A stretch of DNA of 64,000 nt from Phycisphaerales bacterium (lineage in GTDB: Bacteria; Planctomycetota; Phycisphaerae; Phycisphaerales; UBA1924), in NCBI GenBank assembly GCA_019744815.1, contig JAIEUA010000013.1, positions 62,001 to 126,000 of the forward strand. Direction: 5' to 3'. Both the position numbers and the translations under genes were made by a program. The notes beneath the pieces are model-generated. The model was not told the DNA's origin. It made no database searches and was given only the letters and a program-made list of their open reading frames with translations. Shown in pieces: positions 1-64,000 of this stretch (position 1 is its first letter; the number at the start of each line of letters is the position of its first letter).

Positions 1-348
1 GAGCCACGCGGCGCCGACGCGACGGGGCTGGGGGATCGGGGCGTCGGACTCGGTGAGCCGGAGCGAGGGCGTGCCGAGGCGGAACGAGCCGTTGGCCAGC
101 TCGCGCTGGTACAGCTCCGCGGTTTGGGCGGCGCGGGTCATGACCGACGCGGGCGCGGGCTGAGCCTTGCCGAGCATGGCCAGCAGGGCGGCACCCGCGG
201 CGAGGTCCATCGACTCGTCCTCGGTATTCGCGTTCAGCCAGCGGTCGAGCTCCGCCTGATCCTGCGGCGAGACCTCGTCGAGGGTGCGGTCGGCGAGCAG
301 TTCGAGCACGTGGTCGTTCGGAGGCATGTTGTCCAGGCGGGAACTCAT
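1..348 (-). CDS. Putative anti-sigma factor, 3' part outside window
   Basis: The frame starts at ATG 348 and stays open to base 1, giving 116 residues without a stop, so the gene continues past the window edge. The start overlaps the stop of the upstream ECF sigma factor by 3 bases (ATGA), the usual arrangement of an ECF sigma factor with its anti-sigma partner. The visible part has an acidic helical segment (ELLADRTLDEVSPQDQAELD) and no zinc-binding HxxxCxxC motif. No membrane helix is seen yet; it would lie beyond the edge. The anti-sigma role is inferred from coupling and position only. It could be another partner protein. Confidence 0.6.
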   Translation of the reverse strand, partial: MSSRLDNMPPNDHVLELLADRTLDEVSPQDQAELDRWLNANTEDESMDLAAGAALLAMLGKAQPAPASVMTRAAQTAELYQRELANGSFRLGTPSLRLTESDAPIPQPRRVGAAWL

Positions 349-929
349 GAGTTCACCTCCTGGCTGTTGCCCTTCCACTTGGTGAGAAGCTCACGCACCT
401 TGATCAGGCCGCGGCGGGCGTGGGTCTTCACCGTGCCCAGCGGCATGCCGGTGGCGGTGGCGATCTTCTCGTGCGAGAGGCCCTGATAGATCGACAACCG
501 CAGGACCTTCTGCTGGTCGGGGCTGAGCTGCTCAAGGGCGGTGGCGGCGATGCGGGCTTCCTCGCCCAACTCGGCGGTGGGGGGGACGCCGATCGCCCCG
601 GACGGATCTTCGGGCAGGGCGCTGCGGTCGCGCTGGCGGTCGAGGCGGCGGCGGCGATCGATCAGGCGGCGACGCGTGACCATCGCGATGAACGCGGCCT
701 CCGACGCGATGTTGGCGTCGTAGCGGTAGGCGTTGCGCCAGATCTCGACCAGGATTTCCTGCACGGCGTCCTCGGCCTCGGCGTTGTTGCTGGTCATCCG
801 CCGCGCGAGCGACCAGACCAGACCGGCGTAGCGGTCGATGCATTCCTGCACCGCGCCCGGTTCGCCAGCGGCAACTCTCTGGAGGACTGGTGGACCCACG
901 TGTCGGGGCGACTCCTTGCCCGACCGCAC
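345..929 (-). CDS. ECF-family RNA polymerase sigma factor
   Basis: Sigma-70 family factor of the extracytoplasmic-function type, about 194 residues. Region 2 is visible as YAGLVWSLARRM followed by EDAVQEILVEIWRNAYRYD. Region 4 is LEQLSPDQQKVLRLSIYQG with the helix-turn-helix GMPLGTVKTHARRGLIKVRE. I chose GTG 929 because AGGA lies 5 bases upstream and it leaves a normal N-terminus just before region 2. The frame stays open to 1163, but that part is Arg/Pro-rich and unlike any sigma factor. An alternative start is GTG 899. The downstream overlapping gene is the likely anti-sigma factor. No autoregulatory promoter was recognised. Confidence 0.88.
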   Translation of the reverse strand: MRSGKESPRHVGPPVLQRVAAGEPGAVQECIDRYAGLVWSLARRMTSNNAEAEDAVQEILVEIWRNAYRYDANIASEAAFIAMVTRRRLIDRRRRLDRQRDRSALPEDPSGAIGVPPTAELGEEARIAATALEQLSPDQQKVLRLSIYQGLSHEKIATATGMPLGTVKTHARRGLIKVRELLTKWKGNSQEVNS

Positions 930-1421
930 GCCGTTCCTGGTGGTGTGCCGGCGCTCCGGACAACCCGGGTGCGACCGACGCCTCTCGGCGGGCGGGGCAG
1001 CATCATACCGGGGACACGGGTTCAGGGAGCTCCCGGTGACAAAGTCTCGGAGCAATTGCGACGCGCTGGCGACCATCGAGCCGCCGCGGATCTCGGATAA
1101 TGCCCGCGCGGTCAGGCAGGGGATCAAGTCGAGAGAGCAGGATGGGTGAACGAAAACAAGCATCCCCGGACATTCCTTGGTTCGATCGTTCGCTGGCGAC
1201 GAGAGCTCAGAAGCCGGACCGGCGTTGAGCAGTGCCCGTTAGCTTTTCGCCCGTCGGGGTGGTCTGGATGTGGGCTGATGCTGCTTTCGTGCGGTCGAAT
1301 TTGCGGGTTGTGAGGGCTGAGAACGCGGGCCTGGGGCTCCTCCGCCCTTTGTTTGGACCGGATTTCCGGGGCCGTTCGATCAGGAGGTGGCGTTCTGGAC
1401 AGGGTGCTCAAGTCAGGGCGT
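930..1421. other. Intergenic stretch with no recognised gene
   Basis: About 490 bases between the sigma factor start and the mnmA stop. The open frames here have unnatural composition (Arg/Pro/Ser runs) and no ribosome-binding sites. A short direct repeat of CAGGGCGTTC lies at the right end next to the mnmA stop. No RNA gene, clear promoter or terminator was seen. Confidence 0.5.
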
Positions 1422-2678
1422 TCAGGTCAGGGCGTTCGCTTCCGAGCTGGTGACCCGTGCGATCCATCCGCCGCCGAGCACGAGCTCGGGCCGAGATTGG
1501 GAATAGAGCACGAGCGCTTGGCCCGGAGTCACCGCTTGCTGCGGCTCCACGAACCGCACCTCGAACGCTCCGCGCCTGCCTGATGGCACCGGCCCCGGCG
1601 TCGTGTCTTCCACGATCCGCACTTCGGCCGCGACCGCGTCGGTGTTGTAGCGGTACTTCGCGAGCACGGGCGTCCACGCGTCCGTGCCGATCGCGTACGC
1701 GGCGGGCTCGACCAGCCAGTTCGCCTCGTTCGCGACGCACGACACGCTGTCCAGCAGCTCTTTGGGGCCGACCGTCACCGTGTTGGCTTCGACGTTTTTG
1801 GAGACGACGTAGACCGGGTAGCCGAGCGCGATGTTGAGTCCTCGGCGTTGCCCGATCGTGAAGCGGTGCTGCCCTGTGTGCGTGCCGACGACCTTGCCGC
1901 TCGGGTCGACGAACGCGCCTTCGCGGGCGAGGGTCGGGTCTCGTCGCTCAAGCATGCCCGCGTAGTCGTTGTCGGGGACGAAGCAGATCTCCTGGCTGTC
2001 GGGCTTGTCGAAGACTGGGAGTCCCAGCTCGCGGGCGACCTCGCGCACGCGGGGCTTCTCCATGCCGCCGATCGGGAGCATCATCGCGTTCAGACGCTCA
2101 CGGGGTGCGCCGAACAGCACGTACGACTGGTCCTTGTCCGCGTCGACACCGCGGAGGAGGGTGGCGCGGCCTTCTGCGTCGCGCCCGATCCGCGCGTAGT
2201 GCCCGCTGGCGACGAAGTCGGCGCCGATCTGCAGGGCGTACTCGTGCAGCTTGCCGAACTTCAGCCAGTCGTTGCAGCGGACGCACGGGTTGGGCGTTCG
2301 ACCGCGAGCGTACTCGCCCGCGAAGTAATCGACGATGCGCCCGAAGTCCTTCTTGAAGTTGCAGACGTAAAACGGCACGTCGAGCAGCGCCGCCACCGAT
2401 CGCGCGTCGGCCGCGTCGTTGATCGAGCAGCAGCCCTGATGCCCGATGCGGATGGTCCGCCCGCCCTTGGCCGGAGTCGGGCACGCCGCCGCCTGCTCGT
2501 ACGGCACCATCTCGTCGATCGCCTCGCCCGGCGAACCAAGCCGCATGAAGCAGCCGACCACCTCGTAACCCTCGCGCTGCAGCAGAGCCGCGGCGACGGA
2601 CGAATCGACGCCGCCGGACATGGCGACGAGCACCTTGCCCTTGCGTCGAGTCGAGTTGTTCGAGCCGGCGTCGATCAC
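1422..2678 (-). CDS. mnmA: tRNA-specific 2-thiouridylase MnmA
   Basis: MnmA uses ATP to adenylate U34 of Lys, Glu and Gln tRNAs and then adds sulfur delivered by a persulfide relay. The PP-loop SGGVDSS lies at residues 21-27. The catalytic cysteines are seen in NPCVRCND and SQEICFVPDNDY, followed by the C-terminal beta-barrel domain. At about 418 residues it is longer than the usual 360-380, with part of the excess in an insert around IGHQGCCSINDAAD. GTG 2678 was chosen as the first start close to the PP-loop; no ribosome-binding site is evident, and GTG 2633 is possible. It follows flgH by about 80 bases but is functionally unrelated. IscS, a likely sulfur donor, is at 51514. Confidence 0.92.
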   Translation of the reverse strand: MIDAGSNNSTRRKGKVLVAMSGGVDSSVAAALLQREGYEVVGCFMRLGSPGEAIDEMVPYEQAAACPTPAKGGRTIRIGHQGCCSINDAADARSVAALLDVPFYVCNFKKDFGRIVDYFAGEYARGRTPNPCVRCNDWLKFGKLHEYALQIGADFVASGHYARIGRDAEGRATLLRGVDADKDQSYVLFGAPRERLNAMMLPIGGMEKPRVREVARELGLPVFDKPDSQEICFVPDNDYAGMLERRDPTLAREGAFVDPSGKVVGTHTGQHRFTIGQRRGLNIALGYPVYVVSKNVEANTVTVGPKELLDSVSCVANEANWLVEPAAYAIGTDAWTPVLAKYRYNTDAVAAEVRIVEDTTPGPVPSGRRGAFEVRFVEPQQAVTPGQALVLYSQSRPELVLGGGWIARVTSSEANALT

Positions 2679-2758
2679 CGCGAATCGTAGGGGAAACAGG
2701 TGTCCTTCAGGGACGCATCCGTCAGGTCGCTCGCTCTCGCCCGCACCTCGGAGCGACG

Positions 2759-3442
2759 CTAGAACCCAAACACGGTGTCGAAGAGCCTGGGGATCCAGCC
2801 CTTCTTCGACGCGTCGCGGACCTGGCCCTCGTTCTTGGAGGTCACCGTCAGCTCGGCGAGCTGGCTGGAGAGGACGGTGTTGCTGGTGGTCACGTCCTCG
2901 GTGCGGCAGTTGCCGGCGAGGAGGATGGTCGTGATCTCCTCGTCCTTGGTGATCGTCTTCTTGGCTTCGAGCACCAGGACGCCGTTGGGCTTGACGTCGA
3001 TGACCGTGGCGGTGATCTTGGCGGAGAACTTGTCGGTGCGGTCGTAGTTGCCCTTGCCCTCCCACTTGGGCTTGCCGGAAACGTCCAGCTCCATCAGCGG
3101 GTTGCGATCCGAGGGCTGGGCCCTGGTCTCGAGAAGCGAGACGAGGTCGGGGAACTTCTTCAGCGCGGCGGAGAACGACATCGTCTTCTTGCTCTTGGCG
3201 TCGCTGTCGCTGCTCGCCTTGCTCTGCTCGTCGATCAGGATCGTGATGAGATCGTTCTTCTTGAACGACTTGGGCTTGGGCGCGGTCACGAAGATGAGGC
3301 TCGCCTCTTGCAATGGCTTCTGGCTCGCCTCGGGGGACGCGTCGGGCGGCGGGGCGTTCTGCTGGTCGCGGAGCAGGCTCTGCCCGCTCGCCACGCTGGT
3401 GAGCACCGCCATCAGGACCGCTGCTGTTGCGTTCTTCCGCAT
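2759..3442 (-). CDS. flgH: Flagellar L-ring protein FlgH
   Basis: FlgH forms the outer-membrane L-ring bushing around the flagellar rod. The 227-residue length fits the family, and the segment KSFKKNDLITILIDEQSKA plus the C-terminal region LAGNCRTEDVTTSNTVLSSQ are FlgH-like. The start ATG 3442 has GGAG 8 bases upstream. The N-terminus MRKNATAAVLMAVLTSVASG is a plausible signal peptide, but it has no lipobox cysteine, although FlgH is typically a lipoprotein. It is the last gene of a flgG-flgA-flgH run on the minus strand and was probably transcribed from the sigma-54 promoter before flgG. Confidence 0.92.
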   Translation of the reverse strand: MRKNATAAVLMAVLTSVASGQSLLRDQQNAPPPDASPEASQKPLQEASLIFVTAPKPKSFKKNDLITILIDEQSKASSDSDAKSKKTMSFSAALKKFPDLVSLLETRAQPSDRNPLMELDVSGKPKWEGKGNYDRTDKFSAKITATVIDVKPNGVLVLEAKKTITKDEEITTILLAGNCRTEDVTTSNTVLSSQLAELTVTSKNEGQVRDASKKGWIPRLFDTVFGF

Positions 3443-3488
3443 CGTCGATCTCCACGCTCGCGGCCGGGCCGCGGTTTGCACCCACTGT

Positions 3489-4763
3489 TCAATCATCCAA
3501 GGGGAGGAAACGCATCTTCTTCGTCGGCCTCTTCCCGTTGGGGGTCTTGGCTTCGACAATGAAGGAGCCGTCCGGCCGCTCGGTGACTTTCTGGACCTGG
3601 ATCGTGCCGACGGTGGCGCTCTGCGTCGCTCGCGGCCGGTCATTCGAGGCCACCGGGGCTTCGTTCACCGGTGCGGCGTCTTTGTCGCCTCCAAAGACAT
3701 TGTCAGCGGGTGGCTCGGCGTTGATGACGCCCTGCCCCGCGCCGATCACTTTGGCCCGCACCTTCGATCGCGGGTTGGCGGTCGGGGCGAACTCGATGGT
3801 GTCGCCTTCGCGGCCGTTGGCGAGCGCCCTCGCCTTGATGTTCAGCACGATGGAGCCCGAGAGGCACGCGATCGAGCAGATGTCTCCGCGTCGGATCACG
3901 ACCGCGGGCTCGACGTCGTCCTCGACGAACACCTGGCCGGGCTCGATGCGGTTCTTGACCACCATGCCGACGACCTGCTCGCTGGCGGCGTAGCGCTCGC
4001 CCGGGGCGACCCAGCGGATCTCCTGCAGCACGCGGTCCGGCGTGACGGTGTCGCCGCGTTTGAGAGATTCGCGTGCCGCCACGATCGGGCGGCGTTGCTC
4101 GACCCGCACCCGCACCGTGCCCGCGGCGGCGATGCGTTCGCCCTCGAAGACCCGGATCATCACCGGCACCTGCGTGCCCAGTCCGGTGGGCTGGATGTCG
4201 AGCGTGTGCCCGTTGGCGTCGAGGTTGAGCAGCTTGTCATCGCCCGCGGCGAACGAGAGCCGCACCTCGGTCGCGTCGGCCTTCAGGAACGAGACCAGCC
4301 GCGACGCGACCGCCGAACGCACGGAGGAGTCGCGCAGATCCGACGCGGTGCGCCATTCTATCGACGAGGCTTTGCTGAGCGCCGAGGCCTTCGGCGTTTG
4401 TGGTTCGGGCGTGACCGTGGCGGCTCTGTTCGCACGAACGGTGCAGCGATCGCCGCTGAAGGCCAGGGCGCCGAACCGGGCGTTGGGGCGGGCGGCCTTG
4501 ATGGCGTCGCGGACCTGATCGATGCCGACCTCGACGGCGTTGGCGGCTTGAGGATTTCCCGCGGCGACGATCTCGACATCCCCCAGCTCGTTGGCGTGTG
4601 CACCCTCGAGGACGGCGATGTCTCGCAGCAAAACCGGGGATCCGGGCTCGGTGCGTGCCCCGCTCTTGAGCGTGATGGTGTCCGCAGCGGCTCCGAGCGC
4701 GACCAGCGCCGCGAGCGCCATCGCTCGCCACGCCGCACCGAGATGGGACTGCTCTGCTCGCAC
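3489..4763 (-). CDS. flgA: Flagellar P-ring assembly protein FlgA
   Basis: FlgA is the periplasmic chaperone needed to assemble FlgI into the P-ring. The C-terminal half carries the SAF-type domain: RPIVAARESLKRGDTVTPDR, RIEPGQVFVEDD and the end of the domain near ANGREGDTIEF. The N-terminus has a hydrophobic export segment (MALAALVALGAAAD). The protein is about 424 residues, longer than the usual 220-350, with an extra N-terminal domain and a basic C-terminal tail. GTG 4763 was chosen because AGGAGG lies 7 bases upstream; GTG 4769 would be only 1 base from it. It sits between flgG and flgH in the same orientation. Confidence 0.9.
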   Translation of the reverse strand: MRAEQSHLGAAWRAMALAALVALGAAADTITLKSGARTEPGSPVLLRDIAVLEGAHANELGDVEIVAAGNPQAANAVEVGIDQVRDAIKAARPNARFGALAFSGDRCTVRANRAATVTPEPQTPKASALSKASSIEWRTASDLRDSSVRSAVASRLVSFLKADATEVRLSFAAGDDKLLNLDANGHTLDIQPTGLGTQVPVMIRVFEGERIAAAGTVRVRVEQRRPIVAARESLKRGDTVTPDRVLQEIRWVAPGERYAASEQVVGMVVKNRIEPGQVFVEDDVEPAVVIRRGDICSIACLSGSIVLNIKARALANGREGDTIEFAPTANPRSKVRAKVIGAGQGVINAEPPADNVFGGDKDAAPVNEAPVASNDRPRATQSATVGTIQVQKVTERPDGSFIVEAKTPNGKRPTKKMRFLPLDD

Positions 4764-4807
4764 CGACACGCCTCCTGCGACCGCTCGGGCTCCGCCCGAT
4801 CACGGGA

Positions 4808-5611
4808 TCACCGACGGATCTGGGCCACCGACCGCAGCGAGTCGTCCGCGGCGCGGATGCTCTGGCTGTTGAACTCAAAGGCCCGCTGGGTGCGGATGAG
4901 CTCGATCATCTCTTTGGTGGGATCGACGTTGGAGTTCTCGAGGAACCCCTGGCGGATGGTCCCGCGGTCGTCGGTGCCGGGCTCGCCGGTGGTCGGGGGG
5001 CCGGAGCCGGCGGTCTCGGTGTACAGGTTCTCACCGATCTGAAGCAGGCCGGCGGGGTTGGGGAACGAGGCCAGCTGGATCTGGCCCTGAAGCTGCGGCG
5101 TGGTGCTGGCCGCGACGGTGGCGTACACGCGACCGGCCGAGTCAATCGAGACCGCGGTGGCCGAGGGATCGATGGTGATGGTCGGTTGGATGCGCCGGCC
5201 CTGGTCGTTGGCCAGAACCAGCTCGCGATCGGCGTTGAGCGCGAGATTGCCCGCGCGGGTGTAGGCGGTGGTGCCGATGTTCTGCTCGACGCCGACCTGC
5301 AGGAAACCCTGTCCCTCGATCTGGATGTCGAGCGGACGGCCGGTCTGGAGCGGGGCGCCGTTGGTGAAATCGAGCTGGGTGCTGGCGACCTTGACGCCCA
5401 GGCCGACCTGCACGCCCGTCGGGGTCTTGTCGCCGATGGCGTTCTCGACGCCGGGCTGGAGCTTGTGCAGGTAGAGAAGATCCTGGTAGTTCACGCGGCT
5501 GGATTTGAAGCCGGTGGTGTTGATGTTCGCGAGGTTGTTGGCGGTCACGTCGAGGGCGGTGTTGAGTGCCGACAGTCCCGACGCGGCCGATTGGAGCGCA
5601 TTGATCGCCAT
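4808..5611 (-). CDS. flgG: Flagellar distal rod protein FlgG
   Basis: FlgG builds the distal rod that crosses the periplasm. The family N-terminus MAINALQSAASGLSALNTAL and the motif NNLANINTTGFKSSRVNYQD are clear. The C-terminus NSNVDPTKEMIELIRTQRAF is the FlgG/FlgE type. At 267 residues the length is normal. There is no Shine-Dalgarno sequence; instead a sigma-54 box ends 13 bases before ATG 5611, so translation is likely leaderless or nearly so. It heads flgG-flgA-flgH. About 240 bases separate it from upstream flgF. Confidence 0.96.
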   Translation of the reverse strand: MAINALQSAASGLSALNTALDVTANNLANINTTGFKSSRVNYQDLLYLHKLQPGVENAIGDKTPTGVQVGLGVKVASTQLDFTNGAPLQTGRPLDIQIEGQGFLQVGVEQNIGTTAYTRAGNLALNADRELVLANDQGRRIQPTITIDPSATAVSIDSAGRVYATVAASTTPQLQGQIQLASFPNPAGLLQIGENLYTETAGSGPPTTGEPGTDDRGTIRQGFLENSNVDPTKEMIELIRTQRAFEFNSQSIRAADDSLRSVAQIRR

Positions 5612-5624
5612 GATGGGCTGCTAC

Positions 5625-5638
5625 GCAACGGGTGTGCC
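5625..5638 (-). promoter_or_regulatory. Sigma-54 (-24/-12) promoter of flgG
   Basis: On the minus strand GGCACACCCGTTGC has the invariant GG-N10-GC layout. The GC element ends 13 bases before ATG 5611, so the predicted first transcribed base lies about 2 bases before the start codon. Confidence 0.85.
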
Positions 5639-5852
5639 GGGTGGGAGGATTCGGGGGACGCGCGAGCAGACGCCGAGGCTGAGGAGGCTCGGCGACAAAG
5701 GCTTGGCATCTATTGATGCGTTGCGGCGTCGTGATCTGCGACGTTCGAAGCAGGAAGCTCCGGTCCATCCGAGGCTTCCTCGAAGACTCGTCGGCCTCGG
5801 CGTCTTGGAGCAGCGTGTTGTTCAGCGTCTTAATCAGCGAACGCGGGGACTT

Positions 5853-6629
5853 TTAAGCCAGGCGACCGAACGTGTTGATCGCGCGCTCGAGCATGCGGTC
5901 GGTCGCCTGGATCACGCTGACGTTGGCGTCGACCTCACGCGACGCGCCCTGGACGGCCATCAGAGCCTTGATCTCATCGACGCCCGATTCTTCGAGCTGG
6001 CCCTGCTTCACCAAGCCGGCCGACTCGGCGGCGGTAACGACCTGGGAGGCCGGGGCTTCCATGACCGTCCCGCCCCGCTTGGTGATGGCGGCCTTGTTGG
6101 GAATGTCGTAGACGCCGATCCGACCGACCTCACGCTTGTCGACGAAGACACGCCCGTTGGAGGCGATCGAGACCTCGCCGGGAGGAAGCGTGATCGAGCG
6201 GCCGGTGTGGTCCAGCACCGCGGCCCCGCTGGCGGCCTGCACGAGCTTGCCCTCGGCGTTGCGGGTGAACCGTCCGTCGCGGGTCAAGAGCGCGGTCCGA
6301 CCGGCGTCCCTGGGACCTCCCTGTAACTGGAAGAAGCCGTCGCCTTCGATGGCGACATCGAAGGGGTTGCCGGTCACTTTGGCCGAACCTTGCGCAAGAT
6401 CGACGCGGGTCGGCATCGCCAGCACGCCGGCACCCAGCCGCTCGAGCATGGCGTCGGAAGGTGCGCCGGCGATGTTGTCCTCGACGCGCGCGACCAGCCG
6501 CTGCTTCATGGAGGGGATGTCGGGCTTGAAACCCACGGTGTCCATGTTGGCGAGGTTGTTGGAGAAGACGTCCTGGCGGTACATGGCACCGAGCAGGCCG
6601 GAGGCGGAGATTTGCAGGCCGTAGTTCAT
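5853..6629 (-). CDS. flgF: Flagellar proximal rod protein FlgF
   Basis: FlgF is a proximal rod subunit. It begins MNYGLQISASGLLGAMYRQD followed by FSNNLANMDTVGFKPD, and ends with a rod-type helix (SREVDANVSVIQATDRML). At 258 residues it has normal length. It lies directly upstream of flgG in the order typical of rod operons. There is no ribosome-binding site; a sigma-54 box ends 16 bases before ATG 6629. The 240 bases between flgF and flgG hold no gene, and flgG has its own promoter of the same type. Confidence 0.95.
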   Translation of the reverse strand: MNYGLQISASGLLGAMYRQDVFSNNLANMDTVGFKPDIPSMKQRLVARVEDNIAGAPSDAMLERLGAGVLAMPTRVDLAQGSAKVTGNPFDVAIEGDGFFQLQGGPRDAGRTALLTRDGRFTRNAEGKLVQAASGAAVLDHTGRSITLPPGEVSIASNGRVFVDKREVGRIGVYDIPNKAAITKRGGTVMEAPASQVVTAAESAGLVKQGQLEESGVDEIKALMAVQGASREVDANVSVIQATDRMLERAINTFGRLA

Positions 6630-6645
6630 GGGCGGCTGGCAAGAA

Positions 6646-6659
6646 GCAAGGGGCGTGCC
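6646..6659 (-). promoter_or_regulatory. Sigma-54 (-24/-12) promoter of flgF
   Basis: Minus-strand GGCACGCCCCTTGC shows GG-N10-GC spacing. The GC ends 16 bases before ATG 6629, predicting a leader of about 5 bases. Confidence 0.85.
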
Positions 6660-6754
6660 GAGGCTGCGGGAGGGCGGCCGAGAGGAGGGCGCGGGGGTGG
6701 TCGGGTGCGGGCCGAGTGTGCAATATGAAGATGGAGATGGCGGGGAAAAAGGAC

Positions 6755-6783
6755 TTGCCGGAGTCCGGGGCGTTGGCTATTCT
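6755..6783 (+). promoter_or_regulatory. Possible sigma-70-like promoter before the pseudopilin
   Basis: TTGCCG and TATTCT are separated by 17 bases, each matching 4 of 6 consensus positions. The predicted start would fall almost on the ATG at 6795. It is divergent from the flgF promoter. Confidence 0.3.
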
Positions 6784-6794
6784 GTCTATTGAGA

Positions 6795-7640
6795 ATGATT
6801 TCTCAATTTCGACAAGGCCGGAAAGTGTGCCCGTCCTCTGCGCAGACGCGGGGCTTCACCCTCATCGAGCTGCTGGTCGTCATCGCGATCATCGCGGTGC
6901 TCATCGGCGTGCTGCTGCCCGCGCTGGGCAAGGCGCGGCAATCGGCCCGCACCGTCGTCTGCCTCAACCAGGTCCGCCAGCTTGAGGTCGCGAATCAGCT
7001 CTACTCCGATGTGAGCAAGGGGCTCTATGTCGATGCGGGTCTTCCCCACGGCGGGCCCTCGAGCCTGGCCTCGGTGCGACGCTCGTTTGTGTTCACGCTT
7101 GAGCCGTACTACTCGGGCACGATGGCGCTGCGTTCCCCGGTGGACAAGAGCCCGCGTTGGGCGGTGAGCCAGGGTGGTGAAGACGACGGTCAGACGCTCG
7201 CCGAGGTGCGCGGCTTGCTCGAGCGCGGGCAAACGGTCAACCTGAAGAAGTTGGCGCGGTGGACAAGCTACGGCCTGAACGAATGGACCAGCCGTAGCTT
7301 TCCGCCGGGCTTGGATAAGCGCGAGCCGTTCGATCGGCAGAGCCGCGTCGAGACGCCATCGGCGACCGTGCACTTTGTGCAGATGACGCAGGGATTCGAC
7401 AAGAGCTCGTTTGCCAAGAGCGACCACGTGCACGCGGCGGACTGGAGCAACGCGGGCGACGAGGGGGCGGCGACGATCGCGGCTTCGCAGGCCGACACCA
7501 ACGCGCACGGCGGCAAAGCCAAGAGCAAGGACGCGCTTTCGAACTACTCGTTTCTGGACGGCCACGCGGAGACGCTGCGCTTCAAGGCGGTGTACGCGGG
7601 TGAGCAGACCAATCGGTTTTTTCCGCCGCGGGCTCGATGA
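6795..7640 (+). CDS. Type II secretion-like pseudopilin (prepilin N-terminus)
   Basis: The N-terminus carries a prepilin peptidase site and helix: [20 protein letters not shown], followed by [19 protein letters not shown]. This is the pattern of the very numerous planctomycete G-type pseudopilins. Cleavage is expected before the Phe, with Glu at +5. Towards the C-terminus [10 protein letters not shown] and [11 protein letters not shown] resemble the H-x-DG signature region of this family. The protein is 281 residues. I took ATG 6795; TTG 6789 is the alternative. The substrate and machine are unknown; the GspE-like ATPase and secretin in this window are candidate partners. It lies just before a secreted dockerin-like protein. 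Confidence 0.85.
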
Positions 7641-7681
7641 GCGTCGCGGCTTTACTGGCTGACTTGAACGGAGGGCTCGAC

Positions 7682-8512
7682 ATGCGGCGGATGAACTGGG
7701 ATCGTGCGGTTGTCGTGATGGCCGCGAGTTTCGCGGGCGTGCTCGCGCCGGTCAGCTCGGCGCAGCATCTGGAAGACATCGCCGTCGGCGTGCGCGACGG
7801 GCGGCTGGCGCTCGGCGTGTTCTTTGTCCAGGGAGAAAGCACCGTGCCCCTGCTGACCGAGCGCGTCTTCCGGGCTAGCTTCGATCCGCTCTCACCCACG
7901 TCGAACTTCACGGACGAACCCGGGTTTGAGTCCCTTGAGGGCACGTTTGCGCCGGGCCTACCGATCGGCTACACCTTGCAGTCGTCGCTCCGGCGCTGGA
8001 ACGGCAGCGCCTTCGTGCCGACCGGCGGCGAACGCCTGCAGACGCGTCTTGGTGGCATCGACACCGTGCGTGTCTCGTCGCTCGATGGCACGCCGGTCGT
8101 CGGGACGTCGCGGCTGGTCACACCCTTCGGCGAGTTCCATCAGCATCTGGGATTCACCCTGCTCGACCCCGCCTCCACGGGCGTCTACGTGATCGAGATG
8201 CGGCTGTGGGCTTCGGGCGGTTCGCCGATCGAGAGCGAGTCGTTCTGGATGGTCTTCGACAAGGATGATCCGGAGGGAGCGCAGGGCGCGGTTGCGGCAC
8301 TGAAAGCGGGGGAGGCCGTCGGGGCGTGCGCGGCGGACCTGAACGGGGACGGGCTTGTGGATGACGCGGACTTCACCTTCTTTGTGGTGGCCTACGACGC
8401 TCTCGTGTGCCCGCCGCCGGGCTGCCCGTACGACTTCGACGGCAGCGGAACGGTGGACGACGCGGACTTTTCCGTGTTCGCCGTGCAGTACGATCGCTTG
8501 CTCTGCCCGTGA
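7682..8512 (+). CDS. Secreted protein with C-terminal dockerin-like calcium-loop repeats
   Basis: Function not recognised. A signal peptide is seen at MNWDRAVVVMAASFAGVLAP, with a likely cleavage after SSAQ. The body (to about residue 210) is a beta-rich domain of unknown family. The C-terminus has two Asp-rich loops, DLNGDGLVDDADF and DFDGSGTVDDADFSVF, of the dockerin/EF-hand type common at the ends of planctomycete exported proteins. Start ATG 7682 has GGAGG 7 bases upstream; an in-frame ATG at 7637 overlaps the pseudopilin stop but lacks a signal peptide at the right place. It may be coupled to the pseudopilin gene. Confidence 0.75.
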   Translation: MRRMNWDRAVVVMAASFAGVLAPVSSAQHLEDIAVGVRDGRLALGVFFVQGESTVPLLTERVFRASFDPLSPTSNFTDEPGFESLEGTFAPGLPIGYTLQSSLRRWNGSAFVPTGGERLQTRLGGIDTVRVSSLDGTPVVGTSRLVTPFGEFHQHLGFTLLDPASTGVYVIEMRLWASGGSPIESESFWMVFDKDDPEGAQGAVAALKAGEAVGACAADLNGDGLVDDADFTFFVVAYDALVCPPPGCPYDFDGSGTVDDADFSVFAVQYDRLLCP

Positions 8513-8539
8513 GGACTTGTGCTTTCGAACAGGATGACT

Positions 8540-9214
8540 ATGCCTGACGCCGCCCTTTGGATCCGGGATCTCGTCTTCAAGTACCGCGCCGCGGAGTCGT
8601 TCGAGCTGCGGCTCAGGTCGCTCGACCTCGCGGCTGGGGAGCAGGTGCTGCTCGCCGGCGGCTCCGGCACGGGCAAGAGCACGCTGCTGCAGCTCATCGC
8701 CGGGCTGATGGACCCGGTCGGCGGGTCGGTGCAGATCGCGGGTCGCGACATCCATTCGATGCACGGCGCGTCGCGCGATCGTTACCGGGGCACGCATGTC
8801 GGGATGATCTTCCAGACCTTCAACTTGCTGCAGGGTTTCACAGCGCTCGAGAACGTGCTCGCGGCTCTCATGTTCAGCGAGCTGCCCAGCGGGCAGCACC
8901 GCGAGCGGGCCGAGTCGTTGCTCCGATCGCTCGATATGCAGCGGATGCACGCTCGGGTCGAGGAACTGAGCGTCGGCCAGCAGCAGCGCGTCGCGGTGGC
9001 GCGTGCGGTGGCGTGCAAGCCGAGCCTGGTGCTGGCGGACGAGCCGACGGCGAGCCTTGATCCCGAGAACGCGGGGGCGGCGATCGATCTGATCCTCAAG
9101 ACCTGCCGCGAGAATGGGGCGGCGCTCTTGTGTACGAGCCATGATCCGACGATGCGGCAGAAGTTCACACGGGTGGAGATGCTCTCCGAGCTGATCGCGG
9201 GAGGTGCGAGGTGA
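8540..9214 (+). CDS. ABC transporter ATP-binding protein (MacB/LolD type)
   Basis: ATPase subunit of an FtsX-family exporter. The Walker A is GGSGTGKST, the Q-loop region is MIFQTFNLLQGFTALENV, the signature is LSVGQQQRVAVARA, and the Walker B is LVLADEPTASLDPE. A switch His is in CTSHDP. It is 224 residues, the usual size for stand-alone LolD/MacB ATPases. ATG 8540 was chosen because AGGA lies 5 bases upstream; GTG 8519 and ATG 8534 are in frame. Its stop overlaps the GTG of the permease gene (GTGA), so the two are translationally coupled. Confidence 0.93.
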   Translation: MPDAALWIRDLVFKYRAAESFELRLRSLDLAAGEQVLLAGGSGTGKSTLLQLIAGLMDPVGGSVQIAGRDIHSMHGASRDRYRGTHVGMIFQTFNLLQGFTALENVLAALMFSELPSGQHRERAESLLRSLDMQRMHARVEELSVGQQQRVAVARAVACKPSLVLADEPTASLDPENAGAAIDLILKTCRENGAALLCTSHDPTMRQKFTRVEMLSELIAGGAR

Positions 9215-10545
9215 ACGACTTCACGATCATCCGGCGAAGCCTGACCGCACGCACGCTGTCGACCGTTTTCACGACCCTGTCGGTCGCGGTCGCGGTGGGG
9301 CTCATGCTCGTCCTGCTCATGATGCGCGACAGCGGGCGCAAGGCCTTCGAGCGCGGCAGCGGCAACATGCACCTGCTCGTCAGCGCCGAGAGCGATCCGC
9401 TGACCAGCATCCTGAACTCGGTCTTCTACGCCAATCCGCCGCGGCGACCCATCGAATGGCCCAAGTTTCAGCAGCTGCAGCGTGTCGCGCCGTGGGAGTT
9501 CTTCATCCCGGTGCAGATGGGAGACTCGTACCGCGGGTTGCCGGTGATCGCCAGCACGCCGGAGATCTTCTCGAAGTTCAAGCCCGACGCCGAGCAGGCT
9601 TGGAAGCTTCGCGAGGGACGGTTCTTTGAGAAGGAGTTCGAGATCGTGCTCGGCTCCAAGGCCGCGGCCGAGACCGGACTCAAGATCGGCGACGAGGTTG
9701 CGCTCACGCACGGCACACCCAAGCGCGGCGAGGCCGACAAGGACGCGCCCGCGCCGCACGTGCACGATGAGTTCAAGTTCAAGGTGGTGGGGGTGCTCGA
9801 GCCGACCGGCAGCGCCCACGATCGAGCCTTGTTTATCGATGTCACCGGCGCGTGGATCATCCACGCCCACGACCGGCGCGAGGCCGAGGCCCACGCGGCC
9901 CACGGTGGCGACGCCGACGATGACCACGATCACCACGACCACGGCATCGAGACCACGGCGGAAGATCTGACCGACGAGGACCGCAAGATCACCGCGGTCT
10001 ACGCCCGAGTCGCGACTCGGCCCGGAAGCGATGCCTCGGCCATGATCCCGCCGACGTTCGCACGCTTGCGGGCCGACCCGACCATTCAGGTCGCCCAGCC
10101 GACGCAGGAGATCAACAAGCTCTTCCAAATCGTCGGCAGCGTCGATCAGATCCTGCTCGCGATGGCGGGCGTGGTGATGGCCAGCTCGGGCGTGTCGATC
10201 CTGCTGGCGCTGTACAACTCCATGGAGCAGCGGCGTCGCCAGATCGCGGTGCTGCGGGTCTTGGGGGCGAGCCGCGGGAGGATCTTCCGGCTCGTGCTCG
10301 CCGAGTCGATCGTGCTGGGGCTCATTGGATCGGCGATCGGTGTGGCGGTCGCGTTCGTCGGTGTGCGGCTCGTGACTGCGGCGATGAAGGAGCGGCTGGG
10401 CCTGGTCATCGACGCCGGCATCGATCCCCGTCTCGGGGCCATCGTGGTCGCCGGAGCCATCGTGCTGGCAGGGGTCGCCGGGCTGCTTCCGGCCATCGTG
10501 GCGTACCGGACGAGCGTGGCGAAGAATCTGAGGCCGCTGGGGTGA
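9211..10545 (+). CDS. FtsX-family ABC permease with His-rich extracytoplasmic loop
   Basis: The protein has an N-terminal membrane segment (STVFTTLSVAVAVGLMLVLL), a large extracytoplasmic MacB-like domain, and three C-terminal segments typical of FtsX permeases. The cytoplasmic motif QRRRQIAVLRVLGASRGRIF follows the second helix. An unusual His/Asp-rich stretch (HAAHGGDADDDHDHHDHG, around residues 229-246) and an APHVHDEF segment lie in the external domain and look like metal-binding sequence. It is coupled to the ATPase gene and followed by a DUF3299 protein. A role in metal, possibly zinc, handling is my inference from the His-rich loop and the neighbour. Confidence 0.9.
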   Translation: MNDFTIIRRSLTARTLSTVFTTLSVAVAVGLMLVLLMMRDSGRKAFERGSGNMHLLVSAESDPLTSILNSVFYANPPRRPIEWPKFQQLQRVAPWEFFIPVQMGDSYRGLPVIASTPEIFSKFKPDAEQAWKLREGRFFEKEFEIVLGSKAAAETGLKIGDEVALTHGTPKRGEADKDAPAPHVHDEFKFKVVGVLEPTGSAHDRALFIDVTGAWIIHAHDRREAEAHAAHGGDADDDHDHHDHGIETTAEDLTDEDRKITAVYARVATRPGSDASAMIPPTFARLRADPTIQVAQPTQEINKLFQIVGSVDQILLAMAGVVMASSGVSILLALYNSMEQRRRQIAVLRVLGASRGRIFRLVLAESIVLGLIGSAIGVAVAFVGVRLVTAAMKERLGLVIDAGIDPRLGAIVVAGAIVLAGVAGLLPAIVAYRTSVAKNLRPLG

Positions 10546-10664
10546 TTCGATGTCGGATCTGGGATGGGGGATGTCGGATGTGAAAGCAGGCAGCCGGTGG
10601 CTGCTTTGCCGGTAGATGATGAGGCGATCGACGTCCATCGCCGAGTGATTGCAAGGGAGCGAAC

Positions 10665-11480
10665 ATGCTGAGCCTGGTTGTGATGATGGGTCTTCACGTG
10701 TCGCTCGCGAGCGAGCCCGCTGCGTTGGCGTCCCCCGAAGCGAGCCGGGGCGTCCCCGCCCCGGCGCAGGTCGCGGTCGAACCCGCTCCGACCCCGGCGA
10801 CGCAAGCGAAGACAGACGCCACGCCCGCTGCCGCCCCCGCGGCTGCAGCGCCCGCCGCCAAGCCTGACCCCGCGAAGACCGAGGCCAAACCGGAAGCCAA
10901 GCCGGAAGCCAAACCCGACGCCAAGACCGAAGAAGCCAAGAAGCCCGCCGCCAACCCGCCCGCGACGCTCGCCGAGCTGAAAGAGCAGTACCCGACCATC
11001 AAGGCGACCCAGAAGGACGACGGCACGTTCGTCATCGACGAGAAGTTCGCCGTCACGGGCAAGGGGACGAAGGACAACCCCTACGTCGTGACCTGGGAGC
11101 ACCTGGTCTCGGTGTCGGAGCTTTACGACCCCAAGCGCGGCCAGAAGAAGCTGCCCGACCGCGTCATGTTCCTCGACGGCGCGTACGTCACCATCACCGG
11201 TTACGTCGCGTTCCCGCTGTACGTCGCGGAGCCGAAGGAACTGCTCTGCATGCTGAACCAGTGGGACGGCTGCTGCATCGGCGTGCCGCCGACGCCGTAC
11301 GACGCGATCGAGGTGAAGCTGAAGGAATCGGCGACCAAAGAGCAGCGCATGACGACCTTCGGGACGGTGAGCGGCAAGATGTTCGTGAAGCCGTATCTGG
11401 TGGGCGACTGGCTGGTGGGGCTGTACCTGATGGAAGAGGCGAGCATGGGCAAGCCGAAGCCGTCGAACGCGGGGACGTGA
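10665..11480 (+). CDS. DUF3299-type exported protein with Ala/Pro/Lys linker
   Basis: The C-terminal domain (about residues 130-262) has the DUF3299 hallmark: ITGYVAFPLYVAEPKELLCM, then a CC pair in NQWDGCCIGVPPTPYDAI. The N-terminus has a signal-like stretch (MLSLVVMMGLHVSLASEP). Between them is a low-complexity linker rich in Ala/Pro with KPEAKPEAKPDAK repeats. A copy of the REP-A palindrome lies inside the coding sequence at residues 26-34. It is placed 119 bases after the His-rich ABC permease. The function of DUF3299 is not settled; similar trios occur in zinc-regulated clusters of other bacteria (from memory). Confidence 0.8.
   Translation: MLSLVVMMGLHVSLASEPAALASPEASRGVPAPAQVAVEPAPTPATQAKTDATPAAAPAAAAPAAKPDPAKTEAKPEAKPEAKPDAKTEEAKKPAANPPATLAELKEQYPTIKATQKDDGTFVIDEKFAVTGKGTKDNPYVVTWEHLVSVSELYDPKRGQKKLPDRVMFLDGAYVTITGYVAFPLYVAEPKELLCMLNQWDGCCIGVPPTPYDAIEVKLKESATKEQRMTTFGTVSGKMFVKPYLVGDWLVGLYLMEEASMGKPKPSNAGT
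10740..10767 (+). repeat. REP-A palindrome inside a coding sequence
   Basis: 28 bases identical at 27 positions to the hairpins bracketing the RAYT gene at 13397. It has the same GCCGGGGCG stem, with loop TCCC instead of TCCT. It is read in frame as part of the DUF3299 protein N-terminal linker. Confidence 0.85.
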
Positions 11481-11489
11481 GGTACCGCG

Positions 11490-12614
11490 GTGCGCAAAGG
11501 TGCGATCCGTTATTTGATTGCACGAGTTCTGATGATTCTCGTCATCATCGGTGCTTTTCTCGCCATCATCTTGACAGCGTTTCCGTCAAGTCTCGACCCA
11601 CTCGGACCGTGGCGTGTAAAGGCGGTTGTTTGGGCGTCGCTTACGCCTCTTGGCGCGATCGCTGCGATGTTTGTTGTTCGAGGGCTCCGTTACGGCGACA
11701 GCTTGCACTGTCCGCATTGCGAGTATGAGATTGCGAGTGCGCCTAGCGACGCTCGCATCGGCTCGTCGAAGTGCCCGGAGTGTGGGCGTTTTTTGTTGGG
11801 AGGCTTGTCGATAGGAAAGCGAGGGCGTTCTTGGCGCAGCAATTGCACGATGGTCGCAAGCGCTCTTCTCGGCATCTGCTTTGTAGTACAACTGGTTCTG
11901 ACAAACACAAACTACATGACGAGAGTCGTGCCCAACTGGTTTCTGATCAGGCAGGTTCGAGTGGCGTCGACGTCGCAATCTCCAGCAGCGCAGGCGGCTT
12001 GGGAGGAGCTGCAAGAACGCACCCTGAACCCTGAACAGGAACAAGACCTCGCCGAGCTGGCGATCAGGATGCTTCGGAGCACAAGTGCGGGACGCGAGTC
12101 AAGTCGGTGGCTTAAGGGACTCCATCTGAAAGGCCGGATGTCTGCCGAATTGGAGTCGCGATACCTTGAGGCCCGGCTCGAGATTAGCATCGAAATTGTC
12201 GAGGTCGATGGTTGGAAGCAGGCTTGGATCAACGTGTTCGATCACGACACCGGGGGCATCGGGAGTCTCGCGGCTGTGCTCGATAAGTGCTGGATCGAGC
12301 CCAGCAGCGTCCAGTTGGCTCAGCAGGACATTTGGTTCCGGCCGGATTGGGACGACGGGTCGGTCACACAAATCAAGATACTTGACGCGCATAAGAGCGA
12401 AACACAACCGTCCCTCGGCGTCGTGGTGCCGTACGAGTTCGTCGGAGATGTTCGCGCGAAGCTCTGGGTGTTCTGGAGTCCCATGGATCAGTGCCTCAGC
12501 CCAGTGTCGCCGCGCAAGTTAGCAACCGATTCCTCCCTTGACCCTCGTCTCTCGCTGGTCCGAACCGTCGATCTGTCAACGCCTTTCGGCGGAGCGCCGC
12601 AGTCGAGCCGATGA
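11490..12614 (+). CDS. Zinc-ribbon membrane protein of unknown function
   Basis: Function not recognised. GTG 11490 has GAGGT 6 bases upstream and lies 9 bases after the DUF3299 stop. Membrane segments are seen near residues 8-30 (YLIARVLMILVIIGAFLAII), 43-63 and 120-138. Between the second and third lies a zinc-ribbon-like pair, LHCPHCEYEI and SSKCPECGRFLLGG. A soluble C-terminal half follows. The CPxC-(G/E)YE...CPECG pattern recurs in the unrelated protein at 59984. The coding sequence is visibly less GC-rich than its neighbours, which may mean recent acquisition or low expression. Confidence 0.72.
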   Translation: MRKGAIRYLIARVLMILVIIGAFLAIILTAFPSSLDPLGPWRVKAVVWASLTPLGAIAAMFVVRGLRYGDSLHCPHCEYEIASAPSDARIGSSKCPECGRFLLGGLSIGKRGRSWRSNCTMVASALLGICFVVQLVLTNTNYMTRVVPNWFLIRQVRVASTSQSPAAQAAWEELQERTLNPEQEQDLAELAIRMLRSTSAGRESSRWLKGLHLKGRMSAELESRYLEARLEISIEIVEVDGWKQAWINVFDHDTGGIGSLAAVLDKCWIEPSSVQLAQQDIWFRPDWDDGSVTQIKILDAHKSETQPSLGVVVPYEFVGDVRAKLWVFWSPMDQCLSPVSPRKLATDSSLDPRLSLVRTVDLSTPFGGAPQSSR

Positions 12615-12651
12615 TATTGCTTGAAGATCAGGTGGCGTTCTACCCTCGCCC

Positions 12652-13314
<663 letters not shown>

Positions 13315-13355
13315 TGCTGCAGGCTTCATTTGTGGTTTGAGCGAGGGTACGAAGA

Positions 13356-13383
13356 GCGAGCCGGGGCGTCCTCGCCCCGGCGC
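13356..13383 (+). repeat. REP-A hairpin, left copy of the RAYT module
   Basis: A perfect 9-bp stem (GCCGGGGCG) with loop TCCT, inside a 28-base unit. The same 28 bases occur in inverted orientation at 13900-13927, bracketing the transposase gene. Confidence 0.93.
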
Positions 13384-13396
13384 CGAGGCCACCCGA

Positions 13397-14008
13397 GTGC
13401 CCCACACCAACTGGCACATCACCTTCGGCACCTACGGAACTCGTCTCCACGGTGAGGAACGCCCGACCGTGAATCGACGCCAGAATGAGGTGGGCCAGGC
13501 GTTTGTCGAACCCAACGAGCGCTGGGTCGCGGAGGAGCGGACGCTCATGAAGCGGAGCCCGGTCTGGTTTTCGCACGAGCAACGTGTTTTCGTCGAGGAA
13601 TCAGTGCCCGCGCTTTGTTTGAGAGGCGGTTGGGTACACAAAGTCTGTGCCGCCGCGGCGAACCATGTGCACGTGGTTCTCGCTGCTGAGGAAACGATCC
13701 ACGGCAAACAAGTCCGCTCACTGCTCAAGCGATGGCTGGGTCAGGCCCTCAGTTCTCGATGGTCGCGTCGGGCGGGGTCCGACGGTTCGGTGTGGTGGGC
13801 AGAAGGGGGATCGAACATCGCACTCAGCGATCGCCGGTACTACGAGAAGGCGTGTCTGTATGTTTCCAGACAGAGCACCTTCGAGCTTGATCGGCTTTCG
13901 CGCCGGGGCGAGGACGCCCCGGCTCGCTTTCGAGGGGCCGTTTCGCCAAACGCTGGACTTGACGCTCGAATCGACATCGACGACCAAAGAATCGGAGCTA
14001 CTTCGTGA
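13397..14008 (+). CDS. REP-associated tyrosine transposase (RAYT, Y1/HUH family)
   Basis: Single-strand transposase-like protein of the IS200-related Y1 family. It starts MPHTNWHITFGTYGTRLHG and carries the HUH metal motif as NHVHVVL. A candidate nucleophile tyrosine is in RYYEKACLYVSRQ near the C-terminus. It is 203 residues. I chose GTG 13397, preceded by GAGG; upstream codons belong to the hairpin. The gene is bracketed by inverted 28-base hairpins, the right one overlapping its last codons. Its stop overlaps the GTG of the dipeptidase gene (GTGA). RAYTs are thought to mobilise REP hairpins; activity here is inferred. Confidence 0.85.
   Translation: MPHTNWHITFGTYGTRLHGEERPTVNRRQNEVGQAFVEPNERWVAEERTLMKRSPVWFSHEQRVFVEESVPALCLRGGWVHKVCAAAANHVHVVLAAEETIHGKQVRSLLKRWLGQALSSRWSRRAGSDGSVWWAEGGSNIALSDRRYYEKACLYVSRQSTFELDRLSRRGEDAPARFRGAVSPNAGLDARIDIDDQRIGATS
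13900..13927 (-). repeat. REP-A hairpin, right copy, inverted
   Basis: Exact reverse complement of bases 13356-13383. It lies in the 3' end of the RAYT coding sequence, encoding SRRGEDAPAR. Confidence 0.93.
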
Positions 14009-15141
14009 CCTTCTTCGACTCCCATCTCGATCTCGCGTACCTGGCGGTCAATGGCCGCGACATGATGCACGCCGATCCGCTGGCTTCGGGCGGGCCGGAT
14101 CAGCCGGGGTGTATCACGCTGCCTTCGCTTCGAGAAGGAAACGTGCGCTTTGCCCTTGGCACGATCTTCACCGAGGTCGGGGGCAAGGGGCCCGAGTCGT
14201 ATCCGCCCGGGGATTCGGCCGAGGCGATCGAGCGGGCGTTTGCGGTGGGGCGGGCGCAGCTCGAGGTCTACCGCACCTGGCGTGACCGCGGCCTGATCGC
14301 GATGGACCTGCGGGAATCGCTGCGGGTGGAGCCGGGGACGGGCCGCGTGCGGGGCGGGATGGGCGTGGCGGAAGTCGTGCCGCCGTCGGTGCGGGAGCGG
14401 ATCGACAAGGCGACCGGGCCGCGGCAGCCGGCACTCCGCATCGGCGTGCTGATCGAAGGCGCGGACGTGATCAAGTCCCCGTCGCAGCTCGAATGGTGGG
14501 CCTCGCAGGGCGTCGTCGCGATCGGCCTGTGCTGGGCCAAGGACTCGCGTTACGCGACCGGCAACGCGACCGACCCGGCGACCAATCGCGTCGGGCTGAC
14601 GCCGGCCGGGCGTGAACTGCTCAAGGAGATGGACCGTCTGGGTGTGGTGCCGGACCTGGCCCACTTGTCGGATCGGGCGTGCGACGAATTGCTCGAGGCG
14701 ACCGGCAAGCCGGTGATCGCGTCGCACTCCAATTGCCGTGCGATCGTGGCGAGCGAGCCGCAGGTGGCGTCGCCGACGGCCCCGAACCTCCAGCGTCATC
14801 TCCGCGACGAGACGATCCTCGAGATCGCCCGGCGGGGCGGGGTGATCGGGATCAACCTGCTCAGCCAGTTCATCTTGCGGGGCGGCCGTCGTGATCGGCG
14901 GGCGACGGTGGACGAGACGATCGCCCACATCGAGCGCCTCTGCGAGCTGACCAACTCGCGCCGCCACGTGGGCCTGGGCAGCGACGCCGACGGCGGGATC
15001 ACCCGCGAGCGGCTGCCGCTGGGGATTGACCTGCCGCGCGACTACACGCGGCTGCTCGACAGTCTGGCTCGCCGCGGCTGGAGCGAGGACGAGGTGCGGG
15101 GCTTCGCCAGCGAGAACTGGTGCCGCTTCTGGGGCGGGTGA
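14005..15141 (+). CDS. Membrane dipeptidase-like metallopeptidase (M19 family)
   Basis: Zinc dipeptidase of the renal dipeptidase family, likely hydrolysing dipeptides. Metal-site blocks are visible: FDSHLDLAYL (HxD) at the N-terminus, VLIEGAD (bridging Glu), VPDLAHLSDRACDELLE, VIASHSNCRAI, and HVGLGSDADGG near the C-terminus. It has 378 residues, within the family range, and no signal peptide, so a cytoplasmic location is likely. GTG 14005 has GGAG 8 bases upstream. It overlaps the RAYT stop by 4 bases, so the RAYT module inserted, or was retained, very close to its translation start. Confidence 0.88.
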   Translation: MTFFDSHLDLAYLAVNGRDMMHADPLASGGPDQPGCITLPSLREGNVRFALGTIFTEVGGKGPESYPPGDSAEAIERAFAVGRAQLEVYRTWRDRGLIAMDLRESLRVEPGTGRVRGGMGVAEVVPPSVRERIDKATGPRQPALRIGVLIEGADVIKSPSQLEWWASQGVVAIGLCWAKDSRYATGNATDPATNRVGLTPAGRELLKEMDRLGVVPDLAHLSDRACDELLEATGKPVIASHSNCRAIVASEPQVASPTAPNLQRHLRDETILEIARRGGVIGINLLSQFILRGGRRDRRATVDETIAHIERLCELTNSRRHVGLGSDADGGITRERLPLGIDLPRDYTRLLDSLARRGWSEDEVRGFASENWCRFWGG

Positions 15142-15549
15142 GCGGGTTCGGCACTTCGCATCTGTGCGCCAGCTGCTCAGCCTCCCGACCAAGGGGCGGG
15201 CGGATATCCGCGTGACCGTGAGCGGCCGGGGCGTCTGGGCCCCGGGTTCCAGTCCAACTTGCACGGCAGGGACTGTTACCGGTGAGGGCTCGCGCCTCCC
15301 GGGCCCGCCGACACCGAACGCCATCCGGACTTCCCAGATCGCTGCAAAACAAGGCTGTTTTGCGGCTTATTCCGTCTGTGACGCCCCGCCCGGTCGGGCA
15401 AAAACGGCGGCCTTTGACGAAAAGAGCGGGTTTTCTTTGAAGTTGGTTGGCAACGCGCAAATCCGGAGGCATGTTTGACACGGCAACCGCGAGCTGTTCG
15501 TGGAAGCCAGTTGTTGTCTTCCAAACGTGACTTGTGAGGAGACTTGAAG
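15142..15549. other. Intergenic region before the PEP-CTERM-like trio
   Basis: About 400 bases holding a degenerate REP-like hairpin at 15226-15245. A TTGACA at 15475-15480 has no convincing -10 partner. AGGAG lies 8 bases before ATG 15550. No gene was seen. Confidence 0.5.
15226..15245. repeat. Degenerate REP-like hairpin
   Basis: CCGGGGC and GCCCCGG arms of 7 bp enclose a 6-base loop. The sequence resembles the REP-A unit but has diverged in loop and flanks. Confidence 0.5.
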
Positions 15550-16224
15550 ATGAAGAGCATGATTGCTGCTGTTGTTGGTATCGCTGGTCTCGCGGCTGCT
15601 GCGAACGCTGCCTGGGGCCTCAAGTTTGAAGTGTTCGATAACGTCAGCGCCTCCTGGAAGTCGTCGGTCAACGCCAACCCGGGCGATATCGTCAAGATCC
15701 GCTTCGGCGCTTACTTCGATGTCGGCACCAAGGTCACCACCGGTGACGGCACTGGCAACGCGGTCGCCCTCAACCGCTTCACCGGCTCGAACCAGATCAC
15801 CAATCTGGGCGCCGGCGACGTGATCCAGAACCTCGTCCGCACCTCGTCGAGCGGCAACCCCGCCCTCACGCAGGTCGCTGGCAACACGATCGGCACGACC
15901 GCGGTCACCAGCTTCGGCGGCCAGCTCCTGCTGAACCTCCCCGCCGCTGCCGAGACCTACTACCAGATCTTCACCGGCGAAGTGAAGGTTGTCTCGGGCA
16001 CCGTCCGCTCGATGGTCTTCCAGAACAAGACCTTCGGCTCGGGCAACACCAAGGGCCTGACCTTCTACCACGACGCGTCGCCCTCCAACAAGCAGTCGGC
16101 CGCCCCGGACGACACCGCTGGCCGTTTCGACCTGACCGCCTCGATCAACGTCGTCCCGACCCCGGCTTCGATGGCCCTCATCGGCCTCGGCGGTCTGGTC
16201 GCCGCCCGCCGCCGTCGCGCCTAA
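15550..16224 (+). CDS. Exported PEP-CTERM-like protein, paralog 1
   Basis: First of three tandem paralogs. It has a signal peptide (MKSMIAAVVGIAGLAAAANA), a beta-rich body of about 175 residues, and a C-terminal sorting-like tail VPTPASMALIGLGGLVAARR ending in an Arg cluster. This tail has the PEP-CTERM layout (Pro-x-Pro-Ala, hydrophobic helix, Arg run) with TPA in place of EPA, and implies export and processing by an exosortase-like enzyme not found in this window. Shared body motifs are AVALNRFTGSNQITN and SFGGQLLLNLP. Start ATG 15550 follows AGGAG. A strong terminator follows. The function is unknown; a surface or matrix role is inference. Confidence 0.85.
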   Translation: MKSMIAAVVGIAGLAAAANAAWGLKFEVFDNVSASWKSSVNANPGDIVKIRFGAYFDVGTKVTTGDGTGNAVALNRFTGSNQITNLGAGDVIQNLVRTSSSGNPALTQVAGNTIGTTAVTSFGGQLLLNLPAAAETYYQIFTGEVKVVSGTVRSMVFQNKTFGSGNTKGLTFYHDASPSNKQSAAPDDTAGRFDLTASINVVPTPASMALIGLGGLVAARRRRA

Positions 16225-16292
16225 GTGACGCCGGCCTCGCTGAAAACCCTGCGGCGAAAGCCGTAACGCTCAGCAACCACATGTATTCATCG

Positions 16293-16329
16293 TCCGCCCC
16301 GATCTGCCGATCGGGGCGGATTCGTTTTT
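16293..16329 (+). terminator. Rho-independent terminator after PEP-CTERM-like paralog 1
   Basis: 12-bp stem TCCGCCCCGATC with a 4-base loop and perfect complement, followed by TTCGTTTTT. Confidence 0.92.
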
Positions 16330-16333
16330 GGAG

Positions 16334-16381
16334 CAGTGGGGCAGTGGGGCAGTGGGGCAGTGGGGCAGTGGGGCAGTGGGG
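16334..16381 (+). repeat. Six tandem copies of CAGTGGGG
   Basis: Perfect 8-base minisatellite directly after the terminator T-tract. Related G-rich runs occur at 32996-33038 and inside the RluD-type gene at 55387-55434. Confidence 0.95.
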
Positions 16382-16598
16382 CACGCAAAAACGCGTGTTC
16401 CAGGCGGCAAAGACCGAGTAAACCACCGTACAGGATGCGATTTCCCGGACTCGCAACCTCACAGACGGGATTTTTTGTCAAAAAACGGTCAAACCGCGCA
16501 GAAAGGTCTTGAAGACCCCCGGTAGTGTCGTGTATCTTTCACTGGTCAGGAACGAACCGCCCGTTCCGTGGGATTTTTTACTAGAGGAGAAGAGAGTT

Positions 16599-17360
16599 AT
16601 GAAGAATGTTGTTCTCGCCGTCACGGCTATCGCCGGGATCGCTGCCTCCGCCAACGCGGCTTGGGGCTACAAGTATCAGGTTTCCACCGACGGTGGCGCG
16701 ACCTGGTCCAGCAACGCCGTGGTGAACGTCACCGGCGGCGCTGCCACCGTGAACTTCCGCGTCGTCGCGTTCGCTGACGCTGGCACCCTGTCCTCGCTGG
16801 CCCTTCCGCCCGGCGCTGACGGCTCCAGCACCAATCAGGTCGTTGCCTTCGCCCGTTACACCGGCTCCGAGAAGTTCACGAACTTCGGCGCTGCTGCCAA
16901 CGGCGACATGCTGAACGCCGGCATGACCCGCGGCGAGCTCAGCTCGCAGGGCGCCACCTACCTCAGCAGCTCGCTCTCGGGCGGCTCGCTGATCGTCGGC
17001 GGCACCACCGCGACCTCGTTCGCCTCGCAGCTCCTGCTCGCCGGCCCCCTCTCGGCCTACACCCCCTCCTCGGGCGGCACCCCGGACCTCGAGTGGGTCA
17101 TCCGCGCTGGTTCGATCAAGGTCGGCAACAGCACTGTTGGCGCCCAGAACCGCATCATCACCTTCACCAACAACAACCGCACCGGCGGCGGCACCTGGTA
17201 CCGTGACGCTCTCGTCAACGGCGTGAACGACGTGAACGCTGGCGCTCCGGTCGGCACCCCCATCAACATCGACGGCACCATCACCGTCGTCCCGACCACG
17301 GGCTCGCTCGCCCTCGTCGGCCTCGGCGGCCTCGTCGCTGCCCGTCGTCGTCGCGCCTAA
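16599..17360 (+). CDS. Exported PEP-CTERM-like protein, paralog 2
   Basis: Second tandem paralog, 253 residues. Signal peptide MKNVVLAVTAIAGIAASANA. The body repeats the family motifs: YQVSTDGGATWSS, QVVAFARYTGSEKFTNFG and SFASQLLLAGP. The C-terminal tail VPTTGSLALVGLGGLVAARR keeps the helix and Arg run but has lost the second Pro and the Ala of the sorting motif. ATG 16599 follows an AGAGGAGAAGAG purine-rich site. The 374 bases upstream hold the previous terminator and the CAGTGGGG minisatellite. A terminator follows. Function unknown. Confidence 0.85.
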   Translation: MKNVVLAVTAIAGIAASANAAWGYKYQVSTDGGATWSSNAVVNVTGGAATVNFRVVAFADAGTLSSLALPPGADGSSTNQVVAFARYTGSEKFTNFGAAANGDMLNAGMTRGELSSQGATYLSSSLSGGSLIVGGTTATSFASQLLLAGPLSAYTPSSGGTPDLEWVIRAGSIKVGNSTVGAQNRIITFTNNNRTGGGTWYRDALVNGVNDVNAGAPVGTPINIDGTITVVPTTGSLALVGLGGLVAARRRRA

Positions 17361-17408
17361 TCGCGTGATGACTCGGTGAGAGATCCTCAGAATCTCACGT
17401 GAACCACT

Positions 17409-17442
17409 CCGCACTCATCGAAAGATGAGTGCGGTTCTTTTT
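17409..17442 (+). terminator. Rho-independent terminator after PEP-CTERM-like paralog 2
   Basis: Perfect 11-bp stem CCGCACTCATC with GAAA tetraloop, then TTCTTTTT. Confidence 0.95.
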
Positions 17443-18034
17443 GATGACCTCATTTCCGTTCTTTCTCGCGATATGAAGAAATCATCAGGGCGTGTTCGGT
17501 CACCGGCGCTGCACAGATGATGAGATGACTTCCCAGTTTTTCGGGATGGCGACCGCCTTCCGATTCGATCCGGCCCGTGTCCTGGCCGCGTGCACTCGCG
17601 CAACGGCAGAACGGAATGGGACGGCACGCCCTGTGTGTGGATCGTCTCGCACGGGTGATCTTCAGGCCGCGGATCGGGCGGCACGCGGACAACAAGCGTG
17701 AAAAGGGCTCGGTTCTTAGTGTGAAAACACGCGTATCGATCAGCACGACGCGTGCGCGATCGGTACACTTGGGAACCTCTGGCGGCGTTGTCCCGGCCGT
17801 TGGAGGCTCGATCCGTGCCAGAATCGTGTTCGTTCAAGGACAACTTCGTGTTATTTCCGAAGTTTGTGCCGAGACTCGAAACCGAGGGGCATCTTGATCG
17901 GAAAGAAGTGTGCCGGCAGGGTTGTGGCGTTTCCGCCGCCATGGCCCGCTCGCTAGATCTGTTGGGTTCGCTTGGAGCGATCACGGCAGGGATGGAGAGG
18001 CCGGCGTTGTTCGTGGGAAAGTAGGAGAAGAGAG
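17443..18034. other. 590-base region with no convincing gene
   Basis: Open frames here on both strands have unnatural composition and no matching ribosome-binding sites. It separates paralogs 2 and 3 and must hold the promoter of paralog 3. The only clear signal is AGGAG just before ATG 18035. Confidence 0.45.
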
Positions 18035-18712
18035 ATGAAGAATGGTTTTGTTTTGGCGATCGCCGTCGCCGGCCTTGCCGCGTCGGCTCAAGCCGCTTCG
18101 TACGGCCTGCTGTTTGAAGTCAGCGGCGACGGCGGCGCGAACTGGACGCAGAATCTGAATGTCGACGTCACCAGCGGCGCCGCGACCGTGAAGTTCCGCA
18201 TCAGCGCGTACTTCCAGGACGGCGTCACCGTCAACGGCAACCAGGCTGTGGCGTTCAACCGCTTCACCGGTTCGAACATCATCACCAACTGGGGCAGCGG
18301 CTTCGCCGGCGATCAGCTCCAGACCTACACCCGTGACGTGTCCAGCGGCAACGCCGCGATTCTCAGCACGACGCAGACCGCCGCCGGGCGCCTGCTCGGC
18401 AACACGACCGCGCTGTCGTTTGCCAGCCAGCTGCTGCTGAACCTGCCCTCGAGCCCCGTCTACACGACCCAGATCCTCTCGGGTCAGATCAAGATCGGCA
18501 ACACCGCCCCCGGCGCGTTTGTCCGCACGATCGAGCTGAAGAACAACAGCCAGATCTCGCTGAACTTCTACGGCGCCGGCTCGACCACCGCGGGCCCCGC
18601 CCTCGGCGACCTGGTGAATTCCAACGCCGTCATCAACGTGATCCCGGCTCCCGCCTCGCTCGCCCTCGTTGGCCTCGGCGGCCTCGTCGCCGCTCGCCGT
18701 CGTCGGGCCTAA
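18035..18712 (+). CDS. Exported PEP-CTERM-like protein, paralog 3
   Basis: Third paralog, 225 residues. Signal peptide MKNGFVLAIAVAGLAASAQA. Body motifs match paralogs 1 and 2: LLFEVSGDGGANWTQN, NQAVAFNRFTGSNIITNWG and SFASQLLLNLP. The tail IPAPASLALVGLGGLVAARR is the fullest version of the sorting motif of the three. ATG 18035 has AGGAG upstream. It is followed by a terminator and then a palindrome cluster. Each paralog has its own terminator, so the three are separate transcription units produced by tandem duplication. Confidence 0.85.
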   Translation: MKNGFVLAIAVAGLAASAQAASYGLLFEVSGDGGANWTQNLNVDVTSGAATVKFRISAYFQDGVTVNGNQAVAFNRFTGSNIITNWGSGFAGDQLQTYTRDVSSGNAAILSTTQTAAGRLLGNTTALSFASQLLLNLPSSPVYTTQILSGQIKIGNTAPGAFVRTIELKNNSQISLNFYGAGSTTAGPALGDLVNSNAVINVIPAPASLALVGLGGLVAARRRRA

Positions 18713-18781
18713 GTCGCTCTCTTCTCGTCGGACCCCTCGGCGGAGGCCTCCGGCAGGGGCCGACAGACCGGTTGCAACCAC

Positions 18782-18817
18782 GCCGTGCCCGTCTCACAAG
18801 GACGGGCACGGCTTTTT
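18782..18817 (+). terminator. Rho-independent terminator after PEP-CTERM-like paralog 3
   Basis: Perfect 12-bp stem GCCGTGCCCGTC with 7-base loop, then TTTTT. Confidence 0.93.
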
Positions 18818-18820
18818 CAT

Positions 18821-19072
18821 CAGTGGGACCGGCCTCCGGCCGGTCTGCAAGCGGCGGGGGCGGGGCCTTCCAGGCTCCGGCGCGAATGCGGGTGCCAGTC
18901 ACTTTGCGAATCTCACTAGCGCCAGTGGGACCGGCCTCCGGCCGGTCTTGGACCAGCAAAGACAATGGTTCTCGATCGACCGAACAGGAAAGACCGGCCG
19001 GAGGCCGGTCCCACTGGTTTGTGTTTGCTTCACTCGGTCGGACTCCGGGGCCTGGAAGGCCCCGCTCCCGCC
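18821..19072. repeat. Palindrome cluster with two repeat families (REP-B and REP-C)
   Basis: REP-B is a 26-base unit with a GACCGGCC stem. It occurs as direct copies at 18821-18846 and 18923-18948 and as an exact inverted copy at 18991-19016. REP-C is a 28-base unit around GGGGCCTTCCAGGCCCC, at 18853-18880 and inverted at 19045-19072 (26 of 28 identical). The order is B, C, B on the plus strand and C, B on the minus strand. It lies in the 590-base gap before rpsD. Confidence 0.93.
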
Positions 19073-19303
19073 GACACCCAGCCGCAATCGCGGTTGACCC
19101 GCACCGGTTCTTGGCCTTTCATTCCCTCCCGCTCGCGGCATGTGCCCGGGCGTTTCCCGGATCGCCGGTCCCGAAGTCTCGGTACCCCGGCTCCAAGATC
19201 GCTGGCGCCGTCTCATGCCCCATGTGTGGGCGACGCCGACCAGCACCACCCGCGTTCAACCGGAGCATCCGCTCTGGCAGCGGGCAAGGACGGAGGTTCT
19301 CGT

Positions 19304-19903
19304 ATGGCCCGTTACACCGGTCCCAAGCTCAAGCTGTCTCGTCGCGTCGGCGTGCCGATCGTCGACACCCCCAAGCACACGTCCAAGCGGCAGCTGCAGT
19401 CCAACGGCATGCACGGCTTCCGCGGCCGTCGCCTCCGCGACTACGGCATCCGCCTCAACGAGAAGCAGAAGGTCAAGTATCACTACTGCGTGCAGGAAGC
19501 CCAGTTCCGCCGCATCCTGGAGCAGGCGGGCGGCAAGCCGGGCAACACCGGCGACCTGCTCATGCAGCTTCTCGAGCGTCGCCTCGACAACGCCGTGCGT
19601 CGCGCCGGCTTTGCCCGCACGATCTGGGCCGCCCGTCAGTTGGTCGTTCACGGGCACATCCGCGTGAACGGCAAGAAGCTCAACCGTCCCAGCTACGAGG
19701 TCAAGGTCGGTGACGTGATCTCGATCCGCGAGAAGACCCAGAAGCTCGCCAAGGAGGCGATGGAGTCGCTCGCCGGTCTCGAGGTCGCTGGCTGGCTCGA
19801 GGTCAACCCCTCCGAGTTGACCGTGAAGGTCGTGGCTCTGCCGACGACGGACCAGATTCCGTTCGACGTGAACGCGAACCTGATCGTCGAGTTCTACCGC
19901 TAA
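19304..19903 (+). CDS. rpsD: 30S ribosomal protein S4
   Basis: S4 nucleates 30S assembly by binding 16S rRNA near its 5' end. The protein begins MARYTGPKLKLSRRVGVPIV and is 199 residues. The S4 RNA-binding fold is at RRLDNAVRRAGFARTIWAAR and LVVHGHIRVNGKKLNRPSY. ATG 19304 has GGAGG 8 bases upstream; the frame open further upstream crosses palindromes and is not coding. It stands alone rather than in the usual rpsM-rpsK-rpsD-rpoA cluster. A weak terminator follows. Confidence 0.97.
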   Translation: MARYTGPKLKLSRRVGVPIVDTPKHTSKRQLQSNGMHGFRGRRLRDYGIRLNEKQKVKYHYCVQEAQFRRILEQAGGKPGNTGDLLMQLLERRLDNAVRRAGFARTIWAARQLVVHGHIRVNGKKLNRPSYEVKVGDVISIREKTQKLAKEAMESLAGLEVAGWLEVNPSELTVKVVALPTTDQIPFDVNANLIVEFYR

Positions 19904-19971
19904 GCAACCGCACGCCCGCTCCCCATACAAGCGGCCGTGGAAACACGCCGCGGGCGGGCCCTGAATCATCG

Positions 19972-20006
19972 ACGCCCGATCGGAGAACCCGGTCGGGCGT
20001 TCTTCT
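19972..20006 (+). terminator. Possible terminator after rpsD
   Basis: 8-bp stem ACGCCCGA/TCGGGCGT with a 13-base loop, then TCTTCT. The T-tract is poor. Confidence 0.5.
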
Positions 20007-20052
20007 ATCATTCCGACCGTTTGACGTCCGTTGCCATTCCGACCCGCCGGCG

Positions 20053-20070
20053 CGGGGCAAGCAAGCCCCG
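20053..20070. repeat. Short hairpin in the leader of the SurA-like gene
   Basis: CGGGGC-AAGCAA-GCCCCG, a 6-bp perfect stem, 30 bases before ATG 20100. It may be a REP-like remnant or a leader structure. Confidence 0.45.
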
Positions 20071-20099
20071 ATCCGCGGCACAAACAAGGCCCTGCCTGC

Positions 20100-22175
20100 A
20101 TGCTCAAGTTCCTCACCAAGTACAAGCAGTACATGCTCGTGGTCTTCTCCGCGCTGCTCATGGTGGCCTTCATCGTGCCTCAGGCCAACATGCTTGTTGG
20201 CGGGAGCCCGGAGAAGCGGAAGGTCGCGACGGTCAACGGATCGAAGGTGACCGCCGAGGAGATGGACCACGCCATCCGCGAGTACGAAGCGCTCAAGGCT
20301 CTGCTCGAGCCGCTGCAGCTGGGCCGCAACATGAACGTGCCCGAGCAGTACTTCGGGGTGAAGGACGCCAAGCACTGGTACCTGATGACCCGGGCCGCCA
20401 AGGAGGCGGGTTTCATGGCCACCGCCGCCGACGGCGAGGAGTTCGAGCGCGACCTGCGCGAGGGGCTGATCCGCACCTACTCGATGCAGATCGCGGTGAG
20501 CGAGGCCTTCCGCAAGATGGGCGTGCCCGGCTCGATGCTCACCCGCGAGTTCCTGGAGCGCTACGCCGGGATGGTGATGCAGACGCCCGAGCAGCAGAAG
20601 CAGATCGAGGACGAGACGAATACCTACATCTCCCGCATCATGCCACGCGTGCTGGGGGCGGCGGCGTCGGGCGGACGTTTGAATCAGTCGCAGTTGCTTG
20701 AGGTTTTCGCCAAGGCGAACTCGGTCGGGCGGCTGCAGACGACCTGGCGCGAGGTGTCGCGCGTCTCCGACAAGCGCACCATCGCGACCGCGGACAAGAG
20801 CGGCGAGCTGGTGTACGTGGATCACATGCTGATGATGGGCAGCCAGCTCGTCGCCCAGGCGGCCGAGCCGAGCGCGGACACGCTCAAGAAGCTCTTTGAC
20901 GCTCATCGCGAGCAGTTCAAGGGCTCGGGCACGCACGGGTTTGGTTACCGCCTGCCGCAGCGTGTGAAGCTCGAGTGGATGAAGATCGACCGGGCCGCGA
21001 TCGGGGCGATGATCGCGATCGATCCGATCGACGCGAACAAGCACTACCGCCAGAACCCGCAGACCTTCCCCAAGCCGTTCAGCGAGGAGCGGTCGCGGGT
21101 GGAGGAGGACATGCGTCGCGTGAAGGTCGACGCGATCGTGCTGGCGATCGACAAGGCGTTCCGGGCCGAGGCCCTCCGCCTGATGGGCAAGGTGGACAAG
21201 AAGGACGGGCTGGTCGTGCTGCCCGCCGACTGGTCGACCCGCATGCCCCGGTTGGAGCAGCTGGCGCAGCTGGTGGTCGAAGACGTGAAGGCCGCGGCGG
21301 GCGCGACGATCCCGCTGCCGACGGTGGTGGTGAAGGGCGACAAGTTCCTGACCGAGAACGAGCTGCAGGCCCTGCCCGAGATCGGGGCCTCGCGTCTGCG
21401 GGTGGGCTCGCGCGAGATCGGCTTGCCGGAGTTTGTGTTCAAGGTCCGCGAGCTTTCCAACGACAAGGACTTCGCGCTGCAGACCGGGGTGGTCTACACC
21501 GAGGGCTTTGCCGAGGATGCCGCGGGGAATCGGTACTACCTGACGGTGCTCGAGTCTCGCAAGGACGAGCCGCCGCAGTCGATCGATGAGGTGCGTGAGC
21601 AGGTGGTGGTCGACGCCAAGACGGTCGAGCAGTTCGCGGCGGTCGCCGCGTCGGCGGAACAGTTCCGCATCGTCGCGGCGAACGAGGGGCTGGAGGCCGC
21701 GTCGCGGTTGTTCACCGACACGTTCCCGGGCGCAGACGCTCCGCTCATCCGCCGCAAGCTGGAGGTCTCGAGCCGGAGCATTCGCGCGGGGGATCCGACG
21801 TTCGATCGGCCCGAGTACCGCAACGCGGTGCTGAAGGCGGCGCGGGCGCTCGACATCAACAAGATGGTGATCGATCAGCCCGCCGACCCGCGGACGCTGA
21901 CGGTGGTGCTGGACGACTCGCTGTCGGTCGCGATCGTGCAGTTGGTGGGGCGTGCCCCGCTGACGGTGGAGCGGCTGCGCAGCCAGGGTGATGCCCTGGC
22001 CACGGTCACCGCGAACGAGGACTTCAAGGTCGATGATCTCCGCAACGCGTTCAGCTACGCCGCGCTGAAGGAACGCTTCAAGTTTGTGGACCTCAGCCGC
22101 GGCAGCGAAGAGACCGAGAACGAAGAAGCCAAGCCCGCCGCGACCGCTCCCGCTGCGGCGCCGAAGGGTTCGTAA
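20100..22175 (+). CDS. SurA/PpiD-like membrane-anchored periplasmic chaperone
   Basis: 691 residues with one N-terminal membrane anchor (YMLVVFSALLMVAFIVPQAN) and a SurA_N-like segment beginning KVATVNGSKVTAEEMDHAIR. The architecture matches PpiD-type folding factors that face the periplasm. A recognisable parvulin motif was not found in the middle region, so it may lack isomerase activity. The C-terminus is an Ala/Pro/Glu-rich tail. ATG 20100 was chosen as the methionine directly before the anchor. The gene is convergent with flagellin 1, sharing a two-way terminator. Confidence 0.75.
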   Translation: MLKFLTKYKQYMLVVFSALLMVAFIVPQANMLVGGSPEKRKVATVNGSKVTAEEMDHAIREYEALKALLEPLQLGRNMNVPEQYFGVKDAKHWYLMTRAAKEAGFMATAADGEEFERDLREGLIRTYSMQIAVSEAFRKMGVPGSMLTREFLERYAGMVMQTPEQQKQIEDETNTYISRIMPRVLGAAASGGRLNQSQLLEVFAKANSVGRLQTTWREVSRVSDKRTIATADKSGELVYVDHMLMMGSQLVAQAAEPSADTLKKLFDAHREQFKGSGTHGFGYRLPQRVKLEWMKIDRAAIGAMIAIDPIDANKHYRQNPQTFPKPFSEERSRVEEDMRRVKVDAIVLAIDKAFRAEALRLMGKVDKKDGLVVLPADWSTRMPRLEQLAQLVVEDVKAAAGATIPLPTVVVKGDKFLTENELQALPEIGASRLRVGSREIGLPEFVFKVRELSNDKDFALQTGVVYTEGFAEDAAGNRYYLTVLESRKDEPPQSIDEVREQVVVDAKTVEQFAAVAASAEQFRIVAANEGLEAASRLFTDTFPGADAPLIRRKLEVSSRSIRAGDPTFDRPEYRNAVLKAARALDINKMVIDQPADPRTLTVVLDDSLSVAIVQLVGRAPLTVERLRSQGDALATVTANEDFKVDDLRNAFSYAALKERFKFVDLSRGSEETENEEAKPAATAPAAAPKGS

Positions 22176-22293
22176 GGCCGTTGTGACGCTCGTCGCCCGG
22201 CCCCGCGGCAAGGCCCGCCGGGAGCATCGGCCGGCTCGGGCTCGTCTCCGCGGCGTGGGTTGTGTTCTCGAGAGGTCCGATACCAACGAAAAA

Positions 22294-22313
22294 CCCCGGG
22301 CTCTCGCCCGGGG
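22294..22313. terminator. Bidirectional terminator between the SurA-like gene and flagellin 1
   Basis: 8-bp stem CCCCGGGC with TCTC loop. It is followed by CTTTTGTTT on the plus strand and by TTTTTCGTT on the minus strand. Confidence 0.9.
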
Positions 22314-22382
22314 CTTTTGTTTGTTCAACTCACCCGATCTCTCGGGCCCCTGCGTTCAGGGTGGTCCTGTCAGGCTCGGGAA

Positions 22383-23891
22383 TTAGCCGAGGAGCTGGAG
22401 GGCCGACTGGGGCGTCTGGTTGGAGAGGCCCAAGATGTTGGTCGAGGCGTTCACCAGGATCTGGCCGCGGGTGAGCTTGGCCGTTTCGGTGGCGAAGTCG
22501 GTGTCACGGATGATCGACTGAGCGGCCGTCGAGTTCTCGACCGCGACGCCCAGGCTGCGGACCGTGGCGCCGATGGTGTTGGACTGGAAGGCGCCCAGGC
22601 GGCCCGAGAGCGACGAGACCTGGTTGAGAGCGGCGGTGACAATCTGCTGAGCCTTGTCGGTGTTGCCGCTGACGACGTTGTTCGACTGACCCGACGCGAG
22701 GCTGTTGAGGTAGCCGAGGGCCGAGGTGCCGAGCTTGGAAGCCGCGACCGACTGGATGCCGATCGAGACCTTGCCGGCGATGTCGACGTTGCCGCCGAGC
22801 TGGAACGAGGCGCCGCCGCCGGTGATGGTCATGGCGTTGGTGCCGACGCTGCCCAGGGTGCGGGACTGGGTGTCGGTGAGGGTGACCTCAACATCGAGGA
22901 AGTCGGTGTTGATGCGGGCGGTCTTGCCGTTGGTGGTCGCGGCGACGCCGTTGATGGTGGCCTGAAGGTCCTTGCCCTTGTTGGTCTTGGTGTTGGTCAC
23001 GGCGGTGAACTGCTGCTTGGAACCGGTGTTCGCCGCACCGCTGTTGGCGGCCTGGAGGTCGTAGATGCCCTGCTGGCCGGCCTGGGTGATGCCGCCGGCG
23101 TTCACGACGCGGAGGCTGACGTAGTTGGAGCTGCCGAACTCGGTGGCGTCGAGCTTGATGCCCGTGCCCGAGGTCTTGGCCGACACGCCGGTGATGCTGG
23201 TGAAGCTGTTGATGGCGGCGGCGATGTTGGTCAGGCTGGTCGACGAGGAGAAGGTGAGCTGACGCGTGCCGGCCGAGCCGCCCACTTCGATGGTGAACTG
23301 GCTGCCGGTGGCGGTGTCGATCGACGAGGCGCCGAACGAGATGAACATGCCGCCCTGCTGGGCCGAGCCGGTGACCAGGACGTTGACGTTCTGGCTGCCG
23401 GTGAACTTGGCGGCGTTGATCTTGTAGTCGCTGACGCCGGCGTTGACGCTGCTGGTCTTGAAGTCGAAGTTGCCGTTCAGGAGCTTGATGCCCTGGAACG
23501 AGGTCGACGACGAGACGCGGTCGATGGTCTGCAAGATCGAGTCGATCTGCAGCTGATTCGCGGCCTTTTCCGAGTCGGAGATGCCCGAGGTGCTGGCCGA
23601 GCTGGTCACCAGGCCCTGGAGCTGGGTGAGCAGGCCGGTGACTTCGGTGAGACCACCGGCGGCAATGTTCACGACCTGGTCGGCGCGGTTGGCGTTGCTG
23701 ATGGCGGTGTTCTTGCCGACGATCTCAGCGCCGAGGTTGTTGCTGGCGATGAGACCGGCCGGATCGTCCTTACCGCTGTTGATGCGGAGACCGGTGCTGA
23801 GGCGTTCCAGCGAGCTGGTAAGGCTCTGCTGGTTCTGGCCGAGCACGCGCTGGGCGATGAGCGACTGAACGTTGGTGTTAATGCGTCCCAT
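22383..23891 (-). CDS. Flagellin 1
   Basis: Filament subunit, 502 residues. The conserved N-terminal D0/D1 region starts MGRINTNVQSLIAQRVLGQN, with LERLSTGLRINSGKDDPAG. The C-terminal D1/D0 region is RLGAFQSNTIGATVRSLG and ends TPQSALQLLG. The central 250 residues are a Ser/Thr-rich variable domain. It is most like flagellin 3. The ribosome-binding site AATCACGGAGGA contains ACGGA, a possible CsrA site. No sigma-28 box was found in the 324 bases upstream, unlike flagellins 2 and 3. Export would be by the flagellar secretion system, not Sec. Confidence 0.95.
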   Translation of the reverse strand: MGRINTNVQSLIAQRVLGQNQQSLTSSLERLSTGLRINSGKDDPAGLIASNNLGAEIVGKNTAISNANRADQVVNIAAGGLTEVTGLLTQLQGLVTSSASTSGISDSEKAANQLQIDSILQTIDRVSSSTSFQGIKLLNGNFDFKTSSVNAGVSDYKINAAKFTGSQNVNVLVTGSAQQGGMFISFGASSIDTATGSQFTIEVGGSAGTRQLTFSSSTSLTNIAAAINSFTSITGVSAKTSGTGIKLDATEFGSSNYVSLRVVNAGGITQAGQQGIYDLQAANSGAANTGSKQQFTAVTNTKTNKGKDLQATINGVAATTNGKTARINTDFLDVEVTLTDTQSRTLGSVGTNAMTITGGGASFQLGGNVDIAGKVSIGIQSVAASKLGTSALGYLNSLASGQSNNVVSGNTDKAQQIVTAALNQVSSLSGRLGAFQSNTIGATVRSLGVAVENSTAAQSIIRDTDFATETAKLTRGQILVNASTNILGLSNQTPQSALQLLG

Positions 23892-24215
23892 GGAACCGAT
23901 TCCTCCGTGATTCGATCTGCACGCGGGCCGGACACTTGCCGCCGCGCCCTACTTGGTTCCGGTCCGGGACATCCGCCCGTTCCGGAGTCGTCGTAGCGGC
24001 CGCCCGCCCCCGACGCGCCCACGCGGAACCGATCCGCGCCGCGCCCGCCCGTTCTCTCCACGCGAAGAGAGCAGGCAGTCAGCATCGAGGATCGGGAACG
24101 CGAGGCCGCGCCGACAGCCCGGGCGTCGTGGAGGCGTCCTCGCGGGCCGGTCTGTGCAGGTTGGTCCGGAGCTTCCGAGTTGTTCTCGGATGCCCAGTGT
24201 GTTCTCGGGTCGAAA
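23892..24215. other. Leader region of flagellin 1, promoter not identified
   Basis: 324 bases with no gene. The ribosome-binding site GGAGGA is at the left end. CCCGATC on the minus strand near 24090 has no matching -35, so no promoter is called. Confidence 0.5.
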
Positions 24216-24220
24216 CGAAA

Positions 24221-24243
24221 AACCCCGCGTTTTACGCGGGGTT
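24221..24243 (-). terminator. Terminator of flagellin 2
   Basis: 10-bp stem AACCCCGCGT/ACGCGGGGTT with a 3-base loop. It is followed on the minus strand by a T-run continuing to TTTTTCGTTT. Confidence 0.9.
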
Positions 24244-24312
24244 TTGGGGTCGAAGTTACCGGATGGTGGGAGGGTCCGAGAGTTCAGGCCTCGGGACCTG
24301 CTCCTTCATTGA

Positions 24313-25827
24313 TTAGCCCTGGAGCAGGCTGAGGACAGCCTGGGGCGACTGGTTCGCCAGGCCCAGCACCTGCGTCGAGGCGTTGACCAGGATCTGCGAG
24401 CGGGTGAGGCCCGCGGTCTCGGTCGCGAAGTCGGCGTCACGGATCACCGACTGAGCCGCGGTGCTGTTCTCGACCGCGACGCCCAGGCTGCGGATGGTGG
24501 CGCCAACGGTGTTGGACTGGAACGCGCCCAGCCGGCCGCGGAGCGAGGAGACCTGAGCGATCGACTCGGCGATGATCTGCTGGGCCTGCTCGACGTTGCC
24601 GGTGACGAGGTTGTTCACCTGACCGGCCGAGAGAGAGCCGAGGCGGCCGATGTTGGAGTTTCCGAGCACCGAGGCGGAGACCGCCTGGATGCCGATCGAG
24701 ACCTTGCTGGAGATGTTGACCTGACCGCCCAAGGCGAAGTCCGCGCCGCCGCCGGTGATGGTGAAGGCGTGGGTGCCGACGGGGCCAAGGGTCTGAGACG
24801 CGGTGTTGCCCAGGGTGACTTCGACGTCGAGGAAGTCGGTGTTGATGCGGGCGGTCTTGCCGTCGGAGGTGGCGAGGATGCCGTTGACGGTGGCCTGGAT
24901 GTCCTTGCCGAAGTCGCTGATGGTGTTCGTCGCGGCGATGTAGGTGCTGCGCCGGGGGGTGGCGGCGGCGCTGGTGTTGGTGGCGTTGAGGTCGTAGATG
25001 CCCATGTTGGCCGAGCCGGTGATGCCGCCGTCGTCAACAACCTTGATCGAGGCGTACTGGGAGCGGCCGAACTTGGTGCTGGCGAGCTTGATGCCGGTGC
25101 CGCTGACGGTGGCCTGCACGCCGAGGACGGTCGTGAAGGTGTTGATGGCGCCGGCGATGTTGGTGAGGCTGGTCGAAGACGAGAAGGTGAACTGGCGGGT
25201 GCCCAGGGCGCCGCCGACTTCGATGGTGAACTGGCTTCCCGCGGCGGTGTCGATGCTCGCGGCACCGAAGGACAGGAACAGGCCGCCCTGCTGGGCCGAG
25301 CCGGTGACCAGGACGTCGACGTTCAGGCTGCCGCCGGAGTACTTAGCGGCGTTGACCTTGTAGTCCGAGATCCCGGTGTTGACGTTGCTGGTCTTGAAGT
25401 CGAAGTTGCCGTTGAGGAGCTTGATACCCTGGAACGACGTCGCCGAGGCGATGCGGTCGATGGTCTGGAGGATCGAGTCGACCTGGAGCTGGTTGGCCTG
25501 ACGCTCGGCGGCGGAGATGCCGGCGGTGGAGGCGGAGCTGGTGACCAGGCCCTGGAGCTCGGTCAGGAGGGAGGAGACCTCGCCCAGGCCGCCCTCGGCG
25601 ATGTTGATCACCTGGTCGGCGCGGGTGGCGTTGGCGATGGCCTGGTTGGTGCCCTTGATCTCGGAGCGGAGGTTCTCGCTGGCGATGAGGCCGGCGGGGT
25701 CGTCCTTGCCGCTGCTGATCTTGAGACCGGTGCTGAGGCGCTCGAGCGACTGAGCGAGCGACTTCTGGTTGCTGGTCAGAACCCGCTGAGCGATGAGGGA
25801 CTGAACGTTGGTGTTGATCCGGCCCAT
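24313..25827 (-). CDS. Flagellin 2
   Basis: 504-residue filament protein. N-terminus MGRINTNVQSLIAQRVLTSN; C-terminus VLGLANQSPQAVLSLLQG. The middle domain differs from flagellins 1 and 3, for example FGRSQYASIKVVDDGGI. ATG 25827 has AGGGAGG 7 bases upstream; codons further upstream are not flagellin-like. A sigma-28-like promoter is at 25998-26024, giving a leader of about 165 bases. The AGGGA in the ribosome-binding site is a candidate CsrA site. It has its own terminator. Confidence 0.95.
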   Translation of the reverse strand: MGRINTNVQSLIAQRVLTSNQKSLAQSLERLSTGLKISSGKDDPAGLIASENLRSEIKGTNQAIANATRADQVINIAEGGLGEVSSLLTELQGLVTSSASTAGISAAERQANQLQVDSILQTIDRIASATSFQGIKLLNGNFDFKTSNVNTGISDYKVNAAKYSGGSLNVDVLVTGSAQQGGLFLSFGAASIDTAAGSQFTIEVGGALGTRQFTFSSSTSLTNIAGAINTFTTVLGVQATVSGTGIKLASTKFGRSQYASIKVVDDGGITGSANMGIYDLNATNTSAAATPRRSTYIAATNTISDFGKDIQATVNGILATSDGKTARINTDFLDVEVTLGNTASQTLGPVGTHAFTITGGGADFALGGQVNISSKVSIGIQAVSASVLGNSNIGRLGSLSAGQVNNLVTGNVEQAQQIIAESIAQVSSLRGRLGAFQSNTVGATIRSLGVAVENSTAAQSVIRDADFATETAGLTRSQILVNASTQVLGLANQSPQAVLSLLQG

Positions 25828-25997
25828 GACAAACCTCCCTGCGGGCCGGTCGGGACAGGCGAGTGTCGCCGCCGATCGCCGACCGCCGTCGAGAACTGAG
25901 TCCGGGCCAGTCGCCCGTCGACCCGAGGTTTGCAATCCGTTGCAACCCTCACATCTCGCCCAGGACGCACAAGCGTCACAGGCGTCATGCAGTCCGA

Positions 25998-26024
25998 AAA
26001 TCGGCGGCAGCCGGGGGTGGTTTG
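25998..26024 (-). promoter_or_regulatory. Sigma-28-like promoter of flagellin 2
   Basis: Minus strand CAAA, 15-base spacer, GCCGATTT. This matches the FliA consensus TAAA-N15-GCCGATAA at 9 of 12 fixed positions. Confidence 0.7.
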
Positions 26025-26065
26025 AGTCGTCTCATAAAAAACGTGGCGAAAAGACCACACACGCG

Positions 26066-26106
26066 CAAAAACAAACCGGCCCCGGGCGAAACAGACCCGG
26101 GGCCGG
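26066..26106 (-). terminator. Terminator of flagellin 3
   Basis: 11-bp stem CCGGCCCCGGG with a 9-base loop. It is followed on the minus strand by TTTGTTTTTG. Confidence 0.9.
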
Positions 26107-26158
26107 CGTGAAGGACCGAAGTTGTTGTTCTTCAGGTACTTAGAGAACTAACGAGGGC

Positions 26159-27676
26159 TTATCCCAGGAGCTGCAGGGCCGACTGGGGGGTCTGATTGGC
26201 CAGTCCGAGGATGTTGGTCGAGGCGTTGACCAGGATCTGCGAGCGGGTGAGGCCCGCGGTCTCGGTCGCGAAATCGCTGTCACGGATCACCGACTGAGCC
26301 GCGGTGCTGTTCTCGACGGCGACGCCGAGGCTGCGGATCGTGGCTCCGATGGTGTTGGACTGGAAGGCACCCAGGCGGCCGGCGAGGGACGAGACCTGGC
26401 TGATCGCCGCGGTGACGATCTGCTGGGCCTGATCGGTGTTGCCGGTGACCAGGTTCTGTCCCTGGCCCGAGGCGAGGCTGCTGAGGTAACCCAGAGCGGC
26501 GGAGCCGAGCTTGCTCGAACCGACGGACTGGATACCGATCGAGACCTTGCCGGCGATGTCCACGTTGCCGCCGAGCAGGAACGAGGCGCCGCCGCCGGTG
26601 ATGGAGAGGGCGGGGTTGGAGCCGCCGACGCTGCCGAGGGTGCGGGACTGGGTGTCGGTGAGCGTCACCTCAACATCGAGGAAGTCGGTGTTGATGCGGG
26701 CGGTCTTGCCGACGGCGGTCGCGGCGACGCCGTTGATGGTGGCGGCAAGATCCTGACCCTTGTTGGTCTTGGTGTTGGTCAGTGAGGCGAACGCGACCGA
26801 ACCTGTGGTCTTGGCGACGTTGGTGTTGTTGGCGTTGAGGTCGTAGACACCCGTGCTGCCCGCGGCGGTGATGCCGCCCGCGTTGACCACGCGGAGGCTG
26901 ACAAAGTTGGCCGAACCGAACTCGGTCGCGTCGAGACGGATGCCCGTGCCCGAGGTCTTGGCCTTGACGCCGGTGATGCTGGTGAAGCTGTTGATGGCGG
27001 CGGCGATGTTGGTGAGGCTCGTCGAAGAAGAGAAGGTGAGCTGGCGGGTGCCCTGCGAGCCACCGACCTCGATGGTGAACTGGCTGCCCGTGGCGGTGTC
27101 GATCGTCGCAGCGCCGAAGGACAGGAACTGGCCGCCCTGCTGGGCCGAACCGGTCACCAGCACGTTGACGTTGAGCGAGTTACCCGTGAACTTGGCGGCG
27201 TTGATCTTGTAGTCGCTGACGCCGCTGTTGACGCTGCTGGTCTTGAAGTCGAAGTTGCCGTTCAGGAGCTTGATGCCCTGGAACGAGGTCGACGAAGAGA
27301 TGCGGTCGATGGTCTGCAGGATCGAGTCGACCTGCAGCTGGTTGGCCTGCTTCTCCGCCTGGGAGAGGCCGGCGGTGCTGCTGCTGCTGGTGACGAGGCC
27401 CTGGAGCTGCGTGAGCAGGCCGGAGACTTCGGTCAGGCCGCCGGCGGCGATGTTGACCACTTGGTCGGCGCGGTTGGAGTTGCTGATGGCGGCGTTCTTG
27501 CCGACGATCTCAGCGCCCAGGTTGTTGCTGGCGATGAGACCGGCGGGGTCGTCCTTACCGCTGTTGATGCGGAGGCCGGTGCTGAGCCGCTCGAGCGACT
27601 GAGCGAGCGACTTCTGGTTGCTGCCCAAGACACGCTGAGCGACGAGCGACTGCACGTTGGTATTGATACGGCCCAT
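26159..27676 (-). CDS. Flagellin 3
   Basis: 505-residue filament protein closely similar to flagellin 1 throughout, including FKTSSVNSGVSDYKINAAKF and TRTLGSV-type blocks, so a recent duplication is likely. N-terminus MGRINTNVQSLVAQRVLGSN; end TPQSALQLLG. ATG 27676 has AGGGAGG upstream, the same ribosome-binding site as flagellin 2 (CAGGGAGGTTTGT). A sigma-28-like promoter lies at 27876-27903, giving a leader of about 190 bases. The AGGGA is a candidate CsrA site. Confidence 0.95.
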   Translation of the reverse strand: MGRINTNVQSLVAQRVLGSNQKSLAQSLERLSTGLRINSGKDDPAGLIASNNLGAEIVGKNAAISNSNRADQVVNIAAGGLTEVSGLLTQLQGLVTSSSSTAGLSQAEKQANQLQVDSILQTIDRISSSTSFQGIKLLNGNFDFKTSSVNSGVSDYKINAAKFTGNSLNVNVLVTGSAQQGGQFLSFGAATIDTATGSQFTIEVGGSQGTRQLTFSSSTSLTNIAAAINSFTSITGVKAKTSGTGIRLDATEFGSANFVSLRVVNAGGITAAGSTGVYDLNANNTNVAKTTGSVAFASLTNTKTNKGQDLAATINGVAATAVGKTARINTDFLDVEVTLTDTQSRTLGSVGGSNPALSITGGGASFLLGGNVDIAGKVSIGIQSVGSSKLGSAALGYLSSLASGQGQNLVTGNTDQAQQIVTAAISQVSSLAGRLGAFQSNTIGATIRSLGVAVENSTAAQSVIRDSDFATETAGLTRSQILVNASTNILGLANQTPQSALQLLG

Positions 27677-27875
27677 GACGAACAAACCTCCCTGTCTGCT
27701 GCGGCCGGGGCATTGGCCTTCACGCCGACCCCGAGCTCTGATACGTCCGTTTCCGAGCGTCCGCGTGGAACGGACGTTGAACTCTTCGGACCGGGCTCAC
27801 CCGATCCGACGCCCGGGAAACACTCCCGGTCGGCCGCTGCTTTCGGACCATCCGAAAACACGCGGACAGACTCTG

Positions 27876-27903
27876 TGATCGGAGGCATGGGCTTCCGGGT
27901 TTA
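27876..27903 (-). promoter_or_regulatory. Sigma-28-like promoter of flagellin 3
   Basis: Minus strand TAAA, 16-base spacer, TCCGATCA. It is close to the FliA consensus with one extra spacer base. Confidence 0.6.
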
Positions 27904-27985
27904 TGGGCTGTAACGCGAGATGCAACGAGTGGTCCGTCTGTTCCGTCTGGTGAAGATGCTCCGCCCACGCCCGGTCCGGTAAACG

Positions 27986-28013
27986 AAAAACCCCGGCCAT
28001 TCACTGGCCGGGG
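27986..28013 (-). terminator. Terminator of flagellin 4
   Basis: 9-bp stem CCCCGGCCA/TGGCCGGGG with 5-base loop, followed on the minus strand by TTTTTCGTTT. It lies about 90 bases after the flagellin 4 stop. Confidence 0.9.
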
Positions 28014-28101
28014 TCCTTTAACTTCGTCTCGATAACTCGCGCCCGCGCTTACACCTCACTCGTCAGGCGCGTTGGAAGCGGCGGGGGCGTTGTCCGCGGC
28101 T

Positions 28102-29664
28102 TTATCCCTGCAGGAGCTGCAGAACGCTCTGGCTGCTCGCGTTGGCCAGCTGCAGCACCGTGGTGCCCGACTGGCTGAGAATCTGGGCGCGGGTGAGGCC
28201 CGCGGTCTCGGACGCGAAGTCAGCGTCGCGGATCGCGCTGTTGCTGGCGGTGAGATTCTCGAGCGAGCTCGTCAGCGAGCGGGCGTTGGGGTCCAGCACG
28301 TTGCGCTGGAAGGCGCCCAAGCGTCCGCGGAGCTGGCTGATCTCGTCGATCGCCTTCTCCAGGATGTCGCTGGACTGGGTGAAGTCCTTGCGCGACACGG
28401 CCGCGGCGATCGAGTTGGCCTGACCGGTCGAGAGCGAGTTGAGGTACTGGATCGAGCCGTTGATCAGCGTGCCGCCGATGTTCGAGGCCGCGATGCTCTG
28501 CATGCCGAAGTTGGCCTGCTGGAGGGCTGACACGTCCGGTCCGAGCTGGAAGAGCGAGCCGCCGCCGGTGATGTAGAAGCTGCTGGCGGCGTTGGATGGA
28601 TTGGTCGCGAAGCTGGCTGAGAGCAGCAGGTCCATCGAGAGGCTCGACGAGTTGACCTTGATCTTGAGGCCTTCGCCGGTGGCGAGGTTGCCGTTGACCA
28701 GGGCCTGCACGTCGCGTCCTTCGTCCCGCTGGGCCGGGGTGACCGTACCGGCACCGATGAGGCCGGCCCAGCCGAAGGGCGCGGCGGCCGGGGGTGCGGC
28801 GTTGTTGACCAGCTTATAGAGGTTGGGCGAGAAGGCGTCGTTGGCCGGGGCGGGGCCGCCGAGTCGCTTGACGGTGACGAAGCCCGCGCTGCCGTAGTCC
28901 GACGACGAGAAGACCATGCCGCTGGTGGCGTTGTTGTTGATGAGGCTGGCCTTGACACCGGTGAGGCTGGTCAGGTTATTGACCGCGGCGACGACGCTGG
29001 CGAGGCCGGTGCCGCTGGTGATCGTGATCTCCTGCACGCCGCGGGTGCCGCCGATCTGGATCGTGGTGGCGCTGAGGATGGTGCCGGCGACCGAGGGCGG
29101 CTTGAAGTAGAGGTTGGCGGTCTGGGCGGAGGCGACCACGTCGACGTTGACGTTGAGGGTCTGCTGGTTGACGAACGAGGCGTTCCAGACCTGGGCCTGG
29201 ACCACGTTGGTGGGGTTGACGCCCGAGAGGGTGTAGTCCAGGCCGCCGTTGAGGAGCTTCAGGGAGCCGAAGCTGGCGGTGTTGGAGATGCGGGTGATCG
29301 ACTGGATGGCCGAGTCGATCTGGAGCTGGTTGGCGGTGCGTTCGGCCTCGGAGTTGGCGCCGGTGTTGGCGGACTCGACGATGAGGGCCTTGATGGAGTT
29401 GAGCAGGTCGCTGACTTCCGAGAGCGATGCCTCAGTGGTGGCGATGACGTTGGCGGCGCGGTCCGAGTTGCGAATGCCCTGGTTGACGCCCTCGATGTTG
29501 GCGCGCAGGCGTTCGCTGATGATGAGACCGGCGGGGTCGTCGGCGCCGCGGTTGATGCGCAGACCGGTGCTCAGCCGCTCGAAGCGGGTCTGGAGCTCAC
29601 TTTGAACGGTGCGCAGGTTCCGCTGCGCGATCACGCTCGGGATGTTGGTATTGATCCGGGCCAT
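28102..29664 (-). CDS. Flagellin 4, divergent
   Basis: 520-residue flagellin that differs from the other three. N-terminus MARINTNIPSVIAQRNLRTV, then FERLSTGLRINRGADDPAGL; C-terminus LQLANASSQSVLQLLQG. The middle domain contains a distinct APANDAFSPNLYKLVNN stretch. It is the last gene of a flgL-fliW-csrA-flagellin run, so it is probably made from the sigma-54 promoter of flgL rather than from a sigma-28 promoter. The ribosome-binding site AATCACGGAGGA matches that of flagellin 1 and holds an ACGGA motif. It may form the junction-proximal filament; that is inference. Confidence 0.94.
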   Translation of the reverse strand: MARINTNIPSVIAQRNLRTVQSELQTRFERLSTGLRINRGADDPAGLIISERLRANIEGVNQGIRNSDRAANVIATTEASLSEVSDLLNSIKALIVESANTGANSEAERTANQLQIDSAIQSITRISNTASFGSLKLLNGGLDYTLSGVNPTNVVQAQVWNASFVNQQTLNVNVDVVASAQTANLYFKPPSVAGTILSATTIQIGGTRGVQEITITSGTGLASVVAAVNNLTSLTGVKASLINNNATSGMVFSSSDYGSAGFVTVKRLGGPAPANDAFSPNLYKLVNNAAPPAAAPFGWAGLIGAGTVTPAQRDEGRDVQALVNGNLATGEGLKIKVNSSSLSMDLLLSASFATNPSNAASSFYITGGGSLFQLGPDVSALQQANFGMQSIAASNIGGTLINGSIQYLNSLSTGQANSIAAAVSRKDFTQSSDILEKAIDEISQLRGRLGAFQRNVLDPNARSLTSSLENLTASNSAIRDADFASETAGLTRAQILSQSGTTVLQLANASSQSVLQLLQG

Positions 29665-29763
29665 TGCAATCCTCCGTGATTGCGGTGTCTAGAACGGTCG
29701 GTCAGGCGGAAGGGGTGTCGGGGCCTGCCGGGATGGGACGCGAAGAGGGTGCGAGGGGGTGGG

Positions 29764-30111
29764 TTACGCCGTGCGGGAATCGATCCGCATCGACGATGGG
29801 GTTTCTGAGTTGGGCACGATCCGTGCCGGGCCGGCGGCGAGCCGCGCCGTCTTGGACGCGTTGCTCTTGGCCGGTCCGGGCGAGATGGCGGGGCGCTCGA
29901 TCGAGGCGATCGCGGCGTCCGGGGACATCGACTTGGCGGCCTGACGGTTCTCCGCCTTGATCGCCTCGTACACCTCCTTGCGGTGCACGGCGATCTTGGT
30001 GGGAGCGGTGATGCCGAGACGGACCTTGTCGCCGCGGATGTCCACCACGGTGATCTCGATCTCGTCCCCGATCATGATTGTTTCGTCGCGTTGACGCGAG
30101 AGGACCAGCAT
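29764..30111 (-). CDS. csrA: Translational regulator CsrA with long C-terminal tail
   Basis: CsrA dimers bind ANGGA motifs in mRNA leaders and, in flagellated bacteria that have FliW, repress flagellin translation. The core [20 protein letters not shown] through [10 protein letters not shown] is canonical and includes RNA-binding Arg44. Most CsrA proteins end near residue 60-75; this one is 115 residues, with a Ser/Pro/Ala-rich tail of about 50. ATG 30111 has AGGAGG 7 bases upstream. It lies between fliW and flagellin 4. Confidence 0.95.
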
Positions 30112-30305
30112 GAAGAGCCTCCTTGCCCTGATAGCTGCCCGCGGGGAACGTATCCGGCGCGGGTGGGTGAAGGACCGGAGAAGCGCACGCCGGTTCGCCG
30201 TGCCACGCGGGCACGAAGCGAGCCGATGAGTTGGTGTCGTGCGTTCTCATCAAGAGTCCCCGGGGCGCTCCGTCGCCTCGGGGTGTGAAGACGAAGAAAA
30301 CAGAA

Positions 30306-30758
30306 TCAGGCCGAGATCGCGCGGCGAGGAACCGCGGCGCCGACCGTCATCAGCGGGTGGCGAACGGTCCAGCGCTTCTCGGCCAGGACCATCTGCTCGC
30401 CGACGCGGGTCAGCGTGTTGATCACCAGCGGACCCTGCAGGTTGCCGGTCAGCTGGCGGTCGATCTTGTTGACGACGACGAAGACCTGGGCGTCGTCGAG
30501 CTTGTCGAGGTGCAGGTCGCCCATCTGCTCGGGCCGGATCGGCACCGAGTAGTCGGGGACAAAGATCATCGGATCGGTGACCACGAAGGCCAGATCCGGG
30601 TCCTCGACGGACTGCAGCCAGAAGAAGCAAGCGTCTTCCGCCGGCTCGAGCAGGCAGAACTTCTTGAACTCTCCGAAGCCAAGGAGACCCTTGGGGAACG
30701 TGATCACCCGATCGTCCGAGATGGTGACTGTTCCAAACCTGCTCGTGCGCACTTCCAT
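30306..30758 (-). CDS. fliW: Flagellar assembly factor FliW
   Basis: FliW binds CsrA non-competitively and flagellin, linking flagellin export to its translation. Family blocks are MEVRTSRFGTVTISDDRVIT, FPKGLLGFGEFKKFCLLEP and ITFP-type beta strands, with PRRAISA at the end. It has 150 residues. ATG 30758 has GGGAG 7 bases upstream; an upstream in-frame ATG at 30785 is less likely. It lies 147 bases after flgL and precedes csrA, a classic fliW-csrA pairing. Confidence 0.94.
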   Translation of the reverse strand: MEVRTSRFGTVTISDDRVITFPKGLLGFGEFKKFCLLEPAEDACFFWLQSVEDPDLAFVVTDPMIFVPDYSVPIRPEQMGDLHLDKLDDAQVFVVVNKIDRQLTGNLQGPLVINTLTRVGEQMVLAEKRWTVRHPLMTVGAAVPRRAISA

Positions 30759-30905
30759 GTCGCGCTCCCGCGATGCGGCCGTCAAACACTGAAGATCGCT
30801 CCGGCCTCCGTGGCCGGCGACGTCCTGTCGCTCGAATCTCCCGGGGCCGTGCCGGGTCGAGCCTCTCGATCAATCTCGCGCGGGCGCCTGTCGGCGGGGT
30901 GCGAG

Positions 30906-32954
30906 CTAGCTGAGGAAGTCCAGGAGAGAAGTCGCCTGGGCTCGTGCGGTCGTCTGCAAGCTGGCCTGGAGCTGGGTCTGAAGAAGGCTGAAGCGGGTGG
31001 CCGCGGCGGTGTAGTCAACGTCCTGCAATTCGGAGCGAACCTTGGTGTCGATGGCGTTGCGGTCGTCCTCGATCTTGCTCGCGAAATCAACCCGCTGGGC
31101 GTAGCCCCCGACCATGCCTCGGGTCTCCGAGATCAATCCGATGATCCGATCGATGTTCTCACCAGCAAGCTGGATGCCAGAGACGCTGTTGGTCTGGAGG
31201 GCGTCGCGCAGATCGATCAGATAGGTGACCAGGTTGTCGGTGCGCACCTTGGCGGTGTCGGTGCCCGAGAAGGTCGAGGTCGCGCCGTTGTAGCTGCCGC
31301 CCACGAGGCCGAGTTGCGTGCCGGCGGTCGAGTTGTTGGCCTGCTCGACCTTGATGGGCTGGCCGAAGGTGTTGTTCTGGACCAGCGTGATGCCGTTGGC
31401 CCCGTCGGCGAGCTGCGCGACCAAGTCCGTCGCGAGCAATCCCTGCCCGGGGAGTTGTGAGGCGATCTGGCTGTTGATGCGGGCGAGGACGGTCTGGACG
31501 TTGGTCAGGTCCTGCGGGCGCAGATCGACCTTCACCACCGCGGCGGTGGGGGTGTTGCCGAGGGTGATCTTGAAGTCGTAGTTGAGCTCGGGATCGACGA
31601 GCCCGGTTGCCGGGTTGGTGACGTTGTCGACGACCTGCACGCCCTTGCCGTTGTTGAAGACCGACAGCGGCGTGGTGGCGGCAAAGGTGCGGATCCCCAG
31701 CCGGGTCGCGGTGGAGTTGTTGCCGGTGACTTCTTCGATGGACAGGGCGAGATTCGCAGAGGTGGACACGTCGCTGAGGACGTTGATGCCCTTGCCGCTG
31801 GGGTCGAGCTCGACCCGCAGGCCGATGTCGAGCGACTCGATGGCGCTCTTGACGTCCTGCAGGGTCGTCGCGGTGGAGAGGTCGACGACCGCGGAGCGAC
31901 CGAGTTGATTGATGCGGATGCTGCCCAGGGCGCCGGTGACGCCCGCGAGCGCCGAGACGGGGGTGGTCCAGGCGAGCTTGGGATCGACTCCCGCACCGTT
32001 GGGCGCGACGGGCGTGAAGGTCGAGTTGAGGCCGAGATCCTGGGCCGTCACGCCCTTGCCGACGTCGCTGACAACCAAGGAGCCGCCCGCGGCGACGTTG
32101 ATCTGGAGCCGATCGGCGTTGACGGTCACGCCCGCGCCGGCGAGGACGGTGACGCTGTTGGTGGTTTCGTAGGACTTGATGGCGTTGGTCAGCTTGGTGG
32201 CCACGTCCTGCACGGTGTCGGAACCGGAGAGATCGACCGTGGCGGTGGGCCCGCCGTTGAAGGAGAACTGGACGGTGCCGAGGCTGACGCCCAGTCCTCG
32301 GGCGCCGCGGAGATCGGTGATCTTGGTGCCGGTGGTGAGGTTGGGGTTGAGATCGACATCGCCGCGGACGCGGGCCGAGGTGCTGCCGACGCCGGCGGAG
32401 GGGCCGAGGGTGATGGGCACGGTGTCGGCGTAGCCCAGATCGGCGAGGAGGCCGTTGCCCTGGGCCATGAAGCGGTAGCCGCCGTTGATCTCTTTGAGGG
32501 GCTGGGTGCCGGGATTCGAGCCGCCGAAGACGTAGCCGCTGACGCCTTCGCGGTTGGCGGTTTTGACGAGCCCGGTGATGAGCTGGTTGACGATGGTGGC
32601 CTGGCTGGAGCGTTCGGTCGCGGTCGAGAGCGAGTTGACCTGGGCGAGCGCGATCTGCTTGGCCTGAAGGGCGACGTCGTTGACCTCGCTGAGGGCGTTG
32701 TCGAGCACGCCGAGGGAGGCGTTGGCGTTGCTCAAGTTGCGCTGGACCTGCTCGCTTTGCGCCTGGCGACGCGCAAGAACCTGGATCCCCGCGTAGCGGA
32801 TCGGATCGTCGCTGGGCCTGGAGATCTCCTTGCCGGTGGAGAGCTGGTTCTGGACATCCAGCAGCGACAACTGCGTGCGGCTGATATTCCCCAGCGCCAG
32901 GTTCGTCCTGAGCAGGTTCGGCACGCGAGCGATGTTGGCGGGGATGTAGGTCAT
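30906..32954 (-). CDS. flgL: Flagellar hook-associated protein 3 FlgL, enlarged
   Basis: FlgL is the second hook-filament junction protein. The flagellin-like N-terminus has LSLLDVQNQLSTGKEISRPS and the end is SLQTTARAQATSLLDFLS. At 682 residues it is more than twice the roughly 300 of enterobacterial FlgL. The extra central part contains repeated flagellin-hook-IN-like units, such as ATVDLSGSDTVQDVATKL and AVVDLSTATTLQDVKSAI. There is no ribosome-binding site; a sigma-54 box ends 19 bases before ATG 32954. It heads flgL-fliW-csrA-flagellin 4. Confidence 0.92.
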   Translation of the reverse strand: MTYIPANIARVPNLLRTNLALGNISRTQLSLLDVQNQLSTGKEISRPSDDPIRYAGIQVLARRQAQSEQVQRNLSNANASLGVLDNALSEVNDVALQAKQIALAQVNSLSTATERSSQATIVNQLITGLVKTANREGVSGYVFGGSNPGTQPLKEINGGYRFMAQGNGLLADLGYADTVPITLGPSAGVGSTSARVRGDVDLNPNLTTGTKITDLRGARGLGVSLGTVQFSFNGGPTATVDLSGSDTVQDVATKLTNAIKSYETTNSVTVLAGAGVTVNADRLQINVAAGGSLVVSDVGKGVTAQDLGLNSTFTPVAPNGAGVDPKLAWTTPVSALAGVTGALGSIRINQLGRSAVVDLSTATTLQDVKSAIESLDIGLRVELDPSGKGINVLSDVSTSANLALSIEEVTGNNSTATRLGIRTFAATTPLSVFNNGKGVQVVDNVTNPATGLVDPELNYDFKITLGNTPTAAVVKVDLRPQDLTNVQTVLARINSQIASQLPGQGLLATDLVAQLADGANGITLVQNNTFGQPIKVEQANNSTAGTQLGLVGGSYNGATSTFSGTDTAKVRTDNLVTYLIDLRDALQTNSVSGIQLAGENIDRIIGLISETRGMVGGYAQRVDFASKIEDDRNAIDTKVRSELQDVDYTAAATRFSLLQTQLQASLQTTARAQATSLLDFLS

Positions 32955-32973
32955 GGGGACGAGGTGGGCTTAC

Positions 32974-32987
32974 GCAAGGGGCGTGCC
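32974..32987 (-). promoter_or_regulatory. Sigma-54 (-24/-12) promoter of flgL
   Basis: Minus strand GGCACGCCCCTTGC, GG-N10-GC, identical over these 14 bases to the flgF box. GC ends 19 bases before ATG 32954, so the leader is about 8 bases. Confidence 0.85.
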
Positions 32988-32995
32988 GCGGAGGA

Positions 32996-33038
32996 AGTGG
33001 GGCAGTGGAGCAGTGGGGGAGTGGGGGGAGTGGGGCAG
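32996..33038 (+). repeat. G-rich AGTGGGGC-type minisatellite
   Basis: Imperfect repeats of AGTGGGGC/AGTGGAGC upstream of the flgL promoter, related to the perfect array at 16334. Confidence 0.8.
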
Positions 33039-33122
33039 CAATGACAAAGAGCAGCCGAAGCAGTGCCTTTCACTGCTCTGCTGCGCCAATTCCCTACTGA
33101 TCAATTCCCGCAGTGCTCTGCT

Positions 33123-34859
33123 TCAAACAAGCTGCATGAGAGTCTGCAGGAGCTGATTCGACACGTCGATCAGGCGTGCTCCGGCCTGGTACTGGCGCTG
33201 GTAGTTCAGGAGGTTCAGCGATTCCTCGTCCAGCGACACGCCACTGACAGCCGAGCGCTGGGCGTCGAGGCTCTCCTTCACCGCGCTCGCGGCGCCGGCG
33301 GCGGTCTTGGCCGCGGCGGTTGCTACGCCCACGCCCTGCACGGTGTCCGACCATGCCCCGACGATCGAACGGTTCTGCAGGTCGCTGAGGGACTTTGATT
33401 GGAGCTTGGCCAGCTCGAGCGCGGTGGCGTTTTCGACAAACTTGCCGTCGACCATGCGGCCGACCTGCAGCTTGCTGGGATCGGCCTGGATGTCGGCGCG
33501 GACGTTGATGTCGCTGGCGCTGCTGCCGGTGAAGAAGCTGTTCACGCCGAGCACCGCGAGCGCCCCGGAGGTGTCGTCGCTGAAGCTGAACGAGAACCCG
33601 GTCTGGGCGTCGACCTTCAGCTTGCCCTCGGCGTCGAAGGTGGCGGTTAGGCCGGGCACGGCGGCCAGGGCGGCCCGGATGTTCTCCGGCGTGGTGTCGT
33701 TGGTGTAGCCCGGCAGGCCCAGGTTGTTCACGCCGTCGAGGTCGACGTTGACGCGGACGGTCTGGCTCGCTCCGGTCGAGTTCTGCTTCACCGTGACGTA
33801 GAACCCGCCGCTGGTGGGCTTGAACGGGAGCTTGTTGGTGGCGTTGTTGGTCGGGTCGTTCAAGGACAGCGTGCGGTCGCTGGTGGCGACGGCCAGGGAG
33901 GCGATGGCGCTGGTCAGGCCGTCCTTGTTGGTGCCGGTGGAGTGCAGCTTGTTAACCTGATAGATGAGCTGGCTGGCGACGTTGTCGAGGGCCGCGGCGG
34001 TCTGGTCGACGCTGGCCTTGCGGTCGCTGAGCAGGGCTCCGAGCTTGCCGGACTGCACGGGCAAGGTCTCGCCGTTGTCGGTCGTCTTGAGAGCGGCTTC
34101 GAGCGTGCCGTTGTTGTCGGTCAGTTCGAGCTTGATCCCGCGGGTCTGGCCGGCGAGGATGACCGGCGTGCTGCCGATCAGGATGTTGACGGTGCCGTTG
34201 GGCTGATCGATGACGGTCAGGTCGACGAGCTTGGAGAGCTCGCTGACGGCCTGATCGCGCTGGTCGCGGAGCGAGTTGGCGATGCCCTGCCCGGCCTCGC
34301 TGTTGGCGACCTGCAGATTCAGCTTGGAGATCGACTCCAGCAGCTCGTTGGCACGGCTGGCACCGGTGGAGAGCTGGGCGTCGATCTGGGTCCGCAGGGC
34401 CGCGACATCGCTGCGGGTGCGGCGGAGGAACTCGGCGATCTTGGTCGCCTGCTGCACCACCACGCTGCTGGATTTGGAGAGGTTGGCGCGCTCGGACCAG
34501 ACGTTAAAGAACGACTGCATCTGGCCCGTGAAGTCGTTGCCGGAGAGCTCGCCGAGGGTGGATTCGAGGGAGGAAAGCGTCTGCAACTGCTGGCTGGCGG
34601 CGGATTCGTCGGCGACGCCGTTGTTGAGCCTGTTCTGCAGGGCGGAATCGATCTGGCGGCGTACGTCGCGGACGCTGACGCCGCGGCCGCTGCGGCTGGA
34701 GATGTCGTTGGCCGAGCCGCCGACGGGCTCGAGGTAGGCGAGCTGCCGGTTGTAGCCCGGGGTGCCGACGTTGGCGATGTTGTTGCCGCTGACCTGAATA
34801 CCCAGCTGGCTCGCGGTGAGCGCCGAGCGGCCGATCAACATGGCGGCGGTAAGGCTCAT
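33123..34859 (-). CDS. flgK: Flagellar hook-associated protein 1 FlgK
   Basis: FlgK forms the first layer of the hook-filament junction. N-terminus AAMLIGRSALTASQLGIQVS, then GNNIANVGTPGYNRQLAYLE; C-terminus SLDEESLNLLNYQRQYQAGA with LIDVSNQLLQTLMQLV. At 578 residues the length is normal. It follows the FlgN-like gene by about 40 bases; the order flgI-flgJ-flgN-flgK on the minus strand suggests one operon from the flgI promoter. The region just upstream of ATG 34859 is purine-poor on the coding strand apart from short runs, and no separate promoter was found. Confidence 0.95.
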   Translation of the reverse strand: MSLTAAMLIGRSALTASQLGIQVSGNNIANVGTPGYNRQLAYLEPVGGSANDISSRSGRGVSVRDVRRQIDSALQNRLNNGVADESAASQQLQTLSSLESTLGELSGNDFTGQMQSFFNVWSERANLSKSSSVVVQQATKIAEFLRRTRSDVAALRTQIDAQLSTGASRANELLESISKLNLQVANSEAGQGIANSLRDQRDQAVSELSKLVDLTVIDQPNGTVNILIGSTPVILAGQTRGIKLELTDNNGTLEAALKTTDNGETLPVQSGKLGALLSDRKASVDQTAAALDNVASQLIYQVNKLHSTGTNKDGLTSAIASLAVATSDRTLSLNDPTNNATNKLPFKPTSGGFYVTVKQNSTGASQTVRVNVDLDGVNNLGLPGYTNDTTPENIRAALAAVPGLTATFDAEGKLKVDAQTGFSFSFSDDTSGALAVLGVNSFFTGSSASDINVRADIQADPSKLQVGRMVDGKFVENATALELAKLQSKSLSDLQNRSIVGAWSDTVQGVGVATAAAKTAAGAASAVKESLDAQRSAVSGVSLDEESLNLLNYQRQYQAGARLIDVSNQLLQTLMQLV

Positions 34860-34900
34860 GGGGGATGGGGGGCAGGGAGGAGCGGGGCAGGAGAGGAGGG

Positions 34901-35464
34901 TTAGAGGCGTACGTCGAGGCTGGTGACGATCTGGCTGCTGGCGACCACGCCGCGCTGGCCGTAGATGCCGGCGTGAGACAGCGTGCGGGCGACCTGGCGC
35001 ATCAGGCCTTCCATGTGGGCCATCAGCACGCGGCTGACGACTCGCAGGAGGTTCTGTTCTTGCTGCAGATTCTCGATCGTGCGGCGGAGGCGGGCGCTGA
35101 GCTCAAGCAGCTCGGGTCGGGTCGCGTCGGGGCAGTGCAGGGCGATATCGCTCAGTCGCGTCAGGCTCTTGGGGGTGGGCACAATCTCCCGCATCGCCCG
35201 GGCGACCAGCGACTGGCGCTTGAGTTCGAGATCGGCGATCGCGGCCAGAGTCGCCTGTTCATCGCGCACAATCTGCTCGCAGCGGCGGACATCGGCCTGG
35301 CGGATCGCTTCGTGGTGCTGCTTGGTGTGCCTGAGCAGCGCCTCGTGACGCTCCAGGAATGCGATCAGCAAGTCTCGCAGGTCCTCGCACAGCGGCTTGG
35401 CGGGCGCAACGCCTGTCAGCTTCAGACCTGCGTGCGAGCCTGCAAAGTGGTTTGAGGCGGTCAT
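34901..35464 (-). CDS. flgN: FlgN-family flagellar export chaperone
   Basis: Likely chaperone of FlgK and FlgL before export. The protein is 187 residues and almost entirely helical. A long coiled region runs from LRDLLIAFLERHEALLRHTK to the end of LRRTIENLQQEQNLLRVVSR. FlgN proteins are poorly conserved, so the call rests on the helical pattern and on the place directly before flgK. ATG 35464 was used; the N-terminal 25 residues are variable in nature. Confidence 0.75.
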   Translation of the reverse strand: MTASNHFAGSHAGLKLTGVAPAKPLCEDLRDLLIAFLERHEALLRHTKQHHEAIRQADVRRCEQIVRDEQATLAAIADLELKRQSLVARAMREIVPTPKSLTRLSDIALHCPDATRPELLELSARLRRTIENLQQEQNLLRVVSRVLMAHMEGLMRQVARTLSHAGIYGQRGVVASSQIVTSLDVRL

Positions 35465-35501
35465 GGGTGGTGCTCAGGCGGTCGGATGCAGGGCGAACGA
35501 C

Positions 35502-35933
35502 TCACGGCGTCAGGCTCAGCTCTTCCGTCCCCGGGGTCGGAGCGGCGGTGCCCATCGCCTTCTTCAGCATGTCCTGTGCCAACCGATCCACCAGCGGCCA
35601 GTTCGAGGATTTCACCATCTTCTGGGCCAGCTGGGCGTCGATCATCGACTGGAACTGCTGCTCGGCCTTGGTGGGCGCGAAGGGGGCGACGGCGTTGTTG
35701 GTCGAACGCAGTTGCTTGAAGATGGGCTGCACCAGCGCGATCGCGACGAAGTTCTCGGCCGCCTCGCGGGTCTTGGCGGGATCGGGCTTGCCGCGCATCC
35801 GCTCGACCTCGCGGCCCATGATCTGGGTGAAGGCCTTTTGGTCGTCGCTCGAGAGGTGCGGGCGAGACGCCAGCGCGGCGGTCTCTGGATTCGGCGCGGC
35901 GATCGCGGAGGTTGGCAGATTGAAGGTGGGCAT
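35502..35933 (-). CDS. flgJ: FlgJ-like rod-binding protein (no muramidase domain)
   Basis: 143 residues corresponding to the N-terminal rod-cap domain of FlgJ: AAENFVAIALVQPIFKQLRS, then FQSMIDAQLAQKMVKSSNWP. The C-terminal peptidoglycan hydrolase of gammaproteobacterial FlgJ is absent, as in many phyla. It scaffolds rod assembly in the periplasm. It lies between flgI and the FlgN-like gene. A REP-B palindrome fills most of the 38-base gap to flgI. Confidence 0.82.
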   Translation of the reverse strand: MPTFNLPTSAIAAPNPETAALASRPHLSSDDQKAFTQIMGREVERMRGKPDPAKTREAAENFVAIALVQPIFKQLRSTNNAVAPFAPTKAEQQFQSMIDAQLAQKMVKSSNWPLVDRLAQDMLKKAMGTAAPTPGTEELSLTP

Positions 35934-35941
35934 GGGTTGGA

Positions 35942-35967
35942 AGACCGGCCGGAGGCTGGTTCCACGG
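35942..35967 (-). repeat. REP-B palindrome between flgI and flgJ
   Basis: 23 of 26 bases identical to the REP-B copies near 18821-19016. It sits inside the flagellar operon in the 38-base gap between genes. Confidence 0.8.
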
Positions 35968-35971
35968 GGGC

Positions 35972-37075
35972 TTAATCGATCACGAACTTGGCGTGCAAAC
36001 GCCCTGTTTTGTGGAGCATTTCGAGGATCTCGATCTGGTCACCCACCGACACATCGAGCTGCTTCATCGCCGCCATCAGGTCCGCCAAGCGGGCGTTGTC
36101 GCTGACGCGGCCCTTGGTGTTCACCGTGGCGAAGCGGTTGCGCTCCGTCAGCGGGTTCTGCGGCGTCGCCTGAGGCGGGGGCGTGGTCGTGTTGATGATG
36201 AGGTCTTTGTGCGTGACCAGTCCCGGGCTGATCTCGACGTCCCCGGTGATGATGATCACGCCGCTGCGGGGGTTCACGATGACCTGGGCGGGCAGATCCA
36301 GGTCGGCGACGCGGACGTTGGTGGCCATCACCGCGGCGATGAAACCGGACTTGGCCGCACGCTCGGCCTCGGGGATCTCGACCCGGATCGTGCGTTCGTC
36401 AACAACGGTTGCGGCGCTCGTGGCTTGGCGGACGGAGGGATCGCTGCCGAGCGAGGACTGCGGAGAGGCTTCGGAGTTGATGGCGCTGGCGATCTTCTGA
36501 GCGCTGGACCAGCCGCTGTAGTAGGGGTGGATGTAGATCTCGAAGGTGTCGCCGACCTCCGGGCCCATGACATCGCGCACGAGCTGCGCCCCGCCGCGGA
36601 TTCTGCCGCTGGTGGTGATGGACGGATCGGGCAGCTCGATCGAGCCGTTGGCCATCGCGTAGACCGGGCTGGAAATCAGCGGGCCGCGGAGGGGCACCAG
36701 GATCAGACGCCCGCCCTTGAGGCTTGTCGCGCTGTAAACAGTCGAGATGTACGCGTCGAAGCGATCGTCGGAGCGGCCGCCGATCTCGGGGATGGTGACA
36801 TCGACCCAGACCACCGCAACCGACTTGGCGGCCGAGAGTTCCTCGATCTTGCCGGGGGCGTTGCCCTCGTTTTCCAGCAGCTTGGCGAGGGGCCGAGCGA
36901 GGATCGGCTCCTTGCCCGCGTCGCCGGTGCCCTGCAGGCCGACGACGAGGCCGAGGCCGCGGAGCTTGAACTCGCCCTGCCCCTTGATGCGGGTGAGATC
37001 GGCCACCTTGCTCGCGAAGGCGGCGGGAGCGATCAGGGCGATCAGCGTCAGAAAGAAGAAGGCGCGGCGGAGCAT
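35972..37075 (-). CDS. flgI: Flagellar P-ring protein FlgI
   Basis: FlgI forms the periplasmic P-ring. Signal peptide MLRRAFFFLTLIALIAPAAF; then VADLTRIKGQGEFKLRGLGL and VVGLQGTGD. The C-terminus SVGDQIEILEMLHKTGRLHA is typical. At 367 residues the length is normal. There is no ribosome-binding site; a sigma-54 box ends 13 bases before ATG 37075, predicting a leader of about 2 bases. It heads flgI-flgJ-flgN-flgK. Confidence 0.97.
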   Translation of the reverse strand: MLRRAFFFLTLIALIAPAAFASKVADLTRIKGQGEFKLRGLGLVVGLQGTGDAGKEPILARPLAKLLENEGNAPGKIEELSAAKSVAVVWVDVTIPEIGGRSDDRFDAYISTVYSATSLKGGRLILVPLRGPLISSPVYAMANGSIELPDPSITTSGRIRGGAQLVRDVMGPEVGDTFEIYIHPYYSGWSSAQKIASAINSEASPQSSLGSDPSVRQATSAATVVDERTIRVEIPEAERAAKSGFIAAVMATNVRVADLDLPAQVIVNPRSGVIIITGDVEISPGLVTHKDLIINTTTPPPQATPQNPLTERNRFATVNTKGRVSDNARLADLMAAMKQLDVSVGDQIEILEMLHKTGRLHAKFVID

Positions 37076-37088
37076 CGGCGGTCAGAAC

Positions 37089-37102
37089 GCAATGGGTGTG
37101 CC
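37089..37102 (-). promoter_or_regulatory. Sigma-54 (-24/-12) promoter of flgI
   Basis: Minus strand TGGCACACCCATTGCG contains the full TGGCA-N7-TTGC pattern, GG-N10-GC. It is the best match of the four boxes. GC ends 13 bases before the start codon. Confidence 0.88.
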
Positions 37103-37121
37103 ACGACCGCAGCCCCTCATT

Positions 37122-37146
37122 CCCCTCCCCGCGCAGCGGGGAGGGG
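37122..37146. repeat. 11-bp stem hairpin upstream of the flgI promoter
   Basis: CCCCTCCCCGC with loop GCA and perfect complement. A degenerate tail (CGAGCGGAGCAAGGCCGGGG) follows. It resembles dispersed palindromes of other genomes. Confidence 0.75.
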
Positions 37147-37211
37147 TTGCCGAGCGGAGCAAGGCCGGGGCGGGGTGCCTCTCGGTTTCACCTGCGGCTT
37201 CGGAGTTCCGA

Positions 37212-37323
37212 GGGTGCCATCAGTCCGCGGCTGCTCGGAGCCGCGCGACTGATGCGGGGGACGCTGTTGTTCCAGACGGCATCAGTCGCGCCGTGCCAAG
37301 CCACGGCGGACTGATGGCACCCA
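37212..37323. repeat. 112-bp MITE-like element with 17-bp terminal inverted repeats
   Basis: Perfect 17-bp terminal inverted repeats GGGTGCCATCAGTCCGC. Each half forms its own hairpin with a different centre (GGCTGCTCGGAGCC on the left, a GCCGTG/CACGGC stem on the right). No coding capacity. It lies in the gap between flgI and the hypothetical gene at 37484. Confidence 0.88.
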
Positions 37324-37483
37324 GAGTCCGCACTCCGACATGTGCGGTATCGCCAAGACCTTTGCCTTCAGACCCGAAGGGCCGGCCGTTCCAAGCCCGG
37401 GGCGCGAGTCCCAGGTCGAATGGCGATGGATGACCGAGCCGCGAAGCGGCGGTACATACAAGCCGACGAACCTGTCTTGAAAC

Positions 37484-37984
37484 TCATCGCGAGCCGCGAC
37501 GCGTTCGTGGCGCTCGCGTTGCCTCCGCGGCTCGAGTGGATTGCTGAATGGCGGCATTCAACCGTTCGCGCAAGGCTGGATCACGCAACAAGAAAATCTG
37601 CTCGTCACTCTCAGACTTGTAGTAGGCAGCCTCGCCCGGCAGAAACGAAGCCACTGCGTCCGCGTACGAGTCCACCGCTGCGATCGCCTCGTCAACCGAG
37701 CAAGACCCTTCTGCGAGAATGGGGCACTGTCCGAGGTAGTAGCAGCGGTCAACACGGAGTGAGTGCTGTACGAAAATCACGAGAACTCGCTGTGGAACGG
37801 CTGGAGAAACTGCGACAGCGAACTTCGGCGACAACGCGTTTGGAAGCTTGTGACAAAGATCAGCATAAAAACGCTGTGGTTTGGCGAGATAGCGATCTTG
37901 CTGATCGCTTCGCACGAAACCTGATACCAATGCGCGAATCTCGCGGTCCGATTCCGGCGAGATGTCGCGCGTTCGGCCCTTCAT
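37484..37984 (-). CDS. Hypothetical protein coupled to icd
   Basis: Family not recognised. 166 residues, soluble, no signal peptide. ATG 37984 overlaps the icd stop by one base (TGATG), which supports translation as the second gene of an icd operon. Visible segments are AVAVSPAVPQRVLVIFVQHS and a Cys pair in DRCYYLGQCPIL, with an Arg-rich C-terminus. The sequence is less GC-rich than icd. It may be a strain-specific gene. Confidence 0.6.
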   Translation of the reverse strand: MKGRTRDISPESDREIRALVSGFVRSDQQDRYLAKPQRFYADLCHKLPNALSPKFAVAVSPAVPQRVLVIFVQHSLRVDRCYYLGQCPILAEGSCSVDEAIAAVDSYADAVASFLPGEAAYYKSESDEQIFLLRDPALRERLNAAIQQSTRAAEATRAPRTRRGSR

Positions 37985-39471
37985 CACTGCCCCTGCGCCA
38001 AGCTGTACCCCTTCACCCCGTCAAACGTCCGCAGGAGTTCATACGAGCAGACCGTGAAGCTCTCCGCGATCTTGTCCATCAGGGCCACGCAGCGGCTCTG
38101 GCCGAACGCGCCAGGGGTCACGCCTTCTTTGATTTCGAAGCGGACGCGGTAGTAGTCCACGCACTCGGTGTACACGCTGCCGGTGGGCCACACCTGGGTG
38201 CCGCGGTTGCTGATCAGCGTGAGCTTGAACGGCGTGTCCGAGCACGCACGCTGCATCTCTTCCGCCAAGGCCAGCGGGCTCAGCGGGCTGTCGAGGTAGA
38301 TGTCGCAGCCGACGACCTGCGTGACGAGGTTCTTGAACGTGCGGATGACCTGCGGCCCCGCGGGCTTGGGGGCGCGGACGAAGCACGTCTCGCCCGCGGC
38401 GGGAACTTCCACGGCGGGCACCGTCTTGGGCTTGTTTCCCAGGTTGTTCTTGATCGCGGCGGTGAAGTCCTTGGTGCCGACGCTGGGCTTGGACTTGTCG
38501 CCGAAGTCGCCGGTGTGGATGCCCGATTCGAGCGTCGCGAGCAGCGCGTTCTCGAGCGTGGCGGCTTCCTTGTTCAGGCAGATGTGCCGCAGCATCATCA
38601 GGCCCGACAGGATCAGACTCGTCGGGTTGGCGATGCCGCGGCCGGCGATGTCCGGGGCTGTGCCGTGGACCGCTTCGAAGATCGAGATGTGGTTGCCGAT
38701 GTTGGCGCTCGGTGCAAAGCCCAGCCCGCCCACGAGACCGGCGCAGAGGTCGCTGACGATGTCGCCCTGCAGGTTGGGCAGCACGATCATGCCGTGCTGC
38801 TGTGGCTTCACCACCAGGTTCATGCACAGGGCATCGACGATGACGTCGCCTTGTTCGATCTCGGGGAAGTCGCGGCCGGTGACCTTGAATCGCTCAAGGA
38901 ACAGGCCGTCGGTCATCTTCATGATGTTGGCCTTGTGGCCGCAGTGGATCTTCTTGACGCCCAGCTTGCGGGCGGTCTGGAAGGCGAAGCGGTGGACCTC
39001 ATCGCAGCCGGGGGCGGAGATGAGCCGCTTGCACTGGATCATGTCGTTGCTGAGCCGGTGCTCGACCCCGCCGTAGGTGTCTTCGATGTTCTCGCGGACG
39101 ACGGAGAATTCGAGATAGATGCCGGCCTTGGAGTAGACGGTCTCGACACCGGGCAGCGTCTTGAACGTGCGGAAGTTCGCGAAGGCGTTCCACATCTTGC
39201 GAGCGGTGACGTTGATCGACTTGCCGCCGCCGCCCTTGGGGGTCTCCATCGGGCCCTTGAAGAGGATGCCGGAGTCTTCCACGACGCGCACAGCGTCATC
39301 GCTCATGCCGCGGCTGTTGCCCTTGGCGAAGACGGAGGCGCCCATCTCGACCTCGCGGAAGTGGACGAAGTTCGACACCCCCGCCGCGGCGAAGAGGTCG
39401 AGCGTGGCGTCCATGATCTCGGGGCCGATGCCGTCGCCCTTGGCGACCGCGATTTGGAGGGTTTGCGACAT
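37984..39471 (-). CDS. icd: Isocitrate dehydrogenase, NADP-type, long form
   Basis: Oxidative decarboxylation of isocitrate to 2-oxoglutarate in the TCA cycle. The nucleotide/substrate blocks are GDGIGPEIMDATLDLF, GILFKGPMETPKGGGGKSIN, NLQGDIVSDLCAGLVGGLGF with the metal-binding Asp residues, and HGTAPDIAGRGIANPTSLIL. The protein is 495 residues; a C-terminal extension of about 150 residues (from about PQVIRTFKNL) is present, as in the long Icd type of some bacteria. Cofactor preference was not determined from sequence. No ribosome-binding site is evident before ATG 39471. Confidence 0.93.
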   Translation of the reverse strand: MSQTLQIAVAKGDGIGPEIMDATLDLFAAAGVSNFVHFREVEMGASVFAKGNSRGMSDDAVRVVEDSGILFKGPMETPKGGGGKSINVTARKMWNAFANFRTFKTLPGVETVYSKAGIYLEFSVVRENIEDTYGGVEHRLSNDMIQCKRLISAPGCDEVHRFAFQTARKLGVKKIHCGHKANIMKMTDGLFLERFKVTGRDFPEIEQGDVIVDALCMNLVVKPQQHGMIVLPNLQGDIVSDLCAGLVGGLGFAPSANIGNHISIFEAVHGTAPDIAGRGIANPTSLILSGLMMLRHICLNKEAATLENALLATLESGIHTGDFGDKSKPSVGTKDFTAAIKNNLGNKPKTVPAVEVPAAGETCFVRAPKPAGPQVIRTFKNLVTQVVGCDIYLDSPLSPLALAEEMQRACSDTPFKLTLISNRGTQVWPTGSVYTECVDYYRVRFEIKEGVTPGAFGQSRCVALMDKIAESFTVCSYELLRTFDGVKGYSLAQGQ

Positions 39472-39721
39472 GGGTGGTGGGGGTTGGTTGGAGGAGGGAG
39501 AGGGCGGAAAGCAAGGCCTCGATACACGAGCGCCCGAATCGCGTTACCTTGGTATCGGTTCGGTATCGGAGGGGCTCAAGGGTAGGTTTCCGCGTTGAAA
39601 CACGCCGCCGAGACAGGCTGCGCCCCGCAACCATTCCGGACGCCCCGACCCGGTTCCCCCCGATCTCACCCAAATCCCTGATCCAACACAATCTCCGAGC
39701 AACACACCCCAGGAGCTCCCC

Positions 39722-40219
39722 ATGTCCACCGTCCACCGCGATCGCACCCTCGCCCTTCTCGATTTCTCCCACGGCCTGACGCTCGGCCTGCTCAAGGATG
39801 TGCCCGCCGACAAGATGACCCATCAGCCCTCGTCCACGGATAACCACTTCGTCTGGACCTTTGGCCACCTTGCCTCGACCTATTCGTGGCTCAAGTCGCT
39901 GGTTGATGGCCAGATGCACCCGCTCCCCGATTCCTACAACGGCCTCTTCGGCATGGGCAGCAAGCCGACGCCCGACGCCAAGGCGTACCCGTCGTTCGCC
40001 GAGGTGAAGAAGCACAGCGACGAGGCCTACGCCGCGTTGGTGGAGGCGGTGAAGAAGCAGAACGATGTCGAATTGCTGAAGCCGACCGTCGCCGACTCGC
40101 ACGGCTTCGCGAGCGATCGGCTCGATGCCGTTGCCAAGGGCGCGTGGCACGAGGGTTGGCACGCCGGACAGCTCGCGAACGTCCGCAAGGCGCTGGGCAT
40201 CAAGAACCTGATGGGCTGA
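39722..40219 (+). CDS. DinB-like four-helix protein
   Basis: 165 residues with the DinB/YfiT-type metal site: a His in HFVWTFGHLASTYSWLKSL and a paired site WHEGWHAGQL near the C-terminus. Such proteins are usually metal-dependent thiol transferases or hydrolases; no substrate can be assigned. The start ATG 39722 lies after a GGAG about 10 bases upstream (AGGAGCTCCCC). It is divergent from icd. Confidence 0.8.
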   Translation: MSTVHRDRTLALLDFSHGLTLGLLKDVPADKMTHQPSSTDNHFVWTFGHLASTYSWLKSLVDGQMHPLPDSYNGLFGMGSKPTPDAKAYPSFAEVKKHSDEAYAALVEAVKKQNDVELLKPTVADSHGFASDRLDAVAKGAWHEGWHAGQLANVRKALGIKNLMG

Positions 40220-40336
40220 TCGGGCTCAATCCGGACCGCGGATGCGTGGCCGAGTGGCGACTCTCGGAAACGCAGCAAGAATCCGGAATCGTCTTTCCAG
40301 CGAGCGGTGGGTGTCGATACGCGTCGTCCGCAATCG

Positions 40337-41047
40337 TTACGCCAGCAGATCGGGCCGTCGCGCCTTTGTTCGTTCGAGCGCCTGCTCGTGCCGCCACTTC
40401 GCGATCTTCGCGTGATCGCCGGAGAGCAGAATCTCCGGCACACCCACGCCCATCCACTCGCGGGGTTTGGTGTAGTGCGGGCAATCCAGCAGTCTCTTTC
40501 CATCCGCGGCGACGCCGAACGAGTCCTGCTCCGCCGAGTCTTCGTGCCCCAGCGCTCCCGGCAGCTTGCGGATGATCGCGTCCATCAGCACCATCGCCGC
40601 GAGCTCGCCGCCGCTGAGCACGTAGTCACCGACGCTGATCTCCAGCGGGGCGAGCTTCTCGATCACGCGCTCGTCGAGCCCCTCGTAATGCCCTGCGATG
40701 AGCAGCAGCCGCGGCTTGGTCGCCAGTTCCTCAACCATCGCCTGCTTCAGCGGCACACCCTGCGGCGTCAGCAAGATCCGAGTCGCCGGCCGCGGATCGA
40801 GCGCTTCCACGCCCATCACCGCGTCGTACATCGGCTGGCACATCATCACCATCCCCGGCCCGCCGCCGAAGGGGCGGTCGTCGGTCTTCTGGTGCTTGTC
40901 GTGCGTGTAGCCGCGGATGTTCGTCGCGTGCCACTCCACCAACCCCGCCGCCCGCGCCCGGGCCGGAATGCTCACCCCGAGCGCCGCCGGCGATTGGGCC
41001 GCGAACATTTCGGGAAACGTGGTCAGAATGTCAAATCGCAACGCCAT
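40337..41047 (-). CDS. trmD: tRNA (guanine-N1)-methyltransferase TrmD
   Basis: Makes m1G37 in tRNAs, preventing frameshifting, with S-adenosylmethionine bound in a trefoil knot. Motifs: [15 protein letters not shown] at the start, [29 protein letters not shown] and [20 protein letters not shown]. It has 236 residues from ATG 41047, typical length; a longer frame upstream has no family similarity. The usual rpsP-rimM-trmD-rplS neighbours are missing here. Confidence 0.96.
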
Positions 41048-41162
41048 GCCCGATTGTCTGCCAGCTTCCACCCCCACGCGCACCCCCGTGCGCAACCCCG
41101 AAGCGAATCTCCAGCGTCTAAGTCCTCAGCCCTAAGTCCTCGCCCCTTCCCCCTCCCCCTTC

Positions 41163-42494
41163 CTACTTCTTCACCACCCCTCCCGCCCGCATCACGAACT
41201 TCACATCCTTCAGCGTGTTCACGTCCGCCGTCGGGTCGCCATCCACCGCGATCAGGTCCGCGCTCTTGCCCGGCTCGAGCGTCCCGATCTCCTTCTCCAG
41301 CCCCAACAGCGACGCCGCGTTGATCGTCGCCGCGACGAGGCACTCGCTCGGCGTCATCCCGCCCTCGACCATGAGCGGGAACTCCATCCAGTTCTCGCCG
41401 TGCGGCGACACGCCGCTGTCGGTGCCGAAGGCGACGCGCACGCCCTCCTTCACCGCGATCTTGAACCGCTGCATCCGCACCGGTCCGGCCTCGAGCGCCT
41501 TGCGAGCGACAAACTCGTGGTAGAAGCCGGGAATCTTCGCGTTCTTCACCACCGTCGCGCTCGCCAGCAGCGTCGGCACCAGCCAGGTCTTGCCCGCCTT
41601 GAAGAGCCGGATCGACTCCTCGTCCATGTACGTGCCGTGCTCGACCGAATCGATCCCCGCCCGCAGCACCGCGTTGATGCCGTCGGTCCCGTGGGCGTGG
41701 GCCGCGATCTTGCGGCCCATCGAGTGCGTGGTGTCCACCAGCGCCTGGATCTCGTCGTCGGTGAAGTGCTTCGCCAGTCCCGCCGACGACAGCGACAGCA
41801 CGCCGCCCGTCGCGGTGATCTTGATCACGTCCGCCCCGTTCTTGATCTGCAGCCGCACCGCCTTGCGGCATTCGTCGGGCCCATCCGCCACGCCCGCCTC
41901 GGGCCCCGGCTGCGGGTACACGTCGTCGCGCCAGCCGTTGCTCGGGTCCGCGTGCCCGCCGCTGACGCTGATCGCCTTCCCCGCCGCCACGATCCGCGGC
42001 CCGACGATGTCGCCTCGGACGACGCCGTGGCGCAGCGCAAACACCGCGTGCGACTCGCCCCCGAGGTCACGCACCGTGGTGAACCCGGCCTCGACGGTCT
42101 TCTTCGCGGCGAGCACGCCGCGGATCGCCGAGTCGCACTCGCTCTCGGTGATGCTCCGCAGCCGCGATTCCTTGTTGAATTCAAAGGTCAGGTGCACATG
42201 GCAGTCGATCAGCCCCGGCAGCACGAACTTGTCGCGCAGGTCGATCTCCTGCACGTTTGCGCCCGACGCCTGCTCTTTCGCGAGATCAATCGGGCCCAGC
42301 CCCTCGACCACACGATCCACCACGCCGTTTTTCACCACCAGCGTCGCGTTCTTCTTCGCGGGCGTTCCCGCGATGTCGAGCAGCGTGCCGCAGCGGATCA
42401 CGCTGTAGCGGTCCGCGGGCTTGGCGTCCTGCGCGAACGAGAACGACGAAGCCGCGAACGCGGCAGCCAGCGACAACGTGCGGAAGAAGTTCAT
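41163..42494 (-). CDS. Exported metal-dependent amidohydrolase
   Basis: 443 residues with signal peptide MNFFRTLSLAAAFAASSFSF and an amidohydrolase barrel. Metal-site motifs: LPGLIDCHVHLTFE (HxH), VIKITATGGV (Lys-like position), IAAHAHGTDGI, and FGTDSGVSPHGENW with the catalytic Asp. The family includes prolidase-like and imidazolonepropionase-like enzymes that cleave C-N bonds; the exact substrate is not predictable. The end GTLEPGKSADLIAVDGDPTA is the typical distal beta-domain. It is followed on the same strand by trmD after about 115 bases. Confidence 0.88.
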   Translation of the reverse strand: MNFFRTLSLAAAFAASSFSFAQDAKPADRYSVIRCGTLLDIAGTPAKKNATLVVKNGVVDRVVEGLGPIDLAKEQASGANVQEIDLRDKFVLPGLIDCHVHLTFEFNKESRLRSITESECDSAIRGVLAAKKTVEAGFTTVRDLGGESHAVFALRHGVVRGDIVGPRIVAAGKAISVSGGHADPSNGWRDDVYPQPGPEAGVADGPDECRKAVRLQIKNGADVIKITATGGVLSLSSAGLAKHFTDDEIQALVDTTHSMGRKIAAHAHGTDGINAVLRAGIDSVEHGTYMDEESIRLFKAGKTWLVPTLLASATVVKNAKIPGFYHEFVARKALEAGPVRMQRFKIAVKEGVRVAFGTDSGVSPHGENWMEFPLMVEGGMTPSECLVAATINAASLLGLEKEIGTLEPGKSADLIAVDGDPTADVNTLKDVKFVMRAGGVVKK

Positions 42495-42560
42495 ATCCGC
42501 AGCATACCGGCTTTCGCGGCACGAGTTTCAGCGGCACCGCGCTCGGGATGACGCGACTCC

Positions 42561-42661
42561 GGGTGCCACGGCTTGGCGGCTCTGAGCCAAGCCGTGCGGT
42601 CACCGTTTCGACGCACGCCGTCACACTGCGTGACCGCCGAGCCGGTCAGGCAGCGGCACCC
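42561..42661. repeat. 101-bp palindromic element with GGGTGCC ends
   Basis: Terminal GGGTGCC and GGCACCC. It contains a strong hairpin (CACGGCTTGGC...GCCAAGCCGTG) and a second stem CGGTCACG/CGTGACCG-like. Same end motif as the element at 37212. It lies in the gap between queF and the amidohydrolase gene. Confidence 0.75.
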
Positions 42662-42674
42662 GAGGCGGGATGGT

Positions 42675-43067
42675 TCACCGGTACCACATGTCCGAGATCG
42701 TCACACCCTTGGTCGCGTGCGTCGCGTAGATGCGTGAGCGGATCCCGCCGCGGCCTTTCCAGTCGGTGCGGATGACCAACCACTCGGGATTCATCAGCGC
42801 GACGAGATCATCGCGGATGCGATTCGTCACCGCTTCGTAGAAGATGCCCTCGTTGCGGAACGACTGGTAGTAGAGCTTGAGGCTCTTCAGTTCGACGCAC
42901 GTGCCGCCGGCCTTGGACGCGCGGGGCTGGTAGATCAGCGTCACATCGCCAAAGTCCGGGTGCCCGGTCTTGGGGCAGACGCTGGTGAACTCTTCGCTCG
43001 TGTGCTCGATGACAAACGGCGAATCCGTCGGAGCGGGAAACGATTCCAGAAGGGATGCTTGAGGCAT
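42675..43067 (-). CDS. queF: 7-cyano-7-deazaguanine reductase QueF
   Basis: NADPH-dependent reduction of preQ0 nitrile to preQ1 in queuosine synthesis. The catalytic Cys31 and Asp38 are in EFTSVCPKTGHPDFGDVTLI. The QueF signature is CVELKSLKLYYQSFRNEGIF. It is 130 residues, the single-domain type. ATG 43067 was chosen; residues encoded further upstream are not QueF-like. No riboswitch or other queuosine gene was seen nearby. Confidence 0.95.
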   Translation of the reverse strand: MPQASLLESFPAPTDSPFVIEHTSEEFTSVCPKTGHPDFGDVTLIYQPRASKAGGTCVELKSLKLYYQSFRNEGIFYEAVTNRIRDDLVALMNPEWLVIRTDWKGRGGIRSRIYATHATKGVTISDMWYR

Positions 43068-43190
43068 GCGAGAGGGTAGAGGTCTTCGTAGACATTGGGT
43101 CGGCTTGACGCCCACTCCATGCTTTGATTCGGACGAAACGTCACGGCCGAGCCCGGGGTGTGCGCCATCGCGCCTGCAAAGGGCGGTGGG

Positions 43191-44207
43191 TCAATCGGTC
43201 CAGAACTTCCAGGGGGTTTGGGCGTGCAGAATCGTCGTCGGAACCAAGCTCTCGCGGACGAGGTGCACGAGGTCTTGAAGGCCTTGGTTCCGGGCGACGC
43301 TCACATCGGCGTCGCTCTGCCAGGTGTGCGAGCCCAGATCGCACCGCAGGCCGATGCGCAGCGTCGGGGCTGGCAGCGAGAGCGAGAGCGGTTCGCAGGA
43401 TGGGTCGCCGCAGTTGAGAACAAGCGACGCGTGTTGCAGGAGTCGCTGCGCCGCTTGGACCGACTCGGTTTCGATCGCGTCCGTGTCGGGGTCGAGACCC
43501 TCCCGAACGCCGGGAGTGTCCACGAATCGGACCCACAGGCCGCCGAGATCGAGGGTCGCTCCGACATGGTCGCGGGTGGTGCCGGGCTCGTCGGCGACGA
43601 TGGACGCGCCTCGACCGGCCAGGGCGTTGAGCAGCGTGCTCTTGCCGATGTTGCTCGCGCCCACCGCGACGACCAGAGGCGGTTCGAGCAAGCGTTTCAA
43701 GATTCGATCTCTCTGGGGGTCGCTTGTGGCGCCGGGGGCTCGCCATCGGCGAGGCTGGTCGAGCAGCAGATCGATCGCGAGCGGGCTGGGAGCGTTGGCG
43801 AGCGCCGCGAGCGTGCGGGCTTCGATCTCGTCTCGGGCTTCGGGATACGCAAGGCGCGGGTCGGGTTCGCGGCCTTCGGGCACGCCGCGCCTGGTCAGTT
43901 CTTGAAGAATGGCGCGAACCACGCCGACCCCGCCGTGGGGCATGATCCAGGCGATGGTCTCGCCGAAACGAGCGATCAGGCCACGGTCGATGGAGAAGAT
44001 GTCGCGGAGCACGCACGCGCCGGGCTTGATCGGAGCGAGGCCGAGGTGAGCGATGGTGCGGTCGAGCTGTGGGGGAGTGCCGATCAGCTCGATGATGGCG
44101 ACCGCGCCCACCCCGGGGGGTGTGACCAGACGCCAACGCGCGGACTCGGGCACCTGTGCCCGCTCCGCGGGGTGAGGTGACGCGGTCTCGCGCGCGGCGT
44201 CGCTCAC
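43191..44207 (-). CDS. MnmE-like GTPase lacking the catalytic CxGK end
   Basis: 338 residues. The N-terminal domain contains RLVTPPGVGAVAIIELIG, matching the folate-binding start of MnmE. The GTPase has P-loop GASNIGKSTLLN, a DEPGTTRDHVGATLD switch I, and DTPG. G4 is degenerate (RCDLG instead of NKxD). MnmE is usually about 450 residues and ends in CxGK with the catalytic Cys; this protein ends in LHAQTPWKFWTD, and part of the helical domain is missing. It may be a reduced paralog, so the classical role in tRNA U34 modification is doubtful. Its GTG start overlaps the coaX stop (GTGA). Confidence 0.8.
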   Translation of the reverse strand: MSDAARETASPHPAERAQVPESARWRLVTPPGVGAVAIIELIGTPPQLDRTIAHLGLAPIKPGACVLRDIFSIDRGLIARFGETIAWIMPHGGVGVVRAILQELTRRGVPEGREPDPRLAYPEARDEIEARTLAALANAPSPLAIDLLLDQPRRWRAPGATSDPQRDRILKRLLEPPLVVAVGASNIGKSTLLNALAGRGASIVADEPGTTRDHVGATLDLGGLWVRFVDTPGVREGLDPDTDAIETESVQAAQRLLQHASLVLNCGDPSCEPLSLSLPAPTLRIGLRCDLGSHTWQSDADVSVARNQGLQDLVHLVRESLVPTTILHAQTPWKFWTD

Positions 44208-45013
44208 GCGTCGAGGTCTCCCTCTTCGGCGGCGGCGCGGCAGACTTCGGCGACGCCCAGCAGCTGCAGGTCGGTGACGATCCGATCGATGATCGGGTCG
44301 CCGTCGAGGAGGGCGGCGTCGCCTCCGGTGGCGATGACGGGCGGGAAGGCTTGGTAATGCTCGGCGTACTTCTCAACGGTGAAGCGGACGAATCCGATCA
44401 GGGTGTTGGTGACCCCCAGACGCATGGCGTGCGCCGTGTGTTTGCCGAAGGGGCCGAGCTCGGGCTTGGGCGGTTCGTAGGGGAGATCGGGGAGAGCGCT
44501 GGTGTGCTCGTGCATGGCCTTGAGCATCATGCGGACGCCGGGGGCGATGACCCCGCCGTGGAACGTGCCCTCGCCGTCGACGAAGTCGATGGTGATGGCG
44601 GTGCCCGCGTCGACGACGACGCAGGCTTCCTTGAGTTTGGCGTAGGCTCCGAGCGCGTCGAGGAGGCGGTCCTGTCCCACGGTGCTGGCGTCTTCGAGGG
44701 TGTGTGTGATCGGGATGGCGAGATCACGCCCGATGCGGTAGACATCGCCGTGCGGGGTGAGCAGCGTCTCGAGCTTCTCGGCGACCGGGCTGTTGACGCT
44801 CGCGATGATGAAGGCCCGGCCGGCGTAGCGGGCCTTGAGCTCCTTGGCGGCGGCGGCGATGGCGGAAGGATCGGAGTTCTCGATGGACTGGGGATCGTGG
44901 ATCTCGACGCCGGCGAGCCACGCGATGCGTGTTCGGGTGTTGCCGACGCAGAGAGCGACCACCGCGACCTGCGACTGATTCTCGTTGGATCCGGGCTTGC
45001 TTTGCGATTGCAT
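44204..45013 (-). CDS. coaX: Type III pantothenate kinase CoaX with a changed phosphate motif
   Basis: Phosphorylates pantothenate, first step of CoA synthesis. The family blocks VGQDRLLDALGAYA (catalytic Asp), ACVVVDAGTAITIDFVD and GGVIAPGVRMMLKAMHEHTS are intact, and ATGGDAALL is near the end. The first phosphate motif normally reads DxGNT; here it is LCVGNTRTRIAW, with Cys where the Asp is expected. It has 269 residues from ATG 45013. It is coupled to the MnmE-like gene downstream. Confidence 0.9.
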   Translation of the reverse strand: MQSQSKPGSNENQSQVAVVALCVGNTRTRIAWLAGVEIHDPQSIENSDPSAIAAAAKELKARYAGRAFIIASVNSPVAEKLETLLTPHGDVYRIGRDLAIPITHTLEDASTVGQDRLLDALGAYAKLKEACVVVDAGTAITIDFVDGEGTFHGGVIAPGVRMMLKAMHEHTSALPDLPYEPPKPELGPFGKHTAHAMRLGVTNTLIGFVRFTVEKYAEHYQAFPPVIATGGDAALLDGDPIIDRIVTDLQLLGVAEVCRAAAEEGDLDA

Positions 45014-45139
45014 CGGTCGAGCGTACACCCAAGCGGCGGGCGAATCGACCTTCTGGTGGTGGGGGGGAGGAAGGGGTTTCTGACGACCTTCCGCCCCTAG
45101 ACTCGTGGTCCGACCGTCTGCGTTCGCGAAGGAGTTCCA

Positions 45140-46216
45140 TTGCCCCGCTGCAAGGCCGATCCCAGCATCGAGCGCGTCGAAGCCGACGCCTTCAAGTTCC
45201 CGCTCGGCGTCTACCCCGTGGAGGAGATGACGCCCAAGGCGGGTTACGCGTCGTTCTTTGAGCCCGCGGACGGGGGCGAGGACGCCGAGGCGGCCACGGA
45301 GTGGGAGGAATGGCCGGATCGTTATGTCTTTGACATCGTGGTGAGCGCCGAGCGGGTCGAGCCGTTGTGCCGCATGCTGTTCTCGCTGATGCCCGGGCGG
45401 GTCTACCCGATCCTGGACGTTCTGGGGCAGGACGCGTACCGGGAGATCGATCCGTACATCTCGTACGACCTGATCGGGCTGGATCGGTTCCTGGACGATG
45501 TGCGGGAGTACCGCGACCTGTTCTATGAAGATGGCATGGTCGGCTTCGGCGCGATGAGCGAAGACCCGTTCATGTACGTCTTCGTGGATGAGCACAAGAT
45601 TGTCACGGTGCGGGTGCAGCCGGAGCTGAAGGAGCGGGTCGAGAAGATCCTCGCCGCGTTCGACTGCGAAGAAAACCCCGAGCCGGCGGGTGCCGACAGC
45701 GCGGCCCACGAGCATCGGGGCGTGCTGTTGTCGGATCGTTCCGCCGACGGGATGCGGTTCGACGAGATCGTGGAGATTCTGAAGGACGAGTGGCGGCTGC
45801 TGCTGAATGTGGATGCCGAGCAGAATCTCGATGAGAGCGGGAAGGATCTTGGCGTCACTCCCTGGCGGCTGGTGATCCGCTTCGATCCCGACGATCGGTC
45901 GTTGGCCTCGTATGTAGAGGTCGCGCTCGCCGCGCCGAATCTGCGGGAGGCCGAGGAAGCCGGGATCGACGCGGCGGCCCGGCTGCTGGGCGATGTGGAC
46001 CCGGACACCCACCAGCCTTCGATCGTGGGTTCGGACCGGCTCAGCCGCGAGCAGCTGACGGACCTACTGAAGTCCGCGGCCAGCAAACGTCGGAGCCGGG
46101 CCAAGCGTCCGGCCGCCAAGGCGTCCAAGGGTGAGGATGTCTCGATCGATCCGCCGCCGAGCGAGACCGAGCCTTTGAAGGCCGGCCAGCTCTGGCTGGC
46201 CCGGATTATAACCTGA
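45140..46216 (+). CDS. Conserved acidic protein of unknown function
   Basis: Family not recognised. 358 residues, very acidic, no signal peptide or membrane segment. TTG 45140 has GGAG 6 bases upstream. The N-terminal half includes WPDRYVFDIVVSAERVEPLC and RVYPILDVLGQDAYREIDPY; the C-terminus is a basic Lys/Arg/Ala-rich tail followed by a short acidic end. It is divergent from coaX by 126 bases. The composition fits a real gene: long open frame with normal third-position GC. Confidence 0.7.
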   Translation: MPRCKADPSIERVEADAFKFPLGVYPVEEMTPKAGYASFFEPADGGEDAEAATEWEEWPDRYVFDIVVSAERVEPLCRMLFSLMPGRVYPILDVLGQDAYREIDPYISYDLIGLDRFLDDVREYRDLFYEDGMVGFGAMSEDPFMYVFVDEHKIVTVRVQPELKERVEKILAAFDCEENPEPAGADSAAHEHRGVLLSDRSADGMRFDEIVEILKDEWRLLLNVDAEQNLDESGKDLGVTPWRLVIRFDPDDRSLASYVEVALAAPNLREAEEAGIDAAARLLGDVDPDTHQPSIVGSDRLSREQLTDLLKSAASKRRSRAKRPAAKASKGEDVSIDPPPSETEPLKAGQLWLARIIT

Positions 46217-46749
46217 GTAATGACAGTCTTTTAGAGCACCCGATCTCGAGTGCGTGCCCGGGGTGACGGGGGAATCCGTGGCCGGGGTCTTGCGTCATCC
46301 GGGCTGATTCTGTATGTTGTGGCGGAGTTCCCGGATTTGCTCAACCGGTTGTCCCGGGGATGCGAAGAGGGACGCACGGCGGGCGGACCAGCGCGGTTGG
46401 TCCCTCGACCGGGAGCGTCGATCGGAGCGGGTCCGATGGGCGCGAGGGCCGGGCGTGAAACGTTCGCGGAAGCGACGGATGCACGCGAGGCCGACGCCGG
46501 CGTTGCCGGATCTCGTGCAAGAGATTGAGCCGGCCTTGGGGCGAAAGGGGTCGGCGCGATTGGTTGTTCGTGGGGAGCGGTCGCGTCGCAGCATCGACGC
46601 CGCCGCCGTTCGCCGATCGACCGAGGACGCGGCCCGGGTGCCGCCGAATCGAAACGACCGGCGAGAAACACGTTCGCGGAGTTGCTACATTCCGCACCTG
46701 ACTTTGTGCCCCCTAGGTGGACCTGGCGGGCCGAACGCTTCGGAGCAGC
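46217..46749. other. 530-base region before the secretin gene, no gene seen
   Basis: Open frames on both strands are Arg/Pro-rich and lack ribosome-binding sites. The promoter of the secretin must be here, but no motif stands out. CGGAGC lies 5 bases before ATG 46750. Confidence 0.5.
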
Positions 46750-49700
46750 ATGATGAAGAGCCATCGGATCGGTCTCATCGCCTCGACGTCGATTCTCGCG
46801 GCCTTGGCCGGGACCTCGCAGACCTATGCCGGTCAGCCCAACGCTGTCGCGTCGGCGAACCCCGGCGCGGTGCTGGACGCGGCGACCAAGGAGCTCTCGT
46901 CGGGCAGCGCGGTGCGCGCTCGCGAGATGCTGCTCTCCGCCAGCTCGCTCAACATGACCGAGTCGGAGCGCACTCGCTCGATCGAGCTCTTGCAGAAGAC
47001 CGACGAGAAGATCCGTTCGATGGACCCTCGCCAGGTCTCTCTGGAGCGGGCCAAGGTCGCGCTCGACTCCGACGACCTCCGCACCGCAGAGCGTCTGGCA
47101 TCTTCTTTGAACAGCACCGACGCCGGCGCGAATCGCGCCGCGGCCCAGGGCGTGCTGAAGCAGATTGCTTCCCGCAAGTCGCAGGTTGCCAAGAGCGTGG
47201 ACACCAAGCTCGCGGCGGCCAAGGTCGCGGCGGATGCCAAGGACTACTCCCGGGCCAAGGGCCTGGTTGAGATCGTCAATAAGTGGAACGTGGAGCTGAC
47301 CCCGGCCCAGGCGGACACCGTCGACGGGCTGCGAAGCAAGATCGTTGCGGCCGAGCAGGAGCGTGGGCAGGCGTTCCATGCCAACGCCAACGAGACCGTG
47401 ATCGCCGCCGCGATGCTGGCCGAGCCGGGCGTGATCGAGCGGCGCGAGCCGGAGGCTCCGGCTTCCCAGCAGGTGCTGGCGTCGGCGGCGACGACCGAGA
47501 CCGTGCAGGTCCAGCCCGCCGCGGGCGAGGATCCGGTGGTGGCCGCTCGTCGCGCCGAGGCGACCAATCTGCTCGCCGAGGCGGAGCAAGCGTTCAACGA
47601 CAGCAAGTACAACGAGGCGCAGACCAAGTACAGCAAGCTGCGGACGCAGTTCCGCGAGTTCCTGTCCGCGGAGCAGTCCAAGCAGGTCGATGACCGTCTC
47701 GCGGAAGCGCGTCTTCGTCTGCGGGGCAACTCGCCGGACGGCCGCGATCTGCAGGGGTTCATCGAGCAGGGCACGGTGGCGAGGCAGCAGGCTCAGGCCG
47801 AGTTCGACAACCAGCTCGTGCAGGCCGCCGATTCGCTCAAGAGCGGCGACACCATCCGGGCCCGCGACGCCGCGGCCCGGGCGCGTCTCATCCTGAACTC
47901 CAACCGCGAGCGTTTCGCGGAGACCGAGTTCCAGTCGATGCAGACCAAGGTGTCGGACTTCTTGAAGCAGGTGGACGGCGAGGAGCAGAAGCTGGCCGCC
48001 GCCCGGGCCGAGGCCGCGGCGAAGAGCAACCTCGAGGCGAGCCAGCGGACCGCGTCCGAAGGCGCCCGCGAGCGTGACCGCAAGATCCGCGAGGCGATCG
48101 ATCGCGTCCGCGCGTTGCAGGTCGAGATGAAGTACGAGGAGGCCCTCCAGGTGGTGGATCAGATCCTGTTCCTGGATCCGATCAACCCCACCGGCCTTCT
48201 GCTCCGCGACGTCTTGACGAGCGCGAAGATCTACAAGACCTGGGGCGATACCCAGCGGAAGCGCAACGTCGCGATCGCCGAGCAGGCTCTGGACAATCAG
48301 AAGGCGACGCTGGCCGGTCGCGAGATCGTTTCGTACCCCGAGGATTGGCCGACGGTGATCAAGGATCGCGGCGAGCCGGTGACGCTGGCCGAGCCGGTCG
48401 AGACTCGTCAGGCGCTCTCCACGCTCTCGGGCACCCGTCGCCCGGTCGACTTCGCCGAGACGCCGCTTGAGAAGGCGTTGGATTGGGTGGCCAAGGCGAG
48501 CAGCGTCCGCATGGACATCGACTGGCCCTCGCTCGAGAAGATCGGCATCAACAAGGACACGCCGGTGACGGCGAACCTGTCGACGATCCGTCTCGACCAC
48601 CTGCTGGATCTCTTGGTCCGCAAGGTCAGCCCCGATCCGACCAGCGCCGCGGCCTGGGAGGTGCAGGACGGCATCCTGCGCGTCGCTTCGGCCGAGACGA
48701 TCAACCGCAGCACGCTGATGGTGATCTATGACATCAAGGACCTCTTGATCGTCATCCGTGACTACTCCGATGTGCCCCAGTTCGACCTCAACGCCTCGCT
48801 GCAGGCGGCGTCGTCGGGCGGCGGTGGCGGCGGCGGGCAGAGCCCGTTCTCGGGCGGTAACCAGAACCAGAATCAGCAGGGCGGCCAGACCCAGGAGCAG
48901 CTCACCGATGAGCTGGTTCGCCTGCTCACCGAGCAGGTCGATCCGGACAACTGGCGCGAGAACGGTGGCTCGGTCGGCTTTGTCAGCCGCTACAAGGGCA
49001 ACCTGCTCATCACCAACACCCCCAAGAACCACCGCTCGATCGGCGCTCTCTTGCGTCGCTTGCGCGAGATCCGGGCGATGCAGGTCAACTCCGAGGCTCG
49101 GTTCCTGCTGGTCTCCCAGGCGTTCTTCGAGCAGATCGGGTTTGACGTGGACGTCTACCTGAACGCCAACCCCGGGCAGCTCAACGAGAACGTGAACAGC
49201 GTGCAGGGCGTGACAGGGACCTACGTTACACAGAACGGCGGGTTCAGCAACAACAACCAGACGCTCCGGGCGTCGGACTTCTTCGGCACCAACGGCCAGT
49301 TGCAGCGGAGCTTCGCCAGCCGGCCCACGACCTTCCTTACCACGGCGGGTATCGTCCAGCAGAGCGTGCCGCAGACGACGCTCAACAACCAGGGCTTCGG
49401 ACCCGTCGGGCTGACCCAAAACTCGCTAGGCATCACCAGCGCCCTGACCACCGCGCCGTTCGCCGCGGAAGTGCTGGGCGCGGGCCGCGGGTTCTCGGCG
49501 TCGGGCACCTTCCTCGACGACATCCAGGTCGACTTCCTGCTGCAGGCGACCCAGGCCGATCGCCGGAACGTCAACTTGCAGGCTCCCCGCCTGACGACGA
49601 CCAACGGACAGGAAGCCAACATCCAGATCACCAACCAGCTCACCTACGTCTCGGGTCTCACCCCGATCACGAACCAGGGTGCGGTTGCCTTCCAGCCCAT

Positions 49701-50187
49701 CACCAACTCGCTGAACACCGGTGTGCTCATGCGGGTTCGCGGGACGATCTCGGCGGATCGCCGCTACGTCACCGCGGACATCCTGACGCAGATCTCGCAG
49801 CTGGTCCGCTTCCGCACCGGCACCACCTTCGCCGCAGTCGGCGGCGGCGGCGGCCTGGGCGGCGGTTCGGCCGCGACGATCCCGTCGGGTCAGTTCCAGC
49901 TGCCGGAAGTCTCGATCAGCAGCGTCCGGACCACGGTGACGATCCCGGATCAGGGCACCATCCTCCTCGGCGGCCAGCGGCTGGTCGACGAGCAGGAGGT
50001 CGAGTCGGGCGTGCCGGTGCTCTCCAAGATCCCGATCATCAACCGCTTCTTCAGCAACCGTTCGACCACCAAGGAAGAGCGCACCTTGCTGATCCTCTAC
50101 AAGCCCACCATCCTGATCCAGAGCGAGCAGGAGAACAAAGCCCACCCCGGACTCATCGACTCGCTCAACGCCGGCATCGGCGGCTGA
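46750..50187 (+). CDS. Large secretin-domain outer-membrane protein
   Basis: About 1145 residues. Signal peptide MMKSHRIGLIASTSILAALA, cleavage probably after TSQTYAG. A long N-terminal helical region with repeated Ala/Glu/Lys-rich segments (to about residue 480) precedes secretin N-type domains. A Gly/Gln-rich low-complexity linker is near residues 693-718 (GGGGGGQSPFSGG). The C-terminal secretin domain has VNLQAPRLTTTNGQEANIQI, TVTIPDQGTILLGGQRL and VPVLSKIPIINRFFSNR. It would form the outer-membrane channel of a type II secretion or type IV pilus system. It is not next to gspE or pseudopilin genes. Confidence 0.9.
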   Translation: MMKSHRIGLIASTSILAALAGTSQTYAGQPNAVASANPGAVLDAATKELSSGSAVRAREMLLSASSLNMTESERTRSIELLQKTDEKIRSMDPRQVSLERAKVALDSDDLRTAERLASSLNSTDAGANRAAAQGVLKQIASRKSQVAKSVDTKLAAAKVAADAKDYSRAKGLVEIVNKWNVELTPAQADTVDGLRSKIVAAEQERGQAFHANANETVIAAAMLAEPGVIERREPEAPASQQVLASAATTETVQVQPAAGEDPVVAARRAEATNLLAEAEQAFNDSKYNEAQTKYSKLRTQFREFLSAEQSKQVDDRLAEARLRLRGNSPDGRDLQGFIEQGTVARQQAQAEFDNQLVQAADSLKSGDTIRARDAAARARLILNSNRERFAETEFQSMQTKVSDFLKQVDGEEQKLAAARAEAAAKSNLEASQRTASEGARERDRKIREAIDRVRALQVEMKYEEALQVVDQILFLDPINPTGLLLRDVLTSAKIYKTWGDTQRKRNVAIAEQALDNQKATLAGREIVSYPEDWPTVIKDRGEPVTLAEPVETRQALSTLSGTRRPVDFAETPLEKALDWVAKASSVRMDIDWPSLEKIGINKDTPVTANLSTIRLDHLLDLLVRKVSPDPTSAAAWEVQDGILRVASAETINRSTLMVIYDIKDLLIVIRDYSDVPQFDLNASLQAASSGGGGGGGQSPFSGGNQNQNQQGGQTQEQLTDELVRLLTEQVDPDNWRENGGSVGFVSRYKGNLLITNTPKNHRSIGALLRRLREIRAMQVNSEARFLLVSQAFFEQIGFDVDVYLNANPGQLNENVNSVQGVTGTYVTQNGGFSNNNQTLRASDFFGTNGQLQRSFASRPTTFLTTAGIVQQSVPQTTLNNQGFGPVGLTQNSLGITSALTTAPFAAEVLGAGRGFSASGTFLDDIQVDFLLQATQADRRNVNLQAPRLTTTNGQEANIQITNQLTYVSGLTPITNQGAVAFQPITNSLNTGVLMRVRGTISADRRYVTADILTQISQLVRFRTGTTFAAVGGGGGLGGGSAATIPSGQFQLPEVSISSVRTTVTIPDQGTILLGGQRLVDEQEVESGVPVLSKIPIINRFFSNRSTTKEERTLLILYKPTILIQSEQENKAHPGLIDSLNAGIGG

Positions 50188-50212
50188 TCAGTGACCCAGC
50201 CTGAGTTGCTTC

Positions 50213-50244
50213 ACGGCCCCGGCTTGAGCTGGGGCCGTTTGTTT
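50213..50244 (+). terminator. Terminator after the secretin gene
   Basis: 8-bp stem ACGGCCCC/GGGGCCGT with 10-base loop, followed by TTGTTT. Confidence 0.8.
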
Positions 50245-50361
50245 CAGTCCTCACCCGTCCCGTCGTTCCCCGCGCGACCGACCGAGAATGTGCTCGGGGG
50301 AGGACTAGAATGCCGACCTCACCCTGCGGCGATTCCACGCCGCCCACGGAGACGCCCCTCG

Positions 50362-50718
50362 ATGCCATCCGACTCCAGACTCCGCATCCGCAAGCAGGAC
50401 AGCGTCGTCCAGATCGAGTTCATCGACCGCAATATCCTCGATGAGGGCAACATCCAGATGATCAGCGAGGAGATCTCGCGGCTCATCGACGCCGAGACCA
50501 CGCCCAAGCTGCTGATCAGCTTCGCGAACGTGGATCACCTGTCGTCCGCTGCCTTGGGCGCCCTCATCACGATCAACAACAAGATCCGCCAGAAGAACGG
50601 GCAGCTCCGCCTCGCCGGGATCGACCCGCAGATCTACGAGGTCTTTGTCATCACCCGCCTCAACAAGCTGTTCCAGATCCACGAGTCGGTCGACGACGCC
50701 ATCAAGAGCTTCGGCTGA
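50362..50718 (+). CDS. STAS-domain anti-sigma factor antagonist (RsbV-like)
   Basis: 118 residues. STAS fold with the phosphorylation-site loop FANVDHLSSAALGALITINN and the strand LRLAGIDPQIYEVFVITRLN. Such proteins bind an RsbW-type kinase when unphosphorylated and release its target. ATG 50362 was chosen with a GGAG 10 bases upstream. It is followed 84 bases later by an RsbW-like gene, so the two are a partner-switching pair. No cognate sigma factor is adjacent. Confidence 0.9.
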   Translation: MPSDSRLRIRKQDSVVQIEFIDRNILDEGNIQMISEEISRLIDAETTPKLLISFANVDHLSSAALGALITINNKIRQKNGQLRLAGIDPQIYEVFVITRLNKLFQIHESVDDAIKSFG

Positions 50719-50802
50719 TCGTCGCGCCGGCTTTGCCGCCCGCTCCGTCCGTCCATGTTGTCCGATGTTGGCCCGCACGCTCGTCCGCCTCACCGCTTTG
50801 CG

Positions 50803-51273
50803 ATGACGAACCAGCCCCGACATTCGCCCGACGCCTCGCACGCCGGTCACTCCGGCGGACCCATCCGCCACAGCGCGGTGGTCCACCACGACCGCGGTGA
50901 GGTCGAAGCGGTGCAGGACGCCCTCGAGGCCGCCATGGCCGCGTGCGGCTACTCCAAGGCGTCCCTGTTCGCCGTCCGGCTCTCGTTCCAGGAAGGCATC
51001 GCCAACGCCTTCAACCACGGCCACAAGCACCTCCCGCCGCACACGCCCGCCAAGGTCGAGTTCGCCGTGACGCCCGCCGAGGTGCTGATCGCGATCGAGG
51101 ACCAGGGCCCGGGCTTCAAGCCCGACGCGGTCGCCGATTGCACGCTCGACGAGAATCTGGAGGTACCCCGAGGTCGCGGCGTGATGCTCATCCGGGCGTA
51201 CATGCACGAGGTGCGGTACAACGACAACGGCAACCGCGTCGAGATGATCTTCCGCGCCAAGCCCTCCGCGTAG
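50803..51273 (+). CDS. RsbW-like serine kinase / anti-sigma ATPase
   Basis: About 156 residues with the GHKL ATPase boxes: N-box in SFQEGIANAFNHGHKHLPPH, G1 in EDQGPGFKPDAV, G2 in PRGRGVMLIRAYMHEV. It should phosphorylate the STAS partner encoded just upstream. The first 25 residues are His-rich and unstructured. ATG 50803 was taken; ATG 50755 is in frame, and neither has a clear ribosome-binding site. Its target (sigma factor or other protein) is unknown. Confidence 0.88.
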   Translation: MTNQPRHSPDASHAGHSGGPIRHSAVVHHDRGEVEAVQDALEAAMAACGYSKASLFAVRLSFQEGIANAFNHGHKHLPPHTPAKVEFAVTPAEVLIAIEDQGPGFKPDAVADCTLDENLEVPRGRGVMLIRAYMHEVRYNDNGNRVEMIFRAKPSA

Positions 51274-51513
51274 CCCGGATTCGATGGTCTGAGCCGCGGA
51301 CCTAGGGCAAAGAACTTTTCCGTGATGCTATTGCAGACACCTACGTCGTAAATCCAACCGCGGCACAAGTTTGTGATCGCTCGCGGACGCGTCACGCTCA
51401 TTCGCTCGCTACGCTCCCTCAGCGAGAATCGGTCTCAACCGCTTCGCATCCAACCAGCATCCAGACAGCCGCGCGGCGTCGAATCGCCGTTGCGGCGACG
51501 CTCGGAGATTTCC

Positions 51514-52761
51514 ATGTCCACCACCCCACGCCTCCCGATCTACCTCGACCACGCGGCGACCACGCCCTGCGACCCCCGCGTCGTCGAGGCCATGCTCCCG
51601 TATTTCACGACCAAGTTCGGCAACCCCGGCTCGCGCAACCACCAGTTCGGCTGGGACGCCGAGGCCGGCGTCGAGACCGCCCGTGCCCAGGTCGCCTCTC
51701 TGCTCAACTGCGACGAGAAGGAAGTGATCTTCACCGGCGGCGCGACTGAGGGCAATAACCTCGCCATCCGCGGCGCGGCCCTGATGTACGAGAAGAACGC
51801 GGCGGGCTCGGGCCTCTCCCGCGGGCACATCATCACCTGCAACATCGAGCACAAGGCGGTGCTCGATCCCTGCAAGCGCCTCCAGAAGGAAGGCTTCGAA
51901 GTCATCTTCCTCGAGCCGCCCCGCGACGGCATCGTGACTGTCGATATGGTCAAGGCCGCGATGCGTGAGGACACCATCCTCGTCACCATCATGTGGGCCA
52001 ACAACGAGATCGGCACGATCAACGAGATCAAGAAGATCGGCGAGCTGTGCAAGAGCCGCGACGTGATCTTCCACACCGACGCCACGCAGTGGGTCGGCAA
52101 GATGCCCACCGACGTGTATGGCGACAACATCGATCTGCTCTCGTTCTCCGGGCACAAGATCTATGGGCCTAAGGGCGTCGGCGGCCTGTTCGTCCGCCGC
52201 AAGAAGCCCCGCGTCCGCCTCACCCCGCTGGTCGACGGCGGCGGTCAGGAGCGTGGCTTCCGCTCCGGCACGCTCAACGTCACCGGCATCGTCGGCCTCG
52301 GCAAGGCCTGCGAGATCGCCCAGCAGGAAATGGCCGCCGACGCGGTGCGTCTGTCGCGGATGCGCAAGCGTCTCGAGGACACGATTACGTCGCGGCTCGA
52401 CACCTGCGCGATCAACGGCCACCGCGAGCAGCGTCTGCCGCACATCACCAACATCTCCTTCGGCTTCGTCGAGGGTGAGAGCCTGATGATGGCGATCAAG
52501 GAGATCGCCTGCTCCAGCGGCTCGGCCTGCACGAGCGCCAGCCTCGAGCCCTCGTACGTCCTCAAGGGCATCGGCGTCGGCGACGACCTCGCCCACTCCA
52601 GCCTCCGCCTCAGCCTCGGCCGCTGGACGACCGAGGAGGAGATCGACTACACCGCCGAGAAGATCATCGCGGCGGTCAACAAGCTCCGCGCCCTCTCGCC
52701 GCTCTACGACATGCACAAGGAAGGCATCGACCTCAGCAAGGTCGAGTGGGCTCATCACTAG
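51514..52761 (+). CDS. iscS: Cysteine desulfurase IscS
   Basis: PLP enzyme that removes sulfur from cysteine for Fe-S clusters and tRNA thiolation. Motifs: PIYLDHAATTPCDPRVVEAM, the PLP lysine in SFSGHKIYGPKGVGG, the catalytic Cys loop ACSSGSACTSASLEPSYVL, and HTDATQWVGK. It has 415 residues. ATG 51514 has GGAG 7 bases upstream; the frame upstream to 51373 is not conserved. It forms a pair with iscU 96 bases downstream; no IscR regulator is next to it. Confidence 0.97.
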   Translation: MSTTPRLPIYLDHAATTPCDPRVVEAMLPYFTTKFGNPGSRNHQFGWDAEAGVETARAQVASLLNCDEKEVIFTGGATEGNNLAIRGAALMYEKNAAGSGLSRGHIITCNIEHKAVLDPCKRLQKEGFEVIFLEPPRDGIVTVDMVKAAMREDTILVTIMWANNEIGTINEIKKIGELCKSRDVIFHTDATQWVGKMPTDVYGDNIDLLSFSGHKIYGPKGVGGLFVRRKKPRVRLTPLVDGGGQERGFRSGTLNVTGIVGLGKACEIAQQEMAADAVRLSRMRKRLEDTITSRLDTCAINGHREQRLPHITNISFGFVEGESLMMAIKEIACSSGSACTSASLEPSYVLKGIGVGDDLAHSSLRLSLGRWTTEEEIDYTAEKIIAAVNKLRALSPLYDMHKEGIDLSKVEWAHH

Positions 52762-52765
52762 GAAA

Positions 52766-52850
52766 AGGGCCAAATGGCCACAGGGCCAAATGGCCAAACT
52801 CGGAAACACTCACACTCATTTGGCTCTTTGGCCATCTGGACCTTTGGAGA
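52766..52850 (+). repeat. GGCCAAATGGCC-type repeats between iscS and iscU
   Basis: Two tandem copies of GGGCCAAATGGCCA (52766-52797) and a partly inverted ATTTGGCTCTTTGGCCATCT downstream. Together they could fold as an RNA hairpin in the iscS-iscU spacer. Confidence 0.6.
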
Positions 52851-52857
52851 TTTGAAC

Positions 52858-53292
52858 ATGGCCTACGGCCCCAAGATCATCGACCACTACGAGAACCCCC
52901 GCAACGTCGGCAGCTTCGGCACCCAGGCCGAGATCAAGCAGCGCAAGGACGTCGGCGTCGGCCTCGTCGGCGCGCCCGAGTGCGGCGACGTCATGCAGCT
53001 GCAGATCAAGGTCGACCCCGCCACCGGCAAGATCGCCGACGCCAAGTTCAAGACCTTCGGCTGCGGCTCGGCCATCGCCTCCTCGTCCCTCGCCACCGAG
53101 TGGCTCAAGGGCAAGAGCATCGACGAGGCCGAGGCGATCAAGAACACCGCGATCGTCGAGGAGCTCGCCCTCCCGCCGGTGAAGATCCACTGCTCGGTCC
53201 TCGCCGAGGACGCGATCCACGCCGCGATCGAGGACTACAAGAAGAAGAACGGCATCCCGACCGACGCTCCGACCGCGACGGCCAAGCACTAG
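52858..53292 (+). CDS. iscU: Fe-S cluster scaffold protein IscU
   Basis: 144 residues. It begins MAYGPKIIDHYENPRNVGSF. The three ligand cysteines and the Asp are visible: GAPECGDVMQLQI, FGCGSAIASSSLATEWLKGK and KIHCSVLAEDAI. It assembles 2Fe-2S clusters with sulfur from IscS. GGAG lies about 10 bases before ATG 52858. The iscS-iscU gap holds palindromic repeats, so translation is less tightly coupled than in the compact isc operon. Confidence 0.97.
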   Translation: MAYGPKIIDHYENPRNVGSFGTQAEIKQRKDVGVGLVGAPECGDVMQLQIKVDPATGKIADAKFKTFGCGSAIASSSLATEWLKGKSIDEAEAIKNTAIVEELALPPVKIHCSVLAEDAIHAAIEDYKKKNGIPTDAPTATAKH

Positions 53293-53499
53293 AGAGCGTT
53301 TTCGGGGATCCCAGCCCTTGGGGGCCGTATCGATTTCTGGCGTGCGGTCCGCCTCTCTCGGCGTGTCTCGCGGCACGGCGGAGGCGTTTTCGCGTCCGTC
53401 CTGTGGCTCCGGCCCCACATAGACTTCTCCCCTGCCAGCCGCGTCGCGCGGGTTGACCGTGGATACCCGTTGCGTGCCCGAAACCGTTCCGAGAGAAGC

Positions 53500-54387
53500 A
53501 TGGAAGAGAAACGAAACATCCAGATCCGTGAGCGAGCGGGTCTTGAAGAGTCGAGGCTGAATCAGGACTTCATCGACTTCCTGACCAAGTGGAGCACCCC
53601 GCTCCTGGTCGTGGTCGCTCTGTTCGTCGGCGGTCAGTACTTCTACAAGCAGTACAACCAGAAGCAAGAGGCTCGGCTCACCGCGGCTTTCGAGCAGCTC
53701 TCCAAGGTCGCCACTGTCGCCAACCCCAGCCCCGATTCGCTCCGCCAGGTCGCGACGGAGTTCGCTGGCGTCGGCAGCGTCGGCGAGATGGCCCGGCTCA
53801 AGGCCGGCGATGCGTACATGCGAGCGGTGCTGCGCGGCGTAAAGCCCGGCGCCGACGTCAACCCGGACGGCACGGTCAAGGAAGTCGGTGACGAACTGAC
53901 GGCCGAGGACCGCGAGAGCTTCCTCACCCAGGCCGAGGAGCAGTACCGTCTGGTCGTCGAGTCCACCGTGAGCGATCCGAAGAAGGCGATGCTGCGAGTG
54001 GGTGGTCTCTTCGGCCTTGCCAGTGTCGCGGAATCGCGGGGCGACTCGGAGAAAGCCAAGTCCGCCTACGAACAGATCAAGTCCATCGCCGCGGGCAGCA
54101 GCGAGCTGAAGCACTTCGTCGATGTTGCCGGGAAGCGGATCGAATCGCTGCCGAGCGTGATCGCGGTGGCCAAGTTGCCGACCAAGGCCTCGCTGCCGGC
54201 TCCGTTCAAGGAAGACGCCAAGCCGCAGGGCCTGACGGTTCCGACGATTGATGCGCCGGGCTCGAGCTCGATCACGGGCCCGACCGTGCCGCAGCCGGAA
54301 GGCCCGGCGGCGCCCGCGGTTCCGCCCACTGACAAGCCCGCCGACAAGCCCGCCGAGAAGCCGGTCGAGCCGGCCCAGCCGAAGTGA
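53500..54387 (+). CDS. Membrane-anchored TPR-like protein (YfgM-type architecture)
   Basis: 295 residues. A cytoplasmic N-terminus of about 33 residues precedes one membrane helix (TPLLVVVALFVGGQYFYKQY), then an outer helical region with TPR-like repeats (LGLASVAESRGDSEKAKSAY), then a Pro/Ala/Lys-rich C-terminal tail with PADKPAEKP repeats. This layout resembles YfgM, a periplasmic chaperone partner of PpiD, but the similarity is structural only. ATG 53500 was chosen. It is followed 33 bases later by the RluD-type gene. Confidence 0.65.
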   Translation: MEEKRNIQIRERAGLEESRLNQDFIDFLTKWSTPLLVVVALFVGGQYFYKQYNQKQEARLTAAFEQLSKVATVANPSPDSLRQVATEFAGVGSVGEMARLKAGDAYMRAVLRGVKPGADVNPDGTVKEVGDELTAEDRESFLTQAEEQYRLVVESTVSDPKKAMLRVGGLFGLASVAESRGDSEKAKSAYEQIKSIAAGSSELKHFVDVAGKRIESLPSVIAVAKLPTKASLPAPFKEDAKPQGLTVPTIDAPGSSSITGPTVPQPEGPAAPAVPPTDKPADKPAEKPVEPAQPK

Positions 54388-54420
54388 GTCTGGTCCTGCA
54401 CGCGACAGCGGAGTGACGCG

Positions 54421-55896
54421 ATGTCGCGCGACGCGAAGAAGCCCAAGCACGACCACGCTCCAGAAGGCGCCGACGAGGCCGTCGAGATCTCGCTCGGGTC
54501 TGCCGGTGGCAAGCCGGGCCAGAAATGGGACCCGGGCCCGCTGGTGACGCCGGGGGGCAAGGTGGATCCCGCGGCTCTCGAACGCGCGATCGCGGCGAGC
54601 ATGGCGGGTGCTGCGTCCAGCGACGCGCCCGCGGACGGCGAGGACGCGAACGACGATGCGGAAGGGACACTCACGACACCCGAGGCGGTCGCCGCTCGCA
54701 CGGTGCGGTTCAAGCTGCTCCGCGATCTCGACAAGCGGCTCGACAAGTACCTCTGCGATCGCATCACGTTCATGAGCCGCAACCAGCTGCAGAAGTTGAT
54801 CGACGAGGGCGGCGTGAAGGTGAACGGGCGTGCGCCCAAATCGTCGACCAAGCTGAACTCGGGCGACATCGTCGAGGTGGTGGTGCCGCCGCCGCCGCCG
54901 ACGGAGATCCAGCCCGAGGACATCCCGCTCGAGGTGCTCTACGAGGACGAGCACCTGATCGTGATCAACAAGAGCCCGGACATTATCGTGCACCCGGCGC
55001 GGAGCCACAACAAGGGCACGATGGTGAACGCCTTGGCGTACCACTTCCGTTTTCGTAGCAAGCTCGGCGGGCACCTGTCGAACGTCGGCACCGAGTTCGC
55101 GCGCCCCGGCGTCGTGCACCGTCTCGATCGCAACACCAGCGGCGTGATCGTCTTCGCCAAAAGCGAAGAAGCCCACTGGAAGCTCGGCCACTCGTTCGAG
55201 CATCGGCGCGTGGATAAGCGGTACCTCGCCGTCGTGCAGGGCTGGGTCGAGCCGGAGATCGAGGTGATCGACCTGCCGATCGGTCCGCATCCGTCGCGGG
55301 AGAAGGGGTATCGCGAGAAGTACGTGGTGCGGCACGACGAACTGGGCAAGCCGTCGGTGACGATCTGCCGCGTGCGGGAGAGGTATGGGGTGGGAAGTGG
55401 GGCAGTGGGGCAGGGGGGGAGTGGGGCAGGGGGTGCGGACAAGACGGCACGTGCGATGCCGAGGGTGGCGGCGGGATGGAAGCAAGCGGAAGGTGCGAGT
55501 GAGGCGCGAGACCAGAAATCCCTGCTCCCCTGCTCCACTGCCCCCCTGCTCCACTCTCTCGTGGAACTCGAACTCAAGACCGGGCGCACACACCAGATCC
55601 GCGTGCACCTATCCCACAACGGGTACCCGATCGTTGGCGACGACATGTACGGCGGGAAGCCTTACGAGTTGGTCGAGGACGGCACGCCCCACACGATCAC
55701 GCAGCAGGCGCTGCACGCGTGCTCGCTGTCGTTCACGCACCCGATTCGCAATAAGCGGATGACGTTTACCGCGCCGCTTCGGGGTGAACTGGCGAAGCTG
55801 GTGCGAGATCTGCGGCGGCGGGCGGAAGAGATGGGCGGAGTCGATCGGCCTGTGGTGCCGGGGGCGACGTTGGATCTGGAGAAGGTGGTGGGATGA
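54421..55896 (+). CDS. RluD-type rRNA pseudouridine synthase with in-frame insertion
   Basis: 491 residues. A charged N-terminal extension of about 90 residues precedes an S4 domain (LDKRLDKYLCDRITFMSRNQ), then the catalytic domain with the Asp motif VVHRLDRNTSGVIVFAKSEE and the C-terminal block ELKTGRTHQIRVHLSHNGYP. It isomerises uridines in 23S rRNA; the site cannot be fixed. An extra segment of about 58 residues (roughly 322-379) replaces a short beta-hairpin before TGRTHQIRVHL. It is encoded by a G-rich/C-rich inverted repeat pair and stays in frame. Convergent with serS; a RAYT module lies between. Confidence 0.9.
   Translation: MSRDAKKPKHDHAPEGADEAVEISLGSAGGKPGQKWDPGPLVTPGGKVDPAALERAIAASMAGAASSDAPADGEDANDDAEGTLTTPEAVAARTVRFKLLRDLDKRLDKYLCDRITFMSRNQLQKLIDEGGVKVNGRAPKSSTKLNSGDIVEVVVPPPPPTEIQPEDIPLEVLYEDEHLIVINKSPDIIVHPARSHNKGTMVNALAYHFRFRSKLGGHLSNVGTEFARPGVVHRLDRNTSGVIVFAKSEEAHWKLGHSFEHRRVDKRYLAVVQGWVEPEIEVIDLPIGPHPSREKGYREKYVVRHDELGKPSVTICRVRERYGVGSGAVGQGGSGAGGADKTARAMPRVAAGWKQAEGASEARDQKSLLPCSTAPLLHSLVELELKTGRTHQIRVHLSHNGYPIVGDDMYGGKPYELVEDGTPHTITQQALHACSLSFTHPIRNKRMTFTAPLRGELAKLVRDLRRRAEEMGGVDRPVVPGATLDLEKVVG
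55387..55560. repeat. In-frame insert bounded by inverted G-rich/C-rich repeats
   Basis: The left arm (55387-55434) is G-rich with AGTGGGGC units. The right arm (55520-55560) is the C-rich complement type, with TGCTCCACTGCCCCCC. The 85 bases between arms encode RVAAGWKQAEGASEARDQ-like residues and have no stop. Confidence 0.8.
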
Positions 55897-55907
55897 CGCG
55901 TCGCGCT

Positions 55908-55932
55908 AGAGCCTCTCGCGTAAGCGAGAGGT
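55908..55932 (+). repeat. REP-D hairpin, left copy of second RAYT module
   Basis: 25-base unit around a CCTCTCGC stem, 11 bases after the RluD-type stop codon. Exact inverted copy at 56433-56457. Confidence 0.94.
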
Positions 55933-55943
55933 CGCTGCCGTTC

Positions 55944-56411
55944 TCAATGTGCCATCGTGTAATTCACCGCTCCACGAACCGCTTCGTCAAAGAACAATGA
56001 TCTGGTGCTGGACTGATTCGTCCAGAACTTCGTGCGACCGACGTGCCGTCCGCCCGCTCGAAGCGCCCTCGTCGCCCACGATTTCAGTATGGACGCAACA
56101 TGCTCTGGGCTGCTTTCCGTCGAATTGAGCACGATGTGCACATGATTCGTTCGAACGGCCAATGCCAGAACGCTCCACTTGCGGATCTCGCAAGTCGTGC
56201 GGATGGCTTCCGCGACGGTCTCGCGGTCGACGTCGTCGAGCGTCATGGTCGGTTCGCTCTGGCGCTCCAGCACGCGCGATCGGCGGCCGCGATCCGGTTC
56301 TGCGTAACTCGTGCCGTATTGGTTGTGTCGATCGTCCACCGAGCCGCGGTCGTCGCCGTGGAGCCACGAGCCATACGTCGTCCACGTGATGAAGTAGGCG
56401 ATCGGAGGCAT
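55944..56411 (-). CDS. REP-associated tyrosine transposase (RAYT), second type
   Basis: 155 residues. Y1-family start MPPIAYFITWTTYGSWLHGD; the HUH motif is NHVHIVL within ALAVRTNHVHIVLNSTE. The candidate nucleophile tyrosine is in VRGAVNYTMAH. It is shorter than and clearly different from the RAYT at 13397 (different spacing and flanks), so it represents a separate subfamily. It sits between two inverted 25-base hairpins in the convergent gap of the RluD-type gene and serS. Start ATG 56411 has GGAG about 13 bases away, weak. It may be active; the sequence looks intact. Confidence 0.88.
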   Translation of the reverse strand: MPPIAYFITWTTYGSWLHGDDRGSVDDRHNQYGTSYAEPDRGRRSRVLERQSEPTMTLDDVDRETVAEAIRTTCEIRKWSVLALAVRTNHVHIVLNSTESSPEHVASILKSWATRALRAGGRHVGRTKFWTNQSSTRSLFFDEAVRGAVNYTMAH

Positions 56412-56432
56412 GCGGGGATGGGAGCGAAAGTG

Positions 56433-56457
56433 ACCTCTCGCTTACGCGAGAGGCTCT
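56433..56457 (-). repeat. REP-D hairpin, right copy, inverted
   Basis: Exact reverse complement of 55908-55932. It lies 9 bases past the serS stop. Confidence 0.94.
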
Positions 56458-56466
56458 ATCGGAAAC

Positions 56467-57924
56467 TCACAGCGTGATTCGCTCGGCTCCGCCCAGATAC
56501 GGACGCAGCGCCTTGGGGATCGTCACGCTGCCATCCGCGTTCTGGTGATTCTCCAGGAGCGGGATCAGGAACCGCGGGCTGGCAAGCACGGTGTTATTGA
56601 GCGAGTGGCAGACGACCGTTTCGTTCTTGCCGCCTTCAACAGCCTTGCGGTACCGCATGTTCAAACGGCGACACTGGAAGTCGTACAAGCGGCTGGCCGA
56701 GTGCGTTTCGCCGAAGTCGCCGAGCGGGCGGCCGTCGGGGCCGGCCTCGCCGCGGCCGGGCATGAAGGACTCGATATCCACCATGTCGGCGTTCTTGGGG
56801 CCCAGGTCGCCGGTGCAGCACTGCAGCAGGCGGTACGGAATCTCCAGACCCTGCAACAAGTCCTCGACGAACCCGATCATCTTCTTGTGCCACGCGCGGC
56901 TCTCGGCCTCGTCGGCCTTGCAGATCACCACCTGCTCCACCTTGTCGAACTGGTGGATGCGGTAAAGACCCGCGGTGTCCTTGCCCGCCGCCCCGGCCTC
57001 GCGACGGAAGCAGGTCGAGACCGTGACATACTTCAGGGGCAGCACGCTCTCATCGAGAATCTCGCCCTGGTGCAGGCCCATCAGCCCGACCTCACCGGTG
57101 CCGGTGAGGAAGAGGTCGTAGCCGGACTTGCCTTCCTTCTGGCCTTCCTTGGCCGGATCAGCGTCGGGATTGCCGCGTTGGCTCTCGGGGATGTGGTACG
57201 CCTGTTCGCGGCCGGCCGGGAAGAAGCCGGTGCCGATCATGGCCTCTTCGCGGACGAGCACGGGCACGCTGACGGGCGTGAAGCCGTTCTTGTCGGTCAT
57301 GAAGTCGGTGGCGTAGCGCAGGATCGCGAGGTGCAGGCGCATGCCCCAACCGGTGAGGACGTAGGAGCGTGTGCCGGCGAGCTTCACGCCGCGCTCGAAA
57401 TCGGCGAGTTTGAGATCGCGGACGATCTCCTGGTGCGTCTTGGGCTTGAAGCCCTTGTTTTGTTCGAATGACTTGGCGAGGTCGTAGCCGGTCGGGCTCC
57501 AGCGCTTGATCTCGACGTTGCTGCTGCTGTCCTTGCCGACGGGCACGTCGGCGTCGGGGGGCAGCGGAACTTGCAGCAGCAGCGCGTTCAGTTCGGGCTC
57601 GATCGCGGCGAGGGCGGGCTCGGCCTGGGCGATCTGGTCCTTGAGTGCCGCGGGCTTGGACTTGATCGCATCGAGCTCTTTCTGGAGAGCCGCGGCCTCG
57701 TCGCCGGTCGCCTTCTTGAGCTGACCGCTGAGCTTGCCGATCTGCGGGCCGAGATCCTTCTCGATCTTCTTCTGCTCGGCACGCAGCGTCTCGATCTTGG
57801 TCATCATCGCCCGGCGCTGCTCGTCGAGCGTCAGGATGCGGTCGATGTCGACGTGGATGTTTTTGGCCTTGGCGCCGTTCTTGAAGCGGTCGGGCGTCTC
57901 GCGGAGTTGGCGGAGGTCGATCAT
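56467..57924 (-). CDS. serS: Seryl-tRNA synthetase
   Basis: Class II synthetase charging tRNA-Ser. N-terminal coiled-coil arm from MIDLRQLRETPDRFKNGAKA to the LKKATGDEAAALQKELD region. Class II motif 2 is CFRREAGAAGKDTAGLYRIH, and the C-terminal ATP site holds LNNTVLASPRFLIPLLENHQ. It has 485 residues, slightly longer than the usual 425-430 because of an insert near GNPDADPAKEGQKEGKSG. ATG 57924 was chosen; the frame upstream to 58212 is not SerS-like. Confidence 0.96.
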   Translation of the reverse strand: MIDLRQLRETPDRFKNGAKAKNIHVDIDRILTLDEQRRAMMTKIETLRAEQKKIEKDLGPQIGKLSGQLKKATGDEAAALQKELDAIKSKPAALKDQIAQAEPALAAIEPELNALLLQVPLPPDADVPVGKDSSSNVEIKRWSPTGYDLAKSFEQNKGFKPKTHQEIVRDLKLADFERGVKLAGTRSYVLTGWGMRLHLAILRYATDFMTDKNGFTPVSVPVLVREEAMIGTGFFPAGREQAYHIPESQRGNPDADPAKEGQKEGKSGYDLFLTGTGEVGLMGLHQGEILDESVLPLKYVTVSTCFRREAGAAGKDTAGLYRIHQFDKVEQVVICKADEAESRAWHKKMIGFVEDLLQGLEIPYRLLQCCTGDLGPKNADMVDIESFMPGRGEAGPDGRPLGDFGETHSASRLYDFQCRRLNMRYRKAVEGGKNETVVCHSLNNTVLASPRFLIPLLENHQNADGSVTIPKALRPYLGGAERITL

Positions 57925-58184
57925 GATGGGAAGGGGAATGGGGTGCAGGAGGACAGCGGAGCAGGGAAAGCACGAAGAACCAATGGCCGATCCGGTCCCT
58001 GGCTGCGACCGAGAATCAGCAGTTCCTGCGGCTCGGACGGAACCGGAGGCGGATTGCCACCGGAATCGTTGCCGCGGGACCGGCGGGGCCACGCTTGCCG
58101 TGGGAACCGCGGGGCAGTGTAGGAAACACCATCGCTGTCCGGTCGTTACACTGCGGCGCAGGGGTCCGCAGTGTTCGTTGGGCG

Positions 58185-59846
58185 ATGTTCGTCCGGAGGG
58201 AATCGCGTCCATTGGCTTCGTATTACCTCAAACCGATCCGTGGCAGCGCGGCGATGATCCGGCTCGGGAAAGAGCCGGTCACGATCGGCCGCCATCCCGA
58301 CAACACCATTCCGATTGCCGACGATCTCGCCAGCCGTTTCCACTGCGCGGTCGAGCCCGACGGCGTCGGAGGCTGGAGCGTCCGCGACCTGGGCTCCCGC
58401 AACGGCACCAAGGTCAACGACCAGCGGGTGAAGGAAGTGCGGCTGAACCCCGGCGATGTGCTGCGCATCGGGGCCCACGAGTTCGTGATGGCCGAGGATT
58501 CCGAGAGCGATCGCGCCGGGCTGGTCGAGTCCGCCGAAGACAACGCGATGCCGGATGAGGAGAAGGAAGACAAGAGCTGGGTGGCCGAGCTGATCGAGGT
58601 CATCGAGGCTCTGCCGCCCAAGGACATGGTGATCGAGTCGCTCACGATCGTCGAGGCGAGCGGGCGGCCCTCCGCGGCCCTTGCCGGCAGCAGCGACGGT
58701 CCGGCCGCGGTGCGGCTGTTGTTGCAACTCGCGAGCAAGTCGCGTGCGACCGACATCCACATCGAGCCCAAAGCCGACGCGTACCACCTGCGGCTGCGCG
58801 TCGATGGGCAGATGGTGAGCATCGGAACGCTGCCGGGACGCGTGGGTGAGTTGGTGTATGGCCTCGTCAAGACCGCCTGCCAGATGCGCAGCGCGGCGAG
58901 AGACGCCGTGCAGGAAGGCCACTTCTCCGCCAAGTTCACCGACCGACGCGTCGAGTACCGCGTGAGCTTCACGCCCTCGGTCTACGGCCAGAAGCTCGTG
59001 CTCCGTGTGCTCGACGACCGCGCACTGCCCAAGTCGATCCATGACCTCGGCATGGCCGGGTACATGACCGATCGGCTCAAACGCATCACGTCGCAGGATC
59101 ACGGCCTGCTGCTCGTCGCAGGGCCCACGGGCTCAGGAAAGACCACAACGCTGTACACGGCGCTCCGCGACATCGACCGCGAGTCGCGGAACGTCGTCAC
59201 CATCGAAGACCCGGTCGAGTACCAGATCAGCAACGTCACGCAGATTCCGATTGACGAGAGCAAGGGCAACAACTTTGGTGCGCTCTTGCGCAGTGTGCTG
59301 CGTCAGGACCCCGATGTGATCCTCGTCGGCGAGATTCGCGACGAGGAGACCGCCCGCACCGCGATGCAGGCCGCGATGACGGGGCACTTGGTTTTCTCGA
59401 CCGTGCACGCCAAGGACACGATCTCGGCCACTTTCCGGCTGCTGGACCTGAAAGTCGAGCCGTACTTGGTCGCCAATGCGTTGGACCTGGTGCTGGGCCA
59501 GCGGCTGGTGCGAGTGCTGTGCGACAACTGCAAGCGCGGCGCCCCGATCTCACCGGGTCAGGCAACGCGGCTGGGTCGGTTCATCGCGGGCAAGAAAGAG
59601 ATGTTCGTGGCGACGGGCTGCCCGCGATGCTTGAAGACCGGTTACCGCGGCCGCCGCGCGATCTACGAGCTTCTCGATTTCAACGACGAGCTGCGCGACG
59701 TGATCCTGAAGGAGCCGACGATCGCCGCGATGAAGAAGGTGATCGAGCAAGGGCTCTTCACCACGCTGGCCCAGTTCGGCTGGAAGCTGGTGGCAGAAGG
59801 GATTACGACGCTGGAAGAGGTCGACAAGGTGGCGGGGCAGGGGTAG
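58185..59846 (+). CDS. FHA domain fused to GspE/PilB-type secretion ATPase
   Basis: 553 residues. N-terminal FHA domain (about 15-100): TIGRHPDNTIPIADDLASRF and DLGSRNGTKVNDQRVKE. Then an assembly ATPase: Walker A GPTGSGKTTTLYTALRDID, Asp box, Walker B DPDVILVGEIRDEETA, His box GHLVFSTVHAKD, and a tetracysteine zinc motif CDNCKRG...CPRC with LKTGYRGRRAIYEL. It powers pseudopilus or pilus assembly; FHA domains bind phosphothreonine, suggesting kinase control. A Ser/Thr kinase is encoded at 61730. ATG 58185 is tentative (TTG 58212 possible). Confidence 0.92.
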   Translation: MFVRRESRPLASYYLKPIRGSAAMIRLGKEPVTIGRHPDNTIPIADDLASRFHCAVEPDGVGGWSVRDLGSRNGTKVNDQRVKEVRLNPGDVLRIGAHEFVMAEDSESDRAGLVESAEDNAMPDEEKEDKSWVAELIEVIEALPPKDMVIESLTIVEASGRPSAALAGSSDGPAAVRLLLQLASKSRATDIHIEPKADAYHLRLRVDGQMVSIGTLPGRVGELVYGLVKTACQMRSAARDAVQEGHFSAKFTDRRVEYRVSFTPSVYGQKLVLRVLDDRALPKSIHDLGMAGYMTDRLKRITSQDHGLLLVAGPTGSGKTTTLYTALRDIDRESRNVVTIEDPVEYQISNVTQIPIDESKGNNFGALLRSVLRQDPDVILVGEIRDEETARTAMQAAMTGHLVFSTVHAKDTISATFRLLDLKVEPYLVANALDLVLGQRLVRVLCDNCKRGAPISPGQATRLGRFIAGKKEMFVATGCPRCLKTGYRGRRAIYELLDFNDELRDVILKEPTIAAMKKVIEQGLFTTLAQFGWKLVAEGITTLEEVDKVAGQG

Positions 59847-59983
59847 GCGATCGCAACGCTTCGACGGCCTTCCTTCACGATCGTCCCCTCTTTCTGGGTG
59901 TGCCTGCATTGGCCCAGCTCGTCAGTAGCGGGTCATGCGCTTCGTTGGAGACGCCGTCCGTGGCAGGACCAGATTGTTACAGC

Positions 59984-60856
59984 ATGTGGGATGCAGTTTG
60001 GGTTGCGGACGCGGAGAATGCTGGGCTCGGCCTACGGACCCCTCCCAGACTCGGACGCGAGCGGCGATTGCTTAGTAGGCTCAGAAACTGGTCGATCGAT
60101 CAATCGCGAGTCTCGCGGGTGATTGGACTCGTTTTTTCCCTTGCAACGATCGCTATTGTGATCTGGGTTTGCGTGCTTCTTTCGCATAGAGCGAAGCCGC
60201 TGATGCCACTCGTCGCCGCGGTTGGATTGACGATCCCGTGGATTCCGATTCTCTTTGACTGGAGCGGTCATCGACGCGTGCTTGCTGTCTGCGCGATGCA
60301 CGACCGCGTGCGACTCGTGCGATCGAGGTGGGATCAAGCGACCGCGCAAGTTGTGCGAGACCGTCGGGAGTACTGGTTGTCGCGACTCCAAGGCGCTCAT
60401 TCTGTCGGCGTTGGCATCTCGATGGATCGAAGCACACTCGTTTGGCGGCTTTGCTGGTGCGGGTGGATCGCGTGCGCTGCGTACGTTTGCGTTGACTATC
60501 GAACCGGTCCGGTGCGTGGCCCGGCGGGGATTCCGCTTTGGGCTTTGGTTGTTCTCGTAGCTGGGTTAGCCGGCTTCGCTGCGATGGACGGATGGCGAGG
60601 CCGACAACTGAAGAAGCGACTCATGCGATCGCTGAACGGCGGCGAGTGCCCCGACTGCGGCTACGAGATTGACCCCGGGCCGCCAATTCGATCGAGTTCC
60701 GGTGCGGACGTGTACGTCGGGCAACCAAAGTGCCCCGAGTGCGGGTGCTCTTGGCCCTTGATCCCACCGCCTTTCTGGATTGTTCAGACCGAGCAGGGCG
60801 AAAAGCACTGGGACGGGTCCGGGTATCTCCGGGCCGTGAGCAAATCGAGTCGCTGA
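59984..60856 (+). CDS. Membrane protein with CPDCGYE/CPECG zinc ribbon
   Basis: Function not recognised. 290 residues. Membrane segments: RVIGLVFSLATIAIVIWVCV, PLVAAVGLTIPWIPILF, LCWCGWIACAAYVCVDY and PLWALVVLVAGLAGFAAMDG. The cytoplasmic C-terminus has a ribbon-like pair GECPDCGYEIDPG and QPKCPECGCSWPLI. This is the same motif style as the protein at 11490 but with different membrane layout. It is less GC-rich than flanking genes. ATG 59984 was chosen; the frame upstream overlaps the ATPase gene and is not coding. Confidence 0.68.
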   Translation: MWDAVWVADAENAGLGLRTPPRLGRERRLLSRLRNWSIDQSRVSRVIGLVFSLATIAIVIWVCVLLSHRAKPLMPLVAAVGLTIPWIPILFDWSGHRRVLAVCAMHDRVRLVRSRWDQATAQVVRDRREYWLSRLQGAHSVGVGISMDRSTLVWRLCWCGWIACAAYVCVDYRTGPVRGPAGIPLWALVVLVAGLAGFAAMDGWRGRQLKKRLMRSLNGGECPDCGYEIDPGPPIRSSSGADVYVGQPKCPECGCSWPLIPPPFWIVQTEQGEKHWDGSGYLRAVSKSSR

Positions 60857-60887
60857 CAACGGGAGCGTGGCAAGCTCGCGGTCGCGA

Positions 60888-61667
60888 TCACGTCTCTCGC
60901 CATGCCGGGAATCGTGTCCGCCAATCATCGAGCGTCCGCCGCGGGATCTCGGCACGGATGACTTGCTCGCGTGCATCGGCCTCGGCGAGCACGACGCCCA
61001 TCGGGTCGATGGCCATCGACGCGCCGGGGTAGCGCAGCGCCGGGTCGGTCCCTGCACGATTCACGCCAAGCACAAACGCTTGATTTTCGATCGCGCGGGC
61101 GACGAGCAGCGCCCGCCAATGCGCGGCGCGGGTGTCGGGCCAGTTCGCGGGGACGACGAACATCTCCGCCCCGGCCTTCAGCCCTTCGCGGAAGAGTTCG
61201 GGGAAGCGGAGGTCATAGCAGATCACCGGGCACACGGCGATGGACTGATCGCCGCAGTGCCACGAGTACGTCACGCAGCGATCGCCCGCGGCGAACACGT
61301 CGCACTCGCGCTGGCCGGGCTGGCCGAGCGAGAACGGATGCCGCTTGTCGTACTCGGCGAGTGTCGCGCCGTCGGGACCGATGATGGTGGTGCGGTTCAG
61401 CCCGCGGCCGCTGGCGTCGAGCACCGTGCGCGAGCCGTGGACTGTGGCGCGGTACTGGATCGCCAGGTCACGCAGAAACCGCAGCGTGCTCTGGTCGCGG
61501 TCGGCGGTGATGTCGAGCCGGAACGAGAATCCGGTGTCGAACATCTCCGGCATCACGATGAGATCGCCCGCGAACGGCGGCGCGGCATCCAGCAGCGCGG
61601 CCACCTTGCGGTGGTTCGCCGCACGATCCTCCCAGGCGATGTCGAGTTGAACGAGGTGGGCGTGCAT
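60888..61667 (-). CDS. Omega-amidase/nitrilase-family carbon-nitrogen hydrolase
   Basis: 259 residues. The catalytic triad of the nitrilase superfamily is visible: Glu in MPEMFDTGFSF, Lys in YDKRHPFSLG, Cys in VICYDLRFPELFREG. The layout matches YafV/Nit2 omega-amidases, which hydrolyse alpha-ketoglutaramate or alpha-ketosuccinamate. ATG 61667 was chosen. A palindrome separates it from the kinase gene, which lies upstream on the same strand. Confidence 0.9.
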   Translation of the reverse strand: MHAHLVQLDIAWEDRAANHRKVAALLDAAPPFAGDLIVMPEMFDTGFSFRLDITADRDQSTLRFLRDLAIQYRATVHGSRTVLDASGRGLNRTTIIGPDGATLAEYDKRHPFSLGQPGQRECDVFAAGDRCVTYSWHCGDQSIAVCPVICYDLRFPELFREGLKAGAEMFVVPANWPDTRAAHWRALLVARAIENQAFVLGVNRAGTDPALRYPGASMAIDPMGVVLAEADAREQVIRAEIPRRTLDDWRTRFPAWRET

Positions 61668-61690
61668 GGACACTCGCTCCCACTGCCTAG

Positions 61691-61719
61691 GGTGGCACAG
61701 GCGGGACGCCTGTGCCACC
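61691..61719. repeat. Perfect 13-bp stem palindrome between kinase and amidase genes
   Basis: Stem GGTGGCACAGGCG with a 3-base loop and exact complement, located between the kinase stop (61730) and the hydrolase start. It lacks a T-tract, so a REP-like element is more likely than a terminator. Confidence 0.85.
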
Positions 61720-61729
61720 AGAAACAGTC

Positions 61730-64000
61730 TCAACCGATCGAACGGGCCGCCTTGCTCTGCTTCAGGCCCAGAGCCGCGAACGCTCCGAGCCCGGCCACGG
61801 CGACGACGATGAACATCGCGAGGATGGAATAGCTCGCGGTCCACCCGCCGCCGATCGATACCGGGAAGGCCGACAAGACGCCCGCGGTGAAGAAGGCGCT
61901 GCTCAGTGCGAGCAATCCCAATCGCGTCAGCACAAACCCTGCCACGCCTCCCGCGAGCAGGGCCGCGACCACGATGATCGGGCTGCCCGCGACGCCGGAC
62001 TGCATCATCGCGGCCATGGCAAAGAAGATCACCAGGACCGCGAAGATCGCGGCACCGGCAAAGGCTTGGTTGTTGATGAGGAACCGCGGCAGCGTGCACA
62101 CGAAGGTGATCGCCAGCGTGAGCAAGATCGCGCTGATCAGCGCCGAGAGCACAACGGAGATCGCAGGAAGGGGGCCCATGAGCGTGAGCTCGTTGATGCC
62201 GAGCGCCGCGGGTGTGCCTCCCCGGGCGGCGAACGACGCGACCCCTTGCACGACAAGCACCCACGCGACACCGAGGAACGAGCCGACCAGGATCTCGCGC
62301 CCGACCAGGGGATCGATGAAGGACCCGCTGAGCAAACGCGACCAACTCACAAGGCTCGTCGGCCAGCGCTTGCGGATGATCGGCTCGAGGCCGACGTAGA
62401 GCATCCACACCATCGCGGCCAGGTACGCCGAGAAGCTGAGAGCGGGGATCGCCGTGTCGAGCAACGCCCCGGGATCGGGCGCGTAGTGCGAGCGGGCGAG
62501 CCATGCGAGCGACGAAACGGCGAACGTGAGCACCGCCAGCCGCGTCGCGCCGCGGCGATCGGCCTTGCCCTGGCGGACGCTCCACGACGCCATCCACAGC
62601 GGCACGGCGTGCAGCAGCAAGACGAACAGCCCCAGCGTTGCGGCGACAATCCAATTGCCGTCGCCGGCCTCGGCCTTTGGAGCCGTGGGATTGCTCGCCG
62701 CACGCCCGTCGCGTACTGAGAGATATGTCACCGCGTTGCCAACGCTGGCGACATCGACGCGAATCGGTGACGCGCCGGCTTGGGCACCCTGGCGTGAACT
62801 CTCAAAGGACTGCCGAGCCGTCGCGAAGACGCCGGGCGCGAAGTCGCCCGAGTCCATCGGCTTCAGCCGCGTCTTGTCCGCGTCGGTCAGTTCGACAATG
62901 CGGCCGATCTCCGCGTCGCTGAGCGTCGCGGTGGAGATGGTGCCGGCCACGGGCGCGACGACTTCGATCACCTTGCCGCGGAGGTCCATCAACACCGTGC
63001 GCTCGCCGACCGCGGAGACCGGCGGGTTCTGACGCGTCACCACGCCGCCCGCGCCGGGCGGGATCGCGCGGTCGCTCTCGCGGTACCAGAACCGCATCCG
63101 CGGCGGGGGCGTGGGCTGTCCTTCGACCGCCTCCGGTCGAATCTCCTCGATCCCGAACGCGCTGTCGGCGCCGCGGCGGGGATGACCAAGCTGCTTGAGG
63201 GCCTCGCGGGCCTTGTCGGCCAGCGTGATGGGCGCGAACTCCATCTTGGTGCTCGCGAAGAGCTTCACTTTGGAGTTCATCGTCGCCACGCCGAACATCG
63301 TGAGCACGACCGCCAGCAGCATCGCCGCGACAAACGGCACGGGAATCGCGCCGCGTGAGCCCGACGCCGCGACGAGTTCGGGGCTCGGGGTCTCGCCCGC
63401 TTCGAGGGCCGCGGAAAGCGCGTCGCCGCCGAGCATCTGCGTGACCGCGAGCGCCGAGGCCGGACGCAGGTCCGGGTCGCGCTCCAGGCACTTCATGATC
63501 ACCTTCTCGACCGCGGGATCGATCTCCGGCACATGGGTCGAGAGCGGCGGGATGGGCTGCTTGTGCAGGCGAGCCAGGTCCTGCATCGATTCGGGGCGGA
63601 AGACGGGCTTCCCGCTGAAGACCTCGTAGAACAAGAGGCCGATGGCGTAGACATCGCTCTTGGCGGTGACGCCGCGGCCGGCGAGCTGCTCGGGGGCCAT
63701 GTACGCGGGCGTTCCCGCCCGACCGGTGTCGCCCTTGAGTTCCTCGGCGAGGCCCGCCAGACCAAAGTCCATGATGCGGACGTGGCCACGCCCGTCGACC
63801 ATGACGTTCGCGGGCTTCAGGTCGCGGTGCAGCACGCCCTTCTCATGGGCGGCGGCGAGCCCCGACGCGAGCTGGCGTGCGATCTGCAGCGCCTTGTCGC
63901 CGGGCAATCGTCCAATGCGGCGGAGCAGGCTCGCGAGGTCCTCGCCGTCCACGTATTCCATCGAGATGAAGTTCTGGCCGCCCTCTTCGCCGAGGTCAAA
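61730..64000 (-). CDS. Ser/Thr protein kinase with C-terminal membrane domain, 5' end outside window
   Basis: Partial: 756 residues are visible and the frame is open at base 64000, so the N-lobe with the ATP loop lies outside. The kinase C-lobe has YVDGEDLASLLRRIGR, catalytic loop HRDLKPANVMVDGRG, IMDFGLAG, and the activation segment AYMAPEQLAGRG. After about residue 225 a helix is followed by a loop region, then a C-terminal half with many membrane segments (YSILAMFIVVAVAGLGAFAA near the end). This is a Hanks-type kinase with a large membrane domain as is common in planctomycetes. Substrates are unknown; the FHA-GspE protein nearby is a candidate only. Confidence 0.9.
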   Translation of the reverse strand, partial: FDLGEEGGQNFISMEYVDGEDLASLLRRIGRLPGDKALQIARQLASGLAAAHEKGVLHRDLKPANVMVDGRGHVRIMDFGLAGLAEELKGDTGRAGTPAYMAPEQLAGRGVTAKSDVYAIGLLFYEVFSGKPVFRPESMQDLARLHKQPIPPLSTHVPEIDPAVEKVIMKCLERDPDLRPASALAVTQMLGGDALSAALEAGETPSPELVAASGSRGAIPVPFVAAMLLAVVLTMFGVATMNSKVKLFASTKMEFAPITLADKAREALKQLGHPRRGADSAFGIEEIRPEAVEGQPTPPPRMRFWYRESDRAIPPGAGGVVTRQNPPVSAVGERTVLMDLRGKVIEVVAPVAGTISTATLSDAEIGRIVELTDADKTRLKPMDSGDFAPGVFATARQSFESSRQGAQAGASPIRVDVASVGNAVTYLSVRDGRAASNPTAPKAEAGDGNWIVAATLGLFVLLLHAVPLWMASWSVRQGKADRRGATRLAVLTFAVSSLAWLARSHYAPDPGALLDTAIPALSFSAYLAAMVWMLYVGLEPIIRKRWPTSLVSWSRLLSGSFIDPLVGREILVGSFLGVAWVLVVQGVASFAARGGTPAALGINELTLMGPLPAISVVLSALISAILLTLAITFVCTLPRFLINNQAFAGAAIFAVLVIFFAMAAMMQSGVAGSPIIVVAALLAGGVAGFVLTRLGLLALSSAFFTAGVLSAFPVSIGGGWTASYSILAMFIVVAVAGLGAFAALGLKQSKAARSIG

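Follow-up and report, generated by a model that had tools for sequence, protein, structure and literature searches.

A probable REPtron in a Phycisphaerales genome: a single-copy HUH/Y1 gene between scoB and a peptidase M19 gene, with about 100 cognate REPs

A Y1/HUH gene that stands between two inverted hairpins may be a unit that moves by its hairpin ends, or a resident gene with a repeat family around it. Such a locus lies in the window, a 64-kb stretch (64,000 nucleotides) of Phycisphaerales DNA, and we asked which of the two it is and how long the gene has been there. As originally predicted, two 28-mers of the sequence GCGAGCCGGGGCGTCCTCGCCCCGGCGC surround the gene, identical to each other and inverted, each folding, at -14.5 kcal/mol (z -3.9), into a stem of 9 bp and a loop of 4 nt. 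The right one overlaps the 3' coding end of the gene; the RAYT frame runs on past it to 14008 (Table 1). When up to 3 mismatches were allowed, the 24-mer core was matched 3 times in the window and in none of 100 shuffles. A pattern with a free loop was less telling: it matched 7 times, where the shuffles averaged 2.0 and 1 of 100 came as high. The third copy (core 10742-10765) is the near-identical hairpin noted 2.6 kb away in another gene. It is one base off the flanking REPs, and the ORF around it matches DUF3299 only marginally (22.1 bits against a cut-off of 22). At least one REP copy thus lies in a coding frame. A degenerate hairpin had also been proposed at about 15226. The palindrome found there bears only a weak resemblance to the REPs, has AGCG at the foot position and is not among the 100 matches of the genome search described below.

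Table 1. Features of the locus and related loci (window coordinates unless loci are named).
Feature	Position	Strand	Remarks
Third REP, loop TCCC	10740..10765	+	in ORF 10665-11480; same place in G005
scoB-like 3-oxoacid CoA-transferase subunit B	12652..13314	+	TIGR02428, 331.7 bits; upstream neighbour
Spacer from scoB stop to left REP, 41 nt	13315..13355		without counterpart in 7 congeners
Left REP	13356..13383	+	GCGA foot 13356-13359, 22-nt hairpin 13360-13381, GC
RAYT (HUH/Y1) CDS, 203 aa	13397..14008	+	likely GTG start at 13397
Right REP	13900..13927	-	copy of left REP, inverted; within 3' coding end of RAYT frame
Right REP to M19 start, 77-nt stretch	13928..14004		without counterpart in 7 congeners
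Peptidase M19 (membrane dipeptidase)	14005..15141	+	start codon overlaps RAYT stop (GTGA)
Weak palindrome, no GCGA foot	15225..15246	+	not counted as REP
Valyl-tRNA synthetase HUH loci	L033, L038, L055, L262, L263, L264, L267-L271, L273-L276		15 of 201 genomes, several families

The mechanically called ORF of the RAYT opens at TTG 13337 (frame 13337-14008). Translation probably starts at GTG 13397, judging by a GAGG upstream and by a homologue (L028) that begins with MPTTTWHITF. The protein has His90 and His92 (HVH), Tyr155 and Gln159; the right REP supplies the codons for residues 168-177 or so, after which the protein has 26 more. His90, His92 and Tyr155 are invariant in an alignment of 10 sequences (A1) and in another of 11 sequences (A2). 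Gln159 is nearly invariant in A1 and invariant in A2, and the other nine A1 members are 36-51% identical to the window protein. The window protein had no match in Pfam or NCBIfam at E up to 1, PF01797 included, and was the exception in A1, as 9 of the 10 members matched Y1_Tnp at this threshold (best 2e-6). A PDB profile search ranked IS200-type transposases at the top, with a weak value of 0.029. The AlphaFold (AF2) model, made from 11 sequences, has a pLDDT of 80. Its best Foldseek matches were ISDra2/IS608-type, IS200-family transposases (E about 3e-5, TM about 0.5), and it also matched the REP-bound RAYT structure 4er8 (E 7e-3). The modelled fold is thus of the IS200/REP HUH type, and by this predicted fold and via its relatives the RAYT belongs to that family. 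TnpA of IS608 and ISDra2 (IS200/IS605) are its best structural matches, and the protein has Gln at Tyr+4, the position it has in IS608. The catalytic tyrosine of IS608 is Y127. The IS608 glutamine is named as Q131 (PMC6006769). The RAYT is a single copy in its own genome, where its next relatives are 34% and 30% identical. A second RAYT-like gene in the window (55903-56460, minus strand), 34% identical to the first, is bracketed by a different inverted hairpin family, CCTCTCGCGTAAGCGAGAGG.

The host genome (G000; 4.11 Mb, 18 contigs, about 92% complete) contains a large family of the hairpin. Counted genome-wide, as had been proposed, the hairpin with the given loop and up to 3 mismatches gave 100 matches against 3 for the reversed control; with a free loop there were 136 per strand against 63. 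We read 99 of the 100 sites (C7:278271, with 3 mismatches, was left out). Exact GCGA stands directly 5' of the hairpin at 97 of the 99, although the search pattern was the 22-nt hairpin only, with the foot left out; the exceptions are L092 (GCGG) and L141 (GTGA). The base outside the foot is A in 82 of 99 sites, and conservation is near nil further out and from about the third base past the hairpin. Neighbouring REPs within 600 bp form 29 pairs, all with one inverted polarity, feet outward, where random orientation would give this polarity with a chance of 1/4 per pair. One pair is that around the RAYT, one is 423 bp apart, and the other 27 are within 200 bp. By the description in PMC3116915, as excerpted, these 27 close inverted doublets are REPINs. 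The three that were folded pair end to end (z -7.8 to -10.5). Measured from foot to foot, the REPINs are 91-104 (18), 129-137 (6) or 162-174 (3) bp long. Their spacers share almost no sequence; only two matches reached 18 nt (30 nt at 77%, 21 nt at 81%), which gives no support to a recent amplification of whole REPINs. The complete REP-RAYT module of the original prediction is borne out by this large cognate family, by the foot and by the fold of the protein.

The three REPIN length classes are about 35 bp apart despite sequence-unrelated spacers (e.g. L098, L129, L085). Other dispersed short repeats flank REP sites L091, L104, L105 and L111, e.g. repeats containing GGTGCCATCAGTCC, a type with dozens of matches in G005, a genome of the same genus.

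We compared the module with known systems, using the excerpts of the cited papers that bear on it. Class 3 TnpA-Y1 proteins are HUH/Y1 proteins with flanking high-copy hairpins, a CnGA foot and a Y- - - -Q motif; they are reported mainly from Planctomycetes, Acidobacteria and Proteobacteria, are called rare, and experiments on their origin and behaviour have been called for (PMC6006769). Like these, the RAYT is an HUH/Y1 protein with high-copy flanking hairpins of xxGA foot, Gln after Tyr and planctomycete relatives, but the foot here is GCGA instead of CnGA and the spacing is Tyr-x3-Gln instead of the printed Y- - - -Q (PMC6006769). The residues of the window protein are Y155-x3-Q159, and distant homologues show Y-x4-Q. 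Neither a conserved scoB location nor REPIN doublets are mentioned for class 3 in the excerpt of PMC6006769. The protein resembles class 3 TnpA-Y1, with a different foot. Like the RAYT/REPIN system of Pseudomonas fluorescens, the REPs here form inverted doublets with a variable spacer, and the GI spacing of 71 bp in that species compares with 61-74 bp in 18 of 27 doublets here; unlike in P. fluorescens, the spacers share almost no sequence, and the REP sequence is different (PMC3116915). As in the GTAG- and CGTC-tagged REP families, tagged palindromes flank RAYT genes and some REPs lie inside genes (PMC3733652). Those families occur in Planctomycetes too, and the excerpt of PMC3733652 does not mention a GCGA tag. 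The GT[AG]G foot of RAYT groups was not found at these REPs, their foot being GCGA. RAYTs are described as single-copy and vertically inherited (PMC8049555), which fits this gene; unlike IS608 and ISDra2, it is a single copy and is not bounded by its hairpins when compared with the empty site. A literature search on planctomycetes and RAYTs found only PMC3733652 and PMC6006769.

Close RAYT homologues (E below 1e-40) were found in 5 of the other 60 genomes searched, all of other genera, and in none of the seven congeners. Named Planctomycetota records gave 13 RAYT homologue loci, from Phycisphaerales and other Planctomycetota. Of the 9 A1 relatives, 7 (all but L027 and L031) are flanked by hairpins whose foot is GCGA or CCGA, as are 6 of 12 loci in a separate homologue set, and several relatives have a CCGA or CAGA foot. 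The hairpin sequence varies between genomes and the foot is largely constant, which fits co-evolving pairs of enzyme and repeat. At 5 of the 12 loci no hairpin of at least 8 bp was found within 300 nt, and this counts against a REPtron reading. Allowing up to 2 mismatches in all 61 genomes, we counted 91 hairpins in the host genome, 44 in G005, 11 in G036, 9 in G016 and at most 3 in each of the rest, with 0-1 in each of the six congeners other than G005. Among the four richest genomes, a close RAYT is present only in the host genome and G016; no RAYT match at 1e-5 was found in G005 or G036. Equal occurrence in relatives without the RAYT had been named beforehand as evidence against the module, and half of this came true: G005 (44 against 91) and G036 (11) have hairpins and lack the gene, but the six congeners have almost none. 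The G036 hairpins may belong to another system, as the feet of the 6 of 11 that were read are GTGA (3), GCGA (1), GTAA (1) and GTGG (1). At L065, L075 and L080 of G036, which is of another genus, near-identical hairpins with mostly GTGA feet stand in a genome that gave no match to the RAYT; a different guide may be at work there on the same stem.

The history of the site was judged from the same comparison. Each of the 7 congeners lacks the RAYT and has a near-seamless junction, with scoB and M19 overlapping or almost adjoining. The proposed comparison with related genomes did give empty sites. They first suggested a recent insertion of the RAYT, a view undone by the same gene order in other genera. 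The order scoB-RAYT-M19 recurs in G015 and G016, and the MAG SJ83 has scoB-RAYT, with no M19 in the stretch examined; in all three the orientation is that of the host and the RAYT has REPs on either side. The scoB-RAYT order thus occurs in 4 genomes, the host included. Because RAYT homologues stand directly downstream of scoB in G015, G016 and SJ83, the location looks old on sequence comparison. The third REP tells the same of the repeats: it occupies the same codon position of the orthologous G005 gene, with one change in the REP core there, and therefore predates the split and is not a recent arrival. The recent mobility suggested by the original prediction is supported on neither count. An insertion bounded by the REPs was also rejected, as the extra DNA extends 41 and 77 nt outside the REP feet at the RAYT site and also passes the foot, on one side or both, at three REPIN sites (L102, L129, L131).

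The reading that we prefer, and think probably correct, is a REPtron: a single-copy HUH/Y1 gene between scoB and M19 with two cognate REPs around it and about 100 REPs genome-wide, many as REPINs, the gene being mainly inherited in place and sometimes lost. Its chief competitor, to which we give a minor but real chance, holds that the RAYT and its REPs are young in the G000 lineage (or that of G000 and G005), the gene having been inserted between scoB and M19, a favoured target that was reached in other lineages too, and the REPs having then spread. The tight junction of the seven congeners could indeed be the ancestral state, and six of them have 0-1 REPs. The four scoB-locus genes came together in 0% of 200 bootstraps of the RAYT tree, and in other members of the clade neither scoB nor M19 was seen within the 0.3-2.5 kb examined on each side of the RAYT. 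The tree, however, has little resolution and is mostly unresolved, so that a single origin of the scoB-locus genes would stay compatible with it; the gene trees likewise leave the branching inside the genus without resolution. A young arrival sits badly with the arrangement behind scoB in G015, G016 and SJ83, where order and orientation are the same and the REPs likewise face inward, and with extra DNA whose ends are not REP-bounded. The host RAYT is 42-49% identical to the homologues in these three genomes, which is of the order of M19 (52% for G016; 40% for G015, over part of the protein) and lower than scoB (70-74%). Of 33 REP loci read in G005, 20 have an orthologous REP locus in the host, so that an enzyme already present in the common ancestor is the simplest assumption, as is its present place. 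We therefore lean clearly towards a loss of the RAYT in G005 over a gain in the host. Against this stands that G005 is about 93% complete, so that its RAYT could sit in a gap. No RAYT remnant was seen in G005; among the matches listed, those to the module DNA overlap REPs. Its three Y1_Tnp genes are all away from the scoB site.

Two further explanations touch the nature of the element. That it is an ordinary insertion sequence of IS200/IS605 type, with REP-like ends and moving as a unit, agrees with the HUH motif, the tyrosine, the glutamine four residues past it and the ISDra2/IS608-type transposases as best Foldseek matches. We consider it very improbable, since the gene has one genome copy with its next relatives only 34% and 30% identical, the repeats outnumber it 100 to 1, and comparison with the empty site puts its boundaries elsewhere than at the REPs. 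Still harder to credit is that the hairpins have nothing to do with the gene and serve as transcription terminators or as some other structural element: they are strong and GC-rich, but a 4-base foot, doublets of one polarity and identical copies around the gene would be unexpected of terminators, and one copy lies in coding sequence.

In the REPtron reading the action of the protein can be modelled on IS608/ISDra2 and TnpA-REP. TnpA-REP cuts single-stranded REP DNA beside the hairpin, and in one such system pairing of the guide tetranucleotide sets the cut dinucleotide (PMC8266576). Like TnpA-REP of E. coli, Stenotrophomonas and Marinomonas, the RAYT is predicted to have the 4er8 fold and its REPs have a 5' guide tetranucleotide, GTAG in those systems and GCGA here (PMC8266576). 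We infer that the RAYT binds, cleaves and copies the REPs: it would bind the hairpin as single-stranded DNA, read the 5' GCGA foot as a guide, cut beside the hairpin via Tyr155 and rejoin the ends, and REPINs would thereby be moved or copied at a low rate. Under the TnpA-REP pairing rule, GCGA would predict a cut at TC. After loss of the gene, as presumed for G005, the REPs would remain and decay.

The REP copies of the host and its sister G005 allow such decay to be measured. In 31 orthologous REPs from 22 locus pairs, the core is 95.5% identical and the flanks 86.0% (paired test, 1.6e-7). Over 711 core positions of these REPs, the host deviates from the consensus at 8 and G005 at 26 (p 0.003); the contrast is weaker without the one pair found from the side of the host genome (21 in G005 versus 8 in the host, p 0.024). 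Among all copies read, the core is perfect in 75 of 99 in the host and 28 of 47 in G005 (p 0.053; one G005 hairpin, C15:10509, was left out). Branch lengths of the neighbouring genes are alike in the host and G005 (M19, 0.026 and 0.029; scoB, 0.017 each). Most of the G005 loci came from a search with a stricter pattern (2 mismatches instead of 3), which should work against the contrast.

At least 3 REPINs (L102, L129, L131) are cleanly present in the host and absent in G005. On one side or both, their ends pass the feet by up to 43 nt, and gain therefore looks no different from loss. The joined-flank search for empty sites covered 23 sites (the best 40 of 214 candidates), was repeated for 14 of these sites (the best 40 of 75 candidates) and was hampered by other dispersed repeats. 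In G005 one REPIN has decayed (L137/L212) and one is reduced to a piece (L091/L200, the first pair of L091); at L135 other DNA is in its place; L094, L103 and the second pair of L091 matched on one side only, and the remaining sites of the 23 were uninformative. At L083/L154 the REPIN spacer is inverted between the two genomes, with the outer flanks collinear.

A bolder proposal, which we put forward only tentatively and think doubtful as a whole, is that the enzyme keeps the repeats uniform by turnover or conversion, that its loss in G005 let the REPs decay about 3 times faster, and that the gene occupies a preferred site behind scoB and can vanish from it almost without trace. If this is true, REPs would be a maintained, enzyme-dependent feature of the genome and not passive debris. 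How REPs spread and are kept is an open general question, and a sister pair with and apparently without the enzyme, at common REP sites, would give a direct measure of its effect on the repeats.

A homologous HUH domain was also observed within the reading frame of valyl-tRNA synthetase, at one conserved place between LSDQWY and WCISRQL. A search of 201 genomes of the order gave a match in 45, and in 15 of these the match lies in an open frame of at least 988 residues. Among 32 loci read, 13 (from 11 genomes) are flanked by the motifs; looser criteria brought in the other four genomes (L264, L267, L268, L276), and L267 is without the upstream motif and has HAH. All six such frames scanned with Pfam matched both class I tRNA synthetase and Y1_Tnp. 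A literature search on valyl-tRNA synthetase found no paper on such a domain, nor did a wider one among the matches listed. This finding is possibly more novel than the REPtron itself. The synthetase HUH domains often adjoin translated putative REP-like repeats (TSRDREGA, PLPHGRGS).

Elsewhere in the window, three adjacent similar proteins (15544-18712) end in LVGLGGLVAARRRRA or the like, and we take them to be PEP-CTERM-like. A short tandem array of GCAGTGGG units (16330-16384) lies downstream of the first of these genes.
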